Below, piece after piece: positions 1 through 64,000 of a DNA stretch of 64,000 nucleotides (position 1 is its first letter; each line of letters starts with the position of its first letter). Under the pieces are notes generated by a model that saw only the letters and a list, made by a program, of their open reading frames with translations, was not told the origin of the DNA and did not search any database. This stretch comes from Chitinophagales bacterium (GTDB lineage: Bacteria; Bacteroidota; Bacteroidia; Chitinophagales; Chitinophagaceae), in contig JAURJU010000027.1 of the NCBI GenBank assembly GCA_030832085.1, positions 1 through 64,000 on the forward strand, in the 5' to 3' direction. Made by a program: the position numbers and the translations under genes.

Positions 1-1854
1 AACCAAACCCATGCTGATAGAAGCGGCATTTGCTCCACCCGATCCTGAAAAATTTGGTGCAAAAGAGAGGACAACATAGCGTTCAGGAACAGAGTCCATG
101 ATCTTTTCGGATATATCATACACAACCTGGTCCATATAGTCAAAGTCAGTGCCTTCAGGTGCAAGAATACTTGTTCTCAGCCTGTTCCTGTCTTCCATGG
201 GAGCCAGCTCAGAAGGAAGCTTTTTACCCACAAAGTAAATCGCGCCAACGCATGCGATGACAATCAGGAATGCAATCCAACGGTTTCGCATGAATGCTGC
301 CAGCCAACGTTGGTACCCTGATTCCATCCCCTTGAAGAAGGGTTCAGTTTTGGTATAAAACCAGGAATGCTTGTGTACATTTTTCTTGGTCAGGTAAATG
401 TTCAACACCGGTGTAAGTGAGAGCGAAACAAAAGCTGAAATCAGCACAGCCCCCGCAACCACAATGCCAAACTCCCTGAACAACCTTCCCACAAATCCCT
501 GCAGAAATATGATGGGAAGAAAAACAATAGCGAGGGTAATGGATGTTGAAATTACGGCAAAGAAGATCTCTTTGGACCCTTCGCGCGCAGCTTTCCACTT
601 GTCCATTCCCTGTTCAATCTTTTTATAGATATTTTCCGTTACCACAATTCCATCATCCACCACCAATCCGGTAGCAAGTACCAGGGATAACAGGGTCAAT
701 ACATTGATGGAAAAACCGGCAATGTACATGATGAAGAAAGCTCCCACAAGAGCCACTGGTATATCGATCAATGGCCTGAATGCAATTGACCATTCCCTGA
801 AAAAAAGATAAATGATGATGACAACCAGTAAAATTGCAATAATCAGTGTTTCTTTGACTTCCGCAATGGCTTTTCTTACAAACTGGGTTTTGTCGTATCC
901 AACCTCCAGTATTATATCGGAAGGCAGGTCTTTTTTGATAACGTCAATCCTTTTGTACAACTCATTGGCAATTTCTACCTGATTGGACCCAGGCTGGGCT
1001 ACTACACCCAGGTTGACAGAACGGATGTTGTTTTTTCTGGTGGCGGACTCCTCATTTTCAGGGCCAATGATGGCATAGCCAATATCCTTGAGCCGTATGG
1101 TTTTGCCTTCTGTCTGCCTGATGATGAGGTCATTGAAATCTTCCTCGGATGTGAGTTTACCATAGGCTTTGACCGTCATTTCTGTGGTGTTGCCCCTAAC
1201 TTTTCCGCCAGGCAGCTCAATATTTTCCCTGTCAAGGGCAGATTTGACATCCTGGATGGTGAGTTTGTAAGCAGATAGCTTTACAGGATCAAACCAGATT
1301 CTCATGGCAGGCCGTTGGCCGAAGACGCTGACACCGCTTACACCAGGAATGGTTTGTAACCTTTCCTGAACAATATTTTCAGCCAGGTCAGAGAGTTCGA
1401 GCAATGTCCTCTTGTTGCTCTGCATTTGCATGAACACAATAGGGTCAGAATCAGAGTCCTGTTTGGCAACTGTTGGAGGCGCATCAATGTCCTGCGGGAG
1501 TCTTCCTGTAACCTGTGAAACCTTTTCACGCACATCGTTTGCAGCACGTTCCAGGTCAACACCCAACTCAAACTCTACGGTTATGCTGCTGCTGCCCTGA
1601 GAACTGGATGAAGTGATATTTTTAACTCCCTCAACACCGTTAACAGCCTTCTCGATGGGTTCAGTGACCTGCTGTTCTATGATTTCAGCATTTGCACCAA
1701 CATAGCTGGTTCTTACATTCACTACTGGTGGATCAATGGCGGGATATTCCCGAACACCCAAAAAGCTGTAACCAATAACACCAAAGATGATGATGACAAT
1801 ACTACAGACTACTGCAAATACCGGTCGTTTTATGCTTAACTCAGAAAGGTTCAT
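1..1854 (-). CDS. RND efflux pump permease (HAE1/AcrB family), 3' end missing
   Basis: Inner-membrane proton-driven pump subunit that, with a periplasmic adaptor and an outer-membrane channel, exports hydrophobic compounds. The N-terminal 618 codons are present and remain open to the left edge, so only about 60% of a usual protein of roughly 1,040 residues is seen. The start at 1854 gives MNLSELSIKRPVFAVV, the standard N-terminus with the first membrane helix. The TM4 motif LATGLVVDDGIVVTENIY carries the paired Asp residues of proton relay. The adaptor gene ends 21 bp upstream on the same strand, so the two form an operon. Substrate cannot be told; the family is clear. Confidence 0.95.
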   Translation of the reverse strand, partial: MNLSELSIKRPVFAVVCSIVIIIFGVIGYSFLGVREYPAIDPPVVNVRTSYVGANAEIIEQQVTEPIEKAVNGVEGVKNITSSSSQGSSSITVEFELGVDLERAANDVREKVSQVTGRLPQDIDAPPTVAKQDSDSDPIVFMQMQSNKRTLLELSDLAENIVQERLQTIPGVSGVSVFGQRPAMRIWFDPVKLSAYKLTIQDVKSALDRENIELPGGKVRGNTTEMTVKAYGKLTSEEDFNDLIIRQTEGKTIRLKDIGYAIIGPENEESATRKNNIRSVNLGVVAQPGSNQVEIANELYKRIDVIKKDLPSDIILEVGYDKTQFVRKAIAEVKETLIIAILLVVIIIYLFFREWSIAFRPLIDIPVALVGAFFIMYIAGFSINVLTLLSLVLATGLVVDDGIVVTENIYKKIEQGMDKWKAAREGSKEIFFAVISTSITLAIVFLPIIFLQGFVGRLFREFGIVVAGAVLISAFVSLSLTPVLNIYLTKKNVHKHSWFYTKTEPFFKGMESGYQRWLAAFMRNRWIAFLIVIACVGAIYFVGKKLPSELAPMEDRNRLRTSILAPEGTDFDYMDQVVYDISEKIMDSVPERYVVLSFAPNFSGSGGANAASISMGLV

Positions 1855-1875
1855 TTCGCCAGGATTTGATGGGTT

Positions 1876-2913
1876 CTAGTTGACTTTACTCAATTTCAAT
1901 TTGGAATCCTTTCTGATAAAGAGCAGGCCTGTGGTAATTACAGTATCTCCAGGTTGAAGTCCACTGGTTATCTGAACATTGTCGGCATTTCTAAGTCCGG
2001 TGGTCACATTGACAAATTCAGGAATTCCGTTCCTATACAGCAGAAGTTGTTTTGTTCGGGCATTGGGAATGATGCATTGCGAGGGAACCATTACTGCTGC
2101 ACTGTTTGTGCCCAGTGCCAAACCTACTTTTGCGAAAGATCCCGGAACCAAGTTGTTTTTTTCATCGTTGACCGTGGCTAAAATCTTGAGGTTCCTGGTC
2201 TCAGCCTCGATGACCGTTTCTGATGCAATGATCGTAGCCTTGAATTCGCCTTCTTTTCCCTCGATACCGAAAGCAACGGTCATGCCAGGTCGAATATCAT
2301 TGCTGTATTTTTCAGGAATGCTGAAACTGATTTTTTTCTTGTCCACCTGACTGAGGGTTGTAACGACATTTGCAGGTGTGATGTAAGCCCCAAGACTTAC
2401 GTTTCTCAATCCCATTCTTCCTGAATATGGTGCACGTATTTCTGTTTTTCCAATGTTTACCATGGTCAGCTCAATATCAGCCTTGATGTTGTTGAGCTGC
2501 AATAGACTAAGGTCAAAGTCCTGCTGGCTGATGCCACTAATTTTGAGGAGTTCTCTTTGACGCTCTTCGGTTTTTTCAGCGATTTGCAATTGGACATTCA
2601 ATTTTTTGAGTTGTGCCTGAAGGTCACCGTCAAACAACTTCACGAGCAAAGCATCCTTTGCAACGGTTGCACCCTCTTTGAAATTTAATCCAATGATCCT
2701 GCCCGAAATTTCAGGCCTGATTTCTGTCAGCTCAAAAGGGAGAACATTACCTGCCACTTCAATGGCTGATGAAACTGTAGTGGGTTGTATAACGATGGCC
2801 TCAACAGATAATGGACCTGATTTCGAATTTTCAGGAGACTTTTTTGCATCTTTTTTCTCTTCGCATGCAAGCATTGCCAAGATCAGGACAAGGGCTAGGC
2901 TGTACTTTTTCAT
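1876..2913 (-). CDS. RND efflux periplasmic adaptor lipoprotein (HlyD/MdtA type)
   Basis: Membrane-fusion subunit bridging the RND permease to an outer-membrane channel. The chosen start (2913) gives MKKYSLALVLILAMLAC, a lipoprotein signal with the lipid-accepting Cys at 17; an in-frame start 12 codons upstream would spoil this signal. Next come a barrel-sandwich (lipoyl-like) half, a coiled-coil hairpin around residues 90-150, the second lipoyl half with IRAPYSGRMGLRNVSLGAYI, and a beta-barrel/MP domain ending in LLFIRKDSKLKLSKVN. At 345 residues it has normal length. The pump gene follows after 21 bp. No outer-membrane channel gene is visible in this window. Confidence 0.93.
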   Translation of the reverse strand: MKKYSLALVLILAMLACEEKKDAKKSPENSKSGPLSVEAIVIQPTTVSSAIEVAGNVLPFELTEIRPEISGRIIGLNFKEGATVAKDALLVKLFDGDLQAQLKKLNVQLQIAEKTEERQRELLKISGISQQDFDLSLLQLNNIKADIELTMVNIGKTEIRAPYSGRMGLRNVSLGAYITPANVVTTLSQVDKKKISFSIPEKYSNDIRPGMTVAFGIEGKEGEFKATIIASETVIEAETRNLKILATVNDEKNNLVPGSFAKVGLALGTNSAAVMVPSQCIIPNARTKQLLLYRNGIPEFVNVTTGLRNADNVQITSGLQPGDTVITTGLLFIRKDSKLKLSKVN

Positions 2914-3035
2914 ATAGACGAAAATAAGTTGAATTTGACTTGAAAACACATTGAATTTGATGATTTTATGATAAAAATCTTGTTATTGTTCCCTGAATGA
3001 CTCAAAAAACAAACAATGACGAATTAATAGTAGGT

Positions 3036-3368
3036 TCAACCTATTTGAGCCCCATTTTCAACCTTCATGTCTGGTTTAAGGAGAACCACCTGTCTGTTGG
3101 TGTCATAAATCCCCAAGACAAGACATTCACTGAAGAAGTTGGCGATTTGTTTTGGGGGAAAATTGACAACCGCAATGACCTGTCTTCCCACCAAAGCATC
3201 AATTGTATAGTGATGGGTAATTTGTGCTGAGGAACGTTTTATTCCCAATGTACCAAAGTCAATTTCCAATTGATATGCTGGTTTAATTGCACGTTCAAAT
3301 GGCATGGCAGAAAGAATGGTGCCCGTTCTAATATCAATTTTTTCAAAATCATCCCAGGAAATGGACAT
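3036..3368 (-). CDS. csaA: CsaA-like tRNA-binding domain protein
   Basis: Small 110-residue OB-fold protein of the CsaA/EMAP-II tRNA-binding family. MSISWDDFEKIDIRTGTI is the typical N-terminus, and the central VGRQVIAVVNFPPKQIANF segment matches the family core. CsaA of Bacillus was described as having chaperone and secretion-related activity and binds tRNA; the role here is inferred from family only. It lies 62 bp downstream of the SirB1-like gene, on the same strand as topA and the RND genes. Confidence 0.85.
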   Translation of the reverse strand: MSISWDDFEKIDIRTGTILSAMPFERAIKPAYQLEIDFGTLGIKRSSAQITHHYTIDALVGRQVIAVVNFPPKQIANFFSECLVLGIYDTNRQVVLLKPDMKVENGAQIG

Positions 3369-3430
3369 CTAAAAAGGTTTTGATAAAAATAACCAAAACA
3401 TCAGAAGACAGTGCTAAAAATGTATGATTG

Positions 3431-4297
3431 CTATTGTTCAATCATTGAAATGATGCGCTGAAGACCATCATGTCGGTCTGTAGAACCACTCAGTTGTTCA
3501 GCTTCAGCAATTGATTTCAGCCAGCGTTGAACATAGTTGACGGAGGAGGAAGGTTTGAAAACAGCAGGAGGATGCACCAGGTTCATTTTTTTGACATAGG
3601 TCTCAATGTCCTTGTGTGTATAGATTTGTCCACTCAAAGGATCGATGTAAAAAAGGATATCATTGCCTTCAAGGCTGATGATTGAACTTCCCTCTTCAGC
3701 ATAACAAAGAAGATTTTGCTTGGGAATATGGACGGGTAATACTGAGATCCCGAGCATTTCACAAACAATCAAGTACAATGAACCCAATGGATACGTATTT
3801 GAAACCTTATTGGTCAATAAATTGCCAGGATCAAAATCTGCAATCGCATTAAGATCCATTTTTACACCACGGTAGTTGTAATGGCCGAAAATGATTTTGT
3901 TGATGATATTTACTTCTTCCAAAGGAGTGAGGTAATCATTGAGTTCAAGCCAAATGGTTTTCCTTATTTTCTCGATTTCAAAAAAAAGTTGATCCCTGTC
4001 ATTTTCTGGATTCAGGTATGAAGCTACAAACAAGGATGCCTCAAGGACAGACCGATCGTTGTTGTTCTTCCATGAAATGACTGCATCTTCGAGACATTTG
4101 ATAGAAATTCCGGAAATAATGGATGAGATCTTAGCTGTTTGAACCGGGTCTTCGGTGAGTTGTTGGTATTCGCTTAAAATTGGGATGACTGCCTGACCGA
4201 AACCCATGAACCGCTTTGTGATCGATTGATACACTTCCTCATCAGGATCCTCGATAAGGTTCAGCAATGCATTGATTTCACCGTTTTTATTGATCAT
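3431..4297 (-). CDS. SirB1/transglutaminase-like family protein
   Basis: Soluble protein of 288 residues. The segment around residues 140-200 (NKIIFGHYNYRGVKMD, then NTYPLGSLYLIVCEMLGI and VLPVHIPKQNLLCYAEE) matches the SirB1/transglutaminase-like core, in which a short-lived N-terminal helical region precedes a papain-like fold. The start at 4297 (MINKNGEINALLNL) was preferred because the longer in-frame start at 4363 would run into the topA coding end; from 4297 the gap to the topA stop is 16 bp. Biochemical function is not known for the family. Likely co-transcribed with topA. Confidence 0.7.
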   Translation of the reverse strand: MINKNGEINALLNLIEDPDEEVYQSITKRFMGFGQAVIPILSEYQQLTEDPVQTAKISSIISGISIKCLEDAVISWKNNNDRSVLEASLFVASYLNPENDRDQLFFEIEKIRKTIWLELNDYLTPLEEVNIINKIIFGHYNYRGVKMDLNAIADFDPGNLLTNKVSNTYPLGSLYLIVCEMLGISVLPVHIPKQNLLCYAEEGSSIISLEGNDILFYIDPLSGQIYTHKDIETYVKKMNLVHPPAVFKPSSSVNYVQRWLKSIAEAEQLSGSTDRHDGLQRIISMIEQ

Positions 4298-4313
4298 CAA
4301 GTGATCTTTACGT

Positions 4314-6656
4314 TTATTTTTTGGGTGCCCTTCTTTTGCCGCGCGTAGGATTGGCAATGGCATGTTCTATCATGGCCTGTACTTCCTCTATGGACAAATC
4401 CTGAACATTTTCTTGTTTTTCCTTGGGAATGGGAAAATTCTTCAAACCCTTTTTGATATAAGGACCATATGGGCCCTTCAGCAATTGGATTTTCTCTTTT
4501 TCAAATACCTTGATGGTTCTCTCGTCTTTTGCCTTGCGTTTTTCAGCAATCATGGGAATCGCCACGTCAAGTGTTATCTCATAGGGGTCAAACTCTTTGG
4601 AGAGGGAATAGAACTTCTTGTCATGGGCAATATAAGGACCAAACCTTCCGATGTTTACCTGAACTGGCTGATTTTCAAATTCACCCAGTGTCCTTGGTAG
4701 TTTAAACAATGCCATGGCCTGTTCAAGGTTGATGGTTTCGATGCTCTGATCAGTCTTTAGTTTGGCAAAACGGGGTTTTTCTTCTTCCGTGGTTTCTCCA
4801 ATTTGGACCATCGGACCATATCGTCCCATTCGAGCAATTACACGTTTTCCAGTGGCTTCATCATGACCCAACTCACGTTCACCGCTGATGCGCTCAGCCT
4901 TTTCCATTGTATTGTCAACATCCTTTTTGAATGGAGAGTAGAAATCCTTGAGCATTTTGCCCCAGTTTTCAGTTCCTTCTGCTATGCTGTCAAATTCACT
5001 TTCAATCTTTGCAGTGAATCCATAGTCCAATACCTGGTCAAAATGCTGAATGAGAAAATCAGTGACGACTGCACCCAAATCAGTGGGAAATAGTTTTGAT
5101 TTTTCAGCACCGGTATTTTCCTGTTCGATGGATTTTGAAATTTTATCATTGCTGAGTTTCAATACCCTGTAATCCCTTTTTACACCTTCCTTATCGCGCT
5201 TTTCAACATATCCTCTTTTTAGAATTGTAGAAATCGTTGGTGCATACGTGGAAGGACGTCCTATACCCAGTTCCTCCATTTTTTTAACAAGGGAGGCTTC
5301 GGTATACCTTGGCTGTGGCCTTGTAAAACGCTCAGTAGCCAGCATTTCGTTCAATTCCAGGCTTTGCCCCTTTACCAAGGGTGGCAGCATGCCTTCTGTG
5401 GAAGTCTCCTCGTTTTCTTCCTCGTCATCCTTTCCTTCATTGTAAACCTTGAGAAATCCCTCAAACTTCATCACCTCTCCTTCAGCTTTGAGCATTTCGG
5501 GCTGGCTTGATATGGTAATTTCAGCAATGGTCTTTTCAAGTTCTGCATCAGCCATTTGAGATGCCATGGTCCTTTTCCAAATCAGGTCATAGAGACGCTG
5601 CCCATCTGCAATGTCAACACTGGGTTTGTCCATGTAGGTGGGTCTTATTGCCTCATGTGCTTCTTGGGCGGATTCATTCTTGTTTTTGAACTTTCTTGTT
5701 TGCAGGAATTCCTTTCCGTAGCTGTCTGTAATTTGTTTAGAGATGTCAACCATGGCGGTTTCGCTCAATGAGACGCTATCGGTCCTCATGTAAGTTATAT
5801 GACCTGCCTCATATAGTTTTTGGGCGATCAGCATGGTTTTGCTTACACCATATCCCAGCTTTCTACTGGCTTCTTGTTGAAGGGTAGAAGTGGTGAATGG
5901 GGCAGCGGGTGATTTCTTGGCAGGTTTTTTTTGTACGTCATTGACAGTATAGCCTGCACCAATACATCCTTGCAGAAACTTTTCAGCATCTTGCTGGGTA
6001 TTTTTTTTACTTGCCTCCGCTTTGAAAATTACCTGTTTGCCATTGATGTCTTTCGCCTTGAAAAATGCTTCTATTTTGAAACTGCCTGTAGCAGCGAATC
6101 CATTGATGGACCTTTCCCGTTCAACAATCAGCCTTACTGCAACACTTTGTACCCGTCCTGCACTGAGGTTTCCACGCATGCTCATTTTTCTCCAAAGGAT
6201 GGGGGATATTTCAAAACCCACGATTCTGTCAAGAATGCGCCTTGCCTGCTGCGCATTCACCAGGTTCATGTTGACTGTTCTTGGCTTTTCAACTGCTGCT
6301 CGGATAGCAGGTTTGGTAATTTCATGAAAAACAATTCGTTTTGTGGAGATAGGGTCAAGTCCCAAAACCTCACAAAGGTGCCAGCTGATGGCTTCTCCCT
6401 CACGGTCCTCATCCGTTGCAAGCCATACCTCACCTGACTTTTTGGCAATTTGTTTCAATTCTTTGACCACCTTTTCCTTTTCTTCAGGTACAATATACCT
6501 TGGCTTGAAGCCTTTCTTGATGTCAATACCCATTTCGGACTTTTCAAGATCACGGATATGACCATAACAACTCTTCACTTCAAAGTCAGCACCAAGGATC
6601 TTTTCAATGGTTTTTGCTTTTGCCGGTGACTCAACGATCAATAGGTTTTTTGCCAT
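4314..6656 (-). CDS. topA: DNA topoisomerase I (type IA)
   Basis: Relaxes negatively supercoiled DNA by cutting one strand. At 780 residues it carries an N-terminal TOPRIM domain (MAKNLLIVESPAKAKTIEKI, and the acidic motif ATDEDREGEAISWHL), then the type IA core with the active-site motif HITYMRTDSVSLS (catalytic Tyr near residue 289) and GIGRPSTYAPTI. Instead of zinc fingers, the C-terminus holds two or three short repeats of the FGPYI type (RYGPMVQIG, RFGPYIAHD, PYGPYIKKG), followed by a basic tail RGKRRAPKK. This is the usual Bacteroidota form. First gene of a minus-strand run that includes the SirB1-like gene. Confidence 0.98.
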   Translation of the reverse strand: MAKNLLIVESPAKAKTIEKILGADFEVKSCYGHIRDLEKSEMGIDIKKGFKPRYIVPEEKEKVVKELKQIAKKSGEVWLATDEDREGEAISWHLCEVLGLDPISTKRIVFHEITKPAIRAAVEKPRTVNMNLVNAQQARRILDRIVGFEISPILWRKMSMRGNLSAGRVQSVAVRLIVERERSINGFAATGSFKIEAFFKAKDINGKQVIFKAEASKKNTQQDAEKFLQGCIGAGYTVNDVQKKPAKKSPAAPFTTSTLQQEASRKLGYGVSKTMLIAQKLYEAGHITYMRTDSVSLSETAMVDISKQITDSYGKEFLQTRKFKNKNESAQEAHEAIRPTYMDKPSVDIADGQRLYDLIWKRTMASQMADAELEKTIAEITISSQPEMLKAEGEVMKFEGFLKVYNEGKDDEEENEETSTEGMLPPLVKGQSLELNEMLATERFTRPQPRYTEASLVKKMEELGIGRPSTYAPTISTILKRGYVEKRDKEGVKRDYRVLKLSNDKISKSIEQENTGAEKSKLFPTDLGAVVTDFLIQHFDQVLDYGFTAKIESEFDSIAEGTENWGKMLKDFYSPFKKDVDNTMEKAERISGERELGHDEATGKRVIARMGRYGPMVQIGETTEEEKPRFAKLKTDQSIETINLEQAMALFKLPRTLGEFENQPVQVNIGRFGPYIAHDKKFYSLSKEFDPYEITLDVAIPMIAEKRKAKDERTIKVFEKEKIQLLKGPYGPYIKKGLKNFPIPKEKQENVQDLSIEEVQAMIEHAIANPTRGKRRAPKK

Positions 6657-6785
6657 TTTTTCTTGCTCTTCGGGTTTGTTTTCGCTCCATTGTTCCAGAT
6701 GATATCATGTGGTAACTCCCCATAAAAACATCTGCATGAGGATGCAATAATAAGATAAAGAGAATGATTTATAACATATCTGCGC

Positions 6786-7625
6786 TCAAATGAAATCAAA
6801 TATTCTTTGCATAACCATAGGATCCTTGTAAATTTTTCGGTGTCCCAAGCCAGAAGTTACCATGAATTCGATATTGGCCAGAGACCTTTCCATCAAAGGT
6901 TTTACATCTGAAAGGGGGGTGATGTCATCTTCGGTATCATGTATCCAAAGGATAGGATTCTTCAGCAATGGTGCAATCCTATTGATGGAGTAAAAGGAGG
7001 TTGCTTTTCCAGATTTTTCCAAGATGTGTCGGTGAATGGCTTCCTTGATATGATCTCCCAACCCAAAAAATGAGGAAAAAAGTGAAATTGCAGATTTTGT
7101 TTCGGTTGCAGGAGCAATCAAGATCATTTTTGCATGAGGGTTGTTGTTTATTTCCTGAAAAAGACAAAGGGCAATTCCTCCGAAGGAATGAGAAATGTAA
7201 GTGTCAAATTTGCCTGTTTTTTCCTCCAGTACCCTTATCATCTCAGCATATTCCGGTGCATTTGTTCTTTTTCCTTCACTTTTTCCGTGCGCTTTTCCAT
7301 CCATGGCAAAGACTGCATATCCTTTGTTCAAAAGGGGAGTAATGTAACGATCAAAGTTGTATGCACGTGATTCAAAACCATGGAGGATCAGGGCTCTTTT
7401 GGCTGATCGTGGGTTCCAGCAGTATCCATGGATCTTAAATCCATTCACAATGATCTTGAATTCTTCACATTCATCGAAGATTGGGGGTGGAACATTCCTT
7501 GGCTTTCTGAATGGTGTGCAAAAAATATTGAAAGCTATTGCTGCACCCCACCTGGACGATATGGCAGACGCAATTTTGATTTTAGACTTTAATGAAAAAA
7601 TAACCAGCTCTTGTGCTGTGATCAT
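6786..7625 (-). CDS. Alpha/beta hydrolase
   Basis: Hydrolase of 279 residues, probably an esterase or lysophospholipase-like enzyme; substrate unknown. It shows the oxyanion segment LILHGFESRAYNF, a nucleophile elbow HSFGGIALCLF (Ser near 148, with Ser-His in place of the usual leading Gly), the acid in ILWIHDTEDDITP and the catalytic His in SGLGHRKIYKDP. There is no signal peptide, but the N-terminus is fairly hydrophobic. The gene is divergent from the KdsC-like gene. A -7 element at 7647-7654 lies about 21 bp upstream of the start. Confidence 0.85.
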   Translation of the reverse strand: MITAQELVIFSLKSKIKIASAISSRWGAAIAFNIFCTPFRKPRNVPPPIFDECEEFKIIVNGFKIHGYCWNPRSAKRALILHGFESRAYNFDRYITPLLNKGYAVFAMDGKAHGKSEGKRTNAPEYAEMIRVLEEKTGKFDTYISHSFGGIALCLFQEINNNPHAKMILIAPATETKSAISLFSSFFGLGDHIKEAIHRHILEKSGKATSFYSINRIAPLLKNPILWIHDTEDDITPLSDVKPLMERSLANIEFMVTSGLGHRKIYKDPMVMQRIFDFI

Positions 7626-7646
7626 GTAGTTTTTTTAAAGAAAATG

Positions 7647-7654
7647 CAAATATA
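7647..7654 (-). promoter_or_regulatory. Candidate -7 promoter element (TATATTTG) of the hydrolase gene
   Basis: Exact fit to the Bacteroidota TAnnTTTG element, read on the minus strand. The 3' end lies 21 bp before the start codon at 7625. No clear TTG was found at the -33 position, so this rests on the -7 match and placement. Confidence 0.45.
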
Positions 7655-7718
7655 CGCCACTACCCAACGCTGTTCTATGGTATTTATATCGAATAGTTTA
7701 ACTTTACTACTATTCAGC

Positions 7719-8240
7719 ATGCATTTACTAGAAAAAATATCCCATTTGCGTTTGTTGGTTTTTGACCTTGATGGAGTTTTGACCAATGGCAAATTATTGA
7801 TCCTGCCCAATGGCGAATGGGTCCGTGAAATGGATATCAAGGATGGATTTGCCTTGCAATACGCCGTTAAAGCTGGCTTGATCATAGCCGTCATCACCGG
7901 TTCATCTTCGATCCCGGTTAAACAAAGGTTGTCGAGATTGGGAATTGAACTGTTTTTTGAGAATGCAGTCAGCAAGTCTATAATTATCAATGATTTATTA
8001 TCAAAATATGGAATTGATAAATCTGCTGCTATGTTCATGGGAGACGACATTCCTGATCTTGATGCATTTACTGCTGTGTCAGTCAAATGCTGCCCGGCAG
8101 ATGCAGCATCCGATGTCCTGGAAATGGCGGACTATATTTCTCCCAAAAATGGTGGAAATGGTTGCGTCAGGGATGTGATTGAAAAAATATTGAGGGCACA
8201 GGGAAAATGGGTGATGGGTTCCACCATACAAAGCATTTAA
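7719..8240 (+). CDS. HAD-IIIA phosphatase, KdsC (KDO-8-phosphate phosphatase) type
   Basis: Cytosolic HAD phosphatase of 173 residues, the KdsC length, without a cap domain. Motif I is LVFDLDGVLTNGK, motif II is VITGSSS, and the acidic motif IV is MGDDIPDLDAF. By family it dephosphorylates KDO-8-phosphate or a related acid sugar in LPS core synthesis. The start at 7719 (MHLLEKISHLRLLVFD) fits the family N-terminus; an upstream extension to 7611 would overlap the divergent hydrolase gene. A near-consensus TAACTTTA at 7699-7706 could be its promoter. The next gene's ATG directly abuts its stop codon. Confidence 0.85.
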   Translation: MHLLEKISHLRLLVFDLDGVLTNGKLLILPNGEWVREMDIKDGFALQYAVKAGLIIAVITGSSSIPVKQRLSRLGIELFFENAVSKSIIINDLLSKYGIDKSAAMFMGDDIPDLDAFTAVSVKCCPADAASDVLEMADYISPKNGGNGCVRDVIEKILRAQGKWVMGSTIQSI

Positions 8241-9194
8241 ATGAGACGCAATCAACCTTTATTGGCGTTTTTTCAATTGATCCGTTATCCCAATCTTCTT
8301 TTTATTGCACTCACGCAGAGTTTGTTTTATTTCCAAATAATTGTTCCTTTTTGCTCCATTGATGGCAAATATGGACATTTATTGCAGCAGGACGATTTTC
8401 TAATGCTCCTAGCTTCTTCAATCCTGATAGCCGCCGCAGGTTATATCATCAACGATTATTTTGACATTGATATTGACAATGTCAATAAACCCGAAAGGTT
8501 GATTGTTGGCAAATTAATCAAGCGACGCTGGGCAATGCTCTTGCACCTTATTTTATCGCTGGTCGGCTTATACCTTACTGCCATCGTGGCCATGCACCTG
8601 AACAATTTGGTGCTGTTGGCTTTGAATTTCTTGAGTGTATTGCTCCTGTTGCTGTATTCTTCCACCTTCAAAAAGCGCTTGCTGATAGGAAACATCATCA
8701 TATCTGTGCTTACTGCATGGGTGGTAGGGGTGTTGTTCATCACCGAATTGAAGTTTAACGATATTGATTTCCGGAGAGATCACATGGATGCGCTTACTAC
8801 GATTTACAAATACACGCTTGTTTATGGTGGCTTTGCCTTTATCGTTTCCATGATCAGAGAAGTGGTAAAAGACATGGAAGACCTGCAAGGCGACAGGAAA
8901 TTTGGATGCACGACAATGCCCATTGTTTGGGGCATTCCCTCCACCAAGATTTTTGCCGGAGTTTGGATCATCGTGCTGGCAGCAATGATTGCAGCATTTA
9001 CCCTTTATGCAATCTTGAATGCATGGTTTTGGATGATTCCTGTATTGGGGTTTATGCTGTTTGCTTATACTTTGTTTATCCTTCAACGACTCTATAGGGC
9101 AAGTGCTGCTCCTGATTATACCAACATTAGCATGAACATAAAAATTCTCATGCTGATGGGCATTCTTTCTATGCTTTTATACAGTTTCCAATGA
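8241..9194 (+). CDS. UbiA-family prenyltransferase (GGGP geranylgeranyltransferase type)
   Basis: Integral membrane prenyltransferase of 317 residues with about eight or nine helices. The first Asp-rich motif is NDYFDIDIDNVNKPERLI and the second is KDMEDLQGDRKFGC, both of which bind the prenyl diphosphate through Mg2+. In Bacteroidota this subgroup is annotated as geranylgeranylglycerol-phosphate geranylgeranyltransferase, an enzyme known from archaeal ether-lipid synthesis; the true acceptor here is not shown by the sequence. The start codon abuts the KdsC stop, and the stop overlaps the Maf start by ATGA. Confidence 0.8.
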   Translation: MRRNQPLLAFFQLIRYPNLLFIALTQSLFYFQIIVPFCSIDGKYGHLLQQDDFLMLLASSILIAAAGYIINDYFDIDIDNVNKPERLIVGKLIKRRWAMLLHLILSLVGLYLTAIVAMHLNNLVLLALNFLSVLLLLLYSSTFKKRLLIGNIIISVLTAWVVGVLFITELKFNDIDFRRDHMDALTTIYKYTLVYGGFAFIVSMIREVVKDMEDLQGDRKFGCTTMPIVWGIPSTKIFAGVWIIVLAAMIAAFTLYAILNAWFWMIPVLGFMLFAYTLFILQRLYRASAAPDYTNISMNIKILMLMGILSMLLYSFQ

Positions 9195-9766
9195 AAAAAA
9201 TTATCCTGGCATCTGGTTCACCCAGAAGAAAAATGCTGTTGGAATGGGCGGAAATTCCCTTTGACGTAGTCGTTTCTGACGCCGATGAGTCATTTGACGC
9301 CACCATGCCACCCGTTGAAATTGCCATTGCAATTGCACAAAAAAAGAATGCTGCTGTTGTCAATAACCTGAAAGACGATGCAGCAACTTCCATCGTCATT
9401 TCGGCTGATACCATTGTTGTTTTGCACGGAGAAGTGATAGGAAAACCTGTAAACAGGGACGATGCCATTGGAATTTTAAAACGGCTGTCGAATCAGACAC
9501 ACCAAGTGATTACAGCTGTTTGTGTCAGGAATAAAAAACAGGAAAAAGTTTTTCATGACATTACGCTTGTGTGCTTTCATCCACTTTCAGATGAGCAAAT
9601 CACGCATTATGTTGATTTTTACAAACCTTATGATAAGGCTGGAGCTTACGCCATACAGGAATGGATAGGAGTGGTGGGCATCAAATCCATTCAAGGAGAT
9701 TTTTACAATGTAATGGGATTACCGGTCAGTCGCCTGCTCCATACGCTTCAGGAAGCGTTTTTGTAG
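9191..9766 (+). CDS. maf: Maf-like nucleotide pyrophosphatase
   Basis: Cytosolic nucleoside triphosphate pyrophosphatase of 191 residues. Family data suggest it hydrolyses dTTP/UTP or modified nucleotides (house-cleaning) and is linked to septum control. Visible motifs are the N-terminal SGSPRRKMLLEWAEI, the ISADTIVVLHGEVIGKP segment holding the catalytic Asp, and YDKAGAYAIQE near the end. Translationally coupled to the prenyltransferase through a 4-bp ATGA overlap, third gene of the KdsC-UbiA-Maf operon. Confidence 0.95.
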   Translation: MKKIILASGSPRRKMLLEWAEIPFDVVVSDADESFDATMPPVEIAIAIAQKKNAAVVNNLKDDAATSIVISADTIVVLHGEVIGKPVNRDDAIGILKRLSNQTHQVITAVCVRNKKQEKVFHDITLVCFHPLSDEQITHYVDFYKPYDKAGAYAIQEWIGVVGIKSIQGDFYNVMGLPVSRLLHTLQEAFL

Positions 9767-9791
9767 ATCCCAGCATTTTTTCATTGCTGAT

Positions 9792-10196
9792 TTACCAGTT
9801 GAAGTCAACGGTCAATTGAATATCCGGGTGAATACTTTCCTTGACGGGGCAAGACCATGCTATCTCTTCCAAACGCTTTTTTTCATCATCAGAAAAATAA
9901 CGCCCAGTGGGCCAGTTGAAGCGAATGTGGATGCCGGCAATCCTTCTGGGTGAAGCAGACATGGTTTTTTGGGTTTCAGTCACCGTCCCGACCAGTTTTT
10001 CTTCCAAGTCCCTTGCACGGATGGCCATGGTTGTTAACATACAAGCAGCAAGTGAGGTACCTATGAGGTCGGTGGGAGAAAAACGGGCTCCTTTTCCCTG
10101 GTTGTCGGTTGGTGCATCGGTTTCTATGCTTGAACCAGATTGCAAATGTGTTGCTAAAGTTCTCAGATCACCAGAATAAGTTACCGTAGAAGTCAT
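9792..10196 (-). CDS. OsmC/Ohr family protein
   Basis: Peroxiredoxin-like protein of 134 residues that by family reduces organic hydroperoxides with a Cys pair. The two conserved cysteines lie in LAACMLTTMAIRARD and EIAWSCPVKESI. The start at 10196 (MTSTVTYSGDLRT) matches the family; the longer frame reaching 10244 would overlap the divergent gene at 10233. A palindromic AT-rich element lies between the two divergent genes. Confidence 0.9.
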   Translation of the reverse strand: MTSTVTYSGDLRTLATHLQSGSSIETDAPTDNQGKGARFSPTDLIGTSLAACMLTTMAIRARDLEEKLVGTVTETQKTMSASPRRIAGIHIRFNWPTGRYFSDDEKKRLEEIAWSCPVKESIHPDIQLTVDFNW

Positions 10197-10207
10197 GCTT
10201 TTTTTTA

Positions 10208-10215
10208 TAAATTTA
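10208..10215. promoter_or_regulatory. Palindromic TAAATTTA, possible shared -7 element
   Basis: This 8-bp perfect palindrome sits between the divergent OsmC and secreted-protein genes. It differs from TAnnTTTG by one base on each strand, so it could serve as the -7 element in both directions. Distances to the starts are 11 bp (OsmC) and 17 bp (plus-strand gene). Weak evidence. Confidence 0.25.
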
Positions 10216-10232
10216 CATAACATTAAGCAACC

Positions 10233-11060
10233 ATGTTTAAACAAACGGCCTTATTCATTCCCTTTACTTTTTTGGTGCTGCTCGTTCATGCCCAGCGCCT
10301 ATCTTTATCAAAGGCTGGTTCCAAAGAGACCCAAAAGCTTGAGAAAAGAAATAAAATCAACGCAATGATCAGGAATGAAGAGGAAGGCGTTCCCGCCTTT
10401 TCCAAACATTCTATTTTCAGTTTCACGAACAACCATGATGGCTATGGTATCTTGTTAGAGAAGGGGATATCCAAGTCAGCCTACAAGTCTTCAATCTTTC
10501 AACTTGAGTTTGGCGAAAAGCGGCATGCAAAAGAAGAAAAGCAAAGCAGTTCTGAATTCACCAACAGCGGTTTTGCCATTTTTGGAAGACCCTTCGTATT
10601 TGGAAAGAAAAATATCTTTTACCAACTCAAGCTGGGAGCTGGACAAGAACTCCTTATCGGTGGAAAAGGCAATAAAAATGGTGTTGCGGTCTATGCACTG
10701 CTTGTAGGTGGATTCTCCGCAGGGTTGTCCAGGCCATATTATATGGAATTCGCATCGCCTGGCGGCACAGAAAAAATTAAATTTACCGAAGCCCGACGCT
10801 CAACTTTTTTGAGTGCAGACAAAATAATTGGAGGTACGGGCCTTCAGTTGGGGTGGAATGAAATGAAATTTTCTCCAGGAGCCTACGCCAAAGGGGGCCT
10901 CCGTTTTGATTGGGCCAGGTTCAATCAGGTGGTTTCTGCCATAGAATTTGGTTTTGGGTTTGATTACTATTCCCAAAAGATTGTCCAAATGGTTGACAAT
11001 CCTGGAAAGTCTTTCTTCCCAACGGGTTATGTAGGATTGGTTTTTGGTAACCGCAAGTGA
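10233..11060 (+). CDS. Secreted protein of unknown function, probable beta-barrel
   Basis: I do not recognise a named family. The 275-residue product begins with a signal peptide ([21 protein letters not shown], cleavage after about 20). The remainder is rich in alternating aromatic and glycine residues, for example [16 protein letters not shown] and [14 protein letters not shown], as expected for an outer-membrane beta-barrel. It ends [15 protein letters not shown]. The gene stops 25 bp before lipA and could share a transcript with it, though a lipA promoter-like TACCTTCG lies in the gap. Outer-membrane location is inference. Confidence 0.7.
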
Positions 11061-11085
11061 TGTACCTTCGCACTTTATTTATCCC

Positions 11086-12021
11086 ATGAGTTGTGATGTG
11101 AACACTGCAGGATCCATTCCTGAACAAAAGCAAAAGAAACCTGACTGGTTGAGGGTCCGCCTTCCTGTAGGAGAAGGATATAAGCATGTGCGTTCCCTGG
11201 TTGATACCCATAAGTTGCATACCATTTGCGAGAGTGGCAATTGTCCAAACATGGGTGAATGTTGGGGTGCGGGTACAGCTACCTTCATGATTCTAGGCAA
11301 TGTTTGCACAAGGAGCTGTGGTTTTTGTGCTGTTGCTACAGGAAGACCTGATCCAGTTGATTGGGATGAACCTCAACGCGTCGCAGAAGCCATTCATTTG
11401 ATGAAAGTAAAACATGCAGTAATCACCTCTGTGGACAGGGATGAACTCCCCGATGGTGGTAGCAATATTTGGTTTAATACCATCAAAGCGGTAAAATCAC
11501 TCAATCCAAACACCACATTGGAGACACTGATTCCCGATTTCAAGGGAATCGATGACCAAATACAAAGAATAGTAGAGGCAGCTCCTGAAGTGGTTTCACA
11601 CAACATCGAAACAGTTGAACAACTGACAAGAAAAGTAAGGATTCAGGCAAAATACTGGCGAAGCATGGAAGTCTTGAGAAAGCTGAAACAGGGAGGAATG
11701 AGAACAAAATCAGGCATCATGCTTGGATTGGGAGAAACAAAAGAAGAAGTAGTGCAAACCTTGAAAGACCTTTCAGCCAATGGCATAGATGTTGTAACCA
11801 TTGGGCAGTACCTTCAGCCCACACGAAAACATCTTCCAGTTCAACGCTTTGTTCATCCGGATGAATTCAATGAATACAAGGAAATTGGCTATGCACTGGG
11901 TATAGACTATGTTGAGAGCGGTCCATTGGTTCGATCATCCTATCACAGCGAAAAGCATGTGATACCAGGTTATGGTAAAAATGAATGGGAAAAGCAAAAA
12001 GTCCTTCTCTCTTCTAACTGA
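11086..12021 (+). CDS. lipA: Lipoyl synthase
   Basis: Radical SAM enzyme that inserts two sulfurs into octanoyl groups on E2 and GcvH proteins. The 311-residue protein holds the auxiliary cluster ligands [12 protein letters not shown], the radical SAM triad CTRSCGFC, and the C-terminal SSYH motif ([11 protein letters not shown]). The start at 11086 ([14 protein letters not shown]) is chosen; a longer frame to 11044 would overlap the upstream gene. A promoter-like TACCTTCG lies at 11063-11070, one base off TAnnTTTG, with TTTG at 11043-11046. No lipB is seen nearby. Confidence 0.97.
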
Positions 12022-12065
12022 ACTTATGCACCTTTTAAAGTCTTATTGAAATTCATTAGAAGTAC

Positions 12066-13031
12066 TTACTTTTTGTCCCAGGCCAATGCGCTTGCACCGA
12101 GTATTGCCGCGTCTGACTCCTTTAGGTGACTTACCAGTATTTTAACCTTGTTTTGGAACACCTGAATGAGGTTCTCTTCCATGTGTTTTCTGGTGGGTTT
12201 CAGTATCAGGTCACCGGCTTTGGTAAGGCCTCCAAAGAGGATGATTGCTTCCGGGCTGCTGAACATTACTGCATTGGCGAGTGCAAGACCCAGGATCTTT
12301 CCCGTGAAATCAAATATTTCCAAGGCAAGCTTATCACCCTTGATGGCAGCATTGTACACAACTTTCGAATCAAGCGTATCCTTGTCTGCATCCCGCAAGA
12401 GACTGTCTTCCTTGCTGTTCTCAAGCATTTCCAAAGCAGTCAAACGTACCCCGGTGGCTGATGCATAACTTTCCAATGAGCCTTTTTTACCAGTTCCCTG
12501 GTGCATCCGGCCATCTGGGATTACAATGGTATGGCCCAGTTCACCAGCAAATCCATCATGACCATAGATCAGTTGTCCATTGGCAACAATCCCACTGCCA
12601 ACACCAGTTCCGAGTGTTATCATGATAAAATCGCGCATCCCTTTGGCTGCGCCGTACATCATTTCACCAATCGCTGCTGCATTTGCATCATTGGTAAGGG
12701 TAACAGGCAACTGAAATTTATCACTCATCATTTTCGCTATGGGAATGATTCCCGACCAGGGTAAATTGGGTGCGTATTCAATGGTACCAGTATAAAAATT
12801 TCCATTGGGTGCTCCCATACCTATTCCCCTTATTCTCCCAATGCCTCCGGCCCTGCCAATCAAGACTTCCAAATGGCCATGGAGTTCTTCAATGAAGCCC
12901 TCAATTTCCTTGTGCTTTTTGGTTGACATCTCACCAGAAAAAAGAACGTTTCCATTTTTGTCGACAATGCCAAATTTAGTGCCAGTTCCGCCTATGTCTA
13001 TGCCTATAGCCAGCGATTCGTTTGAATTCAT
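12066..13031 (-). CDS. ROK-family sugar kinase (glucokinase-like) lacking the zinc cysteines
   Basis: Cytosolic kinase of 321 residues, probably acting on glucose or a related hexose. It has the N-terminal ATP motif IDIGGTGTKFGIVD, the catalytic region LTNDANAAAIGEM, and GTGVGSGIV. The usual ROK zinc motif (Cys-X-Cys-Gly-X2-Gly-Cys-Leu-Glu after Gly-His) is replaced by GRMHQGTGKKGSLESYAS, with all three cysteines gone. It lies downstream of the sugar transporter on the same strand, with a terminator hairpin between, and faces lipA. The context of transporter and glycogen genes supports a hexokinase role. Confidence 0.88.
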   Translation of the reverse strand: MNSNESLAIGIDIGGTGTKFGIVDKNGNVLFSGEMSTKKHKEIEGFIEELHGHLEVLIGRAGGIGRIRGIGMGAPNGNFYTGTIEYAPNLPWSGIIPIAKMMSDKFQLPVTLTNDANAAAIGEMMYGAAKGMRDFIMITLGTGVGSGIVANGQLIYGHDGFAGELGHTIVIPDGRMHQGTGKKGSLESYASATGVRLTALEMLENSKEDSLLRDADKDTLDSKVVYNAAIKGDKLALEIFDFTGKILGLALANAVMFSSPEAIILFGGLTKAGDLILKPTRKHMEENLIQVFQNKVKILVSHLKESDAAILGASALAWDKK

Positions 13032-13057
13032 ATTGAAAGTTATGTGGATAAAATAAA

Positions 13058-13080
13058 GCAGCCACTGTTAAAGTGGCTGC
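13058..13080 (-). terminator. Rho-independent terminator after the sugar MFS gene
   Basis: A 9-bp perfect stem (GCAGCCACT paired with AGTGGCTGC) with a 5-base loop, followed on the minus strand by TTTATTTTAT. It lies between the transporter stop and the ROK start, so the kinase probably has its own promoter or is read through. Confidence 0.75.
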
Positions 13081-13105
13081 CAAGATACAAATAAATCAAG
13101 AAAAT

Positions 13106-14728
13106 TTAGTGGGCTGCAGCCACTTGTGCATCCACATCCAACCCTTGTTTCTTCAATACTGATTTTGTTTGCAAAGCGTGCCAAGCCAGGTAAGCAAAAC
13201 AGAGGAAGGGGATAAGGTAGGAGAGTTGTGTATAGGTATATACGCTGCTGTCTCCTGAAGGATCAAGGTCAATGATGGAACCCTGTGTGGGTGGAATAAT
13301 GGCACCACCAAGAATCATCATGATGAGGAATGCGGATCCCTGGCTGGTGTATTTTCCAATACCGTTGATGGCCAATGCAAAAATGCATGGCCACATGACC
13401 GCTGTACAAAGACCAGTACTGATGATTGCATAATTTGCCAACATGCCGGTTGCAGTGATGGAAATAAGCATTGCAGCTGCAGCCAGAATAGATACTGTCA
13501 GCAGTAATTTAACTGGCTTGTCTTCAGCAAACAGGAATGCAATCACTGCTAGGGCAATGCAAATGGGGTACATCATGAATTCATCAATGTTGTTCCCTTT
13601 GATGATGTTCACCAAAAGAATGACACCAAAAGCAACAAACGGAACGACAATGACCAGTATTCTTTTTACCATTTTGCTGAAATTGAAGACACTCACGGCG
13701 CCAGTCCATCTTCCAATCATCATGGATCCCCAATAGAGCGAAATGAGGTGAGAAATTTCAGAGTCCTCTTTGCCTCCAAAGGCATTCTTTTTGAGCAATG
13801 CACCAAAATTGTTGTCAATCGTCACTTCAACGCCTACGTAGATAAAAATGGCAATCATGCCCAATACCAGTTGTGGATATGCCATGGCACCCCATCCGGC
13901 AGGATTTTTCTTGGCTGTAACCATTGTCCAGAAAAGTATGGCAAGAATTACCACCAATGAACCACTGATAATCATGCTTTTTTGAAGTCCACTCACTTCC
14001 TTTGCCCAATCAGCGAAAAGCACGGGAAGGAAGATGATGCCTATGATCAGCAAAACATACATTGCTTTTGGGCTTTTTTCAAGTTTTTCGTCTGATGTTG
14101 TCTTGGGCAATTTTGCATATGCAAAGATCAGTGCTGCGATAATAAAGAGCCCTGCCAAAAAGAAATACAGTGTTTGAATGTTTTCAATGGATGCCACTTT
14201 TCCGCTGTCAAGACTACCAAACAGCAGGTAACTGACCACCAATGGGCCAAGCAGGGTACCGAAAGAGTTTACGCTTCCGCCCATGTTGAGGCGATGTGCT
14301 CCGGTTTCAGGTGTCCCCAACCCAATGGCAAACGGCTGAGCCGCTGTCTGTTGCAAAGAAAAACCCAATGCAATGATGAAAAAAGACACCAAAACCAAAC
14401 CAAAAGTGGCTGTGCCGGATCCGCTGATATAGGCGAGTGCCAGTGCCCCCACCACCGAGATGAGCAGTCCGTAAATGATACCTTTTTTGTATCCGATCTT
14501 GTTGAGCAAATCCGTGCCGGTCACCGTTGAAAAAACATAAAGAATCAACGAGCCGTAAAAATAAGCGCCATAAAACGCAGAACCGATCAATTGTGATTGA
14601 ATCTGATCAAGGTTGAAAAATGTTTTGCAAAATGGGATGAAAATGCTGTTGGATGCAGCTACAAATCCCCAGAAAAAGAAAACGATGATCAGTACACCGA
14701 ATTGCGACCACTTTGTTTGTTGGCTCAT
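13106..14728 (-). CDS. Sugar MFS transporter (FucP/glucose-galactose type)
   Basis: Inner-membrane proton-coupled sugar importer of 540 residues. The N-terminus MSQQTKWSQFGVLIIVFFFWGFV and the motif FSLQQTAAQPFAIGLG followed by GGSVNSFGTLLGPLVVSYL are diagnostic of the FucP/GluP branch. It is longer than FucP (about 440) because of an expanded central loop and extra helices around residues 225-330. The start at 14728 is the family start; the longer reading from 14779 adds 17 codons before it. Divergent from glgA, so uptake is next to storage. Confidence 0.9.
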   Translation of the reverse strand: MSQQTKWSQFGVLIIVFFFWGFVAASNSIFIPFCKTFFNLDQIQSQLIGSAFYGAYFYGSLILYVFSTVTGTDLLNKIGYKKGIIYGLLISVVGALALAYISGSGTATFGLVLVSFFIIALGFSLQQTAAQPFAIGLGTPETGAHRLNMGGSVNSFGTLLGPLVVSYLLFGSLDSGKVASIENIQTLYFFLAGLFIIAALIFAYAKLPKTTSDEKLEKSPKAMYVLLIIGIIFLPVLFADWAKEVSGLQKSMIISGSLVVILAILFWTMVTAKKNPAGWGAMAYPQLVLGMIAIFIYVGVEVTIDNNFGALLKKNAFGGKEDSEISHLISLYWGSMMIGRWTGAVSVFNFSKMVKRILVIVVPFVAFGVILLVNIIKGNNIDEFMMYPICIALAVIAFLFAEDKPVKLLLTVSILAAAAMLISITATGMLANYAIISTGLCTAVMWPCIFALAINGIGKYTSQGSAFLIMMILGGAIIPPTQGSIIDLDPSGDSSVYTYTQLSYLIPFLCFAYLAWHALQTKSVLKKQGLDVDAQVAAAH

Positions 14729-14830
14729 ATGGAAGGTTGTTTTATGAAACCCCAAAATAATTATTTTTTTTGCCTGCAAAACATTTTGTTATCAACAATT
14801 GCATCTCATTTATTCATACATTCGAAAAGG

Positions 14831-16258
14831 ATGAAAACTTCATTGGAAATCTTGCATGTAAGTGCTGAATGTTATCCGGTTGCCAAGGCTGGTGGATTGG
14901 GTGATGTTGTTGGTTCTTTACCCCGTTTTCAGCAGGAATTGGGTCACAAGGCCAGGGTTGTGATGCCCATGTACAGAACACCTTACCTCTACGCACACGA
15001 CTGGGAGGTTGTTCACAAATCATCTTCGAACCTGGGACATTGGTGGTTTGATTATACTGTGATCAGGGAAAAGTCAAATGCACAGGGATTTGAACTCTTT
15101 TTGCTGGACATCAATGGCCTGCTGGACCGGGACAAGGTGTATGGATATGATGATGACACTGAAAGGTTTTGTGCCTTTCAAATTGCTGTAGCCCATTGGA
15201 TGAATTCATGGGATGTACTTCCCAATGTCGTACATGTCCATGATCACCATGCCGCATTATTGCCCTTTATCATGCAGCATGCTTATGCATACAAACGGCT
15301 TCAATACATTCCAACAATACTTACGATTCACAACGCACAATACCAGGGTGCTTTTGGATGGGAGAAGACCTTGTACATTCCCCAATGGGACAGTTGGAAA
15401 CGTGGTTTATTGGAGTGGAAGGGAACCATCAATCCATTGGCTTCTGGTATAAAATGCGCCTGGAAAGTGACCACGGTGAGCAATTCTTACCTGGGTGAAC
15501 TGAGACACATGAGCAATGGATTGGAACCCCTGTTTGAATATGAAAAAGGCAAATGCAGTGGAATCCTGAACGGCATTGACTACAAGGTTTGGAACCCCCA
15601 AAATGACAAATACCTGGACGAGCATTTCTCTCTAGTGGATGCTGATGCGGGCAAGAAAAAAAACAAGAATATCATTTGCGACCGCTTTGGACTGGATCCC
15701 CAAAAACCTCTTTTTATTTTCATTGGAAGACTTGTCGGCGAGAAGGGTGCTGACCTCTTGCCCGGCATGATCGTGGACAGTTTCAAGTTCATTGGACGAA
15801 AAATGAATTTCCTTGTACTTGGAAATGGTGAGTCAGAAACAGAACATCAACTTTCCCAACTCAATTCGATTGCAAAGAGTGATTACAATGTATACATTGG
15901 CTACAATGAAACCTTGAGTCATTTGATGTATGCTGCAGCAGATTTCATCATCATGCCGTCAAGGGTGGAGCCTTGTGGGCTTAACCAGCTTTATGCAATG
16001 CGGTATGGCACAATCCCGGTCGTTCGCAATACGGGAGGGCTGAGGGATACTGTCATTGACATGGGGGAAACCAACGGATATGGCATAACGTTCAACAATG
16101 CCAGTGTAGGAGACATTACCCATGGCATTTACAGGGCTGTTGGTATATACAACCAAAAAGAAATTTTTCGCAGTATACGGCAAAAGATCATGGAACTGGA
16201 TTTCAGTTGGCACCGCAGCGCTGAGGAATATGTCTCCCTTTATCAAACTTTTCAGTAA
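14831..16258 (+). CDS. glgA: Glycogen (starch) synthase
   Basis: Transfers glucose from ADP-glucose to the growing alpha-1,4-glucan. GT5 family, 475 residues. The N-terminal substrate loop is AECYPVAKAGGLGDVVGSL (KxGGL motif), and the C-terminal Rossmann half includes FIGRLVGEKGADLL and the donor site MPSRVEPCGLNQLYAMRYG. The start at 14831 (MKTSLEILHVS) matches the family; the frame is open further upstream but that part would overlap the divergent transporter. First gene of glgA-glgC-glgB-TPR. Confidence 0.96.
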   Translation: MKTSLEILHVSAECYPVAKAGGLGDVVGSLPRFQQELGHKARVVMPMYRTPYLYAHDWEVVHKSSSNLGHWWFDYTVIREKSNAQGFELFLLDINGLLDRDKVYGYDDDTERFCAFQIAVAHWMNSWDVLPNVVHVHDHHAALLPFIMQHAYAYKRLQYIPTILTIHNAQYQGAFGWEKTLYIPQWDSWKRGLLEWKGTINPLASGIKCAWKVTTVSNSYLGELRHMSNGLEPLFEYEKGKCSGILNGIDYKVWNPQNDKYLDEHFSLVDADAGKKKNKNIICDRFGLDPQKPLFIFIGRLVGEKGADLLPGMIVDSFKFIGRKMNFLVLGNGESETEHQLSQLNSIAKSDYNVYIGYNETLSHLMYAAADFIIMPSRVEPCGLNQLYAMRYGTIPVVRNTGGLRDTVIDMGETNGYGITFNNASVGDITHGIYRAVGIYNQKEIFRSIRQKIMELDFSWHRSAEEYVSLYQTFQ

Positions 16259-16281
16259 ATTAGACAATATTCAAAACAAAC

Positions 16282-17556
16282 ATGAACAAGAATGTAATTG
16301 CAGTCATTTTGGGTGGGGGAGCAGGGTCTAGACTGTCTCCATTGACATCAACAAGGAGCAAGCCTGCGGTTCCCATTGCAGGGAAATACAGACTTGTTGA
16401 CATCCCCATTTCCAATTGCCTCAATTCAAATATTGGCAGGATTTATGTGTTAACACAATTCAATTCCGCTTCGCTGAACAAACATATAAAAAACACCTAC
16501 CATTTCAGTGCTTTCAGCTCAGCATTTGTTGACATCATTGCAGCTGAACAAACCCCAGACAATCCAGCCTGGTTTCAAGGCACTGCAGATGCCGTCCGGC
16601 AATCATTGCGACATGTAAGCCAACAGGATTTTACGCATGTCTTGATCCTTTCCGGTGACCAGCTCTATCAAATGGATTTTCAGGAAATGATTGACAATCA
16701 TATCAACAGCAAGGCTGATATTTCCATTGCCACCATTCCTGTAAATGCCAAAGAAGCTACTGAATTTGGCATTTTGAAAAAAGGGGAAGGGGGAATCATT
16801 GAATCATTCATCGAAAAACCCAAAGCAGAAGTACTGGGTCAGTGGGTCAGCGATACAGGCGAAACCATGCAAACACAAGGCAGAAATTACCTGGCCAGTA
16901 TGGGGATTTATATTTTTGGGCGTAAAATTCTCTTTGACCTGTTGCAAGAAGAAATCAAGGATGCAACTGATTTTGGCAAGGAAATCATTCCATATTCCAT
17001 CAGTAAACACAATGTCGTCAGTTTTCAATACGAAGGCTACTGGACCGATATAGGAAACATTCATTCTTTTTTTGAAGCCAATCTTGCCCTAACACAAGAT
17101 GTTCCAGAGTTTAACTTGTTTGACAACAACAAGGCCATCTATACCCGGGCCAGGATGCTTCCTCCTGCAAAAATCAGTGGTACTACACTCGAAAAAACAA
17201 TTGTGGCAGAGGGCTGCATCATCAATGCTTCAAGGGTTGAGAACTCTGTTCTTGGCATTAGAACACGAATTGGTTATGGATCTACCATTGTAAGCTGCTA
17301 TATCATGGGAACTGATTTTTATGAGACACTGGATGAAATGAATGTTTCAGTCAGCAATGGCCTTCCCAAACTTGGCATCGGAGAACGCTGCTACATCAAG
17401 AATTCCATCATCGATAAAAACTGTCGAATTGGAAATGATGTTCGCATCAATGGCGGCAAACATTTGGCCAATACCGAACACCCCTTGTATACCATCAAGG
17501 AAGGCATTGTGGTTGTAAAAAAGGGTGCTGTAATCCCCAATGGTTTTGTCATTTGA
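16282..17556 (+). CDS. glgC: Glucose-1-phosphate adenylyltransferase
   Basis: Makes ADP-glucose from ATP and glucose-1-phosphate, the committed and usually allosteric step of glycogen synthesis. The 424-residue protein has the nucleotide-binding start LGGGAGSRLSPLTSTRSKPA, the FQGTADAVRQ motif and the IEKP segment. The C-terminal left-handed beta-helix carries hexapeptide repeats (KNSIIDKNCRIGNDVRI). It begins 23 bp after glgA. Confidence 0.96.
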   Translation: MNKNVIAVILGGGAGSRLSPLTSTRSKPAVPIAGKYRLVDIPISNCLNSNIGRIYVLTQFNSASLNKHIKNTYHFSAFSSAFVDIIAAEQTPDNPAWFQGTADAVRQSLRHVSQQDFTHVLILSGDQLYQMDFQEMIDNHINSKADISIATIPVNAKEATEFGILKKGEGGIIESFIEKPKAEVLGQWVSDTGETMQTQGRNYLASMGIYIFGRKILFDLLQEEIKDATDFGKEIIPYSISKHNVVSFQYEGYWTDIGNIHSFFEANLALTQDVPEFNLFDNNKAIYTRARMLPPAKISGTTLEKTIVAEGCIINASRVENSVLGIRTRIGYGSTIVSCYIMGTDFYETLDEMNVSVSNGLPKLGIGERCYIKNSIIDKNCRIGNDVRINGGKHLANTEHPLYTIKEGIVVVKKGAVIPNGFVI

Positions 17557-17659
17557 TTCCTGTTGCCGCAAAGATTTGCAACGGTTTGTAAACATTTAAT
17601 CGGGCAATAGCAATCCCAAATGATACTTTCTGGGCGCGCATTCATCCAATAAACATCTG

Positions 17660-19672
17660 ATGAACATTAACAATACCGGTGAAGAAAGCAATGCTATGGG
17701 AATGCTGCCTTATGAGGAAACCCATTTCATTGAGACATCTGGTCCGGTATGGAATTATTCTCTTTTCGACGAGCACATCATCCAACATTTCCAGCAAGGC
17801 ACCTTGTACAATGCATACCAGTATTTTGGCAATAAACAATTGTCAGTGCTGGGAAAGAAAGGAACATATTTTTCCGTTTGGGCCCCGAACGCTACACGCG
17901 TAAGCATTGTCGGTAATTTCAACAATTGGCAGGATGGACGTCATCCTCTGTTTGTGCGTCTCGACAAATCCGGCATCTGGGAAGGTTTTATTCCAGGTTG
18001 TTCAAGGGGCGAAGTGTACAAATACTCGATCCATGGTTTTGAAGGGAAAATCATACAAAAAGGCGACCCATATGCTCATTTTTGGGAAAAAAAGCCATTG
18101 ACCGCCAGCATAACCTGGAATTTTGAATACCAATGGCATGACCAGCATTGGATGTCAATCAGGGAAAAACACAATTCCCTACAATCTCCTTATGCTGTGT
18201 ATGAAGTGCACCTTGCCAGTTGGATGAGGCCCGATCCATCTGACGAAACATCTTACTTCAGCTACTGGCAAATTGCCGAACGGCTTGTTCCCTATGTAAA
18301 AGAAATGGGGTTCACGCACATTGAGTTGATGCCAGTTATGGAATTTCCTTTTGATGGTAGTTGGGGATACCAGGGAACAGGATATTTTGCTCCAAGTTCC
18401 CGTTTTGGAAATCCTGAGGAATTCATGGCAATGATTGATTACTGTCACCGCGAAGGAATTGGTGTGATATTGGATTGGGTACCTTCCCATTTTCCATACG
18501 ATAGCCACGGACTTTTCATGTTCGATGGAACACATACCTATGAATATGGAGACATGCGAAAAGGGTATCACCCCGATTGGAACAGCTATATTTTCAATTA
18601 CAAAAGAGGAGAAGTAAGATCATTCCTGATCAGCAATGCCCGTTTTTGGCTGGACCAATTTCATGTGGATGGACTTAGGGTTGACGCGGTTTCTTCCATG
18701 CTAAAACTTGATTATTCAAGAAATGAAGGGGAGTGGGAGCCAAACGAATTCGGCGGCAATGGCAACATTGAAGCAATTTCCTTCCTCAAAGACATGAACC
18801 AGATGGTATACCGGGATTTCAACGGAGTGCAAACGATTGCAGAGGAAGCAACAAACTGGCCACGCGTATCAAGACCTGTATATGCGGATGGCTTGGGATT
18901 TGGCATGAAGTGGATGATGGGTTGGATGCATGATACACTGCGGTATTTCAAGCAGGATCCATTGTTCAGGCAACACCAACAGGATCAATTGACCTTTAGC
19001 ATGATGTATTATTATGACGAAAATTTTATGCTGCCACTGAGTCATGATGAGGTAGTTCATGGAAAATCGCCGATGATTTACAAAATGCCAGGGGACGATT
19101 GGCAAAAATTTGCAAATTTAAGACTGCTCTACACCTACATGTTTACCCACCCTGGGGCAAAACTATTGTTCATGGGCAATGAATTTGCACAAACAGAGGA
19201 GTGGAACTATTCAACGTCCTTGCGTTGGGACCTGCTGAAACATGAAAGCCACCTTGGTATGCAATCATGTGTCAGTGCGCTTCTGCATCTCCTAAAGCAA
19301 GAACCATCACTGTACGTCCATCAATTTGATCAACAGGGTTTTGAGTGGCACGACCTGCATCACCAAGAGGAATCCGTGATTGCTTACATAAGGAAAGGCA
19401 ACATTTCGGACCCGACCTTGCTTGTAATATTGAACATGACACCCAAGGAGCGGGTGGGTTGGACAATTCCAGTAGAGTCAGCTGCTGATTGGCAAGAAAT
19501 ATTCAATAGCGATGAAACCCAATACTGGGGTACGGGAAACTACGTAAACAGGGAAATCATAGCCCCTGTTCGCAAAAAAAATAACCTTTCGCATGAAATA
19601 AAACTATCATTGCCTCCGTTAGGTGGATGTATTCTAAAAAGAATCAATCCAATCCTAAACACAACCCAATGA
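17660..19672 (+). CDS. glgB: 1,4-alpha-glucan branching enzyme
   Basis: GH13 enzyme making alpha-1,6 branches. The 670-residue protein has an N-terminal CBM48 (VWAPNATRVSIVGNFNNW), then the catalytic barrel with DGLRVDAVSSML (nucleophile Asp), the acid/base region IAEEATNWP and LSHDEVVHGK. The C-terminal all-beta domain ends LPPLGGCILKRI. There are about 100 bp between glgC and glgB without a clear terminator. Its stop overlaps the next gene's ATG (ATGA). Confidence 0.96.
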   Translation: MNINNTGEESNAMGMLPYEETHFIETSGPVWNYSLFDEHIIQHFQQGTLYNAYQYFGNKQLSVLGKKGTYFSVWAPNATRVSIVGNFNNWQDGRHPLFVRLDKSGIWEGFIPGCSRGEVYKYSIHGFEGKIIQKGDPYAHFWEKKPLTASITWNFEYQWHDQHWMSIREKHNSLQSPYAVYEVHLASWMRPDPSDETSYFSYWQIAERLVPYVKEMGFTHIELMPVMEFPFDGSWGYQGTGYFAPSSRFGNPEEFMAMIDYCHREGIGVILDWVPSHFPYDSHGLFMFDGTHTYEYGDMRKGYHPDWNSYIFNYKRGEVRSFLISNARFWLDQFHVDGLRVDAVSSMLKLDYSRNEGEWEPNEFGGNGNIEAISFLKDMNQMVYRDFNGVQTIAEEATNWPRVSRPVYADGLGFGMKWMMGWMHDTLRYFKQDPLFRQHQQDQLTFSMMYYYDENFMLPLSHDEVVHGKSPMIYKMPGDDWQKFANLRLLYTYMFTHPGAKLLFMGNEFAQTEEWNYSTSLRWDLLKHESHLGMQSCVSALLHLLKQEPSLYVHQFDQQGFEWHDLHHQEESVIAYIRKGNISDPTLLVILNMTPKERVGWTIPVESAADWQEIFNSDETQYWGTGNYVNREIIAPVRKKNNLSHEIKLSLPPLGGCILKRINPILNTTQ

Positions 19673-20703
19673 AAAGGTTTTTTTTCATCTTTACTGCAGT
19701 TTTTACAGGTTATTTGGTTTTTGCAAAGAATGAAGATGACAGTGTAAAAGTTCTTATCCAAAAAGCAAAAATAGAACAGGCCGCAGGCCGTCACAAAATG
19801 GCACTTGAATACTTGCAGATGGCGGTTGCCGTAAACCCCAATATTATTGATGCGCAAAGGGCACTTGGTATTGAAGCACTTGAGCTAAGACAATTTGAAC
19901 TGGCCCGTCAATCATTTCTTTCCGTTTTGTCGAATCAACCCAATGACCCTGTTTCACTGGAAAAGTTAACTGAAATTTTTTACAATTTTCGCAAGTGGGA
20001 CGAGACCATAAAATACGGCCAAAAGTTATTGTCCCTGAATGCTGGCAAGCGGATCAACTTCATGATTGGAAAGAGCTTCTATGAGAAAGAGGATTTTGGA
20101 CAGTGTTTCAAATACCTAGAAGCGGCTTTTGTGGAAGAGCCCAGCAATGGAGAAATTCCTAGCATGTTTGCCCGGGCATTGGTTGACATGAGCAACTTCA
20201 AAGCTGCAGCCAGGTATTATTTGGAAGCCATAAAACTTGATTCCACAAACAACAGGCTGTTGAACGAGCTGGGCATGACCTACTCAGCCATGAACGATGA
20301 AAGGAATGCTGTAAAGTATTACGAAATGGCCATGGACAAGGGTTACAAAGTAGACAATAATTTTATTGAAAACCTCTCCAATTCATATATAGCAGCAGGA
20401 ATGCCCCAAAAAGGGATGGATATGTTGTTGAAACTCCTTGAAAAAAGACCTGGTGACATTGATTTGCTGAACAATCTAGCCAACAATTACTATTCGCTTG
20501 GCAACTACAAAGAAGCCATAAATTATTGGGATAAGGTTCTTTACCTTGACCGGGAAGAAGCAAGAGCACTGTACATGATTGGCATGTGTTATATCAAAAT
20601 GGGAGACAAGAACAAAGGGGCCATGCTTTGCAACAAGGCAATCGACATGGATCCCAGCCTTAAGCAGTTCAGACATGTAGGTGGTGGTCCTTTTGGAAGG
20701 TAA
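19669..20703 (+). CDS. Exported TPR-repeat protein
   Basis: Protein of 344 residues with a signal peptide (MKRFFFIFTAVFTGYLVFA) followed by about eight tetratricopeptide repeats through to the end, for example MALEYLQMAVAVNPNIIDAQ and AVKYYEMAMDKGYKV. TPRs mediate protein contacts; no catalytic domain is seen. Start chosen at 19669 because it yields the signal peptide; it overlaps the glgB stop by 4 bp, which suggests translational coupling. Why a periplasmic TPR protein is coupled to cytosolic glycogen genes is unclear. Confidence 0.85.
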   Translation: MKRFFFIFTAVFTGYLVFAKNEDDSVKVLIQKAKIEQAAGRHKMALEYLQMAVAVNPNIIDAQRALGIEALELRQFELARQSFLSVLSNQPNDPVSLEKLTEIFYNFRKWDETIKYGQKLLSLNAGKRINFMIGKSFYEKEDFGQCFKYLEAAFVEEPSNGEIPSMFARALVDMSNFKAAARYYLEAIKLDSTNNRLLNELGMTYSAMNDERNAVKYYEMAMDKGYKVDNNFIENLSNSYIAAGMPQKGMDMLLKLLEKRPGDIDLLNNLANNYYSLGNYKEAINYWDKVLYLDREEARALYMIGMCYIKMGDKNKGAMLCNKAIDMDPSLKQFRHVGGGPFGR

Positions 20704-20753
20704 AATTCAGTGGGCTTAGAAGATGATTTGATTGCCTGGAGAAATGTAATCAC

Positions 20754-22529
20754 TCACATTTTTTCAGGCACTTTTATTCCCAGCATCTCCATGCCACTTG
20801 CAATGATAGTTGCAACAAGGCTTGAAATTTTCAACCTCAATTGTTTTTTCTCTTCATTTTCTGCATTGTTGATGCTTAGCGCTGCATAAAAGGAATTGAA
20901 AGTTTGTGCCAATTGGAAAAGATAGGTGGCTATTGCTGAAGGATCAAGGCCATCAGCAGCTTGCTTAAGAATAACTTCATACTGCTCTGCCAAAAGCAAC
21001 AAGTCCTTTTCACCTTTTAGGAGTGGCAGCTTGTAATCTTTCAACCCGCTGTCAATTATAGATTTTTTCAGTACAGACCGAATCCTGGCATGTGTGTATT
21101 GCACAAATGGACCCGTAAAACCATGGAAATCGATGGACTCTTCAGGATTGAAAATCATTTTTTTCTTGGGGTCAACACGAAGCAAAAAATATTTCAATGC
21201 ACCCAAACCGATCGTGTTATACAATTCATCCAATTCAGCCTCACTGAAATCATTGACCTTTCCAAGATTTTGGGTATGTTTCCTTGAAATGGAAATCATT
21301 TCGTCTACAAGGTCATCCGCATCCACAACTGTTCCCTCTCTGCTTTTCATTTTCCCGGTAGGAAGTTCAACCATGCCATAGGAAAGGTGGTGAATGCCAT
21401 CTGCATAAGGAAGACCAAGCTTTTTGCAAATCAGTTGAAGCACTTTCATGTGATAATTCTGTTCATCTCCAATCACATATATGCTTTGGTCCATGCCAAA
21501 TTCATCGTATTTTTTTTGTGCCAAACCAATGTCCTGGGTAATGTAAACAGATGTACCATCTTTTCTCAGAACCAATTTTTCATCCAATCCCTCAGCAGTA
21601 AGGTCAATCCACACGCTGCCATCTTCTTTCCTAAAAAAAACACCCTTTCTGATACCCAATTCAATGGTGTCCTTTCCCAATAGGTAGGTTTCACTTTCAT
21701 AATATGTTTTGGCAAAATCCGATCCAATTCGTTTGTAGGTTGTGTCGAATCCTTCATATACCCATAGGTTCATGGTCTTCCAAAGTTCAATCACTTCGGG
21801 TTTTCCATTTTCCCAATCAAACAGCATTTGTTGTGCCTCCAGCATGATGGGGGCCTCTTTTTCTGCAGTTGCTTTGTCCATGCCTTTTGCCACCAGCCCT
21901 TCAACCTCTAATTTGTAGGCATCATTGAATTTGACATAAAAATCTCCTACAAAATGATCTCCCTTAGTACCTGTGGAAGTCGGTGTCGATTGGTTTCCAT
22001 AGCGGCTCCAGGCAATCATGCTCTTGCAGATATGTATGCCACGGTCGTTTACAATGCATGTTTTTAAAACATCATAACCATTGGCCTTGAGAATTTCAGC
22101 GATGCTTCTACCCAGAAAATTGTTTCTCAGGTGTCCAAGGTGAAGTGGCTTGTTGGTATTGGGTGATGAGTACTCTACCATGATTTTTTTTCCGTTCATG
22201 GGTGCTTTGCCGAAACAGGGATCTTGGTAGTGCCTGTTGAGCATATCGATCAAGAAGGCGGGCTTGATGGTGAAATTCAGGAAACCTTTGATGATGTTGA
22301 AAGATTCAAAAAAAACAGGATCATCCGCAATCATTTTTGCACCCAATGCATTTCCGAGCTGGTCAGGAGATGTGTTCAACTGTTTTACCAGTGAAAACAA
22401 AACAATTGTGTAATCGCCCTCAAATTCGGGTTTTGTAGGATTTACCTGAAAATCGCGCGCCGTAAAACGGATTCCATAAACTGATTCGATAGCTTCAACT
22501 GCTTTTTCCCGGACAATTTTACTCAGCAT
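20754..22529 (-). CDS. argS: Arginyl-tRNA synthetase
   Basis: Class I synthetase of 591 residues charging tRNA-Arg. It has the Arg-S N-terminal additional domain, the HIGH-type motif NTNKPLHLGHLRNNFLGRS and the KMSKS-type motif GKMKSREGTVV. The C-terminal DALR anticodon-binding domain ends LLGIKVPEKM. Convergent with the TPR gene (50 bp apart) and divergent from the glycerophosphodiesterase gene. A consensus -7 element TACCTTTG lies 17 bp upstream. Confidence 0.97.
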   Translation of the reverse strand: MLSKIVREKAVEAIESVYGIRFTARDFQVNPTKPEFEGDYTIVLFSLVKQLNTSPDQLGNALGAKMIADDPVFFESFNIIKGFLNFTIKPAFLIDMLNRHYQDPCFGKAPMNGKKIMVEYSSPNTNKPLHLGHLRNNFLGRSIAEILKANGYDVLKTCIVNDRGIHICKSMIAWSRYGNQSTPTSTGTKGDHFVGDFYVKFNDAYKLEVEGLVAKGMDKATAEKEAPIMLEAQQMLFDWENGKPEVIELWKTMNLWVYEGFDTTYKRIGSDFAKTYYESETYLLGKDTIELGIRKGVFFRKEDGSVWIDLTAEGLDEKLVLRKDGTSVYITQDIGLAQKKYDEFGMDQSIYVIGDEQNYHMKVLQLICKKLGLPYADGIHHLSYGMVELPTGKMKSREGTVVDADDLVDEMISISRKHTQNLGKVNDFSEAELDELYNTIGLGALKYFLLRVDPKKKMIFNPEESIDFHGFTGPFVQYTHARIRSVLKKSIIDSGLKDYKLPLLKGEKDLLLLAEQYEVILKQAADGLDPSAIATYLFQLAQTFNSFYAALSINNAENEEKKQLRLKISSLVATIIASGMEMLGIKVPEKM

Positions 22530-22546
22530 ACATGATTAGATTGTTG

Positions 22547-22554
22547 CAAAGGTA
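22547..22554 (-). promoter_or_regulatory. Candidate -7 promoter element (TACCTTTG) of argS
   Basis: Exact TAnnTTTG on the minus strand, ending 17 bp before the argS start at 22529. No obvious TTG was found at -33. Confidence 0.5.
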
Positions 22555-22575
22555 CGATTCCCTTAATTTTATTGC

Positions 22576-23484
22576 ATGTTGAAACCCATATTGCGCTTTT
22601 TCTTTTGTTTATCTTGTATTGCAATGGTTATTGAAACTGCATGTGGACAAACGCCAAAAATTGACCTTCAGGGTCACCGGGGTTGTCGGGGGCTTTATCC
22701 TGAGAATACCCTTCCGGCCTTTATTCATTCGATTGAACTGGGTGTAACCACCCTCGAAATGGACGTGGTCATCACAAAGGACAATAAAGTTATTTTGTCA
22801 CACGAGCCGTTCATGCATCCAGAAATTGCTACAGGTCCTTCAGGACATGTATTTTCATCGCCCAAAGACAGGTCCCATAACATCTACCAAATGACCTACG
22901 ATGAAGTGTGCAGATGGGATGTTGGAATGAAACCACACCCCAAATTTCCCCAACAAAAGAAAATTCCGGCAGTGAAGCCCCTGCTAAAAGATGTAATTGA
23001 TTCGGTTGAGAAATACACAAAGACCCATCGTTTGAAACCGGTGCGCTACAACATAGAAACGAAATCTGGACAAGCAACAGACGGAATTTATCATCCCGCA
23101 CCGGAACCTTTTGTTGAGTTGCTGATGCAGGTCATTCATCAGGCCGGAGTTTCAAAAAGAACCATCATCCAATCCTTTGATAAAAGAACATTACAGGTCT
23201 TACACCAGCAATTTCCCTCGGTCAAAACATCCTTTTTGATAGAGGGCAACAATAAAAAGTCGCCTGAAGACTTGGTTGGCAATCTTGGATTTCGTCCAAA
23301 TTACCTGAGTCCCGAATTTCATTTGGTTTCAAAAGAATATCTCGTAGCATGCAAGAAATTAAAGGTAAAAGTGATTGCCTGGACCGTAAATGAAGAAGAA
23401 GATATTCTTGCAATGGCAGCCATGGGTGTTGATGGCATTATTTCGGATTACCCAAACCGGTTTTCAATACTGAACAAACGTTAA
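22576..23484 (+). CDS. Exported glycerophosphodiester phosphodiesterase
   Basis: Cleaves glycerophosphodiesters to glycerol-3-phosphate and an alcohol. The 302-residue product has an N-terminal signal (LRFFFCLSCIAMVIETACG; the Cys could be lipidated, although the -3 Glu is unusual). It shows the GDPD motifs LQGHRGCRGLYPENTLPAF, the metal-binding Glu-Asp in TLEMDVVITKD, SHEPFM, and the C-terminal AWTVNEEED...GVDGIISDYP region. Probably periplasmic. It starts 46 bp from the divergent argS start. Confidence 0.92.
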   Translation: MLKPILRFFFCLSCIAMVIETACGQTPKIDLQGHRGCRGLYPENTLPAFIHSIELGVTTLEMDVVITKDNKVILSHEPFMHPEIATGPSGHVFSSPKDRSHNIYQMTYDEVCRWDVGMKPHPKFPQQKKIPAVKPLLKDVIDSVEKYTKTHRLKPVRYNIETKSGQATDGIYHPAPEPFVELLMQVIHQAGVSKRTIIQSFDKRTLQVLHQQFPSVKTSFLIEGNNKKSPEDLVGNLGFRPNYLSPEFHLVSKEYLVACKKLKVKVIAWTVNEEEDILAMAAMGVDGIISDYPNRFSILNKR

Positions 23485-23520
23485 TTATGCATTTCAACAT
23501 CAGCTTTCCTGGCTTTTTGG

Positions 23521-23528
23521 TAATTTTG
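23521..23528 (+). promoter_or_regulatory. Candidate -7 promoter element (TAATTTTG) of the GNAT-like gene
   Basis: Exact TAnnTTTG ending 16 bp before the ATG at 23545. No clear -33 TTG was seen. Confidence 0.45.
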
Positions 23529-23544
23529 TAGCTTATTTAAGCCC

Positions 23545-24669
23545 ATGCGCACAATTGAAGTTTCTGATCAGCATGCCAAAAGACAGTTCCTGGACCTGCC
23601 CTTTTCCATTTACAGGGATGATCCACAATGGATCTGTCCTCTGCTGAACGATATTGAATCGGTTTTTGATCCCCAAAAAAACAATTTTTTCAGTTTCGGA
23701 AGATGTACAAGGTGGATCCTTGTTGATGAACAGAACAATACCCTTGGACGCATAGCCGCTTTTATCAACGACAAAAAGGCCTATAATGAAATACAGCCGA
23801 CAGGCGGTTGTGGCTTTTTTGAATGCATCAATGACCAGCATGCAGCAAACATGTTGTTCGATCAGGCAAAATCCTGGCTCATTGACCATGGTATGCAGGC
23901 AATGAACGGGCCAATCAATTTTGGTGAAAATGACATGTGGTGGGGCCTGCTGGTGGACGGCTTTTCAAAGCCCTTCTATGGCATGAATTACAATCCTCCT
24001 TATTACAAATCATTGTTTGAATCCTATGGATTCAAAGAGAAATATGCTCAGATATCCAACAAGATTGATGTCAAAAAGGGATTGCCAGAAAAAGTAATAA
24101 AAATATCCAATTGGGTGGTTAAACGGAATGGCTATGTTTTTAGGCATCTCGATACTTCCAATGTTTCTAAATATGCAAGGGACTTCAAGGAAATTTACAA
24201 TGATGCGTGGAAAGATTTTGAAAACTTTACCGAAGTCACTGATGCCACAATAGAAGAGACCATCAACAAAATAAAACCTGTGATGGATCCCAAATTGATA
24301 TGGTTTGCATATACCCCTGCCAATGAACCTGTTGCATTTGTCATGATCTTGCCTGATACAAATGAGCTCATCAAGGGGCTGAAAGGTCGTTTGAACCTGA
24401 TCGGTAAGCTAAAGTTCATATGGAACAAATTGACGGTCAAGCACACCAGGATGCGCGCAGTAATCATGGGAACAAAAGAAAAATTCAGAAACCAGGGTCT
24501 TGAATCATGTCTTTTCATGAAGCTACAGGAATATACCTTGCCCCTTAACCAGTACGAAGAACTTGAATTGTCCTGGGTGGGTGATTTCAATGCTAAAATG
24601 CTGGCTCTTCATGAAGCTGTTGGTGCCAGGTATTCAAAAAAACACAGCACCTATCTCTGCAAATTTTAA
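23545..24669 (+). CDS. GNAT-fold protein, uncharacterised
   Basis: Cytosolic protein of 374 residues. The N-terminal half (YRDDPQWICPLLNDIESVFDP, then LGRIAAFINDKKAYN and GFFECINDQHAANMLFDQA) resembles the acetyl-CoA-binding GNAT fold of a group common in Bacteroidota that lacks an assigned substrate. The second half repeats GNAT-like strands and ends ELSWVGDFNAKMLALHEAVGA. A possible CoA loop is GTKEKFRNQGLESCLF. The first of a run with GtrA and YpdA; no operon function can be inferred. Confidence 0.72.
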   Translation: MRTIEVSDQHAKRQFLDLPFSIYRDDPQWICPLLNDIESVFDPQKNNFFSFGRCTRWILVDEQNNTLGRIAAFINDKKAYNEIQPTGGCGFFECINDQHAANMLFDQAKSWLIDHGMQAMNGPINFGENDMWWGLLVDGFSKPFYGMNYNPPYYKSLFESYGFKEKYAQISNKIDVKKGLPEKVIKISNWVVKRNGYVFRHLDTSNVSKYARDFKEIYNDAWKDFENFTEVTDATIEETINKIKPVMDPKLIWFAYTPANEPVAFVMILPDTNELIKGLKGRLNLIGKLKFIWNKLTVKHTRMRAVIMGTKEKFRNQGLESCLFMKLQEYTLPLNQYEELELSWVGDFNAKMLALHEAVGARYSKKHSTYLCKF

Positions 24670-24684
24670 AGCAACAGAAATCCT

Positions 24685-25170
24685 TTGAAACAATTTATAG
24701 AAAATACGCTTGATTTTTTTTATCCTTTTTTTAGAAAATTCTTTGACAAGACTACTTTTCGATACGCCGCCTGCGGTGGTCTCAATACCATTTTTGATAT
24801 TTTTTTGTTTTTTATCAGCTACAATTTCATTCTTCATAAGCAAAATCTGGATCTTGTTTATTTTGTCATAAGCCCGCACATTGCCGCATTTCTGATGGCA
24901 TTCATGTTGAGTTTTCCCACTGGATTCGCTCTCATGCGTTTTATTGTTTTCAAGGAGTCTCAGCTCCGTGGAAGGGTTCAGCTCTTTCGCTATTTCATGA
25001 TGGTTTGTGTCAGCCTCTTGTTGAACTATGTTTTTTTAAAAACACTGGTAGAATATTTTCATCTTTTCCCAACAGTTTCAAAGCTCATCACCACCTTTTT
25101 TGTCATTGCCTTCAGTTACATTACACAAAGGAATTTTAGCTTTAAAACTGCCAAGTCAGACACAAAATGA
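24685..25170 (+). CDS. GtrA-family membrane protein (TTG start)
   Basis: Protein of 161 residues with four predicted membrane helices. The FRYAACGGLNTIFDIFLFF segment is the family signature. GtrA proteins are thought to help move lipid-linked sugars across the inner membrane or to modify cell-surface polysaccharides. The start is TTG at 24685 (product MKQFIENTLDFFYPF); the next in-frame Met is too far inside. Stop overlaps the YpdA start by ATGA. Confidence 0.85.
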   Translation: MKQFIENTLDFFYPFFRKFFDKTTFRYAACGGLNTIFDIFLFFISYNFILHKQNLDLVYFVISPHIAAFLMAFMLSFPTGFALMRFIVFKESQLRGRVQLFRYFMMVCVSLLLNYVFLKTLVEYFHLFPTVSKLITTFFVIAFSYITQRNFSFKTAKSDTK

Positions 25171-26141
25171 AAAATCAAAATATGCTGGACGTCCTTATCA
25201 TTGGTGCAGGACCGATTGGCTTGGCATCTGGCATTGCCTGCACAAAGCACGCGTTATCCTATATCATCGTTGAAAAGGGGGCATTGGTGAATTCACTTTA
25301 CAATTATCCATTGAACATGACCTTTTTCTCTACATCAGACAAGTTAGAGATCGGTGAAGTTCCTTTTGTGTCCCATAATCCCAAGCCAACCAGGGCTGAG
25401 GCATTGGAATATTACAGGCGTGTTACGCTGCATTGGAATCTGAACCTTGCCTTGTATGAATCTGTTCAAACCGTAACAAAGGAGAATGGACTTTTCATCG
25501 TCACTACAACAAAAACTACCTACAAGGCCAAGCACATCGTCATTTCCACAGGCTTTTATGATATTCCCAATCTGATGAATGTTCCAGGTGAAGATCTTCC
25601 CAAGGTGCACCATTATTACAAAGAACCACATGTATATTTTGGCCAGAAAATTGTAGTTATTGGTGCAGCCAACTCTGCAGTTGATGTTGCCATGGAAACT
25701 TGGCGAAAAGGGGCGGATGTTACAATGGTCATCAGGGAAGAACAGATCAGGGAATCGGTCAAGTATTGGATTCGTCCTGACATCGAAAACAGGATCAAGG
25801 AAGGTTCAATCAAGGCATTTTATCATGCTTCCATTGCTGCCATAAGGGAAAAAGAGGTTGACATCATGACAGCATCTGGCCAAATTACCCTCCCCAACGA
25901 TTTTGTACTGGCCATGACCGGTTACCTCCCTGATTTTAAGTTTCTGGCTTCCGTAGGAATTCAAACAGAAAATGACGAATACTGTACTCCATTGCATGAC
26001 CCTGATACCATGATGTCGAACATCGATGGCGTCTATCTGGCAGGGGTCATCTGCGGCGGGCTTAAAACAAACAAATGGTTCATCGAAAACTCACGGCACC
26101 ACCCTGATTTGATCATGGCACATATCCTCCAAAAAGGGTAA
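25167..26141 (+). CDS. ypdA: YpdA-type FAD-dependent disulfide reductase
   Basis: Flavoprotein of 324 residues, putative NADPH-dependent bacillithiol disulfide reductase. The FAD-binding motif is LIIGAGPIGLASGIAC and the NADPH motif is VVIGAANSAVDVAMETW. The segment YPLNMTFFSTSDKLEIG is characteristic of YpdA and not of thioredoxin reductase (no CxxC). It implies that this organism uses bacillithiol or a like thiol, though no bsh gene is in the window. Coupled to gtrA by a 4-bp overlap. Confidence 0.9.
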   Translation: MKNQNMLDVLIIGAGPIGLASGIACTKHALSYIIVEKGALVNSLYNYPLNMTFFSTSDKLEIGEVPFVSHNPKPTRAEALEYYRRVTLHWNLNLALYESVQTVTKENGLFIVTTTKTTYKAKHIVISTGFYDIPNLMNVPGEDLPKVHHYYKEPHVYFGQKIVVIGAANSAVDVAMETWRKGADVTMVIREEQIRESVKYWIRPDIENRIKEGSIKAFYHASIAAIREKEVDIMTASGQITLPNDFVLAMTGYLPDFKFLASVGIQTENDEYCTPLHDPDTMMSNIDGVYLAGVICGGLKTNKWFIENSRHHPDLIMAHILQKG

Positions 26142-26254
26142 CATTGATCATGTTCTTCCTTCATATGCCATTTTGCTACCCTAAAAATCACCATAAAGAA
26201 CTGTTTGTCACCCTTTTGGGCCAAAAACTGACAAGATTTCCTGATTTTTCCAGC

Positions 26255-26269
26255 GGCACAGCTCTTGTA
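26255..26269 (+). promoter_or_regulatory. Sigma-54-like -24/-12 element upstream of dnaK
   Basis: The sequence GGCACAGCTCTTGTA carries GG and GT separated by ten bases, close to the sigma-54 GG-N10-GC pattern (TGGCAC...TTGC). If the T at 26268 is -12, transcription begins near 26280, about 16 bp before the ATG. No TAnnTTTG element was found here. Assignment is inference. Confidence 0.4.
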
Positions 26270-26295
26270 CATTACCAATATCTAAAATCACATAT

Positions 26296-28200
26296 ATGGC
26301 AAAAATCATTGGAATTGACCTAGGAACGACCAACAGTTGCGTTTCCGTAATGGAAGGCAACGAACCAGTTGTTATCGCCAACGATGAAGGAAGAAGAACC
26401 ACCCCCAGTGTCGTCGCATTCCTCAAAAATGGCGAGCGCAAAGTGGGAGATCCCGCAAAACGTCAGGCCATCACCAACCCCATCAACACCATTTCTAGTG
26501 TGAAACGTTTCATGGGAAGGCGTTTTGATGAGGTTACAGAAGAAATAAAGCATTGGAGTTATAATGTTGCAAAGGGAGACAACAATACCGTTAGAATTGA
26601 TATTGATGGCCGTTTGTATACCCCTCAGGAAATCAGTGCAATGGTGCTTCAAAAGATGAAAAAAATCGCTGAAGACTATCTCGGTCAAGAAGTCAACGAA
26701 GCGGTGGTAACAGTTCCCGCATATTTCAATGACGCACAACGTCAGGCGACCAAGGAAGCTGGTGAAATTGCTGGTCTGACCATCAAAAGAATCATCAACG
26801 AACCAACGGCTGCAGCCTTGGCCTATGGTCTTGACAAAAAGAATGTTGACAGTAAAATTGCGGTATTTGACCTTGGCGGTGGAACTTTTGACGTATCCAT
26901 ACTTGAATTGGGTGATGGTGTGTTTGAAGTAAAATCGACCAACGGTGACACCCACCTTGGCGGTGATGACTTTGACAAGGTGATCATGGATTGGCTGGCT
27001 GACGAATTCCATAAGGAGGAAAATGTTGATCTCAGGAAAGACCCAATGGCACTTCAGCGTTTAAAAGAGGCTGCAGAAAAAGCGAAAGTTGAGCTTTCTG
27101 GTTCATCTGAAACTGAAATCAATCTTCCTTACGTCACTGCAATTGACGGTGTTCCCAAACACCTTGTAAAAAAACTGTCAAGGGCAAAGTTTGAGCAAAT
27201 TGCAGACAAGCTTTTTGAACGTTGCCTAAAACCTTGTGAGCAAGCCCTAAAGGATGCGGGAATGAATGTTTCACAGATTGATGAGGTTATATTGGTTGGA
27301 GGATCCACAAGGATTCCAAAAGTGCAAGAAATCGTGGAAAAATTCTTTGGAAAGAAACCCAACAAGAGCGTAAATCCTGATGAGGCTGTTGCCATCGGTG
27401 CAGGCGTACAAGGCGCTGTGCTTTCTGGAGAAGTGAAGGATGTGCTTCTTTTGGATGTCACTCCACTCAGTCTTGGTATTGAGACCCTTGGTGGTGTAAT
27501 GACTGTTTTGATTCCTTCAAATACCACGATTCCGACCAAAAAATCAGAAAGCTTTTCAACTGCTGCTGACAACCAGCCAGGGGTTCAGATTCATGTTCTT
27601 CAGGGTGAAAGGCCCATGGCCAACCAAAACAAAACCCTGGGCATATTCAACCTTGACAACATTCCTCCAGCCCCAAGGGGTGTTCCTCAAATTGAAGTTA
27701 CCTTCGATATCGATGCAAACGGTCTCATCAATGTGAGTGCAAAAGACAAAGGTACCGGCAAAGAGCAAAAAATCAGGATTGAAGCAGGCAGTGGCTTGAC
27801 AAAGGAAGAGATTGAAAAAATGAAGGCCGAAGCCAAGGCAAATGAAGCAACTGACAAGGAAGCCCGTGAAAAAATAGAAAAAATCAATGCCGCTGACGGC
27901 CTTATTTTCCAAACTGAAAAGCAATTGAAAGAGTTTGGTGAAAAGATTCCTGCAGAGAAAAAAGAAGTCATTGATGCTGCGCTGACAAAGTTGAAAGAAG
28001 TACACAAAATTCAGGATATCAATGCGATAGAGGTAGCAACTAAAGAGTTAAATGATGCATGGATGGCTGCAAGTCAAGACATGTACAATGCTACCCAAGG
28101 CGCTGAACAGGCTGGTGCACAACAGGCTGGACCCGAAGCGGGTGGCGCAAAGCCTGAGACAGACAATGTCACTGACGCAGAGTTTGAAGAAGTCAAATAA
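26296..28200 (+). CDS. dnaK: Chaperone DnaK (Hsp70)
   Basis: ATP-dependent chaperone of 634 residues. ATPase domain motifs are [47 protein letters not shown] and [12 protein letters not shown]; the linker reads [18 protein letters not shown]; the C-terminal tail ends DAEFEEVK, a normal DnaK end. It stands alone: no dnaJ, grpE or hrcA adjoin. Followed by a strong terminator. A sigma-54-like element precedes it. Confidence 0.98.
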
Positions 28201-28211
28201 GCATTCAAATC

Positions 28212-28238
28212 AAAAGGGGATCCAAAAGATCCCCTTTT
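28212..28238. terminator. Terminator between dnaK and the convergent DUF2452 gene
   Basis: An 11-bp perfect stem AAAAGGGGATC / GATCCCCTTTT with a 5-base loop and a T-run. It lies 11 bp after the dnaK stop and directly next to the stop of the convergent gene, so it may serve both directions. Confidence 0.88.
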
Positions 28239-29030
28239 TTATACCAATTCCATCCAGGTATGATCTGCTAGTAATTTTACCGCAGCAGTACATTTTTTAA
28301 ATGGCCCTGAAGGACCCCATTCTTTGGGGCTCACCAATGATAGAAAATGACTGCCGTCTTTTTTCTCATACAGGTAGTATTGTTGTCCTATTACAGGTGT
28401 AAAATTCAATTTCGCACTGTAAATGAGGACTGAAAGCTCTTTTCTGCGTTGGATTTCCTGTGCCTGAAGTGCCAGCAATTCGATCTGCTGCCTGATTTGG
28501 GTAAGCTGCATGTTCGTTTGCTCTTCCATGGCAGTGAGTGATTTGTGCCTGATCATTCCCTCTTCTGTAGGCCTTATTACAGCTCCGGATACAGACGTAG
28601 AGTAGGGCAGTACACTCATCTGCTTGTGGTAATAGGATATGTTTTGGTAATCAGATCCGTCTTCAGATTTGCCTTGTTCCGTTACTTTCAGGTATCCGTT
28701 GGGTTGAATTTCGTGAAAAATTCGAACCGTCTTTTCCTTGTTGATCAACAGCAGGATTTCGAAGCTGATGCTATCAATGAACTGCACTTTTGCAGTTTCT
28801 GCGACTTCTTGATCCTCCAAGGGATGCAGATCACCATCCGCCTCCAATTCATAGCATGATGAAAAGGCCTGGTTTTCGAGTGTAACCCAATTCATTTCTA
28901 TACTAAGCCTGCTTCTTTCACCCGCTGCATTCAATTTATAAATGCCTGATTTTGGCCTTTCACCTTTCTCATAAATACCTTTTTCGGGAAACAACTGCCA
29001 GGAGTAGAGAAAATTATATGCTTGGATCAT
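28239..29030 (-). CDS. DUF2452-containing protein of unknown function
   Basis: Cytosolic protein of 263 residues. The C-terminal part (coiled-coil around residues 165-195, then KLNFTPVIGQQYYLYEKKDG and SLVSPKEWG) matches DUF2452. The N-terminal half (YSWQLFPEKGIYEKGERP to FHEIQPNGYLKV) resembles a lipocalin-like or calycin barrel with no catalytic motif; this is inference. Divergent from prfB. Confidence 0.7.
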   Translation of the reverse strand: MIQAYNFLYSWQLFPEKGIYEKGERPKSGIYKLNAAGERSRLSIEMNWVTLENQAFSSCYELEADGDLHPLEDQEVAETAKVQFIDSISFEILLLINKEKTVRIFHEIQPNGYLKVTEQGKSEDGSDYQNISYYHKQMSVLPYSTSVSGAVIRPTEEGMIRHKSLTAMEEQTNMQLTQIRQQIELLALQAQEIQRRKELSVLIYSAKLNFTPVIGQQYYLYEKKDGSHFLSLVSPKEWGPSGPFKKCTAAVKLLADHTWMELV

Positions 29031-29080
29031 CCTATATCAACAAAAGTTTTACCACTTGGTTCTAAAAATATTATTTTGGG

Positions 29081-29109
29081 TTGACATTCAATGAATTGAC
29101 TTAATTTTA
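29081..29109 (+). promoter_or_regulatory. Candidate promoter of prfB (TTG-N18-TAATTTTA)
   Basis: TTG at 29081-29083 and TAATTTTA at 29102-29109, the latter one base off TAnnTTTG. The ATG follows after 6 bp, so the leader would be almost absent. Confidence 0.35.
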
Positions 29110-29115
29110 CAGGGT

Positions 29116-30211
29116 ATGACCATCGAACAAATAAAGAGTATGAGAGACCGCCTATCCGTCTTGAGGAGGTTTCTTTGACGTCGAAAATCGACGATATAAA
29201 ATAAATGAGGACAAGCTAAAGTCACAATCACCTGGGTTCTGGGATGATAACAAACGTGCTACGGAAATCCTCAAAACCGTCAAGCTGAATGAATATTGGC
29301 TAAACCTTTATTCTTCCACCGAAGCAGCAGTGGAAGATTTTGTAATCCTGTTTGAATTTTGGAAAGAGGGGGAATGTACTGAAGAAGAGGTGAAAATTGC
29401 CAATGAAAAGGCAATATCAGCGCTTGATGAAGCGGAATTCAAAAGTACATTGAACCAACCCGAAGATGAACTTCCTGCAGTTCTTCAGGTCAACAGTGGA
29501 GCCGGTGGCACCGAAAGCCAGGATTGGGCGGAGATGCTCATTAGGATGTATAGAATGTACGGAGAAAAGCAGGGCTGGACTGTCACTGAGCTGGATTGGC
29601 AAGATGGAGATGGCGCAGGAATAAAGTCTGCAGTTCTTCAGTTTGAAGGCCCCTTTGCCTATGGTTTTTTGAAAGCCGAAAATGGTGTTCACCGTTTGGT
29701 GAGGATTTCACCTTTCGACAGCAATGCGAGGAGGCATACCTCCTTTGCTTCTGTTTATGTATATCCGTTGGTGGATGATTCCATTGAAATTGAAGTCAAT
29801 CCCGCAGACCTTGAATGGGAATTTTATCGTTCGGGCGGTAAGGGTGGTCAAAACGTGAACAAAGTTGAAACGGCGGTCAGGCTAAAGCACATCCCAAGTG
29901 GTATTATTGTTGAATGTCAACAGGCAAGGACCCAAGGGGAAAACAGGGAGAAAGCCTTGAAAATGCTAAAAAGCAAGCTCTACGAAGAGGAAATGAGAAG
30001 ACGCGAAGAGCTGAAAAATGCCAACAACGCGTCAAAAAAGAAAATTGAGTGGGGAAGTCAAATCCGCAGTTATGTTTTCCATCCCTATAAAATGATCAAA
30101 GACCACAGAACAAATCATGAAGTTGGCAACATACAACCCGTAATGGATGGTGACCTTGATGGTTTTATCAAGGCTTATCTCATGATGGAAAAAGAAAATG
30201 TAACAAGCTAA
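29116..30211 (+). CDS. prfB: Peptide chain release factor 2, with programmed +1 frameshift
   Basis: Terminates translation at UGA and UAA. The gene is in two frames: ATG at 29116 opens 20 codons ending CTT, then in-frame TGA at 29176; a +1 shift continues from GAC at 29177 to the stop at 30211, giving about 364 residues, the usual RF2 length. The shift signal AGGAGG-TTT-CTT-TGA-C at 29164-29179 has the classical layout, with the internal Shine-Dalgarno three bases before the slippery CTT. The product carries the codon-recognition tripeptide SPF ([12 protein letters not shown]) and the GGQ motif ([16 protein letters not shown]). The level of RF2 itself should control the shift. Confidence 0.97.
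29164..29179 (+). promoter_or_regulatory. RF2 programmed +1 frameshift site
   Basis: AGGAGGTTTCTTTGAC: internal Shine-Dalgarno AGGAGG, three-base spacer, slippery CTT, UGA stop and following C. It has the same layout as the E. coli site (AGGGGGTATCTTTGAC). Low RF2 slows termination at TGA and favours the shift, making an autoregulatory loop. Confidence 0.95.
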
Positions 30212-30224
30212 AAAATCTCACAAC

Positions 30225-31856
30225 ATGAACAACGGACACTACAGTTTGCCCATCCCTGCAAATGAGCCCATCCAAAGTTATATCCCAGGCTCACCAGAAA
30301 GAAGCAGATTGAAAGATGTTATTCTTGAACTCAAATCATCAACAATTGATGTACCCATGTACATTGGTTCAAGGGAAATAAGAACAAACAACAAGGTTGC
30401 AATGCGCCCTCCACATGAACGCAAGCACCTTCTTGGTCATTTTCACGCGGGTGAAGCCAGGCATGTTAAAATGGCCATTGATGCTGCACTTGCAGCAAAA
30501 GCCGATTGGGAGGCCATGCCATGGGAGAGCAGGGCTGCGATTTTTTTGAAGGCAGCTGACCTGATTGCAACCCGTTACAGACCCTATATCAACGCAACGA
30601 CCATGCTGGGTCAAAGCAAAAATGTTTTTCAGGCAGAGATTGACAGTGCATGCGAACTCATTGACTTTCTTCGTTTCAACGTTCATTTTTTAGGTGAAAT
30701 CTACAAGCAACAACCTTTGAGTGCACCAGGTATTCACAACAGGCTTGAATACCGCCCATTGGAAGGATTTGTGCTGGCCATCAGTCCCTTTAATTTCACA
30801 GCAATAGGAGGTAATCTTCCAGCTTCAGCAGCACTTTGCGGAAATACCGTTGTCTGGAAATGTGCCAATACGCAGGTTTATTCAGCACAGATGTTTATGC
30901 GCATCCTGAAGGAAGCCGGTTTGCCAGATGGGGTTATTAACCTCATCTATGTTGATGGCCCAACGCTGGGAAGCATTTGCTTCAATCATCCCCAATTTGC
31001 AGGTGTACATTTCACGGGGTCAACTGGGGTCTTCAACCAAATGTGGAAAACCATTGGTGAAAACATTGGCAAATACAGATCGTATCCAAGAATCGTTGGA
31101 GAAACCGGTGGGAAGGACTTTGTCATGGTGCATTCCTCGGCAGATCCAGACGTTGTTGCAACAGCACTGCTAAGGGGAGCATTTGAATACCAAGGCCAAA
31201 AATGTTCTGCTGCGTCAAGGGCTTATATCCCGTCAAACCTTGCTGTGGCCGTAAGGAAAAGGCTCATTGCGGGCATCAAAAGCTTTAAAATGGGTTCCGT
31301 TGAAGATTTCAGCAATTTCATCACTGCTGTCATTGACGACAAATCATTTAACAAGATCAAGTCATACATCGATAAGGCCAAGCGGTCTTCCAAAGCCAAA
31401 GTAATTGCAGGAGGAAACTGTGACAAATCCATAGGCTATTTCATTGAGCCTACAGTGATTGAAACAACTGACCCTAAATTCACAACCATGTGTGAAGAAA
31501 TTTTTGGACCAGTCTTGACCATGTATGTTTATCCTGAGAAGAAATTTTCGGAAACGCTGAAATTGCTTGATGAAACATCGCAATATGCCTTAACCGGTTC
31601 GATCATATCACAGGACAGGGCAGCCATTGTAGAGGCATCCCATGCTTTGAGAAATGCGGCGGGTAATTTCTACATCAATGACAAACCAACTGGAGCAGTT
31701 GTTGGCCAGCAACCATTTGGCGGCGCAAGGGGTTCCGGCACAAATGACAAGGCTGGTTTTTCCATCAACCTTTACAGATGGCTGAGTGTGAGGACTGTCA
31801 AGGAAACATTTGATCCTCCAAAGGATTACAGGTATCCATTCATGCAACCAGAATAA
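30225..31856 (+). CDS. pruA: L-glutamate gamma-semialdehyde (P5C) dehydrogenase
   Basis: NAD-dependent aldehyde dehydrogenase of 543 residues for the second step of proline catabolism, glutamate semialdehyde to glutamate. The N-terminal IPANEPIQSYIPGSPER and RPPHERKHLLGHFH are typical of the eukaryote-like single-domain P5CDH. Catalytic residues are the Glu in IVGETGGKDFVMVH and the Cys in EYQGQKCSAASRAYIP. No proline dehydrogenase gene is next to it. It begins 13 bp after prfB, possibly on one transcript. Confidence 0.94.
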   Translation: MNNGHYSLPIPANEPIQSYIPGSPERSRLKDVILELKSSTIDVPMYIGSREIRTNNKVAMRPPHERKHLLGHFHAGEARHVKMAIDAALAAKADWEAMPWESRAAIFLKAADLIATRYRPYINATTMLGQSKNVFQAEIDSACELIDFLRFNVHFLGEIYKQQPLSAPGIHNRLEYRPLEGFVLAISPFNFTAIGGNLPASAALCGNTVVWKCANTQVYSAQMFMRILKEAGLPDGVINLIYVDGPTLGSICFNHPQFAGVHFTGSTGVFNQMWKTIGENIGKYRSYPRIVGETGGKDFVMVHSSADPDVVATALLRGAFEYQGQKCSAASRAYIPSNLAVAVRKRLIAGIKSFKMGSVEDFSNFITAVIDDKSFNKIKSYIDKAKRSSKAKVIAGGNCDKSIGYFIEPTVIETTDPKFTTMCEEIFGPVLTMYVYPEKKFSETLKLLDETSQYALTGSIISQDRAAIVEASHALRNAAGNFYINDKPTGAVVGQQPFGGARGSGTNDKAGFSINLYRWLSVRTVKETFDPPKDYRYPFMQPE

Positions 31857-31902
31857 TATAAAAGCACTGAAAGCCATACATTTGCAACAAGCTACCGCAA
31901 CA

Positions 31903-32433
31903 ATGAAAGGAGTCAATACCATCATGGAAGAGGATCAACTCAAGCTAACCCTTAAAAGGCTGGCCCACGAATTGATTGAAAATCATTTTCCATTTGACAA
32001 TACTTGCATCATCGGCATACAACCCCGCGGTATAGCCATCAGTGATTTTATCACTCAGTATATCCAGGAAATCCATCCGGAAGTGAAAATCAACTATGGA
32101 AAATTGGACATTACATTCTACAGGGATGATTTCAGGGGCCAGATTCACATCCCCAACATCACGGATCTTCCTTTTTCAATCGAAGGAAAGAAGGTGATCC
32201 TCATTGATGATGTGCTGTATACAGGTCGCACCATCCGTGCTGCCATGGACGCATTGCTGGACAACGGAAGGGCGCAAAAAGTCGAATTGTGCATTTTGGT
32301 GGATAGAAAATTCAGCCGTGAACTCCCGATTCAACCCGATTATGTGGGAAAATCAATAGATTCCATCGTAACGCAAAAGGTAAAAGTGATATGGGGAGAC
32401 GAAAAAAGGGTAATATTATACGACAGTATGTAG
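31903..32433 (+). CDS. pyrR: PyrR: pyr regulator / uracil phosphoribosyltransferase
   Basis: Phosphoribosyltransferase-fold protein of 176 residues. The PRPP loop is VILIDDVLYTGRTIRAAMDAL, preceded by IIGIQPRGIAIS. In Bacillus, PyrR binds pyr mRNA and attenuates; many homologues are only UPRTases. Start at 31903 (MKGVNTIMEEDQLKL) is chosen since a longer frame would overlap pruA; the ATG at 31924 is an alternative. Upstream of pyrB by 55 bp. No PyrR-binding leader is visible, so RNA regulation here is doubtful. Confidence 0.9.
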   Translation: MKGVNTIMEEDQLKLTLKRLAHELIENHFPFDNTCIIGIQPRGIAISDFITQYIQEIHPEVKINYGKLDITFYRDDFRGQIHIPNITDLPFSIEGKKVILIDDVLYTGRTIRAAMDALLDNGRAQKVELCILVDRKFSRELPIQPDYVGKSIDSIVTQKVKVIWGDEKRVILYDSM

Positions 32434-32473
32434 TTCACATAAAAATTTGTCCGCTTTTTATAACGCGATACCA

Positions 32474-32481
32474 TAAATTTG
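32474..32481 (+). promoter_or_regulatory. -7 element (TAAATTTG) of pyrB, near-leaderless
   Basis: Exact TAnnTTTG, with a TTTG at 32446-32449 that could be the -33 element (spacer 24, slightly long). Only 7 bp separate the element from the pyrB ATG at 32489, so the transcript would start within one to three bases of the start codon. Confidence 0.55.
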
Positions 32482-32488
32482 CTCCCTA

Positions 32489-33424
32489 ATGCAACTAAGC
32501 TCAAAACACTTGCTCGGCATTAGAGACCTCCTTCCGGGAGACATCCATCTCATTTTAGACACAGCCCGCCAATTCAAGGAAGTACTTCAAAGGCCGATCA
32601 AAAAGGTGCCGTCACTCAGGGATATTACCATTGTCAATCTTTTTTACGAAAATTCAACCAGGACCAGGATCTCCTTTGAATTGGCTGAAAAAAGATTGAG
32701 CGCAGATACCATCAATTTTTCTGCCAGTGGTTCTTCCGTATCCAAGGGAGAAACGCTCTTGGATACCGTCAACAACATCCTGTCCATGAAAGTAGACATG
32801 GTGGTGATGCGCCACAGTGCAACAGGAGCTCCACATTTCCTGGCCCAGCACATACCTGCTGCCATTGTAAATGCCGGGGATGGCATCAATGAACATCCGA
32901 CCCAGGCCTTGTTGGACGCCCTTTCCATTACAGAAAAATTGGGTACGCTTCAAGGAAAAAAGATTGCCATCATTGGAGATATCATGCATTCCCGGGTCGC
33001 CATGAGCAATATTTACCTGTTGACAAAAATGGGTGCTGAAGTTACCCTTGCTGGCCCGCCCACGTTGATCCCCAAACACATCAAGGATTCTTTCGGAGTG
33101 AATGTAACCTATAGTGTGGAAGAAGCCCTCAAGTGGTGTGATGTTGCCAATGTGTTGCGCATTCAACTTGAAAGGCAGAATCAGGTGTTGTTTTCTTCCC
33201 TGAGGGAATACAACCAGGCATATGGCATCACACGAAAACTGTTGGATACCATAGACAAAGAAATACTCATCATGCACCCAGGTCCTATCAACAGAGGTGT
33301 TGAGCTGGATTCTGATGTTGCCGACAGTGGACAATCGCTTATTCTTGACCAGGTTGAAAATGGTGTTGCTGTCAGAATGGCGGTACTTTACCTCTTGTCT
33401 GGAAGGAAAGATTCAACTTCTTAA
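32489..33424 (+). CDS. pyrB: Aspartate carbamoyltransferase catalytic subunit
   Basis: Condenses carbamoyl phosphate with aspartate in pyrimidine synthesis. The 311-residue protein has the carbamoyl-phosphate motif FYENSTRTRISFELAEKRL, the SASGSSVSKGETLLDT loop, and HPTQALLD. No pyrI regulatory subunit is adjacent, so it is probably the unregulated trimer type. Follows pyrR and precedes coaD by 9 bp. It appears to have its own promoter immediately before the ATG. Confidence 0.97.
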   Translation: MQLSSKHLLGIRDLLPGDIHLILDTARQFKEVLQRPIKKVPSLRDITIVNLFYENSTRTRISFELAEKRLSADTINFSASGSSVSKGETLLDTVNNILSMKVDMVVMRHSATGAPHFLAQHIPAAIVNAGDGINEHPTQALLDALSITEKLGTLQGKKIAIIGDIMHSRVAMSNIYLLTKMGAEVTLAGPPTLIPKHIKDSFGVNVTYSVEEALKWCDVANVLRIQLERQNQVLFSSLREYNQAYGITRKLLDTIDKEILIMHPGPINRGVELDSDVADSGQSLILDQVENGVAVRMAVLYLLSGRKDSTS

Positions 33425-33433
33425 AACCAAGCA

Positions 33434-33907
33434 ATGCAAAAAATCTGTCTTTTTCCTGGCACATTCGACCCCATTACACTTGGACATGTGGATGTGATCA
33501 AAAGAGCTTTGCCATTGTTTGACAAGATCATCGTAGCAGTGGGCAAAAACGCAGGCAAGGCGCCGATGTACAGTCCCGAACAACGTCAATCCTGGATTGA
33601 GGAGATTTTCAGGGAGGAGGAAAAGGTTTCAGCTGCTGTTTACGAAGGGTTGACCGTTAATTTTTGCAGAGAGGTAGGTGCGAAATACATTTTAAGAGGT
33701 ATCCGTTATGTCAGTGATTTTGAATATGAAAAAACGATTGCAGATGCCAATAGGACGTTGGATCCCGAAATTGAAACCTTTTTCCTTACCTGTGAGCCAA
33801 AGTACACTTCAATAGCCTCCACCATTGTAAGGGATATCATCAGAAATGGGGGAGATGCATCACTTTTCCTGCCTGAAGCAGTTTCAACGTCCCTCAAAAC
33901 CAGTTGA
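33434..33907 (+). CDS. coaD: Phosphopantetheine adenylyltransferase
   Basis: Makes dephospho-CoA from 4'-phosphopantetheine and ATP, the fourth step of CoA synthesis. The 157-residue protein has the nucleotidyltransferase motif FPGTFDPITLGHVDVI (TxGH) and the IASTIVRDI motif (ISSTxVR). Nine base pairs after pyrB. Its last 24 bp overlap the end of the convergent Nudix gene. Confidence 0.97.
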   Translation: MQKICLFPGTFDPITLGHVDVIKRALPLFDKIIVAVGKNAGKAPMYSPEQRQSWIEEIFREEEKVSAAVYEGLTVNFCREVGAKYILRGIRYVSDFEYEKTIADANRTLDPEIETFFLTCEPKYTSIASTIVRDIIRNGGDASLFLPEAVSTSLKTS

Positions 33908-34393
33908 ATTTTCTCCTAAAAAGTATTTTACCACCAATTCCCTGATGGACGGGTATGCGTGCTTCATCAATTCTGCTGCCTCTTGCCTGTCAACCCAACG
34001 CAGTTCTGTGATGTCTTCCTCCAATTGTGGTATCAATTGCTGCCTACCCGAGCATTCCATTTTGAACCAATGTGAAGGCTTGAGTACATCATTGCCCCTG
34101 TAGGTATAGGTATGGTAGGTGATTTGCAATGGTTCAATCAATTTAATCCCCTTTAGTCCAGTCTCCTCCTCAACTTCCCGAATTGCACATGCTTCAATGG
34201 TTTCTCCCTCGTCAATTTTGCCTTTGGGCAGATCCCATTGCCCGCGCCTGAACATCATCAACAGTTGTCCATTTTCATTGTACACCATACCGCCTGATGC
34301 TTCTACAATCAACTTTCCCTTGCAAAATGCTGCCAATTTATCCTTGTCATTTAACACCAATGGCCCCTGGGGCTCGTGAACAATTATGTACAT
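33884..34393 (-). CDS. Nudix hydrolase
   Basis: Pyrophosphohydrolase of 169 residues; substrate unknown. The Nudix box reads GKIDEGETIEACAIREVEEE followed by TGL, a perfect match to G-x5-E-x7-REUxEExGU. The protein opens MYIIVHEPQGPLVLNDKDKL. Convergent with and overlapping coaD by 24 bp, divergent from pyrE. Confidence 0.93.
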   Translation of the reverse strand: MYIIVHEPQGPLVLNDKDKLAAFCKGKLIVEASGGMVYNENGQLLMMFRRGQWDLPKGKIDEGETIEACAIREVEEETGLKGIKLIEPLQITYHTYTYRGNDVLKPSHWFKMECSGRQQLIPQLEEDITELRWVDRQEAAELMKHAYPSIRELVVKYFLGENSTGFEGR

Positions 34394-34424
34394 AACTTAA
34401 TTTTCTTTTCTGAAGGGCATGATT

Positions 34425-34432
34425 CAATTTTG
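34425..34432 (+). promoter_or_regulatory. Possible -7 element (CAATTTTG) of pyrE
   Basis: One base off TAnnTTTG, ending 4 bp before the ATG at 34437. If used, pyrE would be leaderless like pyrB, and the in-frame ATG at 34419 could not be the start. Confidence 0.3.
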
Positions 34433-34436
34433 CCGT

Positions 34437-35066
34437 ATGACAAATGAAAAAACAGTTGCTGAAAAACTGCTACAAGTTAATGCAGTAAAGCTGAACCCCA
34501 AAGAACCATTTACTTGGGCATCAGGTTGGAAAAGTCCGATTTACTGCGACAACAGGAAATTATTGGGATACCCCTATGTAAGGGATTTCATCAAAAGTGA
34601 AATGTGCAACGTCATTTTTGAAAGATTTCCGGAAGCAGAGCTTTTGGCAGGTGTTGCGACTGCAGGAATTGCCTGGGGAGCCATGGCCGCGGACCAACTT
34701 AAACTTCCCTACATCTATGTAAGGCCCAAGCCGAAGGAGCATGGATTGGGCAATCAAATCGAAGGGTATTATGAAAAGGGGATGAGGGTGCTGATCATTG
34801 AAGACCTGATTTCTACAGGTAAAAGCAGTTTGCAGGTGGTGGATGTAGCAAGGAATGCAGGCCTCGAGGTAGTGGGTATGGTTTCCATTTTCAACTATGG
34901 TTTTCAAGCCGCAGAAGATGCATGCAAAGCTGCAGGTGTTCCTGCCGTCTCACTGACGAATTATCCCACATTGATCGATTTGGCAATTGAAAAAGGCACC
35001 ATAGATCCTGAAGATCAAAATACATTGTTAAACTGGAGCAAAAACCCTTCAGAATGGGGGAGATAA
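34437..35066 (+). CDS. pyrE: Orotate phosphoribosyltransferase
   Basis: Makes OMP from orotate and PRPP. The 209-residue protein has WASGWKSPIYCDNRKLLG at the N-terminal substrate site and the PRPP loop VLIIEDLISTGKSSLQVVDV. The start at 34437 (MTNEKTVAEKLL) is chosen; an in-frame ATG at 34419 adds six residues. Separated from pyrB by coaD and the opposed Nudix gene; followed 27 bp later by the HMA protein. Confidence 0.95.
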   Translation: MTNEKTVAEKLLQVNAVKLNPKEPFTWASGWKSPIYCDNRKLLGYPYVRDFIKSEMCNVIFERFPEAELLAGVATAGIAWGAMAADQLKLPYIYVRPKPKEHGLGNQIEGYYEKGMRVLIIEDLISTGKSSLQVVDVARNAGLEVVGMVSIFNYGFQAAEDACKAAGVPAVSLTNYPTLIDLAIEKGTIDPEDQNTLLNWSKNPSEWGR

Positions 35067-35093
35067 GCATAATTTAGTTTAAAATTTCGCAAG

Positions 35094-35432
35094 ATGAAAA
35101 AGTCAATGATTCTCTTTTTTGCCATTTTTATTGGACTTGTTCCTATGGCACAGCAAAAAAAGCCTGTAACTGTAAAGGTCAATACACCCACTGTGCAGTG
35201 CGAGATGTGCAAAAAGAAAATTGAAGAATACCTGATGTATGAGGAAGGAATTACAAAAGTTGTTGTTGATTACAAGCAAAAAAAAACTACGGTGACATAT
35301 TTGACAGACAGGACCAACCTTGAGAACATCAAGACTGCCATTGCCAATACTGGTTATGATGCCGAAGAGATAAAAGCGGCCCCTGATGCATATGAGAAGC
35401 TTCCAAAATGTTGTAAGAAGCCATCCAAATAA
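35094..35432 (+). CDS. Exported heavy-metal-associated (HMA) domain protein
   Basis: Small protein of 112 residues with signal peptide MKKSMILFFAIFIGLVPMAQ, then an HMA ferredoxin-like fold. The metal site is VQCEMCKKKIEEYL (CxxC) and the C-terminal tail adds a second Cys pair (KLPKCCKKPSK). Probably a periplasmic copper- or mercury-type metal chaperone or scavenger. No transporter of the P-type class lies next to it, so the partner is unknown. Confidence 0.82.
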   Translation: MKKSMILFFAIFIGLVPMAQQKKPVTVKVNTPTVQCEMCKKKIEEYLMYEEGITKVVVDYKQKKTTVTYLTDRTNLENIKTAIANTGYDAEEIKAAPDAYEKLPKCCKKPSK

Positions 35433-35444
35433 GACGGTTGCATC

Positions 35445-36071
35445 TTGAAAATTTTTTTAAGCACTGAGCTTCATTACTTTCCGTGCATCAATTGGTTCAT
35501 GGATGTTATCGCTGCTGATGGCGTTTTGTTCAACAATGATCGCTTGTTCAAAAGATCAACATTCAGGAACCGAATGGTTGTTCCGGGTTCAAATGGCATT
35601 GTTTCACTGTCCATCCCTCTGGAAGGAGGACGTTCCGTAAAGTTACCCTTTCATAAAATCAACATTGATTATTCCTCCACTTGGCAACGTGATCATTTCA
35701 GAAGTCTTGAATCGGTTTATGGTAATGCCCCGTTTTTTTTCCAATACAGGGATGAACTCAGTAAATTATACCAACACCAAATCAAATTACTGGTTGATTG
35801 GAACCTCTGCTGTTTGAACTGGATTTTTTCTAAAACCAAGTTAGCGGCTCCCAATTTTCTTTCTTCCTTTGACCCAGGGGAGGCTTATCTATTGCAGGAA
35901 AGGAATGACTTTTATTTACCATCAAACCATAAAAACACTGAAAAAGGACCATTTGAAAAATATCCCCAAATTTTTGAAGATAAAATAGGGTTTCAACCCA
36001 ATATGTCTGTTTTGGACCTGCTGTTCAACCTCGGGCCAAAGGGAATCAACCATTTGGTGAATTCCAAGTAA
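35445..36071 (+). CDS. WbqC-family protein (TTG start)
   Basis: Protein of 208 residues in the WbqC family, found in polysaccharide gene clusters and widely in Bacteroidota; the reaction is not established. The N-terminus KIFLSTELHYFPCINWFMDV and FRNRMVVPGSNGIVSLSIPL followed by FHKINIDYSSTWQRDHFRSL are the family signature. The start is TTG at 35445, because the conserved N-terminus precedes the first in-frame ATG. Confidence 0.85.
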   Translation: MKIFLSTELHYFPCINWFMDVIAADGVLFNNDRLFKRSTFRNRMVVPGSNGIVSLSIPLEGGRSVKLPFHKINIDYSSTWQRDHFRSLESVYGNAPFFFQYRDELSKLYQHQIKLLVDWNLCCLNWIFSKTKLAAPNFLSSFDPGEAYLLQERNDFYLPSNHKNTEKGPFEKYPQIFEDKIGFQPNMSVLDLLFNLGPKGINHLVNSK

Positions 36072-36151
36072 ACCTCCTTGTAAATCAATTGTCTAAGAGA
36101 GATGTTGTATTCATTTTTTCTTTAATTTACCAGACAGCCGATAACATGCTC

Positions 36152-39100
36152 ATGAGATACCTGATTGCCTGTATTTTTTTTATTTTTATTGGAAACATTG
36201 CCCCTGCACAGGACTTTTCCAACAAGGGAAAGGAGTTTTGGGTTGGTTATGGGAGCCACGTGTCCATGTACAATGCAAATGGTACAATAGTTTCAACAGG
36301 TGGTGCACAAGACATGGTACTTTATTTTACATCAGACAGAAATGCTACAGTAACAGTTGATATACCCTCAATGGGATGGACAAACACGTATTCGGTTGTA
36401 GCAAATCAGGTCACTACTTCTGCACGACTGCCTAAATCCGGATCACAGGATGCCAGAATTACTGATGAAGGCAAAAGTGCTAAGGGAATTCATATCACTT
36501 CGGATTTTCCCATTATCGCCTATGCCCATATTTACAATGCTTCCATCTCGGGTGCTACTTTGTTGTTCCCCGTGAATACATTGGCCAGGGAATACTATTC
36601 TGTAAACTACAAGCAAGTTTCCAATTCAAATTATTCCTATTGCTTTTCTTATGTGATAGCGACGGAAGATGATACCAATATTGAAATCATTCCAAGTGCA
36701 AGAACTATTTTGAACAATGCTGGTGATACCATCAAAGTCAACCTCAATAAAGGTGAAGTTTACAATATCCTTGGAAAGTTAAATACTTCTACCAATCCTT
36801 TTTTAGGAGAAGACCTGACTGGAACAAAAATAAGGTCTGTTGCAACTCCAACAAGCCCATGTAAACGGATTGCAGTTTTCTCTGGCTCTGGCAAATTGAG
36901 CATTTCCTGTAACAATGGCTCTGGAAGTGCTGACAACTATATGCAACAGGCATTTCCTGCAAATGCATGGGGTAAAAAGTATTTAACTGTACCCACATCT
37001 AAAATGCCCAATAATTTTTATAGAATTGCCGTGAGCAAGCCCAATACAGTGGTAAAAAGAAATGGAGTTGTATTGACGGGATTACAAAACAATTTTTACT
37101 ACGAATATCAAAGCAATACCCCTGATTTACTGGAATCAGATCAACCGGTGATGGTTGCCCAATATATTACGACTGCCAACAGTTGTGGAAATACACTCAT
37201 AGGTGGAAATGGCGATCCGGAAATGATTTACTTGAGCCCCATTGAACAAACCATTGATAAAGTCACTGTAAACTCAACGCCCAATGCCGGAATTACCCAG
37301 CATTACATCAACATTTCCATCCATAAAAATGGTTCAAGTTCCTTGAAAATTGATGGGGCAGTTCCATCAATTCCTTTCACTCCACATCCACAAGATTCCA
37401 ACTATCATTATTACCAAGTGCAAGTGGGAGCAGGTTCACACACAATTCAATCAGATTCTGGCTTCAATGCGATAGCCTATGGATATGGTAGTGCAGAGAC
37501 TTACGGTTATAATGCGGGAGCGAACGTAAGGGACCTTTATCAAACATTGACCACCAGCAATAAACTTGCAACAGTAAAACTGCCTGCGACCTGTAGGGGA
37601 ACACCTTTCAATATTTCCATTACGTTGCCATATCAGCCCCTTTCCCTAGAATGGAAAGTACCTGGATTTTCAGCTATACCCAAAGACAACAGTCCCAAAT
37701 ATGATTCAACCTATCTGGTCAATGGCAAGCGCATTTATAGTTATTCGCTCAAGACAACCTATGTCTACAATACCGTCAATACTTTCAATATACAGGTCAT
37801 CGCCAACAACCCTACAACGGACGGTTGTTCTGGCGAACAGCAAATTGATTTTGACTTGCAGGTTTTTGAGCCCCCAAAGGGAGGTTTCAAATTCAACTCT
37901 ACCAATTGCATTACGGATTCCATTGCGTTCATTGATACGACTTCCTCAGTTGCCCGGCCTGTCATAGGATACTCCTGGGATTTGGGAGATGGAACTTTTA
38001 GTACGCTTAAAAACTTCAATTACAAATACAAGAATCCAGGAAAATATACAGTAAAATATTTTGCCTATACCGATGTGGGCTGTCTTACCGACACCATTGT
38101 CAAGGATATTTTTGTTGACAGTGTCCCAGTTCCCAATTTTTCCATTGTGGGACCTGCTTGTCAAAACAAGGATATTACGTTTGTGGATGCATCGCGTGTG
38201 GGTGGTGGTGCTAAAATGGTCAAGTGGTTGTGGGTTACCAACAATTCGATTTCCAATTCAACCAATGCCCCGGTAATTGAGAAATTTTCCGCTTTGCAAC
38301 AGTACACGGTGCAATTGAGGGTAGCCACTGAAAATGGTTGTATAAGTCCAATCAAGTCATTGACATTCACGAACAATCCCAATCCAAATCTTGCCTTTTC
38401 ATTGCCCAAAATATGTTTACCAGATGGGGTAGGTGTTTTCAATGACTTGACCAGTATCACAGACGGAAGTCAGGCATTGTTCCTTAGAAAGTGGATTTTT
38501 GGAGATCCAAATGCAACCACTGCAAATCCTGATACGGTATTGAACAAAATTGCACCTTCTCACAAGTACAGTGCGCTAGGTCCTTATACAGTTAAGTTGA
38601 TTGTACAAAGCAACAATGGCTGTTCCGATTCCCTCAGCCAACAACTTACCCAGGTGTATGCACAACCCAAATCGGACTTTTCCGTAACACCTGAAGTATG
38701 CCTGAGGGAGAATACAAGATTTACTGATCTTACAAACCCCCAAGGCAGGACAATGGCTAAATGGAATTGGTCATTGTCAAATGGACTCAAAGACACCCTT
38801 CAGCATCCTGTGCTTACCCTATTGTCAGCAGGTACATATACCGCCAAATTGTTTGGCTTCACCGCTGACGGTTGCATCAGTGATACAAGTACAAGGTCTT
38901 TTGTGGTTCATCCATTGCCAACAGCTGACTTTAAGGTTGTTGATCCGGCATGCGAATCAGAAACAACATCTTTTGTCCAAATGGCTACTGCAAATGTTGG
39001 TACGCTCACAAGATGGAACTGGAGGCTTGGCAATGCTGATGCTCCAAAGGATTTTACAACTCCCGATCCAGTGTCCAAAACATTTTCTGTTTGGGGAGAT

Positions 39101-41293
39101 CAGGTTATACGGATGATGACAGAAAACAGCAAAGGTTGCAAAAGCGATACCATCATCAAGACGATAAGAATACATCCAAAACCTTTGGTGAACAATAGCA
39201 TCCCTGAAGTGTGTCTTAATGATGCATTTGCCGATTTTTATGACAGTACTAAAATTGCAGATAACTCAACGGGATTTGCTCATCTGTGGAGATTTGGTGA
39301 TGTGAATGCGAATGCATCCAATCCTGATAGTTCTAACGCAAAGGATCCCAAACACAAATACACTGCAGCAGGGACTTATTCAATGTCCCACAGGGTAACC
39401 AGCATGGCTGGCTGTGTATCAACCAAATCCACTTCCTTTATAGTGAGCGGGGCTGTTCCCAAATCAAACTTTGTGGTGTTGCTTCCTGATTCACTTTGCA
39501 GCAATGATACTGTAAGAATTAAAAATCTTTCGACGGTCGACTTTGGTTTCATTGGAAAACTTGAAGTGTATTGGGATTATGACAATAATCCAACACAAAA
39601 AGAAATTGATTTGACACCCGATTCTGCAAAAATATACAAACATGTATATCCCAAATTTTCAAGTCAACCATTCAAACCCATCAGGATTGTGGTAAGGGCT
39701 TTTTCGGGTGGAAGTTGCTTTGACGACGAAAACAGCCAAGTAAAACTCTTGGGCAGTCCTACAGTCCAAATGGACCAGCTTCCAGGCATCTGTCTTGATG
39801 CTGCACCACGTCAAATCAGTCAAACAAGGTACACGGATGTAACTGGAATTGCTCCTGGTGATTCAATTTTTGTTGGAAGAGGAGTGAGTGCAAAGGGGCT
39901 TTATACTCCTTTGAATGCCGGTGCAGGTACTTATGTCGTTCAATACACCTTCACTGCCTCAAATGGCTGTAAGGATACTGTCAGTAAAAGCATTGTTGTA
40001 TGGCCAAGGCCGACTGCTGATTTTGTTTTCAGTACATTGAATTGTGAAAAAAATCCAATAGCATTTACAAGCAAGGCAGTTCCCAATGCTGGAAATCTTG
40101 TAAAATGGAATTGGAATTTTGGTGACGGATCACCAATACAATCGTTTGGAACTGCCAATCCAGTGAATTATACATTTGCAGCATTCAAGACCTACAGTGT
40201 TTCATTGGATGTTGTTACCAACAATGGTTGCACGAGCGAGCCTAAAATTTTACCGGTGCTTGTACACCCATTGCCGATTGTGAAATTTGATCTCCCTAAG
40301 GTTTGCCTTCCAGTTGGGAAAGCATTTTTTCTCAACAATTCAACCATTCCTGATGGAACAGGCGCATTGATGACATACCTGTGGGACTTTGGAAATCCGG
40401 CCAACCCCAATCCATCCGTTACAAAAGATGGCACTCACAATTATCTTTCGCTGGGTACTTACGATGTAAAGCTCATAGTGACCAGCAGCAACAATTGTAA
40501 AGATTCTCTTACGAGAAAGCTTGTTGATGTTTTCCCCCAACCCAAAGCCATTTTTACAAGTCTTGATTCGGCATGCTTGGGCAAGGAAATCAAATTCACG
40601 GATAAAAGCAATGCTTTTGTCAGGCCAATCAATGCATGGAACTGGGATTTTGGGAATGGTACACTGGAAACACTAAGTGATCCGACCTATACATACCGTG
40701 CCATTGGAACCTATGATGTCAGCTTGTATGTAGTAAGCTCAGAGGGGTGTATTTCTGATACTGCGACAAAATCAATCACGATTCACCCATATCCGCGGAT
40801 TTCAGCCGGACCTGATATGTACGTATTGGACAATGGTCAAAAACCCATTCTTGCAGTTGCGTCAGGAAATGCGCTAACCTTTAGTTGGTCTCCCAGTACG
40901 TACTTGAATTTCACCAATATTCTTCAACCCCTTGTTGTAAAGCCACAGGATGATATTGTTTACACGTTGAGTGTTACGGGTAGGGGAAATTGTACAAGTA
41001 CCGACGATATCGCCATAACCGTCCTTAAAATGCCCAAACCTCCCAATACCTTTACCCCGAATGGAGATGGTATCAATGATGTTTGGGACATTAAATACCT
41101 GGATCAGTATCCTGGATGCATCATAGAGGTTTATTCGCCTCAAGGCCAACTTGTTTTCAGGTCGGAAGGATATTCGAAGCCATGGGATGGCACCTACAAA
41201 GGAAAGAATTTACCCAGCGGAACATATTATTTTGTCATGGATCCAAAATCAGGCAGAAGCAAGGTAGCTGGATACGTAACCATTTTTAAATAG
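36152..41293 (+). CDS. Giant PKD-repeat surface protein with type B T9SS sorting domain
   Basis: Extracellular or cell-surface protein of about 1,713 residues. After a signal peptide (MRYLIACIFFIFIGNIAPAQ) comes an IgGFc-binding-like N-terminal domain (GKEFWVGYGSHVSMYNANG, residues about 25-440). About ten PKD-like beta-sandwich repeats of some 85-90 residues follow (38 to 40.8 kb), each ending in a conserved Gly-Cys, with one odd Ig-like unit near 39750-40005. The C-terminus (PNTFTPNGDGINDVWDIKYL to VAGYVTIFK) is the gliding-motility-associated type B sorting domain that directs T9SS export. The start at 36152 gives the best signal peptide; 36146 is also possible. The PorP/SprF gene follows after 5 bp, a standard cargo/partner pair. 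Likely adhesin; the ligand is unknown. Confidence 0.93.
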   Translation: MRYLIACIFFIFIGNIAPAQDFSNKGKEFWVGYGSHVSMYNANGTIVSTGGAQDMVLYFTSDRNATVTVDIPSMGWTNTYSVVANQVTTSARLPKSGSQDARITDEGKSAKGIHITSDFPIIAYAHIYNASISGATLLFPVNTLAREYYSVNYKQVSNSNYSYCFSYVIATEDDTNIEIIPSARTILNNAGDTIKVNLNKGEVYNILGKLNTSTNPFLGEDLTGTKIRSVATPTSPCKRIAVFSGSGKLSISCNNGSGSADNYMQQAFPANAWGKKYLTVPTSKMPNNFYRIAVSKPNTVVKRNGVVLTGLQNNFYYEYQSNTPDLLESDQPVMVAQYITTANSCGNTLIGGNGDPEMIYLSPIEQTIDKVTVNSTPNAGITQHYINISIHKNGSSSLKIDGAVPSIPFTPHPQDSNYHYYQVQVGAGSHTIQSDSGFNAIAYGYGSAETYGYNAGANVRDLYQTLTTSNKLATVKLPATCRGTPFNISITLPYQPLSLEWKVPGFSAIPKDNSPKYDSTYLVNGKRIYSYSLKTTYVYNTVNTFNIQVIANNPTTDGCSGEQQIDFDLQVFEPPKGGFKFNSTNCITDSIAFIDTTSSVARPVIGYSWDLGDGTFSTLKNFNYKYKNPGKYTVKYFAYTDVGCLTDTIVKDIFVDSVPVPNFSIVGPACQNKDITFVDASRVGGGAKMVKWLWVTNNSISNSTNAPVIEKFSALQQYTVQLRVATENGCISPIKSLTFTNNPNPNLAFSLPKICLPDGVGVFNDLTSITDGSQALFLRKWIFGDPNATTANPDTVLNKIAPSHKYSALGPYTVKLIVQSNNGCSDSLSQQLTQVYAQPKSDFSVTPEVCLRENTRFTDLTNPQGRTMAKWNWSLSNGLKDTLQHPVLTLLSAGTYTAKLFGFTADGCISDTSTRSFVVHPLPTADFKVVDPACESETTSFVQMATANVGTLTRWNWRLGNADAPKDFTTPDPVSKTFSVWGDQVIRMMTENSKGCKSDTIIKTIRIHPKPLVNNSIPEVCLNDAFADFYDSTKIADNSTGFAHLWRFGDVNANASNPDSSNAKDPKHKYTAAGTYSMSHRVTSMAGCVSTKSTSFIVSGAVPKSNFVVLLPDSLCSNDTVRIKNLSTVDFGFIGKLEVYWDYDNNPTQKEIDLTPDSAKIYKHVYPKFSSQPFKPIRIVVRAFSGGSCFDDENSQVKLLGSPTVQMDQLPGICLDAAPRQISQTRYTDVTGIAPGDSIFVGRGVSAKGLYTPLNAGAGTYVVQYTFTASNGCKDTVSKSIVVWPRPTADFVFSTLNCEKNPIAFTSKAVPNAGNLVKWNWNFGDGSPIQSFGTANPVNYTFAAFKTYSVSLDVVTNNGCTSEPKILPVLVHPLPIVKFDLPKVCLPVGKAFFLNNSTIPDGTGALMTYLWDFGNPANPNPSVTKDGTHNYLSLGTYDVKLIVTSSNNCKDSLTRKLVDVFPQPKAIFTSLDSACLGKEIKFTDKSNAFVRPINAWNWDFGNGTLETLSDPTYTYRAIGTYDVSLYVVSSEGCISDTATKSITIHPYPRISAGPDMYVLDNGQKPILAVASGNALTFSWSPSTYLNFTNILQPLVVKPQDDIVYTLSVTGRGNCTSTDDIAITVLKMPKPPNTFTPNGDGINDVWDIKYLDQYPGCIIEVYSPQGQLVFRSEGYSKPWDGTYKGKNLPSGTYYFVMDPKSGRSKVAGYVTIFK
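38133..40795 (+). repeat. Three-unit PKD super-repeat within the giant surface protein
   Basis: Protein-level repeat of about 260 bp per unit. Units fall into a repeating order of three kinds: (a) PAC or NC start with a KWNW-type core, (b) a unit starting LP-K/E-V/I-CL and carrying FGDPN, FGDVN or FGNPA plus an insert, and (c) a third unit. The triads span about 38133-38915, 38915-39745 and 40010-40795, with an Ig-like unit interposed at 39750-40005. DNA identity between triads is low, so this is an old duplication. Confidence 0.6.
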
Positions 41294-41298
41294 AATCA

Positions 41299-42318
41299 AT
41301 GAGAAGACTGATATTGATGTTTGTTGTTTTGTGTTGTGGAGGTTTAATCCAGGCCCAGCAGAGGCCTCATTATACCCAGTATATCATGAACAACTATATC
41401 GTTAACCCTGCCATCGGCGGTATAGAAAATTATGTGGACATAAAATTGAGTACGCGGAACCAGTGGATTGGAATTGATGGTGCACCCAAAACTTTTTATG
41501 CAACCATACATGGCGCAATCGGCAAATCCGACCACCGGGAAAGCGCCACATCATTTGACATGAAAGGGCAAAATCCCAGGGGAAAAGAATATTGGGCTAC
41601 TTATACATCTGCACCTCCGCACCATGGCTTAGGGTTTACGGCTGTAAATTATTCTACAGGATATATCAACAGGATGACCACTTATGGCACCTATTCATAC
41701 CATGTTGGGATCAATGGAACCACCAGTCTGGCAGCCGGATTTGGCGCTGGATTTTCCTCCATCAATGTAAACAGAAGTAAAATCACCCTTGCCACTGCAT
41801 TTGATCCTGCCATTGGAACGGCAACCAATGATATCAGCAAGGTCAAGCCAGAGCTGAATGCAGGTTTGTGGCTCTATTCATCTAATTACTTTGCAGGACT
41901 TTCAGCGCAACAAATCATTCCGGTGAAATTCAACTTGGTTGACAGCTCAGTATACAAATCAACCTTGGTCCCCCACGTTTTTGCAACCGCAGGATATCGA
42001 TTTTTCCTGAATGAGGATATTTCAGCAATTCCCTCGGTGATGTTCAGGTATATTGCCTCGACTCCAACAGCAATGGATGTTAACCTCAAAGTTCAGTACA
42101 GGGACCTGATGTGGCTGGGGGGAAATTATCGGAAAGGGGATGGATTTTCAGGAATGGTTGGCTTGAATATCGCACAAACCTTCAATGTCAGTTATGCATA
42201 TGATTTAAACAAGGGGAAATACATGCTCAGTACCATGAACAGGGGTACCCATGAAATCGTATTGGGTTTCACCTTGAACAACGCCTACGGTGACCTTTGT
42301 CCAAGGAATATTTGGTAA
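41299..42318 (+). CDS. PorP/SprF-family type IX secretion membrane protein
   Basis: Outer-membrane beta-barrel of 339 residues that is usually encoded beside its type B-CTD cargo and helps export or anchor it. After the signal peptide (MRRLILMFVVLCCGGLIQAQ) the family start QRPHYTQYIMNNYIVNPAIG is clear, and the ending TMNRGTHEIVLGFTLNN is typical. It begins 5 bp after the giant protein's stop codon and is surely co-transcribed. Confidence 0.95.
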   Translation: MRRLILMFVVLCCGGLIQAQQRPHYTQYIMNNYIVNPAIGGIENYVDIKLSTRNQWIGIDGAPKTFYATIHGAIGKSDHRESATSFDMKGQNPRGKEYWATYTSAPPHHGLGFTAVNYSTGYINRMTTYGTYSYHVGINGTTSLAAGFGAGFSSINVNRSKITLATAFDPAIGTATNDISKVKPELNAGLWLYSSNYFAGLSAQQIIPVKFNLVDSSVYKSTLVPHVFATAGYRFFLNEDISAIPSVMFRYIASTPTAMDVNLKVQYRDLMWLGGNYRKGDGFSGMVGLNIAQTFNVSYAYDLNKGKYMLSTMNRGTHEIVLGFTLNNAYGDLCPRNIW

Positions 42319-42356
42319 TCACTTAATTCTACTTAATTTTATAAAAAATAGAAACA

Positions 42357-42788
42357 ATGCACAAAAGGCCCCTAAGTTTTATTTTCTTGGTTTTGGTCTC
42401 TATGACCATTGCATGCAAGAAGCCTGCTAAGCCTGTCCCTACTCCAACACCACCACCACCAGTGGTTGAAGTGGAAGATAACATATCCTTTTCCTTGGAC
42501 CCAGATCCTGGAACCACAACTGCAACGGCCTTGTCTGGCATTTATTCATTTAAAGTAACGCTAATTTCTAAAATGCCGAGTTCGGGTATCAGTATTGACA
42601 TTACCACAAAGACAGACCCAGCCGGAACCCTGTTGGACAGCAAAAATGTAAAATCTACCATAGCTGCCAACGATATTACAACAGGTACTTTAGCATCAGG
42701 GGCCCTATACAGTGTAACGGTAGCTGTTACCAGCCAAAAAACAGCCAGCAATTCACTTACAAAAACATTCAAGGTTGCAAGAAAATAA
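42357..42788 (+). CDS. Small lipoprotein of unknown function
   Basis: Not recognised as a named family. The 143-residue product has a lipoprotein signal (FIFLVLVSMTIAC, lipidated Cys about 20), a Pro/Thr-rich linker (KPVPTPTPPPPVVEVE), and a single beta-rich domain ending TKTFKVARK that may be Ig- or fibronectin-like. Located after PorP/SprF with a 38-bp gap and ahead of a strong terminator, so it is probably the third gene of the T9SS cargo operon. Confidence 0.75.
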   Translation: MHKRPLSFIFLVLVSMTIACKKPAKPVPTPTPPPPVVEVEDNISFSLDPDPGTTTATALSGIYSFKVTLISKMPSSGISIDITTKTDPAGTLLDSKNVKSTIAANDITTGTLASGALYSVTVAVTSQKTASNSLTKTFKVARK

Positions 42789-42811
42789 GTTTATTTCTCT
42801 CAACCTTACCG

Positions 42812-42851
42812 CAATAAGAAATCCCCTTCAAATGAAGGGGATTTCTTATTG
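42812..42851. terminator. Bidirectional terminator with a perfect 19-bp stem
   Basis: CAATAAGAAATCCCCTTCA, two-base loop AA, and the exact reverse complement. It lies 23 bp after the lipoprotein stop and 17 bp before the hppA stop, serving both converging genes. T-rich on both sides of the stem. Confidence 0.92.
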
Positions 42852-42868
42852 GAACATGTTGTAGAATA

Positions 42869-45262
42869 CTAATTCTTGGCTTCAGTTTCCTCTATTTTAA
42901 TTTTAACCTTGTCACCTTTGATCATTGACTTGTATTTCTCAGCATCAATTGCCTTGCCATTTACTGTGAGCACACCATTTTCAAAGTCAATGGTATTTGA
43001 CCCACTGCCAATCAATCCGTCGGCTTTCAAGGCTTGAACAAGGCCTTGATCAGGCGCTTCTGTAATGTTTATATCAGTTTTTACTGTATCCGTCCTTGTT
43101 ACAGATATTTCAATTTTGCGTTCTGTTTTCTTTTCAACTGCATCAGTTGGATGCATTTGGGCAAGGGTAGGAGCTATAACCAGGGAAACGATGGACATCA
43201 GTTTAATCAGGATGTTCATGGAAGGACCAGAAGTGTCTTTGAATGGATCGCCAACGGTATCACCGGTTACAGAAGCCTTGTGGGGCTCAGATTTTTTGTA
43301 GAAAATTTCACCATTGATTTCAACGCCTTTTTCAAAACTCTTTTTGGCATTGTCCCATGCACCACCGGCATTGTTCTGGAAAATTCCCATCAAAACGCCA
43401 CTGACAGTAGCCCCAGCCAAGAAACCTCCCAGTGCTTCAGGTCCCAACAAGAAACCAATCAACAAGGGGGATACAATGGTGATGGCACCCGGCAACATCA
43501 TTTTTTTGAGGGATGCTTCAGTGGAGATGGCTACACATTTGTCATATTCAGGTTTTCCTGTTCCCTCCATGATTCCTGGAATTGTGCGAAACTGGCGGCG
43601 AACTTCTTCAACCATTGACATGGCGGCTTCACCAACAGCCCTGATGGCCAAAGATGAGAAAATGAATGGAATCATTCCGCCGATGAACAAAGAAGCAAGT
43701 ACATCTGCTTTGTAGATGTCAATGTGCTGATTGTCTGGCATGGCAACACCAACAAAAGCTGCAAAAAGTGCGAGAGAGGTCAAAGCAGCAGATGCGATGG
43801 CAAAGCCTTTCCCACTTGCAGCGGTGGTATTTCCCACTGCATCAAGAATATCGGTTTTTTCACGAACCTCGCTTGGCAATTCGCTCATTTCGGCAATTCC
43901 CCCAGCATTGTCTGCAATTGGTCCAAATGCATCAATGGCCAATTGCATTGCAGTAGTGGCCATCATTCCTGCAGCTGCGATGGCAACACCATACAGGCCT
44001 GCGCATGCATAGGATCCATAAATACCACCTGCCAAAACAAGAATAGGCAGAAATGTGCTTTCCATCCCAATGGCCAAGCCACCAATGATGTTTGTGGCAT
44101 GACCTGTAGCCGATTGGCGAATAATGCTCAACACAGGACGTTTGCCCATGGCCGTATAATATTCCGTAATGATGCTCATCAGGGCACCCACAACCAGGCC
44201 AACAGCAATAGCACCGATAACACCATTGCGTGTGAATTCCAAACCGCGCAATGACATGGTTTCAGGGAGCATGTATGAAACGATGAAGTAAGCAGCAATT
44301 GCAGTAAGGACCATTGATCCCCAATTGCCCATGTTCAATGCTTTTTGAACGGCCTCTGTGCTCGCGCCAACTGAGTCACTTATTTTAACGAACAAAGTGC
44401 CAACTATGGATAAAATTATTCCAACGCCTGCGATCACCATTGGTAAAAGGATGGGAGCAAACCCCCCAAAATTGTCTATTGACTTTGTTTCCTGCCCCAG
44501 AACCATGGTTGCCAAAACAGTTGCAACATAAGAACCGAACAAATCCGCTCCCATGCCTGCAACATCACCAACATTATCTCCAACATTATCAGCAATGGTA
44601 GCCGGATTGCGGGGATCGTCTTCTGGGATACCAGCTTCCACTTTACCAACAAGGTCAGCACCCACGTCAGCGGCTTTGGTGTAAATTCCACCACCAACAC
44701 GGGCAAAAAGGGCAATACTTTCAGCTCCCAATGAAAAACCAGTCAGAACTTCAATGGTACGCAGCATACCTTCAGCATCACCATCGGGTGCAAAAAAATG
44801 CTTCAAAATGATGAACAATCCGCCAAGACCCAAAACAGCAAGGCCAGAGACCCCCAAGCCCATAACTGCTCCACCAGTAAAAGAAACATTGAGTGCTTTG
44901 CTCAAGCTTGTTTTTGCTGCCTCCGCGGTACGCACATTTGCTTTGGTGGCAACCTTCATGCCAATATAACCTGCCGTTGCACTGAAAACTGCACCGATAA
45001 TGAAAGAGATTGCTATGCTCCAATGGCTGTCTGCATTGCTTTGCGCCATAAAGCCCAAAAGCAGGGCAACAATTACAACAAAATAGCCAAGAATTTTCCA
45101 CTCAGCCTTCAAGAAAGCCATAGCACCTTCAGCAATAAACGTGCTGATTTCTTTCATTCTTGCCGATCCTGCATCCTGCCTTGATACCCAATTGAACTTC
45201 AAAAGTGTATACAGCAGTCCTACAACTCCCATAAGGGGAACGAGATAAGTCAAATTTTCCAT
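42869..45262 (-). CDS. hppA: Membrane-bound pyrophosphatase (ion-pumping) with C-terminal extension
   Basis: Pumps H+ or Na+ by hydrolysing pyrophosphate; 797 residues with about 16 helices. Catalytic motifs are [20 protein letters not shown] and [19 protein letters not shown], with the acidic [20 protein letters not shown] near the end. The GNTTAAS segment has Ala at the position that separates K+-dependent (Ala) from K+-independent (Lys) enzymes, so it is probably K+-dependent and perhaps Na+-pumping. After the last helix, about 100 residues ([20 protein letters not shown] through [15 protein letters not shown]) form an extra, probably periplasmic tail. Start at 45262 ([11 protein letters not shown]). 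Confidence 0.95.
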
Positions 45263-45719
45263 AAACAATTCTAGTGCGTTTGGTTATTGAACCAGTCAGT
45301 TTTTTACTGACTTAGGGGCAGCAAAAATAGAAAAAAAAGTGATGAAAAAACAGCTTTTTGCCGAATCATTTTACTTGCCTTGACAGAAATCATAATGGCA
45401 AAAAACATCGGATAACCACTCAATACAATGCATGTGATAAAAATGAAATATGATCAGGCGATTGCATGTAAACACTGACAAGATTGGACAAGCAGAAAGG
45501 AGCAGCAATATGATCTAACATATTGATATTGTTGACTTTATAATATAAAACTGAACTTAATACTTGTGCCATTAACGCTCTCTCGTGTCAACCGAAATTG
45601 GGTATTTGCTCAAAAGACAGCTGAAAAACCAAAACAAGGAATTTATTTAGAAAATAATGTAAAAGCAGGTTCAGTGGTTCACTGAAATGCCTTAGCGCAT
45701 ATGCAGGTGCCCGAAATCA
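45263..45719. other. 457-bp gap between the serine hydrolase and hppA
   Basis: No protein gene or tRNA is seen. It holds the hppA promoter candidate (45322-45329) and a 6-bp inverted repeat GTCAGT/ACTGAC at 45295-45311 that could form a 5' UTR hairpin or an operator. A 7-bp inverted repeat, CAATATG-N6-CATATTG, lies at 45506-45525. A hairpin TTCAGTG/CACTGAA at 45670-45686 is a weak terminator candidate for the serine hydrolase. The middle is AT-rich. Confidence 0.5.
45322..45329 (-). promoter_or_regulatory. Candidate -7 element (TATTTTTG) of hppA
   Basis: Exact TAnnTTTG on the minus strand, 59 bp upstream of the hppA start. The leader would contain the GTCAGT/ACTGAC inverted repeat. No -33 TTG was found. 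Confidence 0.4.
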
Positions 45720-46889
45720 TCATTCATCTTCATCAGACTGAATGCCATAACCCTTGAAAATTCCTGCAATTTTCTTTGCCTGGTAAATGCTTCGGTTGAA
45801 CTTATTGCCCAAGACAATGATGGCTGTCGAATCAGCAGGAAGACGGCTGAACACAGTATTGTTGCCATGCCACCATCCATTGTGGTAAATGATCTTTTTT
45901 CCAGTCGGCATTTCGACCAGACGCCATCCCAAACCATAATTCCTTGTTCCCCGTCTTTCGTAACTGTAACCTTTGTAAGCCTCCTCAAGTGTTTTGGCAG
46001 AGAAGATTTTTCCCTGGGAAAGGGCAATATCCCATTTCATCATGTCCCTGGGTGTACTGTAAATATTTTTATCACCATAAACCGCATCAAGAAACATCAA
46101 AGGCTCCTTTTGGTTATTGAACCGGTAGGAGGGGAGCACGGATTCGGCCATCTCAATACCAAAAACGAAACTATTGCTCATTCCCAGTGGTTTGAAGAAA
46201 ACTTGCTCCAAATATTCAGAAAAAGCAAGTTTGGTTACTTTCTCAATAATCAATGCCAGCAAAGCATAATTGGTATTGCAATAGTCGAAATAAGCATCCG
46301 CTCTACCAGGTTTTAATTTTTCTGGATTGGATATCAACATTTGTAAAATGTCTTCGTTTGTGAGGAAGCGTTTGGCATCCCAACCCATTTTTTCAGCAAA
46401 ATGGACATAATTGGGCAAACCACTGCGGTGGCTCAGCAGGTTCCTGATGGTAATGGATGGAAAAGGGAACCCCGTTAGGTATTGGCCTACAGGGTCATCC
46501 AGCAAAAGCAAATTGCTTTCCCAAAGCTTGAGCACAGCCATTGCAGTGAAAGTTTTGGAAACTGAGGCAAGGTGAAAAGCAGTATTTGAATCAATGGCCT
46601 CTCCACGCAATACATTTTCTAATCCAACATATTTTTCAAAAACGATTTTTCCATTTCTTGCAACCAGTATGGCTCCGTTGAACCGAGAACGGATTAGCTT
46701 TTCCTCGTAAAATCGCTCACTGGATTTCCTCAAAGCAACATCTGTTTCGGTAAAGGCTGCATTTACCGGAACTGGTTCAATGACAATGGCAGGTTCTGAC
46801 GGAATAGAGAACAAGGAATACCTGTCAACGCCATAAAATATGGCAGCAAATGCCACGAACAATAAAATGAAAAGTTTAAATCTCTGCAT
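45720..46889 (-). CDS. Serine hydrolase, beta-lactamase/PBP class C fold
   Basis: Exported or membrane-anchored hydrolase of 389 residues. An N-terminal helix (LFILLFVAFAAIFYGVDRYS) precedes the class C domain with the SxxK motif in LASVSKTFTAMAVLKLW and the YxN motif in DYCNTNYALLALI. IIYHNGWWHGNNTVFS replaces the usual C-terminal KTG-type motif. The family includes carboxypeptidases, esterases and amidases; the substrate is unknown. Divergent from serA with 66 bp between the starts. Confidence 0.9.
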   Translation of the reverse strand: MQRFKLFILLFVAFAAIFYGVDRYSLFSIPSEPAIVIEPVPVNAAFTETDVALRKSSERFYEEKLIRSRFNGAILVARNGKIVFEKYVGLENVLRGEAIDSNTAFHLASVSKTFTAMAVLKLWESNLLLLDDPVGQYLTGFPFPSITIRNLLSHRSGLPNYVHFAEKMGWDAKRFLTNEDILQMLISNPEKLKPGRADAYFDYCNTNYALLALIIEKVTKLAFSEYLEQVFFKPLGMSNSFVFGIEMAESVLPSYRFNNQKEPLMFLDAVYGDKNIYSTPRDMMKWDIALSQGKIFSAKTLEEAYKGYSYERRGTRNYGLGWRLVEMPTGKKIIYHNGWWHGNNTVFSRLPADSTAIIVLGNKFNRSIYQAKKIAGIFKGYGIQSDEDE

Positions 46890-46902
46890 CGCAGTGCTTA
46901 AG

Positions 46903-46933
46903 TTGGAAACGGAGCAATAAGTTGTTAAATTTG
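46903..46933 (+). promoter_or_regulatory. Promoter of serA (TTG-N20-TAAATTTG)
   Basis: TTG at 46903-46905, 20-bp spacer, and an exact -7 element TAAATTTG at 46926-46933. The ATG follows after 22 bp. The most complete Bacteroidota promoter in the window. Confidence 0.6.
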
Positions 46934-46955
46934 TTTAAATCTACAGATATAAAAA

Positions 46956-48194
46956 ATGGTTAATCTAAACAAAACCAGTTACCCCAAAGATAAGATCAAG
47001 ATTTTAATGCTTGAAAATATTAGTGATGCCGCCATAAAAGTATTTAGGGATGCAGGCTACACTGACATAAAAAAAATAGGTGGCGCCCTGTCGGAGGATC
47101 AATTGATCAATGAGGTCAAGCATGTTCACATGCTTGGCATCAGGTCCAAAACACAAATCACGGAAAAGGTTTTGCAACATGCAGAAAAGCTACAGGCAAT
47201 TGGATGTTTTTGTATAGGCACCAACCAGGTCAATTTGGCCGCTGCCAGAAAAAAAGGAGTGGTGGTTTTCAATGCCCCCTATAGCAATACACGCTCTGTT
47301 GCCGAATTGGTGATGGGAGCTTCCATCATCTTGATTAGAAAAATCCTTGACAAAAACAAGGCTGCACATGAAGGACAATGGAACAAGGATGCCAAAGGCA
47401 GCTTTGAAATAAGAGGTAAAACTTTGGGCATAATAGGGTATGGAAATATAGGTTCCCAAGTGAGCATACTTGCAGAAGCCCTGGGAATGAAAGTCATTTT
47501 TTACGATGCAGTTACCAAATTACCCCTTGGAAATGCGGAGTCAAGGAAAACGCTCAAGGAGGTTGTCTCAAAAGCCGATATTGTCACGCTGCACGTTCCA
47601 GAAACGCAGCAGACAAAAAACATGATCAACAAAAGCCTGCTCAAGCAATTTAAAAAAGGTTCAATCCTCATCAATTATGCCCGTGGAGAGGTCGTCGATC
47701 TTGATGCTTTGCGCAGCGCGCTCTTGGATGGACAACTCTCAGGTGCAGCCATTGATGTTTTTCCTGTTGAACCGGAAAAAAATGGCGATCCTTTCAGCAC
47801 GCCATTGCAGAACTTATCCAATGTTTTGCTGACGCCCCATGTGGGTGGGTCAACTGAAGAGGCCCAATACAATATTGGTGAGGATGTCAGTGCCAAATTG
47901 TTGCAGTATCTTGAAATGGGAGCAACAACAGGATCACATACTGTGCCAGAATTGAGCCTTTCACCACAAGAGGGAACTCACCGCATTTTACACATTCACT
48001 CCAATGTCCCTGGAGTTTTGTCGGAAATCAACAGCACTTTGTCTGCCAATAAAATCAATATTTTAGGGCAATACCTGAAAACAAATGATGAGATCGGCTA
48101 TGTAGTGTTGGACATAGATAAAAAACTATCCAAAAATGCCGTCCAGTTGCTCAGGCAAGTAAAGGAAACCCTAAAAGTCAGGCTTTTATATTGA
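46956..48194 (+). CDS. serA: D-3-phosphoglycerate dehydrogenase with ACT domain
   Basis: First step of serine synthesis, oxidising 3-phosphoglycerate with NAD. The 412-residue protein matches the short E. coli type. The NAD motif is LGIIGYGNIGSQVSILAEALG, with RGEVVDLDALRSAL and the catalytic His in LLTPHVGGSTEEAQ. The ACT domain (residues about 340-412, HRILHIHSNVPGVLSEINST) suggests serine feedback. A good promoter precedes it, and the kinase gene follows after 4 bp. Confidence 0.97.
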   Translation: MVNLNKTSYPKDKIKILMLENISDAAIKVFRDAGYTDIKKIGGALSEDQLINEVKHVHMLGIRSKTQITEKVLQHAEKLQAIGCFCIGTNQVNLAAARKKGVVVFNAPYSNTRSVAELVMGASIILIRKILDKNKAAHEGQWNKDAKGSFEIRGKTLGIIGYGNIGSQVSILAEALGMKVIFYDAVTKLPLGNAESRKTLKEVVSKADIVTLHVPETQQTKNMINKSLLKQFKKGSILINYARGEVVDLDALRSALLDGQLSGAAIDVFPVEPEKNGDPFSTPLQNLSNVLLTPHVGGSTEEAQYNIGEDVSAKLLQYLEMGATTGSHTVPELSLSPQEGTHRILHIHSNVPGVLSEINSTLSANKINILGQYLKTNDEIGYVVLDIDKKLSKNAVQLLRQVKETLKVRLLY

Positions 48195-48198
48195 GAAC

Positions 48199-49227
48199 AT
48201 GACCGGCAATACGTTATTATCCCAATTCTTTACAGATAGCGATGCATACCATATTCAAGCCTTTGGCAATGGGTTGATACACAAGACATTTACTGTATCC
48301 CGGTCAGGTGATCCTGATTTTATCCTACAGGAAATCAATACATTGGTTTTTAAAACCCCGAAAGATATTTCGTACAACCTTGAAGCACTATCCGGTTTTC
48401 TGCGTGAACAAGGCAGAGATGTTTTTTTCCCAAGCCCTATTCCAACATTGGATGGCAACCCTTATGCAACTGAAGCTGGTGTTTATTTCAGGTTGACCCC
48501 ATTTGTGAAAGGAACCCATACAGAAGATGCATGTACCACAGTCGAACAAGCATATGAGGCTGCTTTTCAATTTGGAAAATTTACTGCTGCATTCAAGGGA
48601 ATGGATGTAAGTACCTTAAGGCCGACAATTTCCCGTTTTCATGACCTGGCATTCAGGTGGGAACAATTTTGTGAAGCAATGAAAAAGGGAGACCCATCAA
48701 GAATCAGCCATGCATCAACCCAAATCAGACAGATAGAGGATGATTACTCAATTGTTTCAAGATACCAAGCAATTTTATCGTCTTCTGAATTTATCCAAAG
48801 GGTCACCCACCATGACACCAAAATCAACAATGTTCTTTTGAATGAGGAGGGGAAAGGTGTTTGTGTAATTGATCTCGATACTGTCATGTCTGGACTGCTG
48901 ATCAGTGACTTGGGAGACATGTTCAGAACCTATCTCTCCCCCGGAAATGAGGAAGAGGTTGATCTTTCAAAGGTTTTTGTCAGGCCAGCGTTTCATGCAG
49001 CAATCATAGAGGGATATCTTGAAAGCATGAGAGATCAACTCCACCAGGAGGAACTGAATGCTATAAATTATGCAGGCGAATTCATGATATACATGCAGGC
49101 TTTGCGCTTTTTAACAGACTATCTGATGGGTGATCAATATTATGGCATTCGATATCCCTTGAACAATTACAACAGAACCATCAACCAACTGGCCTTGCTG
49201 GACCAATACAAAGCGGTGACGCGTTGA
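48199..49227 (+). CDS. APH-fold sugar kinase (NahK-like phosphotransferase)
   Basis: Kinase of 342 residues with the aminoglycoside-phosphotransferase fold. The catalytic loop is THHDTKINNVLLNEEGK (HxDxxxxN) and the metal motif is CVIDLDTVMSGLLISDLGD. The N-terminal QAFGNGLIHKTFTV with PDFILQEINTLVFK carries the ATP-binding Lys/Gln region seen in N-acetylhexosamine 1-kinase (NahK) homologues; I infer a GlcNAc/GalNAc-type kinase but cannot exclude another small alcohol. It follows serA by 4 bp, and the cytochrome operon converges on it. Confidence 0.75.
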   Translation: MTGNTLLSQFFTDSDAYHIQAFGNGLIHKTFTVSRSGDPDFILQEINTLVFKTPKDISYNLEALSGFLREQGRDVFFPSPIPTLDGNPYATEAGVYFRLTPFVKGTHTEDACTTVEQAYEAAFQFGKFTAAFKGMDVSTLRPTISRFHDLAFRWEQFCEAMKKGDPSRISHASTQIRQIEDDYSIVSRYQAILSSSEFIQRVTHHDTKINNVLLNEEGKGVCVIDLDTVMSGLLISDLGDMFRTYLSPGNEEEVDLSKVFVRPAFHAAIIEGYLESMRDQLHQEELNAINYAGEFMIYMQALRFLTDYLMGDQYYGIRYPLNNYNRTINQLALLDQYKAVTR

Positions 49228-49232
49228 CGGTT

Positions 49233-50627
49233 TTACCCGGTCTTTTTCTGAAAAATGGTATCGGTTGTTGCTGGCTTCATTGAATCTCCAAAATTCATTT
49301 TAATGGAATTGCCTGTTCTTTCTATATCCAAACGATCTTGAGGAGTAATTTTTGTTCCTTGCAGGTAAAGCTGTTTCAAATTTGCAAGTTTGAACAATTG
49401 TCTTGTGCCCGCAGCAGTGACATTGGTAGAAACAATGTTGAGGTATTCCAATTGTTTCATGGCAAGCAACTGCTGAATTGTAAGATCAGTTATATCAGTA
49501 TGGTCCAACCATAATTTTTCAACATTTTTCAATTTCTCCAAGCGCTTTAAGTCAACATCAGTAGCTTTTGTAAAAGAAAGTTTCAATTCAACAATGTTCT
49601 CTTCGATGCGGGATAGCGGTTCAAAGGCTTCCTTGAATGGAACCTCTAGGTTATAAGCCGTGAGCCGCAGATGGTTGTCGTTTTTTGAGACAGGTGAGAG
49701 AACCCATCCCATTTTTTCCAATACTAGTTTTGTAGCTTGGTCTATTGGCTCAACTGCAGGCCTTTGCTTGAAGACATCTTTGGATTCAGATGAATTGTTT
49801 TCCTTGAAACTGTTCAGGGATTTTATGATTCGCTCATCAGGCTTCAAGGCAACAACGGATTTTGCATAAGAAGCCCCGGTATTGATCCACCATCGAAATA
49901 TTTCTTTCTCTGCGTCTGTGAGTTGTTCCTTCTCTTTTGGAGGCATATGGTGCTCATCAATGTCATCCAATAAAATTCGTCTGATCAATTCACTTTTACG
50001 AGGTTCACTGGTGTTGATAATTTTTCCACTTTTCCCTCCTGCCGCAATCCACTCCTGGGCATCAAGCCTTAATTTCCCTTTTTGCTTTTCTGCGCCATGG
50101 CATTGAACACATTTCTGGTTCAGTGTGTATTGAACAATATCCTTGTAAACAACAGCTCGATTGATATCGGTAAAGGACAATGCATCGTTTGACGGTTGAC
50201 TTGGTTGTAAAAGTCCTGCTGTCAAAAAATCTTCGCCGTGGGTAAGAGCACCTCCCTGGTGACCTGTCCAGACAAGCATTGACAGCAACAAGGCCAATGA
50301 TAAAAATTGAACATAACGCCTGATCAGTAACTTTTCCCTAAACAATAAATAAAGAACAAACAGAAGGGTAGTAGCAATGGCGGTCCACTGGTGGTTGCTT
50401 ACGCGGTCTTCATTGTTGCTGCCTTCCAGCGAAAGACAATACCCAGTGACCAATGACAGAATTGCTGTTATGATTCCTGCAAGGAGCATAAATTTCAGGG
50501 AAGCCAATAGAAATTTAAATCGCTCCGCGCTTGCAATGGCTTCCATAAAAAGTACAAGTGTAAAAATGCCAATGGGCAAGTGTACCAATACGGGGTGAAA
50601 TCTTCCGATCAAATCAATCATGTTCAT
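49233..50627 (-). CDS. DUF2231 membrane domain - cytochrome c - LRR fusion protein
   Basis: Protein of 464 residues with three parts. The N-terminal DUF2231 domain (HPVLVHLPIGIFTLVLFMEA, four helices to about residue 121) is followed by a heme c site QKCVQCHGAEKQKGK at residues 171-185, with a distal MPP segment HHMPPKEKEQLTDAEKEI (planctomycete-type cytochrome). The last part, from about 340 to 445, is leucine-rich-repeat-like (KLWLDHTDITDL, YLNIVSTNVTAAG, QLYLQGTKITPQ). Probably anchored in the inner membrane with the heme and LRR in the periplasm. Last gene of the six-gene operon, 10 bp after the TIM-barrel gene. Confidence 0.85.
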   Translation of the reverse strand: MNMIDLIGRFHPVLVHLPIGIFTLVLFMEAIASAERFKFLLASLKFMLLAGIITAILSLVTGYCLSLEGSNNEDRVSNHQWTAIATTLLFVLYLLFREKLLIRRYVQFLSLALLLSMLVWTGHQGGALTHGEDFLTAGLLQPSQPSNDALSFTDINRAVVYKDIVQYTLNQKCVQCHGAEKQKGKLRLDAQEWIAAGGKSGKIINTSEPRKSELIRRILLDDIDEHHMPPKEKEQLTDAEKEIFRWWINTGASYAKSVVALKPDERIIKSLNSFKENNSSESKDVFKQRPAVEPIDQATKLVLEKMGWVLSPVSKNDNHLRLTAYNLEVPFKEAFEPLSRIEENIVELKLSFTKATDVDLKRLEKLKNVEKLWLDHTDITDLTIQQLLAMKQLEYLNIVSTNVTAAGTRQLFKLANLKQLYLQGTKITPQDRLDIERTGNSIKMNFGDSMKPATTDTIFQKKTG

Positions 50628-50637
50628 TTTCCTTGTT

Positions 50638-51546
50638 TCAACTGTATCTTTTTCGCAAAGTATTCATCATGTACCTGTTGATGTCCCATTGGTCAGAAAC
50701 AGGTTGTGCTGTGAATGGGAGTGTTTGCATATAATTGGCTGGTCCAAATTCTGTCAGTATAGTAATGGTTTTGCCTTCTTTTCTTTTTCGCGAAACAATC
50801 CTGTCCCACCATTGCATGTGCGCATCAACTTCATTTTTCCATTCCGGTGCCCTTGGATCGTTTACCTGAGGGCCCTCAGCATGTCCAACCCTTGCATGGA
50901 TATGTTCTGCCCTGTTCAAAGCAGCAGCAACATTCGTTTGCTGGTCAGACAGCAATCCTTCATGAACATTGCACCAATGGGAGATGTCCAGTGTAAGCTT
51001 CAGCCCTTCCAAAGCATCTATAAACTTGCTGGTTACATGTGCTGCAAATAGGGCCCTGCCGCGGTGTGTTTCATGGTAAATCGGAATACCGGTTTCATCA
51101 GACCTTTTTATGGTATACTTCATCATTTCAAGGTTCTGTTCAAATTCAAAATGATCCCGGCCAGAATGACAATTGATATAGATGGGCTTCATGGATATGG
51201 CCCTTTCAATGGCTGCAAAAAATTGTTTTTTGTGGATTGACGGGTTTGAATCCGACCCACCTGTCAACAACCCAAGCTTGAGTCCATATTTCACAACTGC
51301 AGCATTCAATTCATTCATTTCATTTTGCGAATTTGGCACCCAAACCTCAATACCATCGTAACCATCCCTCTTGGCTGCTGAACAGAAATCTGTCAGGTTT
51401 GATTTGAATCCCCAGTTGGTGGCCATGAAAACCAAATCAGCTGGGGGATGCGACAAATCATGGCTTGGAAAAGGTGCCAATCCCGGAAGCATCATTGATC
51501 CGGTGAACATGGAGCCATTTTTCAAAAAATCTCTTCTGTTTCCCAT
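50638..51546 (-). CDS. Sugar phosphate isomerase/epimerase-like TIM-barrel protein, Tat signal
   Basis: AP_endonuc_2 / xylose-isomerase-like barrel of 302 residues. A twin-arginine type leader (MGNRRDFLKNGSMFTGSMML) suggests export folded, perhaps with a metal. Metal-site segments are YDGIEVWVPNSQNEM, YINCHSGRDHFEFEQ, YHETHRGRALFAAH and LDISHWCNVHEGLL. Substrate unknown; homologues often act on sugars. Sits 8 bp after the DUF1501 gene. A periplasmic location for a sugar isomerase-like enzyme fits extracellular glycan work. Confidence 0.85.
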   Translation of the reverse strand: MGNRRDFLKNGSMFTGSMMLPGLAPFPSHDLSHPPADLVFMATNWGFKSNLTDFCSAAKRDGYDGIEVWVPNSQNEMNELNAAVVKYGLKLGLLTGGSDSNPSIHKKQFFAAIERAISMKPIYINCHSGRDHFEFEQNLEMMKYTIKRSDETGIPIYHETHRGRALFAAHVTSKFIDALEGLKLTLDISHWCNVHEGLLSDQQTNVAAALNRAEHIHARVGHAEGPQVNDPRAPEWKNEVDAHMQWWDRIVSRKRKEGKTITILTEFGPANYMQTLPFTAQPVSDQWDINRYMMNTLRKRYS

Positions 51547-51554
51547 ACAATGTT

Positions 51555-53045
51555 TTATGCGATGATTGGATCAATGGGCTTGCCGAACACATCCGTGAGC
51601 CTGAATGGCCTGCCTTGAAATTGATAGGTGAGTTGCTCATGGTCAAAGCCCAGTTGCTTTAAAATGGTGGCTTGAACATCGTAAACGGAAACCTTACCAT
51701 CAATGGCATTGTAACCAATAGGGTCTGTTTCACCATAACTGAATCCACCTTTTATACCCCCGCCGGCCATCCACATGCTGAAAGCATCTGCATGATGGTC
51801 ACGGCCCTTGAAACTGTTCTGTTTTCCATCCCTGTTTTCCTGCATCGGAGTTCGACCAAATTCACCTCCCCAGACAACCAATGTTTCCTCCAGCAACCCT
51901 CTTTGTTTCAGGTCCAACAGGAGTGCAGATACCGCTTTGTCGGTTTGTAAACATTTGCCAATAAACCCCTTGTCAAGGGCTGTATCCTCACCAGTGCCGT
52001 GGCTGTCCCATCCCCAATCAAACAGCTGCACGAAACGCACCCCTTTTTCTACAAGTTTTCTCGCCAGCAATGCATTGTTTGCAAAGGATTCTTCACCAGG
52101 CTTTGTTCCATACATTTCATGGATATATGCAGGTTCATCCGCAATGTTCATGACATCCGGAACGGCAATTTGCATTTTGAAAGCCATCTCATATTGTGAG
52201 ATCCTGGAGAGGATTTCAGGATCCTTGTACTCTGTATATGCAAGCTCATTGACATGATTGATTGCTTCAATGGAAGCCTTGCGCATGTCGCGGTCAAATC
52301 CGTTTGGATCTTTCAGGAACAGAACAGGATCACCTTCCGACCGGCATTGAACACCCTGGTAAACAGATGGCAGGAACCCACTTCCCCAAATGCTCTTTCC
52401 AGCATCCGGATTTCTTCCACCCGATGTAAGCACCACAAATCCAGGCAAATTGCTGTTTTCGGAACCAAGTCCATATGTCACCCAAGAACCCATGCTGGGC
52501 CTTCCAAGGCGCGGGGTTCCACAATGCATGAGCAATTGTGCTGGAGCATGATTGAATTGGTCCGTATTAACCGCTTTCAGAATTGAAACATCGTCAATAA
52601 CTTGCTGAAAGTGGGGGAGGTTGTCGGATAACCAGAGCCCGCTTTGGCCATACTGTTTAAAATTGGCCTGAGGACCAAGCAATTTCGGAACGCCCCGGAT
52701 GAAAGCAAATTTTTTACCTTGAATAAAAGAATCTGGACAATCCAGTCCATCCATTTTTTGCAATTCAGGCTTGTAATCAAACATTTCCAATTGCGAGGGT
52801 GCCCCTGCCATGTGTAAAAATATCACAGACTTGGCCTTTCCTTGAAAATGGGGTGACCTGGGCGAAAGTGGATTGTAGCCTATGGAGTTTTCATCTTCAT
52901 TGGCAGAAAACAGGTTGCAGCCATCCAAGACAGAACCCAATGCCATCATTCCCATTCCTGTTCTGCATTTACCCAAAAAATGCCTTCTGGTTTGGTAGGA
53001 TAGGGCTGTTGTCTGTGCCTCTTGGTGTATTTTTTCTTTTGTCAT
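51555..53045 (-). CDS. DUF1501 protein (sulfatase/phosphatase-like fold), Tat signal
   Basis: Exported 496-residue protein. A twin-arginine motif (QTRRHFLGKCRTGMGMM, Arg 20-21) is followed by the DUF1501 domain, a relative of the alkaline phosphatase/sulfatase superfamily. Segments VIFLHMAGAPSQLEMFDYKP, LFDWGWDSHGTGED and GGEFGRTPMQENRDGKQN followed by GRDHHADAFS carry the likely metal ligands. Families of this kind almost always pair with PSD1 cytochromes, as here. Function unproven. Eight base pairs separate it from each neighbour in the operon. Confidence 0.88.
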   Translation of the reverse strand: MTKEKIHQEAQTTALSYQTRRHFLGKCRTGMGMMALGSVLDGCNLFSANEDENSIGYNPLSPRSPHFQGKAKSVIFLHMAGAPSQLEMFDYKPELQKMDGLDCPDSFIQGKKFAFIRGVPKLLGPQANFKQYGQSGLWLSDNLPHFQQVIDDVSILKAVNTDQFNHAPAQLLMHCGTPRLGRPSMGSWVTYGLGSENSNLPGFVVLTSGGRNPDAGKSIWGSGFLPSVYQGVQCRSEGDPVLFLKDPNGFDRDMRKASIEAINHVNELAYTEYKDPEILSRISQYEMAFKMQIAVPDVMNIADEPAYIHEMYGTKPGEESFANNALLARKLVEKGVRFVQLFDWGWDSHGTGEDTALDKGFIGKCLQTDKAVSALLLDLKQRGLLEETLVVWGGEFGRTPMQENRDGKQNSFKGRDHHADAFSMWMAGGGIKGGFSYGETDPIGYNAIDGKVSVYDVQATILKQLGFDHEQLTYQFQGRPFRLTDVFGKPIDPIIA

Positions 53046-53053
53046 TTTTTGAT

Positions 53054-55807
53054 CTAGTTCTTTGTGATTACTTCATCGAGGTTGAGAATTGCATTGGTTA
53101 CTACTGACAAGGCAGCGAGTTCCTTTCCTTTTTTCTGGTAAACTGAATCGGATAACATGCTTAAAATCCTCTGTTTGTCTTTTTCAAGTCTTTGAAAACT
53201 GGACTGATACAGTTTTTCCAGTGCATTTGTTTTTTGTGGGTCGATAGGATGCCCGGTGGCCTTTGCGTACCCTTTGCCAATTTTTTGCTGAATCGAAAGC
53301 CCATTGTTCTTCATCAGTTGCTGAGCAAATTTGACCGAAAGATCCCAATAGGTGGAATCATTGAGCAAGGTCAATGCCTGCAGGGGTGTATTTGTTCGAA
53401 TACGGCGCGTATTGCATACTTCTCTTGCAGAACCATCAAAACTTACCATGGAAGGGTAGGGACTGGTTCTTTTCCAATAGGTATAAATGGCACGACGATA
53501 TTGGTCTTCGCCATCACTTTTTTTCCATTTCCTTCCATCGTATGGGGAACGCCAAATTCCCTCAGGCTGGTATGGCATTACACTGGGTCCATACATTTTA
53601 TCACTCAACGCACCACAGATGACCAAAGCCTGATCCCTTACTTGCTCTGCACTTAGACGTACCCTAGGTGCATGTGAATAGAGTTTGTTTAGAGGGTCCT
53701 TTTCTTTTGCCTTTTCGCTGGTTTCAGAAGATTGGCGGTATGTGGCTGACATGACCATTCTTTTGAGCATTTTTTTCATGCTCCATTTGTCCTCGTGCAT
53801 GAACTGGTAGGCCAAATAATCCAATAGCTCTGGATGGGTTGGTTGTGCTCCCTGCGATCCAAGGTCTTCCAAGGTTTCCACCAATCCCTGACCAAAAAGT
53901 TGCTCCCATAATCTGTTGACCATGGTTCTGGAAGTAAGCGGATTCCTTTTATCCGTCATCCACTGTGCCAACCCAAGCCTGTTGCGCAATTTGATGTCCT
54001 TGTCATTGATGAACAAAGCTGGTAATCCCGGCTCAACCTTGGTCGTTTTCAACAACCAGTTGCCCCTTTCAAAGACATGGGTACTGCGTTTCATGTCTGC
54101 CGGATTATCCAACATGATGGGTGTAAACTCAGCATCCGGGCGGTTCAATGTTTGCACAAAAAGATCGTGATAAACAGTGAAGTCTTTCAATGTTTTCCCG
54201 GGAAATGAAGGGGTAAGTGCAAACCAATCAAACCGCATCCCATTGTCCTCTTTGGACTTCAATTTGCTGTTTTCGTAATTAAGGTAAAGATCATGAACGC
54301 CGGTTGATCCTTTGGGCAATTCAACTTCAAGCAAGGTCCAGCCACCCTTGTCCTTGTCAACCTTGATTTTCAGGTATGGTTTTGCACCTGGCGAATCCAG
54401 CATGATGGAGAGTACACCCTTGTCATGTCCAGAAGTATACCGAATGAGCAAGGTTGACTTGTTGGTAAGGCTGACCGCTTTGATCCTTGCCCAAGAAGAT
54501 TTTCGCAACATGAGAAATTTTGTATCCGCCAAAGCAGCATTCACCATTGAATCAGCCAACAGGCTATTTATGCACTGTTGACCCGTTTTGAGCAATCTCC
54601 TGTAAAAAGTTTCCTCTTCTGGGGTCCCATACAATTTGACCCAGTTCATTACCGAGTCGAACTGGCCTATGCTTTTGTTCCTGAATTCGCGCAAAAGAGG
54701 ATAGTCATCATAAGTATCCTCATCCCTTGTATTGTTGAAATAGGCCATGAATTTGTAATATTCTTCATGTCGAATGGGATCATAAGGGTGACTATGGCAT
54801 TGGACACACGCAAAACTAGTGCCCATCAGTGTTTCCCAGGTAGTGTTCACCCTGTCGATGACTGCAGCAGTCCTGAACTCCTCATTGTCTGTCCCCCCTT
54901 CATCATTTGTCATGGTATTCCTGTGAAATGCTGTTGCTATGAATTGTTCATCAGTAGCGTTCGGTAGAAGATCGCCGGCAAGCTGCTCGGTCAGGAATTG
55001 ATCGTAGGGCATGTCCGCATTGAAAGATTTGATCAACCAGTCACGGTAACGCCAAATGGAGCGTATGTAATCCCTTTCGTAACCCTTGGTGTCTGCGTAG
55101 CGAGCAAGGTCCATCCACAGTGAAGTCCATCTTTCTCCATAATATTTTGATGCCAATAAAGCGTCTACCAAGTGCTCATACGCATTGGGTGATTGATCAG
55201 AAAGGTATTTTTGGGCAATGTTTTCGGGTGCTGGTATACCTATAATATCTAATGAGATGCGTCTCATTAATAATTGTTTATCAGCTATTTGCGATCTATT
55301 AAGACCTTTCTCTTTTAGTTTTTTATCGATGAAATGATCGATCTCGTTCTTGTCCTCGCTACTGAAGAAGGAAAGCAATCCCGGACTGGGTACAGCCTGG
55401 GCTTGAACCGGCTTATACGCCCAATGCGTTTCAAAATTAGCACCCTCATCAATCCATCGGGTAAGAATCCTGATCTCACCTGCTGTCAGGGGTTCCTCCT
55501 TGTATGGCATGCGCTCCTCAAGATCCTTGTGGTGAAGGCGTTTAATCATTTCACTGTTTTGGGCATCCCCGGGAATGATTGCAGGTTTACCTGAAGCAGT
55601 GGGAGAGAGCGCCTCTTCTCTAAAAAGAAGACTGAATCCCCCCTTTTTCTTTACGCCGCCATGACAGGATATGCATTTTTGGTTGATGATGGGTTTGACC
55701 TCTGCATTGTAGTCGATCGGATGATGGGTAAAGAACAGGAAATAACAGGAGAGGACTGCCGTTAGTCCAACCATTGTAAGAACAAGGGGTGATTTAAGCC
55801 AGGTCAT
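53054..55807 (-). CDS. PSD1-type planctomycete cytochrome with CBM6-like insert
   Basis: Large 917-residue protein. Domains in order: an N-terminal helix; PSCyt1 with heme site NQKCISCHGGVKKKGG (Cys45, Cys48, His49); DUF1549/PSCyt2 (HFIDKKLKEKGLNRSQIADK) with a second CxxCH (SFACVQCHSHPYDPIRHEEY); an inserted CBM6-like beta-sandwich around residues 420-540 (VSLTNKSTLLIRYTSGHDKG, MRFDWFAL); then DUF1553/PSD1 (RLGLAQWMTDKRNPLTSRTM). The carbohydrate-binding insert suggests a glycan or glycoconjugate substrate. Located 3 bp after cutC. Confidence 0.9.
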   Translation of the reverse strand: MTWLKSPLVLTMVGLTAVLSCYFLFFTHHPIDYNAEVKPIINQKCISCHGGVKKKGGFSLLFREEALSPTASGKPAIIPGDAQNSEMIKRLHHKDLEERMPYKEEPLTAGEIRILTRWIDEGANFETHWAYKPVQAQAVPSPGLLSFFSSEDKNEIDHFIDKKLKEKGLNRSQIADKQLLMRRISLDIIGIPAPENIAQKYLSDQSPNAYEHLVDALLASKYYGERWTSLWMDLARYADTKGYERDYIRSIWRYRDWLIKSFNADMPYDQFLTEQLAGDLLPNATDEQFIATAFHRNTMTNDEGGTDNEEFRTAAVIDRVNTTWETLMGTSFACVQCHSHPYDPIRHEEYYKFMAYFNNTRDEDTYDDYPLLREFRNKSIGQFDSVMNWVKLYGTPEEETFYRRLLKTGQQCINSLLADSMVNAALADTKFLMLRKSSWARIKAVSLTNKSTLLIRYTSGHDKGVLSIMLDSPGAKPYLKIKVDKDKGGWTLLEVELPKGSTGVHDLYLNYENSKLKSKEDNGMRFDWFALTPSFPGKTLKDFTVYHDLFVQTLNRPDAEFTPIMLDNPADMKRSTHVFERGNWLLKTTKVEPGLPALFINDKDIKLRNRLGLAQWMTDKRNPLTSRTMVNRLWEQLFGQGLVETLEDLGSQGAQPTHPELLDYLAYQFMHEDKWSMKKMLKRMVMSATYRQSSETSEKAKEKDPLNKLYSHAPRVRLSAEQVRDQALVICGALSDKMYGPSVMPYQPEGIWRSPYDGRKWKKSDGEDQYRRAIYTYWKRTSPYPSMVSFDGSAREVCNTRRIRTNTPLQALTLLNDSTYWDLSVKFAQQLMKNNGLSIQQKIGKGYAKATGHPIDPQKTNALEKLYQSSFQRLEKDKQRILSMLSDSVYQKKGKELAALSVVTNAILNLDEVITKN

Positions 55808-55810
55808 TAT

Positions 55811-56551
55811 TTAAGACTTTTTATTGAAGTAATCATTCAGGTTCTGTCTCAAGCGGCTCACCTCTTCTCCATCCAGGGATACTTGCTCAAGAGATTCATT
55901 CATGCGTGGATTGAAATAAGCCATTTGACTTTTGCGCAATGTTCTGGCAGAACTGTGAAAAGCCCTTGCACCGGTATCTATGGCCAATGAAATGATATTT
56001 TCCGAACGAATGCCTGATCCGGGCATGATGATGATCCTTTCGTTGGCCTGATCAATCAATTTTTTCAGCAAAGTTTTACCTTCGATGGCAGTTGAACACA
56101 AACCGCTTGTGAGTATTCGCTTGCAACCAATTGCAATAATTTGCTCAAGTGATATTTCAGGATTTTTGACCCTGTCAAAAGCACGATGAAAAGTAACCTC
56201 TTGCGTGCCCGCCATCTCAACCAGCGCTTGACATCTTTCAAGGTCTATATCTCCATCTTTAGTTAATATCCCAATTACTACGCCATCACAACCAGCATCT
56301 TGTGATGATTTTATGTCGTCTTTAATTGCTTCATATTCCTTGTCTGAATAAAGAAAATCACCTCCCCGTGGACGTATGATGGGGAAAACTGGAAGGCTTG
56401 TTGATTTTCTGGCCGCTTTCATCATTCCAAACGATGGGGTAGTTCCTCCTTCGTGTGGATTGGCACACAATTCTATCCGGTCTGCGCCGTTTTCTTCGGC
56501 CAAATGACAGGATTCGACATCAAAGGCAATCACTTCAAGTTCAAACTTCAT
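55811..56551 (-). CDS. cutC: CutC-family TIM-barrel protein
   Basis: Soluble barrel of 246 residues. The N-terminus MKFELEVIAFDVESCHLAEE and GADRIELCANPHEGGTTPSFG are the family signature, with IRPRGGDFLYSDKE after it. CutC was linked to copper homeostasis in E. coli, but that role is disputed and the enzyme activity is unknown. The start at 56551 is preferred; the frame extends to 56593 into the upstream gene. One base separates it from the asparaginase stop, so the two are translationally linked. The glycan context here does not suggest copper. Confidence 0.9.
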   Translation of the reverse strand: MKFELEVIAFDVESCHLAEENGADRIELCANPHEGGTTPSFGMMKAARKSTSLPVFPIIRPRGGDFLYSDKEYEAIKDDIKSSQDAGCDGVVIGILTKDGDIDLERCQALVEMAGTQEVTFHRAFDRVKNPEISLEQIIAIGCKRILTSGLCSTAIEGKTLLKKLIDQANERIIIMPGSGIRSENIISLAIDTGARAFHSSARTLRKSQMAYFNPRMNESLEQVSLDGEEVSRLRQNLNDYFNKKS

Positions 56552-56552
56552 A

Positions 56553-57569
56553 TCAATTGAAATAACTTTCTCCAGGGATAACGACTTCCTCATCCGATGA
56601 TTTTACAGCATAAGAGAACCCTTTTTGAAGTGCATAAGCACCATAATTTCCAAATTTATCAATGGCAAGGAATCCAATCTGTATTGTTTTTGCCTTGATA
56701 GGATCGCGTTTTGCAATCCTTTCAACAACCTTTTTACAGGCTTCCCGCGGGGAATTTCCTTGTCGCATATATTCTACAACCAAATGAGAACCAACGCATC
56801 GTATCACTTCTTCTCCAACTCCTGTTGAGGTAGCTGCACCAATTTCACCGTCTACAAAAAGCCCGGCTCCTATGACCGGAGAGTCTCCAACACGTCCATG
56901 CATCTTGAATGCCATTCCACTGGTGGTACATCCACCGCTGAGGTTTCCGGCTGCATCAAGTGCCAGCATTCCAATGGTGTCGTGGTTATCTATGCTTCCA
57001 GGGAACAATCCAGTTTCAGGTTGCTGTTGGTATTGCTTGTTTTCTATGTTCATGACAGGCGCATAATTGGCCTTCTTGAGCCAGTTTTTCCATGCTTCCT
57101 CACTGTCTGGAGTAAGCAGGTTTTCTTTTTTGAACCCGTTCGCCAATGCAAACTGCAAAGCACCATCGCCTACAAGGATCACATGCGGGGTTTTCTCCAT
57201 GACCATTCTGGCGACAGAAATGGGATGTTTGATGTATTCAAGGCACATCACGGATCCGCAATTGCCTTTTTCATCCATGATGCATGCATCCAGTGTAACC
57301 CGGCCATCGCGGTCTGGATAGCCTCCATATCCAACAGTTTTGTTGCTTTGGTCAGCCTCAGTTACCCGGGCACCTTGTTCAATGGCGTCAATGGCCCGTC
57401 CATTGGCAGCCAGAATTTTCCAGCCCTCAGCATTGGCCGCCTTGCCAAAATCCCATGTTGAAATGATGATGGGCTTTGTAAGCTTGGCTATTTGATTGGT
57501 TGAATGAATTGGCGATGAAATTACGGGCAATGTAAGCAGTGAATTTTTCAGGAAATCTCTACGGATCAT
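56553..57569 (-). CDS. N4-(beta-N-acetylglucosaminyl)-L-asparaginase, Tat-type signal
   Basis: Ntn-hydrolase of 338 residues that cleaves the GlcNAc-Asn bond after the peptide has been removed. A twin-Arg-like leader (MIRRDFLKNSLLTLPVISSP) suggests export. The autocleavage site is DNHDTIGMLALDAAGNLSGG, where Thr198 becomes the N-terminal nucleophile, and GRVGDSPVIGAGLFVDG binds substrate. First gene of the operon, with its start 133 bp from the divergent NAGPA-like gene. Only a one-mismatch promoter-like AAACTTTG at 57598-57605 is visible upstream. Confidence 0.92.
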   Translation of the reverse strand: MIRRDFLKNSLLTLPVISSPIHSTNQIAKLTKPIIISTWDFGKAANAEGWKILAANGRAIDAIEQGARVTEADQSNKTVGYGGYPDRDGRVTLDACIMDEKGNCGSVMCLEYIKHPISVARMVMEKTPHVILVGDGALQFALANGFKKENLLTPDSEEAWKNWLKKANYAPVMNIENKQYQQQPETGLFPGSIDNHDTIGMLALDAAGNLSGGCTTSGMAFKMHGRVGDSPVIGAGLFVDGEIGAATSTGVGEEVIRCVGSHLVVEYMRQGNSPREACKKVVERIAKRDPIKAKTIQIGFLAIDKFGNYGAYALQKGFSYAVKSSDEEVVIPGESYFN

Positions 57570-57702
57570 TCTTTATTTTTATATCCTCAATTTACTGCAA
57601 AGTTTAAATATTTGAGATGTTTGTTCATTTTATATCATTCACCGGTCAACCATAATCAAACTTAAATAACTTATAATTTATATTATGTTAAATAGATTTA
57701 CA

Positions 57703-58674
57703 ATGAAAATCAATGATATATACCAATTGGCATTCTTCTTTGTGTTATCCATGATGATAGTCTTTGTACATCCTACTGATGCGTTGAGCCAGACCAACTG
57801 GAAAAATGCAACCGATCAGTTTGGTAAACTGCCTGAAAGCATTCGGGTATTGAAATCAGATGAGATGCTTGACGGGTTCGCCTCTGTCATGTATGTTGCA
57901 GAAATCAATACCAAGGATAAAAATATTGACTTTTTTGTCGACACTGCTGCCAAAAGACGACTGACGCCATCGCAATACCATGCACGCAACAACCAGCCCC
58001 TGATCGTTGTGAACTGTTCATTTTTTGAGTTTGTCCACAACCGGAATGTGAACCTGATTGTCCAAAACAGCAAAATTGTTGGTTATGATACTCCGGCAGT
58101 CTCCCGCAAAGGACCTGATACATTAACTTATCTGCATACGCTGGGCAGCGCCTTCGGGATCTTTAAAAACAGAAAAATGGACATTGCATACAATTACAAT
58201 GATTCCAGCATCATGGTTCCGTTCGTATTACAATCACCCTATATACCCAAAATTGATTCAAGCCGCAAACTGGCGATATCAGACCCCAGTTTGGTTGGTT
58301 TAAAAAAATGGAAAGTTTCCCATGCATTTGGCGGAGGTCCTGTACTGGTGCTGGATGGGAAAATCCACATCACCAACAATGAAGAACGAAAGTTTGCCGG
58401 TAAGGCTATTGCTGACAAGCATCCGAGAACAGCCATCGGCTATACCATGGATGGAAAGTTGATCATCCTGGCAGTCCAGGGGCGCATGAAGGGCTTGGCA
58501 GAAGGTGCTACCCTGCCTCAAATGGCCAAAATCATGGTTGAACTTGGATGTGTTGAAGCCATGAACCTGGATGGAGGTGGCAGTTCCTGTTTGTTGATCA
58601 ACGGAAAAGAAACAATAAAGCCATCTGATCCCAATGGTCAACGGCCTGTACCTGCTGTATTTGTGGTAAAATAA
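57703..58674 (+). CDS. Phosphodiester glycosidase (NAGPA/DUF2233 domain), exported
   Basis: Exported protein of 323 residues. The signal peptide covers roughly the first 33 (IYQLAFFFVLSMMIVFVHPT). The NAGPA domain shows VNCSFFEFVHNRNVNLIVQN, RTAIGYTMDGKLIILAVQGR, and the catalytic-region end LGCVEAMNLDGGGSSCLLIN. In animals NAGPA removes GlcNAc from phosphodiester-linked GlcNAc-mannose; bacterial relatives act on sugar-phosphodiesters. An upstream in-frame ATG at 57685 adds six residues. It is divergent from the glycosylasparaginase operon, which fits a GlcNAc-conjugate theme. Confidence 0.88.
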   Translation: MKINDIYQLAFFFVLSMMIVFVHPTDALSQTNWKNATDQFGKLPESIRVLKSDEMLDGFASVMYVAEINTKDKNIDFFVDTAAKRRLTPSQYHARNNQPLIVVNCSFFEFVHNRNVNLIVQNSKIVGYDTPAVSRKGPDTLTYLHTLGSAFGIFKNRKMDIAYNYNDSSIMVPFVLQSPYIPKIDSSRKLAISDPSLVGLKKWKVSHAFGGGPVLVLDGKIHITNNEERKFAGKAIADKHPRTAIGYTMDGKLIILAVQGRMKGLAEGATLPQMAKIMVELGCVEAMNLDGGGSSCLLINGKETIKPSDPNGQRPVPAVFVVK

Positions 58675-58683
58675 AAAACAAGA

Positions 58684-59289
58684 TCAAAGAGATGTAAAAC
58701 CTGCCTGGTGGACAATGATAAAGTCCACCAATGTTTCCAAAGAAATTCCGGCCCTTTCGCATGCATCCCTGATATCGTCCCTGCTGACGTTGGCTGCAAA
58801 GGTTTTTTCCCTTATCCTTTTCATGGCTCCTTTCCTTTCCATTCCCTCATATCCATTGGGGCGCATCAGTGAATATGCGTGCATCAGGCCTGATAACTCA
58901 TCAAAGGCATAGAGCATTTTATCCATTTTGGTGATGGGATCCACCCCAAAATGAACAGGCCCATGTGAAGCAATGGCATGAATAACCTCTGGATCGATTT
59001 GAAGCTGTTCCAGGTGTTCAATGATTTTTTTACAGTGCTGATCAGGCCATTGATCCCAATCCGCATCGTGCAGCAATCCTGCCATTTTCCAGCGCCAACA
59101 ATCTTCCTCATTCAGCTTTTCCACCTCCGACGCCCAAGCGCCCATCAATCCCCCTACCTGTACCATATGCAGCTTAAGGCGTTCATTCAAAACCCAATCG
59201 TTGAGCAGTGCACCAGTCTGTTCGGGGGTCAGCACATTTCGGGCATTGGCAGGCTCTCCAAAAATTTGTCTTCCAAGTTGAAGTGACAT
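58684..59289 (-). CDS. HD-domain hydrolase
   Basis: Protein of 201 residues with an HD phosphohydrolase domain. The metal motif is KMAGLLHDADWDQWPDQHCK, with a following His in VIHAIASHGPVHFGVDP. The substrate, possibly a nucleotide or phosphoester, is unknown. Only 9 bp from the convergent NAGPA-like gene. A terminator at 59308-59334 isolates it from the upstream TPR gene, so it likely has its own promoter. Confidence 0.85.
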   Translation of the reverse strand: MSLQLGRQIFGEPANARNVLTPEQTGALLNDWVLNERLKLHMVQVGGLMGAWASEVEKLNEEDCWRWKMAGLLHDADWDQWPDQHCKKIIEHLEQLQIDPEVIHAIASHGPVHFGVDPITKMDKMLYAFDELSGLMHAYSLMRPNGYEGMERKGAMKRIREKTFAANVSRDDIRDACERAGISLETLVDFIIVHQAGFTSL

Positions 59290-59307
59290 ACAAATTGAGT
59301 TTAAAAA

Positions 59308-59334
59308 AAGAGAGAAGTTTTTGGCTTCTCTCTT
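59308..59334 (-). terminator. Terminator after the TPR gene
   Basis: A 10-bp perfect stem AAGAGAGAAG / CTTCTCTCTT with a 7-base loop, followed on the minus strand by a TTTTTTT tract. It ends the gyrA-TPR transcript. Confidence 0.88.
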
Positions 59335-59354
59335 CTTGAAATGTTATCCATTGA

Positions 59355-60626
59355 TTATTGATGAGCCTTGTCAGCTTCATCATATTTCTTTTGATAAAAC
59401 TCAGACTTGGCCTTGTCTTTTTTCTTGTCGTAACAATAGTTCAACAATGAACAGGCAGACTTGAAATTAGACCGCTCTCCTACCTTCAATTTTCCAGCTG
59501 TGTCGTAATGACCAAATACCTTTTCCAATTGAGGGATGGTTTTGTCGACCATTTCATTGATCAAGGCCGCGTATTCAGCCTTCTTTTTCACAGCTTCTGG
59601 CGTTGTACCTTTTACCTTGTATGAATCCTCTTCAATGAAAAGCATCTGGTTGTAGAAGTGCTTGCCCAAGGACAACATGGTCTCATAAGAGTCTGGCTTC
59701 ATGGCGAGCGCCTTGTTGTAAAGCCCTTCAATTTTGCTGCACCTTTCAGTGTAATCAGCGGGTCTTTTTGATGCTTCTGACACATGTGTTTCTCCAAACA
59801 ATTCACTGGCATAATCAAAGGTGAGGTCAAATGACTCAGGATTGATGGCCAACAATTGTTCAAATTTTTTCAACAGAAAAGCAATGTCATTCTTGTCCCT
59901 GGCATGGTCAATCGCCAACAAAGGAAGGTAGTCATCTTTGGGAAAATGCTTCAGGCCAGCATCAATGTATTTGTTCATGTTTGCATCATCCTTCTTGTCA
60001 AAGTAATGTTTGGCAAGATAACGGTATGGCGTTGCCATGTCAGAATTTCCCGCTACATTGGCATCTGCAAGTTTGGTGAAATAGGCAATGGCTTGGTCTT
60101 CTTTCTTGGCGTTGAGCGCAGACAAGCCCATATAGTACGTAAGGGTTGTATCAAGCTTGTAGAGTCCCCATCCCTGGGTAAATATATAATCGCCAATCAT
60201 ACCAGTATTTTTGAAGGTGCTCAATGCCTCATCAAATTTTGATGCATTGTAATGTGCTGCACCCTCTTCAAATCCTCCTGAGTAAAGATCAAATACTGGC
60301 TTGTAATTGTCAACCGTAAAAAAAAGCGTCGCTTGGTTTTTATCAATTTCAAGGGCCTTTTTGAAAGCGTCCAACGCCAGCATCCTTGCTTCAGGCATGG
60401 AGGCACGTTCAGTAGCACTCATGGAAATCGCACTCAACACCTTTCCCTTCAGGTAGTACACCTCGGGGTTTTTCTGGTTTTTGGGATTGGTGAGCAATGT
60501 CTCGATGGCTGTTTTTGCTTCTCCAAACTTGTTGGCTGCAATCGATTCTTTGATCTTGTTAAGGTTCTGGCCGCTGACAGACATCAAACCGGTTGCTGCC
60601 AAAAGGGTAAAAATGATCCTTTTCAT
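59355..60626 (-). CDS. Exported TPR-repeat protein
   Basis: 423-residue protein with signal peptide MKRIIFTLLAATGLMSVSG, then about seven TPR-like units (NKFGEAKTAIETLL, ASKFDEALSTFKNTG, KKEDQAIAYFTKLAD). It is rich in Lys and acidic residues. The start at 60626 gives the signal; an earlier frame reaches into the gyrA end. It follows gyrA after 19 bp. Function unknown, likely a periplasmic scaffold. Confidence 0.85.
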   Translation of the reverse strand: MKRIIFTLLAATGLMSVSGQNLNKIKESIAANKFGEAKTAIETLLTNPKNQKNPEVYYLKGKVLSAISMSATERASMPEARMLALDAFKKALEIDKNQATLFFTVDNYKPVFDLYSGGFEEGAAHYNASKFDEALSTFKNTGMIGDYIFTQGWGLYKLDTTLTYYMGLSALNAKKEDQAIAYFTKLADANVAGNSDMATPYRYLAKHYFDKKDDANMNKYIDAGLKHFPKDDYLPLLAIDHARDKNDIAFLLKKFEQLLAINPESFDLTFDYASELFGETHVSEASKRPADYTERCSKIEGLYNKALAMKPDSYETMLSLGKHFYNQMLFIEEDSYKVKGTTPEAVKKKAEYAALINEMVDKTIPQLEKVFGHYDTAGKLKVGERSNFKSACSLLNYCYDKKKDKAKSEFYQKKYDEADKAHQ

Positions 60627-60645
60627 TGTTTGGTATTTAAAGATG

Positions 60646-63243
60646 TTAATTTTCGTTGTTCCCTTCGGATTCTTGCGGTGCATCAGGGGTTTCGTTTGTT
60701 TTGTTTTCTGGTACAAAGGAATCCGTCGGTGCACTGTTCTCGTCAGTTTCTGATTCTGTTTGCTCAGCCACAACATCAAGATTTGTGATGGCTGCAATTT
60801 CATCCTCATCATCGAGGCGGATCAGTTTCACGCCTTGTGTAGCCCTTCCCTGCTCGCTGATTTGGGCAATGCTGGTTCTGATGGTGATGCCAGAAACACA
60901 GGTAATCATCAGATCCTCTTTTTCAGTTACTTCCAGAATCCCTACCAATTTACCGGTTTTTTCTGTAACGCTGATGGTTTTAACACCTTTGCCTCCCCTG
61001 TTGGTAACACGGTATTCATCAACGGCTGTTCTTTTTCCATACCCTTTTTCAGAAACAACCAATACTGTTCGGGTTTTGTCTTCTACATTCACACAAATCA
61101 TTCCTACCACTTCGTCATTGGTATCATCCACTTCTATGCCAGTTACTCCGATAGCTCCCCTGCCCGTTGACCTGACTTTGGCTTCTGGGAACCTGATGGC
61201 TCTTCCAGATTTGACTGCCAACATGATTTCGGAATTGCCGTCGGTCATTTTTGCGTTCAACAACTGATCGCCTTCAACAATGGTGATGGCATTTACTCCA
61301 TTTGCTCTGGGGCGGCTGAAGTCTGCAAGATCAGTTTTCTTGATGATTCCTTGCTTGGTACAAAGCACGATATAATGACTGTTGACAAATTCTTCATCCT
61401 GAAGATTCTTCACGTCAATGATGGCGCGGATCTTGTCGTCTTGGGGAAGCTGCATCAGATTTTGGATGGCCCTGCCCTTACCCTGCTTTTCCCCATCTGG
61501 TATTTCGTAAACTTTCAACCAATAACACCGGCCCTTTTCAGTGAAAAACAACAAAGTATGGTGGGTCGAAGCAACAAAAAGATGCTCAATATAGTCTTCC
61601 TGGCGGGTTTTACCGCCAATGGAACCACGACCACCACGCTTTTGCGCACGGTATTCATCTGCGGGGGTTCTTTTGATATAGCCAAGGTGTGAAACGGTAA
61701 TGACTACATCCTCCTCCTTGATCAGGTCTTCAATCCGAACTTCATTGTCCAGGTAGGTAATTTCAGTCCTTCTTGGATCTCCAAACTTTTCTTTGACTTC
61801 CAGCAGTTCGGTCTTGATCAGGTCGTATCTTTTCAGTTCATCTGAAAGAAGGTCCTTCAGATAGGCAATCAATTTCATGATCTCCGCATACTCCTCTTTG
61901 ATCTTGTTGATTTCCATCCCTGTAAGCCGTTGCAAACGAAGTTCCAACACTGCCTTGGCCTGAATTTCAGACATGCCAAAGGATGCAATCAATCCTTCTT
62001 TCGCCTGTTCTGGATTTGCTGCTTTGCGGATCAACTGGATAACCTCGTCCAGGTGGTCAAGTGCTATCAAGTATCCCTCAAGAACATGCGCCTTCTTTTC
62101 TGCTTCTTTCAATTGGTATTTTGCTCTTCTTACAACAACCTCATGCCTGAACTCTATGAAGCAAGAAATCAGGTCCTTCAGGTTGAGAATGCGAGGTCTT
62201 CCCTTTACGATCGCAACATTGTTGATGCCATAAGAAGTTTGAAGATCAGTGAACTTGTACAATTGGTTTACAATCACATTTGCAACTGCGTCTTTTCTGA
62301 CATCAATTACGATTCTCGTGCCTTCTTTTTCGTTGGATTCATTGTTGACATGCGTGATGCCATCTATTGTTTTTTCAACCACCAACTGCCCAATCCTTGC
62401 TGTAAGGACATCACGGCTGACCTGGTATGGCACCTCGGTGATGACAATTTGTTCACGCCCATTCGGTTTGGTATCAATGCTAACCTTACCCCTCAACACA
62501 ACACGTCCCCTTCCTGTATGCATGGCAGCCTTAACACCTTCCATGCCAAAAATGATTCCACCCCCGGGGAAGTCTGGGGCTTTTACATGCTGAACAAGTT
62601 CATCAATGGTAATTTCACGGTTATCAATGTAGGCAATGCATCCGTCAATCACCTCAGAGAGATTGTGGGGCAACATGTTCGTTGCCATTCCAACAGCGAT
62701 ACCACTGCTGCCATTGATCAGGAGGTGTGGAATCCTTGTTGGAAGTACAGTTGGTTCTTCAATAGAGTCATCAAAGTTGAGTTGAAAATCAACCGTATCC
62801 TTGTCAATATCATCCATCATGAAGCCTGCAAGACGCTGCATCCTTGCTTCAGTGTACCTCATGGCAGCTGGGCCTTCCCCATCGGGCGAACCAAAGTTCC
62901 CTTGCTTATCGATGGTTGGGTAGCGGGTGTTCCACTCTTGGGCCATGCGCACCAAGGCATCATATACCGCAGTATCTCCGTGTGGATGATACTTTCCAAG
63001 CACTTCACCGACAATTCTTGCACATTTCCTGGTGGGTTTGTTATAATCCATACCCAGTTCATTCATTGCAAAAAGTATCCTTCTGTGTACAGGTTTCAAA
63101 CCATCCCGAACGTCTGGAAGTGCCCTGCCTACAATTACACTCATGGAGTAATCAATGTAGGCAGACTTCATCTGCTCTTCAATATTGATGGAAATGATCC
63201 TGTTTTCGTCGTTTGTTTGTTCCGGGAGATTCTGTTCTTCCAT
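60646..63243 (-). CDS. gyrA: DNA gyrase subunit A
   Basis: Cuts and rejoins DNA in gyrase; 865 residues. The catalytic Tyr is residue 130 in AAMRYTEARMQRLAG. The quinolone-pocket segment HPHGDTAVYDALVRMAQ has Thr91 in the place of E. coli Ser83 and keeps the Asp equivalent to Asp87. The C-terminal beta-pinwheel holds the GyrA box (QKRGGRGSIGG) and a long acidic tail (about 40 residues rich in Glu, Thr and Asp). A consensus -7 element lies 42 bp upstream of the start. Confidence 0.98.
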   Translation of the reverse strand: MEEQNLPEQTNDENRIISINIEEQMKSAYIDYSMSVIVGRALPDVRDGLKPVHRRILFAMNELGMDYNKPTRKCARIVGEVLGKYHPHGDTAVYDALVRMAQEWNTRYPTIDKQGNFGSPDGEGPAAMRYTEARMQRLAGFMMDDIDKDTVDFQLNFDDSIEEPTVLPTRIPHLLINGSSGIAVGMATNMLPHNLSEVIDGCIAYIDNREITIDELVQHVKAPDFPGGGIIFGMEGVKAAMHTGRGRVVLRGKVSIDTKPNGREQIVITEVPYQVSRDVLTARIGQLVVEKTIDGITHVNNESNEKEGTRIVIDVRKDAVANVIVNQLYKFTDLQTSYGINNVAIVKGRPRILNLKDLISCFIEFRHEVVVRRAKYQLKEAEKKAHVLEGYLIALDHLDEVIQLIRKAANPEQAKEGLIASFGMSEIQAKAVLELRLQRLTGMEINKIKEEYAEIMKLIAYLKDLLSDELKRYDLIKTELLEVKEKFGDPRRTEITYLDNEVRIEDLIKEEDVVITVSHLGYIKRTPADEYRAQKRGGRGSIGGKTRQEDYIEHLFVASTHHTLLFFTEKGRCYWLKVYEIPDGEKQGKGRAIQNLMQLPQDDKIRAIIDVKNLQDEEFVNSHYIVLCTKQGIIKKTDLADFSRPRANGVNAITIVEGDQLLNAKMTDGNSEIMLAVKSGRAIRFPEAKVRSTGRGAIGVTGIEVDDTNDEVVGMICVNVEDKTRTVLVVSEKGYGKRTAVDEYRVTNRGGKGVKTISVTEKTGKLVGILEVTEKEDLMITCVSGITIRTSIAQISEQGRATQGVKLIRLDDEDEIAAITNLDVVAEQTESETDENSAPTDSFVPENKTNETPDAPQESEGNNEN

Positions 63244-63285
63244 GTAAGGTTAAAATGAGCCTGGTTTATATAAAAAGATAGTTAA

Positions 63286-63293
63286 CAAATTTA
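63286..63293 (-). promoter_or_regulatory. Candidate -7 element (TAAATTTG) of gyrA
   Basis: Exact TAnnTTTG on the minus strand, 42 bp upstream of the gyrA start at 63243. No clear TTG at -33. The rest of the gap from 63294 to 63468 holds nothing I can name. Confidence 0.5.
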
Positions 63294-63468
63294 CCTTTTT
63301 TTGGGCGTAATTCCACGATCGACAAGTGAACATTTATCCACTTTTTACAGCAAAAATGTGCGTTAATTTATACTGTACATCAATGCAATAAAGCAGGCAG
63401 ATCAGCGAAATCATCGCTCATTTGCGGGCATTTGAAAAAATGAAAAAAAGGCTGTAGAAAAAAGAGGA

Positions 63469-63879
63469 CTATTTTGTTTCAGACATGGAAAGGATGATCT
63501 CCCATTCTTCATCAAGCACTGGCTGAACAGACAAGCGACCAAGACGAATCAAGGCCATGTTGGAGAGTGCTGGAGTTGCCTTTACCTGTGCAAGTGTAAC
63601 TGATTTTTTTAATTTTTTATAGGGCTTGAAATCGACCACTACCCATGCGCTTTCTTCAGTTGTGGGATCCTGGTAAAACTCCCGGATGACTTTTGCGATC
63701 CCAACAATTTCCATCCCTTCATTGCTGTGGTAAAAAAAGGCAAGATCTCCCTTTTTCATGCTGCGCAAGTTGTTCCTGGCGCCATAATTTCTGACTCCAT
63801 CCCAAAAAGTGGAACCATCTTTTACAAACTGATCCCATGAATACTTGAAAGGCTCAGATTTGATCAACCAATTTGCCAT
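63469..63879 (-). CDS. EVE-domain protein (modified-base reader family)
   Basis: 136-residue protein made almost wholly of an EVE/PUA-like domain. The start MANWLIKSEPFKYSWDQF and the following STFWDGVRNYGARNNLRSMK are the family signature, and KKGDLAFFYHSNEG is the second core strand. EVE proteins are linked to recognition of modified DNA or RNA bases. Start at 63879, preferred over 63903. It lies 20 bp downstream of the LutA-like gene's stop, so the two are probably co-transcribed. Confidence 0.93.
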   Translation of the reverse strand: MANWLIKSEPFKYSWDQFVKDGSTFWDGVRNYGARNNLRSMKKGDLAFFYHSNEGMEIVGIAKVIREFYQDPTTEESAWVVVDFKPYKKLKKSVTLAQVKATPALSNMALIRLGRLSVQPVLDEEWEIILSMSETK

Positions 63880-63899
63880 AAAATGAATTAAGATGCAGT

Positions 63900-64000
63900 T
63901 CAATATCCATTTGCCAAAACATCAGCCAAGTGCAAACTCTTAACGGAAAATCCCTTTTTTTCCATTACACCACCAATGTGCATCAGGCAACTGAGATCTG
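63900..64000 (-). CDS. C-terminal end of a LutA/GlcF-type (Fe-S)-binding protein, partial
   Basis: Only the last 33 codons are in the window, read leftward from the right edge to the stop at 63900-63902. The tail DLSCLMHIGGVMEKKGF followed by HLADVLANGY matches the end of LutA/YkgE-type cysteine-rich-domain proteins, which help oxidise lactate through an iron-sulfur subunit. The call rests on a short piece, so it is tentative. Confidence 0.55.
   Translation of the reverse strand, partial: DLSCLMHIGGVMEKKGFSVKSLHLADVLANGY

Follow-up and report, generated by a model that had tools for sequence, protein, structure and literature searches.

The PSCyt1, PSCyt2, and PSD1 domains have been described in the PSCyt/PSD proteins of Planctomycetes and Verrucomicrobia (PMC2754498, PMC5615132). 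In the available parts of PMC5615132, nothing is said to be known about the function of PSCyt, carbohydrate metabolism is suggested, and carbohydrate-binding modules are also noted with these proteins. A redox function has been suggested for DUF1553/DUF1549 in excerpts of the literature. In the available sections of two further papers, DUF2231 appears in a table, in the row "Electron transport chain" (PMC12828279), and PF09990 is an entry in a family list (PMC3879021).

The genes reported here encode the same PSCyt1, PSCyt2, and PSD1 domains, but they are accompanied by a DUF2231 partner, which the available parts of the Planctomycetes and Verrucomicrobia descriptions, compared by description, do not mention (PMC2754498, PMC5615132). 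No description of a DUF2231-PSCyt1 protein or of its link to PSD1 was recognised in the open-licence literature searched, as far as the accessible text extends. The partner, a fusion of DUF2231, PSCyt1, and leucine-rich repeats (LRR), probably connects the PSD1 enzymes with the respiratory chain on the outer side of the inner membrane.

Architecture of the fusion and of its operon

The window, the whole stretch of 64,000 nucleotides of a Chitinophagales bacterium that was analysed, contains the fusion gene at 49233..50627 on the minus strand. It is an open reading frame for 464 amino acids, recognised by Pfam and by whole-length relatives; the plus strand in the same frame has many stops. The DUF2231 four-helix membrane domain (residues 1–131; 50235..50627, minus strand) was delimited by Pfam, AlphaFold2, conservation, and loop charge. 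The Pfam match to PF09990 at residues 10–119 is marginal by itself, at 27.6 bits versus a cut-off of 26.4, and reaches 31.5 bits when the domain is searched alone. The PSCyt1 heme c domain (residues 173–232; 49932..50111, minus strand), identified by Pfam and conservation, matches PF07635 over the same residues with 52.9 bits versus a cut-off of 22 and includes CVQCH at residues 173–177. The LRR region (residues about 295–452; 49272..49745, minus strand) was assigned by Pfam, the structure model, and PDB comparison. Its LRR_8 match at residues 368–427 scores 30.7 bits versus a cut-off of 27.

The sequence-only reading had proposed such a three-domain fusion, and Pfam, AlphaFold2, and the alignment of relatives all confirm it. 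In an alignment of 79 sequences, consisting of the window protein and 78 relatives, PSCyt1 was found in 79, DUF2231 in 71, and LRR_4 in 56 at E ≤ 0.001. At E ≤ 1 the numbers were 79, 79, and 78, respectively, and the order of domains was constant. Because the three parts recur across these sequences, their joining is not a matter of chance. The AlphaFold2 model has a mean pLDDT of 88.4 and a pTM of 0.63; thus, the single domains are well predicted and their relative arrangement is not. Four long helices are seen at residues 16–32 (with a broken start from residue 3), 35–66, 73–100, and 104–130. The LRR region forms a solenoid, with PDB matches covering about residues 295–452. The best PDB LRR chain aligned with a Z score of 14.7 over 148 residues (rmsd 3.6), in a search whose matches were LRR chains and which barely probed the membrane and heme domains. 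The predicted CVQCH site would carry a covalently bound heme c. The CxxCH residues and M228 are invariant in 79/79 sequences, and M228 is the likely candidate for the sixth ligand of this heme.

The fusion gene is the last of a compact series on the minus strand. The order is PSCyt1-PSCyt2-PSD1 (53054..55807), DUF1501 (51555..53045), AP_endonuc_2 (50638..51546), and the fusion, with gaps of 8, 8, and 10 bases. The first gene encodes a protein of 917 amino acids, characterised by Pfam, alignment, and fold, with a hydrophobic N-terminal segment, CxxCH at residues 45 and 334, and a CBM6-like insert at about residues 411–534. The Cys and His residues of both CxxCH are invariant in 45 aligned sequences. 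The DUF1501 and AP_endonuc_2 proteins, both assigned by Pfam and motif, have twin-arginine starts; 64 of 68 DUF1501 relatives and 55 of 56 AP_endonuc_2 relatives carry such a motif close to their start. These motifs, together with the hydrophobic segment and the two CxxCH of the PSD1 protein, indicate that the neighbours are very likely exported, as had been assumed for PSD1 and DUF1501 from the sequence alone. Against PDB sequences, the DUF1501 search returned one arylsulfatase (E 0.6) and the AP_endonuc_2 search none at E ≤ 0.01.

Two Pfam-assigned genes lie upstream on the same strand: a CutC family gene (55811..56593), 3 bases before the PSD1 gene, and an Asparaginase_2 family gene (56553..57569), which heads the run and overlaps the CutC gene by 41 bases. 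Both are at most possible members of the system. Promoter and terminator scans were close to chance (21 versus 17.2, and 11 versus 9.1). Elsewhere in the window, positions 41299–46889 carry a PorP/SprF-type gene, a membrane pyrophosphatase, and a beta-lactamase-family protein, which have no relation to the fusion.

Association with PSD1 in Bacteroidota

A contig scan confirmed at least 537 relatives of the fusion, of which the best 80 were kept. By record title, these 80 are Bacteroidota, apart from one record named "uncultured bacterium". The most frequent arrangement, seen in 40 of the 80 best relatives, is exactly PSD1-DUF1501-AP_endonuc_2-fusion; several others are cut by contig ends. Two of the 80 relatives were left out for short frames, and 29 of the 80 loci for having less than 7 kb on a side. 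In the 51 loci that have 7 kb or more of flank on each side, PSD1 was found on the same strand as the fusion in 47, DUF1501 in 49, and AP_endonuc_2 in 39. No PSD1 was detected in the other four of the 51 (L058, L093, L113, and L116).

The same coupling is seen at the level of genomes. In the order sample (298 genomes; fusion match at E ≤ 1e-5), the fusion was found in 79, PSD1 in 75, and both in 74. The five genomes with the fusion only have weak matches, with best E values from 3.1e-8 to 2.3e-6, and one genome (G077) has PSD1 without the fusion. In the phylum sample (345 genomes; fusion match at E ≤ 1e-10), the fusion was found in 42, PSD1 in 44, and both in 42, so that there was no fusion-only genome. 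Both PSD1-only genomes, G554 and G587, have weak PSD1 matches. Ten of the genomes with both genes are shared by the two samples. The coupling gives a Fisher p below 1e-50, although relatedness makes such p values too small. PSD1 proteins can match the fusion query weakly, since the query holds PSCyt1. The best listed match in each of the 42 genomes begins within query residues 1–9, with the exception of G561, in which it begins at residue 104, near the contig start.

Distances were taken from 69 fusion matches in the phylum list, after removal of one-protein fusions and partial matches, and from the PSD1 matches minus the weakest; both lists are partial. A listed PSD1 lies within 15 kb of 58 of the 69, always on the strand of the fusion, with the centres 2.6 to 7.4 kb apart. 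Of the other 11, nine have no listed PSD1 on the contig and two have a distant one only. The sequence-only reading had named occurrence of the fusion only far from PSD1 genes as evidence against itself; PSD1 is instead nearby, and the proposed co-occurrence with PSD1 operons is upheld by loci and genomes alike. The fusion is the usual operon partner of PSD1 cytochrome enzymes among the Bacteroidota genomes with PSD1.

In some cases, the two proteins are one. The source genome encodes an 838-amino-acid protein (L040:8291-10807) composed of DUF2231, PSCyt1, PSCyt2, and PSD1, followed by DUF1501. Nineteen more candidates, picked for long frames, were fetched; one of them, L172, is cut off by the end of its contig and yielded no complete frame. 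The other 18, each from a different genome, contain DUF2231-PSCyt1 with two CxxCH. Among them, 17 match both the PSCyt2 and PSD1 parts of the PSD1 protein encoded in the window; L162 shows a match of more than 100 residues to the PSCyt1-PSCyt2 part of the query only. Pfam detected all four domains in the three versions on which it was run, the source-genome paralog and two others. The one-protein versions form one branch with a support of 99 in a quick tree. The HPxxxH motif is present in 18/18 of the fetched versions; its motif test was negative in L176 and L183. The HxGGxxTH motif test was negative in L159 and L163, though His is aligned at 123 and 130. These one-protein versions are the strongest indication of a joint function of the membrane domain and the PSD1 enzyme.

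Several other loci of interest were observed. L041:5133-6923 (G000:C79) adjoins a fusion gene and encodes a paralog with the five histidines and LRR/Fn3 parts, with no PSCyt1 match; it is perhaps a degenerate or regulatory copy. At L038:9924-13172 (G000:C22) in the source genome, about 3.2 kb of N lie beside DUF1501 of another fusion operon, at the expected place of PSD1. L040:4355-8123 contains a 905-amino-acid protein with a cytochrome c domain next to a DUF4432 protein. A pair that looks similar by eye, with similar starts, is at L039:671-4410, and both contigs carry a DUF2231 match.

Invariant histidines of the membrane domain

The earlier reading had pointed to conserved His residues in HPVLVHLPIG. 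Both of them are invariant, but the set consists of five residues, not two: H11, H16, H79, H123, and H130 are invariant in 79/79 aligned sequences. Variation at the His residues, which the earlier reading had named as evidence against itself, was not seen. The loops between helices 1 and 2 and between helices 3 and 4 contain on average 3.0 and 2.7 K+R versus 0.7 and 0.5 D+E, and the loop between helices 2 and 3 contains 0.6 K+R versus 3.0 D+E (79 sequences). Under the positive-inside rule, these charges place both ends of the bundle in the periplasm. A heme c domain requires a periplasmic location. All five invariant histidines are therefore at the periplasmic ends of helices, and a site at the outer face is favoured over a path through the membrane. 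From this face, quinone could be reached without electrons crossing the bilayer.

It had been proposed that a second heme in DUF2231 could complete a transmembrane electron path from the exported enzymes to the quinone pool. Four helices and five invariant histidines might suggest hemes stacked across the bilayer. The loop charges of the 79 sequences, with both ends outside and no invariant His at a cytoplasmic end, led to rejection of this transmembrane diheme path, which is very improbable. The second heme itself is plausible, with the five histidines as candidate ligands. A docking function of the LRR for a partner is likewise plausible.

Cytochrome b561 families (PF01292, PF03188) resemble the fusion in having a helix bundle and conserved His, and a minority of the fusion proteins show weak Pfam matches to them. 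PF01292 was matched at E ≤ 1 by 17 of 79 fusion relatives, the best at 4.6e-4, beside unrelated membrane families. With the DUF2231 domain alone (n = 27), PF01292 was matched in 6, PF03188 in 7, and the unrelated DUF4131 in 9; in the ordinary DUF2231 control, PF01292 was matched in 1 of 26. In cytochrome b561-type diheme families, however, His ligands are near both membrane faces. This is not the case in the fusion, in which, by loop charge, the invariant His are on one face only. The DUF2231 profile gave a best E of 0.43 against PDB sequences.

Ordinary DUF2231 proteins were represented by 26 of 30 PF09990 loci (L124-L153), four having no frame in the motif test; these loci are the strongest Pfam matches and hence ordinary members by choice. 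They share the four-helix domain and H11, H16, and H79 (26/26) with the fusion. The frame test itself asks for HPxxxHxP-like letters, so that the count for H11 and H16 is partly selection; H79, H123, and H130 are unaffected. In contrast, CxxCH was found in 0/26, His at 123 in 2/26, and His at 130 in 1/26, whereas both of the latter are present in 27/27 PSCyt1-linked sequences. H79, H123, and H130 are also present in 12/12 longer members, 19/19 PSD1-fused members, and one paralog without PSCyt1. In the quick tree, which included every second LRR-type sequence, the PSCyt1-linked group forms one side of a branch with a support of 100. Being rare in ordinary DUF2231 and constant in the group, H123 and H130 mark the PSCyt1-linked group. 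They lie at the end of helix 4 (residues 123–130, H-x-G-G-x-L-T-H; 50238..50261, minus strand), as identified by the tree and the comparison with ordinary DUF2231.

Ordinary DUF2231 is not tied to PSD1, since PF09990 is widespread: it was matched in 121 of 198 genomes (92 above cut-off), including families f33, f36, and f37, none of which is in the PSD1 list. The 90 neighbouring frames of ordinary DUF2231 genes revealed no evident redox theme; they included short-chain dehydrogenase (9), pseudouridine synthase (9), enoyl-CoA hydratase (8), and CcmF_C (1). Four ordinary proteins (L127, L128, L135, and L147) have His-rich C-terminal tails, a hint that the function of the ancestral domain may have involved a metal. 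Five (L133, L135, L142, L145, and L150) are about 350 amino acids long with an extra C-terminal part; three of these show weak matches, below cut-off, to Laminin_G_3 or 3keto-disac_hyd.

As H11, H16, and H79 are shared with the 26 ordinary proteins compared, none of which has CxxCH, they may serve structure or a non-redox metal. DUF2231 in the fusion could then just anchor the protein in the membrane or bind a non-redox metal, and the PSCyt1 heme would pass electrons to a soluble cytochrome c and on to a terminal oxidase, bypassing the quinone pool. The His-rich tails and the heme-copper oxidase of the source genome are in line with this. A plain anchor, however, needs no invariant His, and two further His became invariant exactly in the PSCyt1-linked clade; this explanation is unlikely. 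It is tentatively proposed, with the balance somewhat against it, that the five-His bundle represents a novel type of membrane redox module, with a b-type heme or redox metal and a quinone site wholly on the periplasmic side, which would have arisen once from three-His DUF2231 and connects the PSD1 enzymes of Bacteroidota to respiration.

Proposed electron route and substrate

The fusion may be a periplasm-side membrane redox subunit linking the PSD1 hemes to the quinone pool, a proposal for which the chances appear evenly balanced. The PSCyt1-PSCyt2-PSD1 protein, which would carry two hemes c besides its sugar-binding-type insert, would oxidise an exported substrate, probably a carbohydrate. 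Electrons would move from this protein to the PSCyt1 heme of the fusion and to the DUF2231 bundle, where the five periplasm-side His would bind heme b, or another redox metal, next to a quinone site. From there the electrons would reach the quinone pool on the outer side of the inner membrane, and the LRR may help to hold the partner enzyme. The source genome encodes a c-heme assembly protein and a heme-copper oxidase. About 4 kb from the latter, the same contig encodes an NrfD-type protein, which fits an alternative complex III. Electrons could exit by quinone or by cytochrome c.

Region 411–534 of the PSD1 protein resembles CBM6 modules in fold (2v4v; Z 16.4, 117 residues, rmsd 1.7), in a search filled by CBM-type chains at residues 359–534 that barely probed the remaining parts; the CBM_6 Pfam score is below cut-off. 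Against PDB sequences, the PSD1 profile matched FoxE (5e-5) and hydrazine synthase (0.0053), both in the first heme c part, and CBM-type chains from E 0.0039. A longer kind of fusion, of about 720 amino acids, has LRR and Fn3_assoc/CHB_HEX_C. In the listed pairs, fusion frames of at least 650 amino acids adjoin a PSD1 frame of at most 860 amino acids in 17/17 cases; among 41 shorter fusion frames, 30 adjoin a longer PSD1 frame and 11 a short one (Fisher 1e-7, relatedness ignored). Frame length is here a proxy for a sugar-binding insert, checked in three PSD1 proteins: 779 amino acids without an insert, 917 with a CBM_6-like insert, and 1074 with Laminin_G_3. This points to a carbohydrate-type module that may be carried by one subunit or the other, as in a complex.

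LacB of the lactose 3-dehydrogenase LacABC is a cytochrome c. According to the accessible part of its description, LacABC is a membrane-bound complex for periplasmic sugar oxidation (PMC9007349). The fusion and PSD1 would work alike, but their enzyme part is PSD1, and the likeness drawn here is one of proposed working. The same anatomy could also serve reverse flow: quinol electrons would pass through DUF2231 and heme c and reach the PSD1 enzyme, which would use them for a reductive, peroxidase-like, or oxygen-dependent reaction; the findings are compatible with either direction. In the available part of PMC5615132, PSCyt genes are more abundant in epilimnion MAGs, which is compatible with such a flow. 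The sugar-binding-type modules, and oxidative sugar pathways elsewhere such as LacABC, make oxidation the simpler guess, and reverse flow is considered quite unlikely.

The existence of a membrane partner whose candidate ligands are invariant suggests that PSD1 enzymes are respiratory, at least in Bacteroidota. The proposed link to the quinone pool says where their electrons should go, and H123 and H130 are single residues whose change should uncouple the PSD1 enzymes. The fusion also gives a hint to the function of DUF2231.
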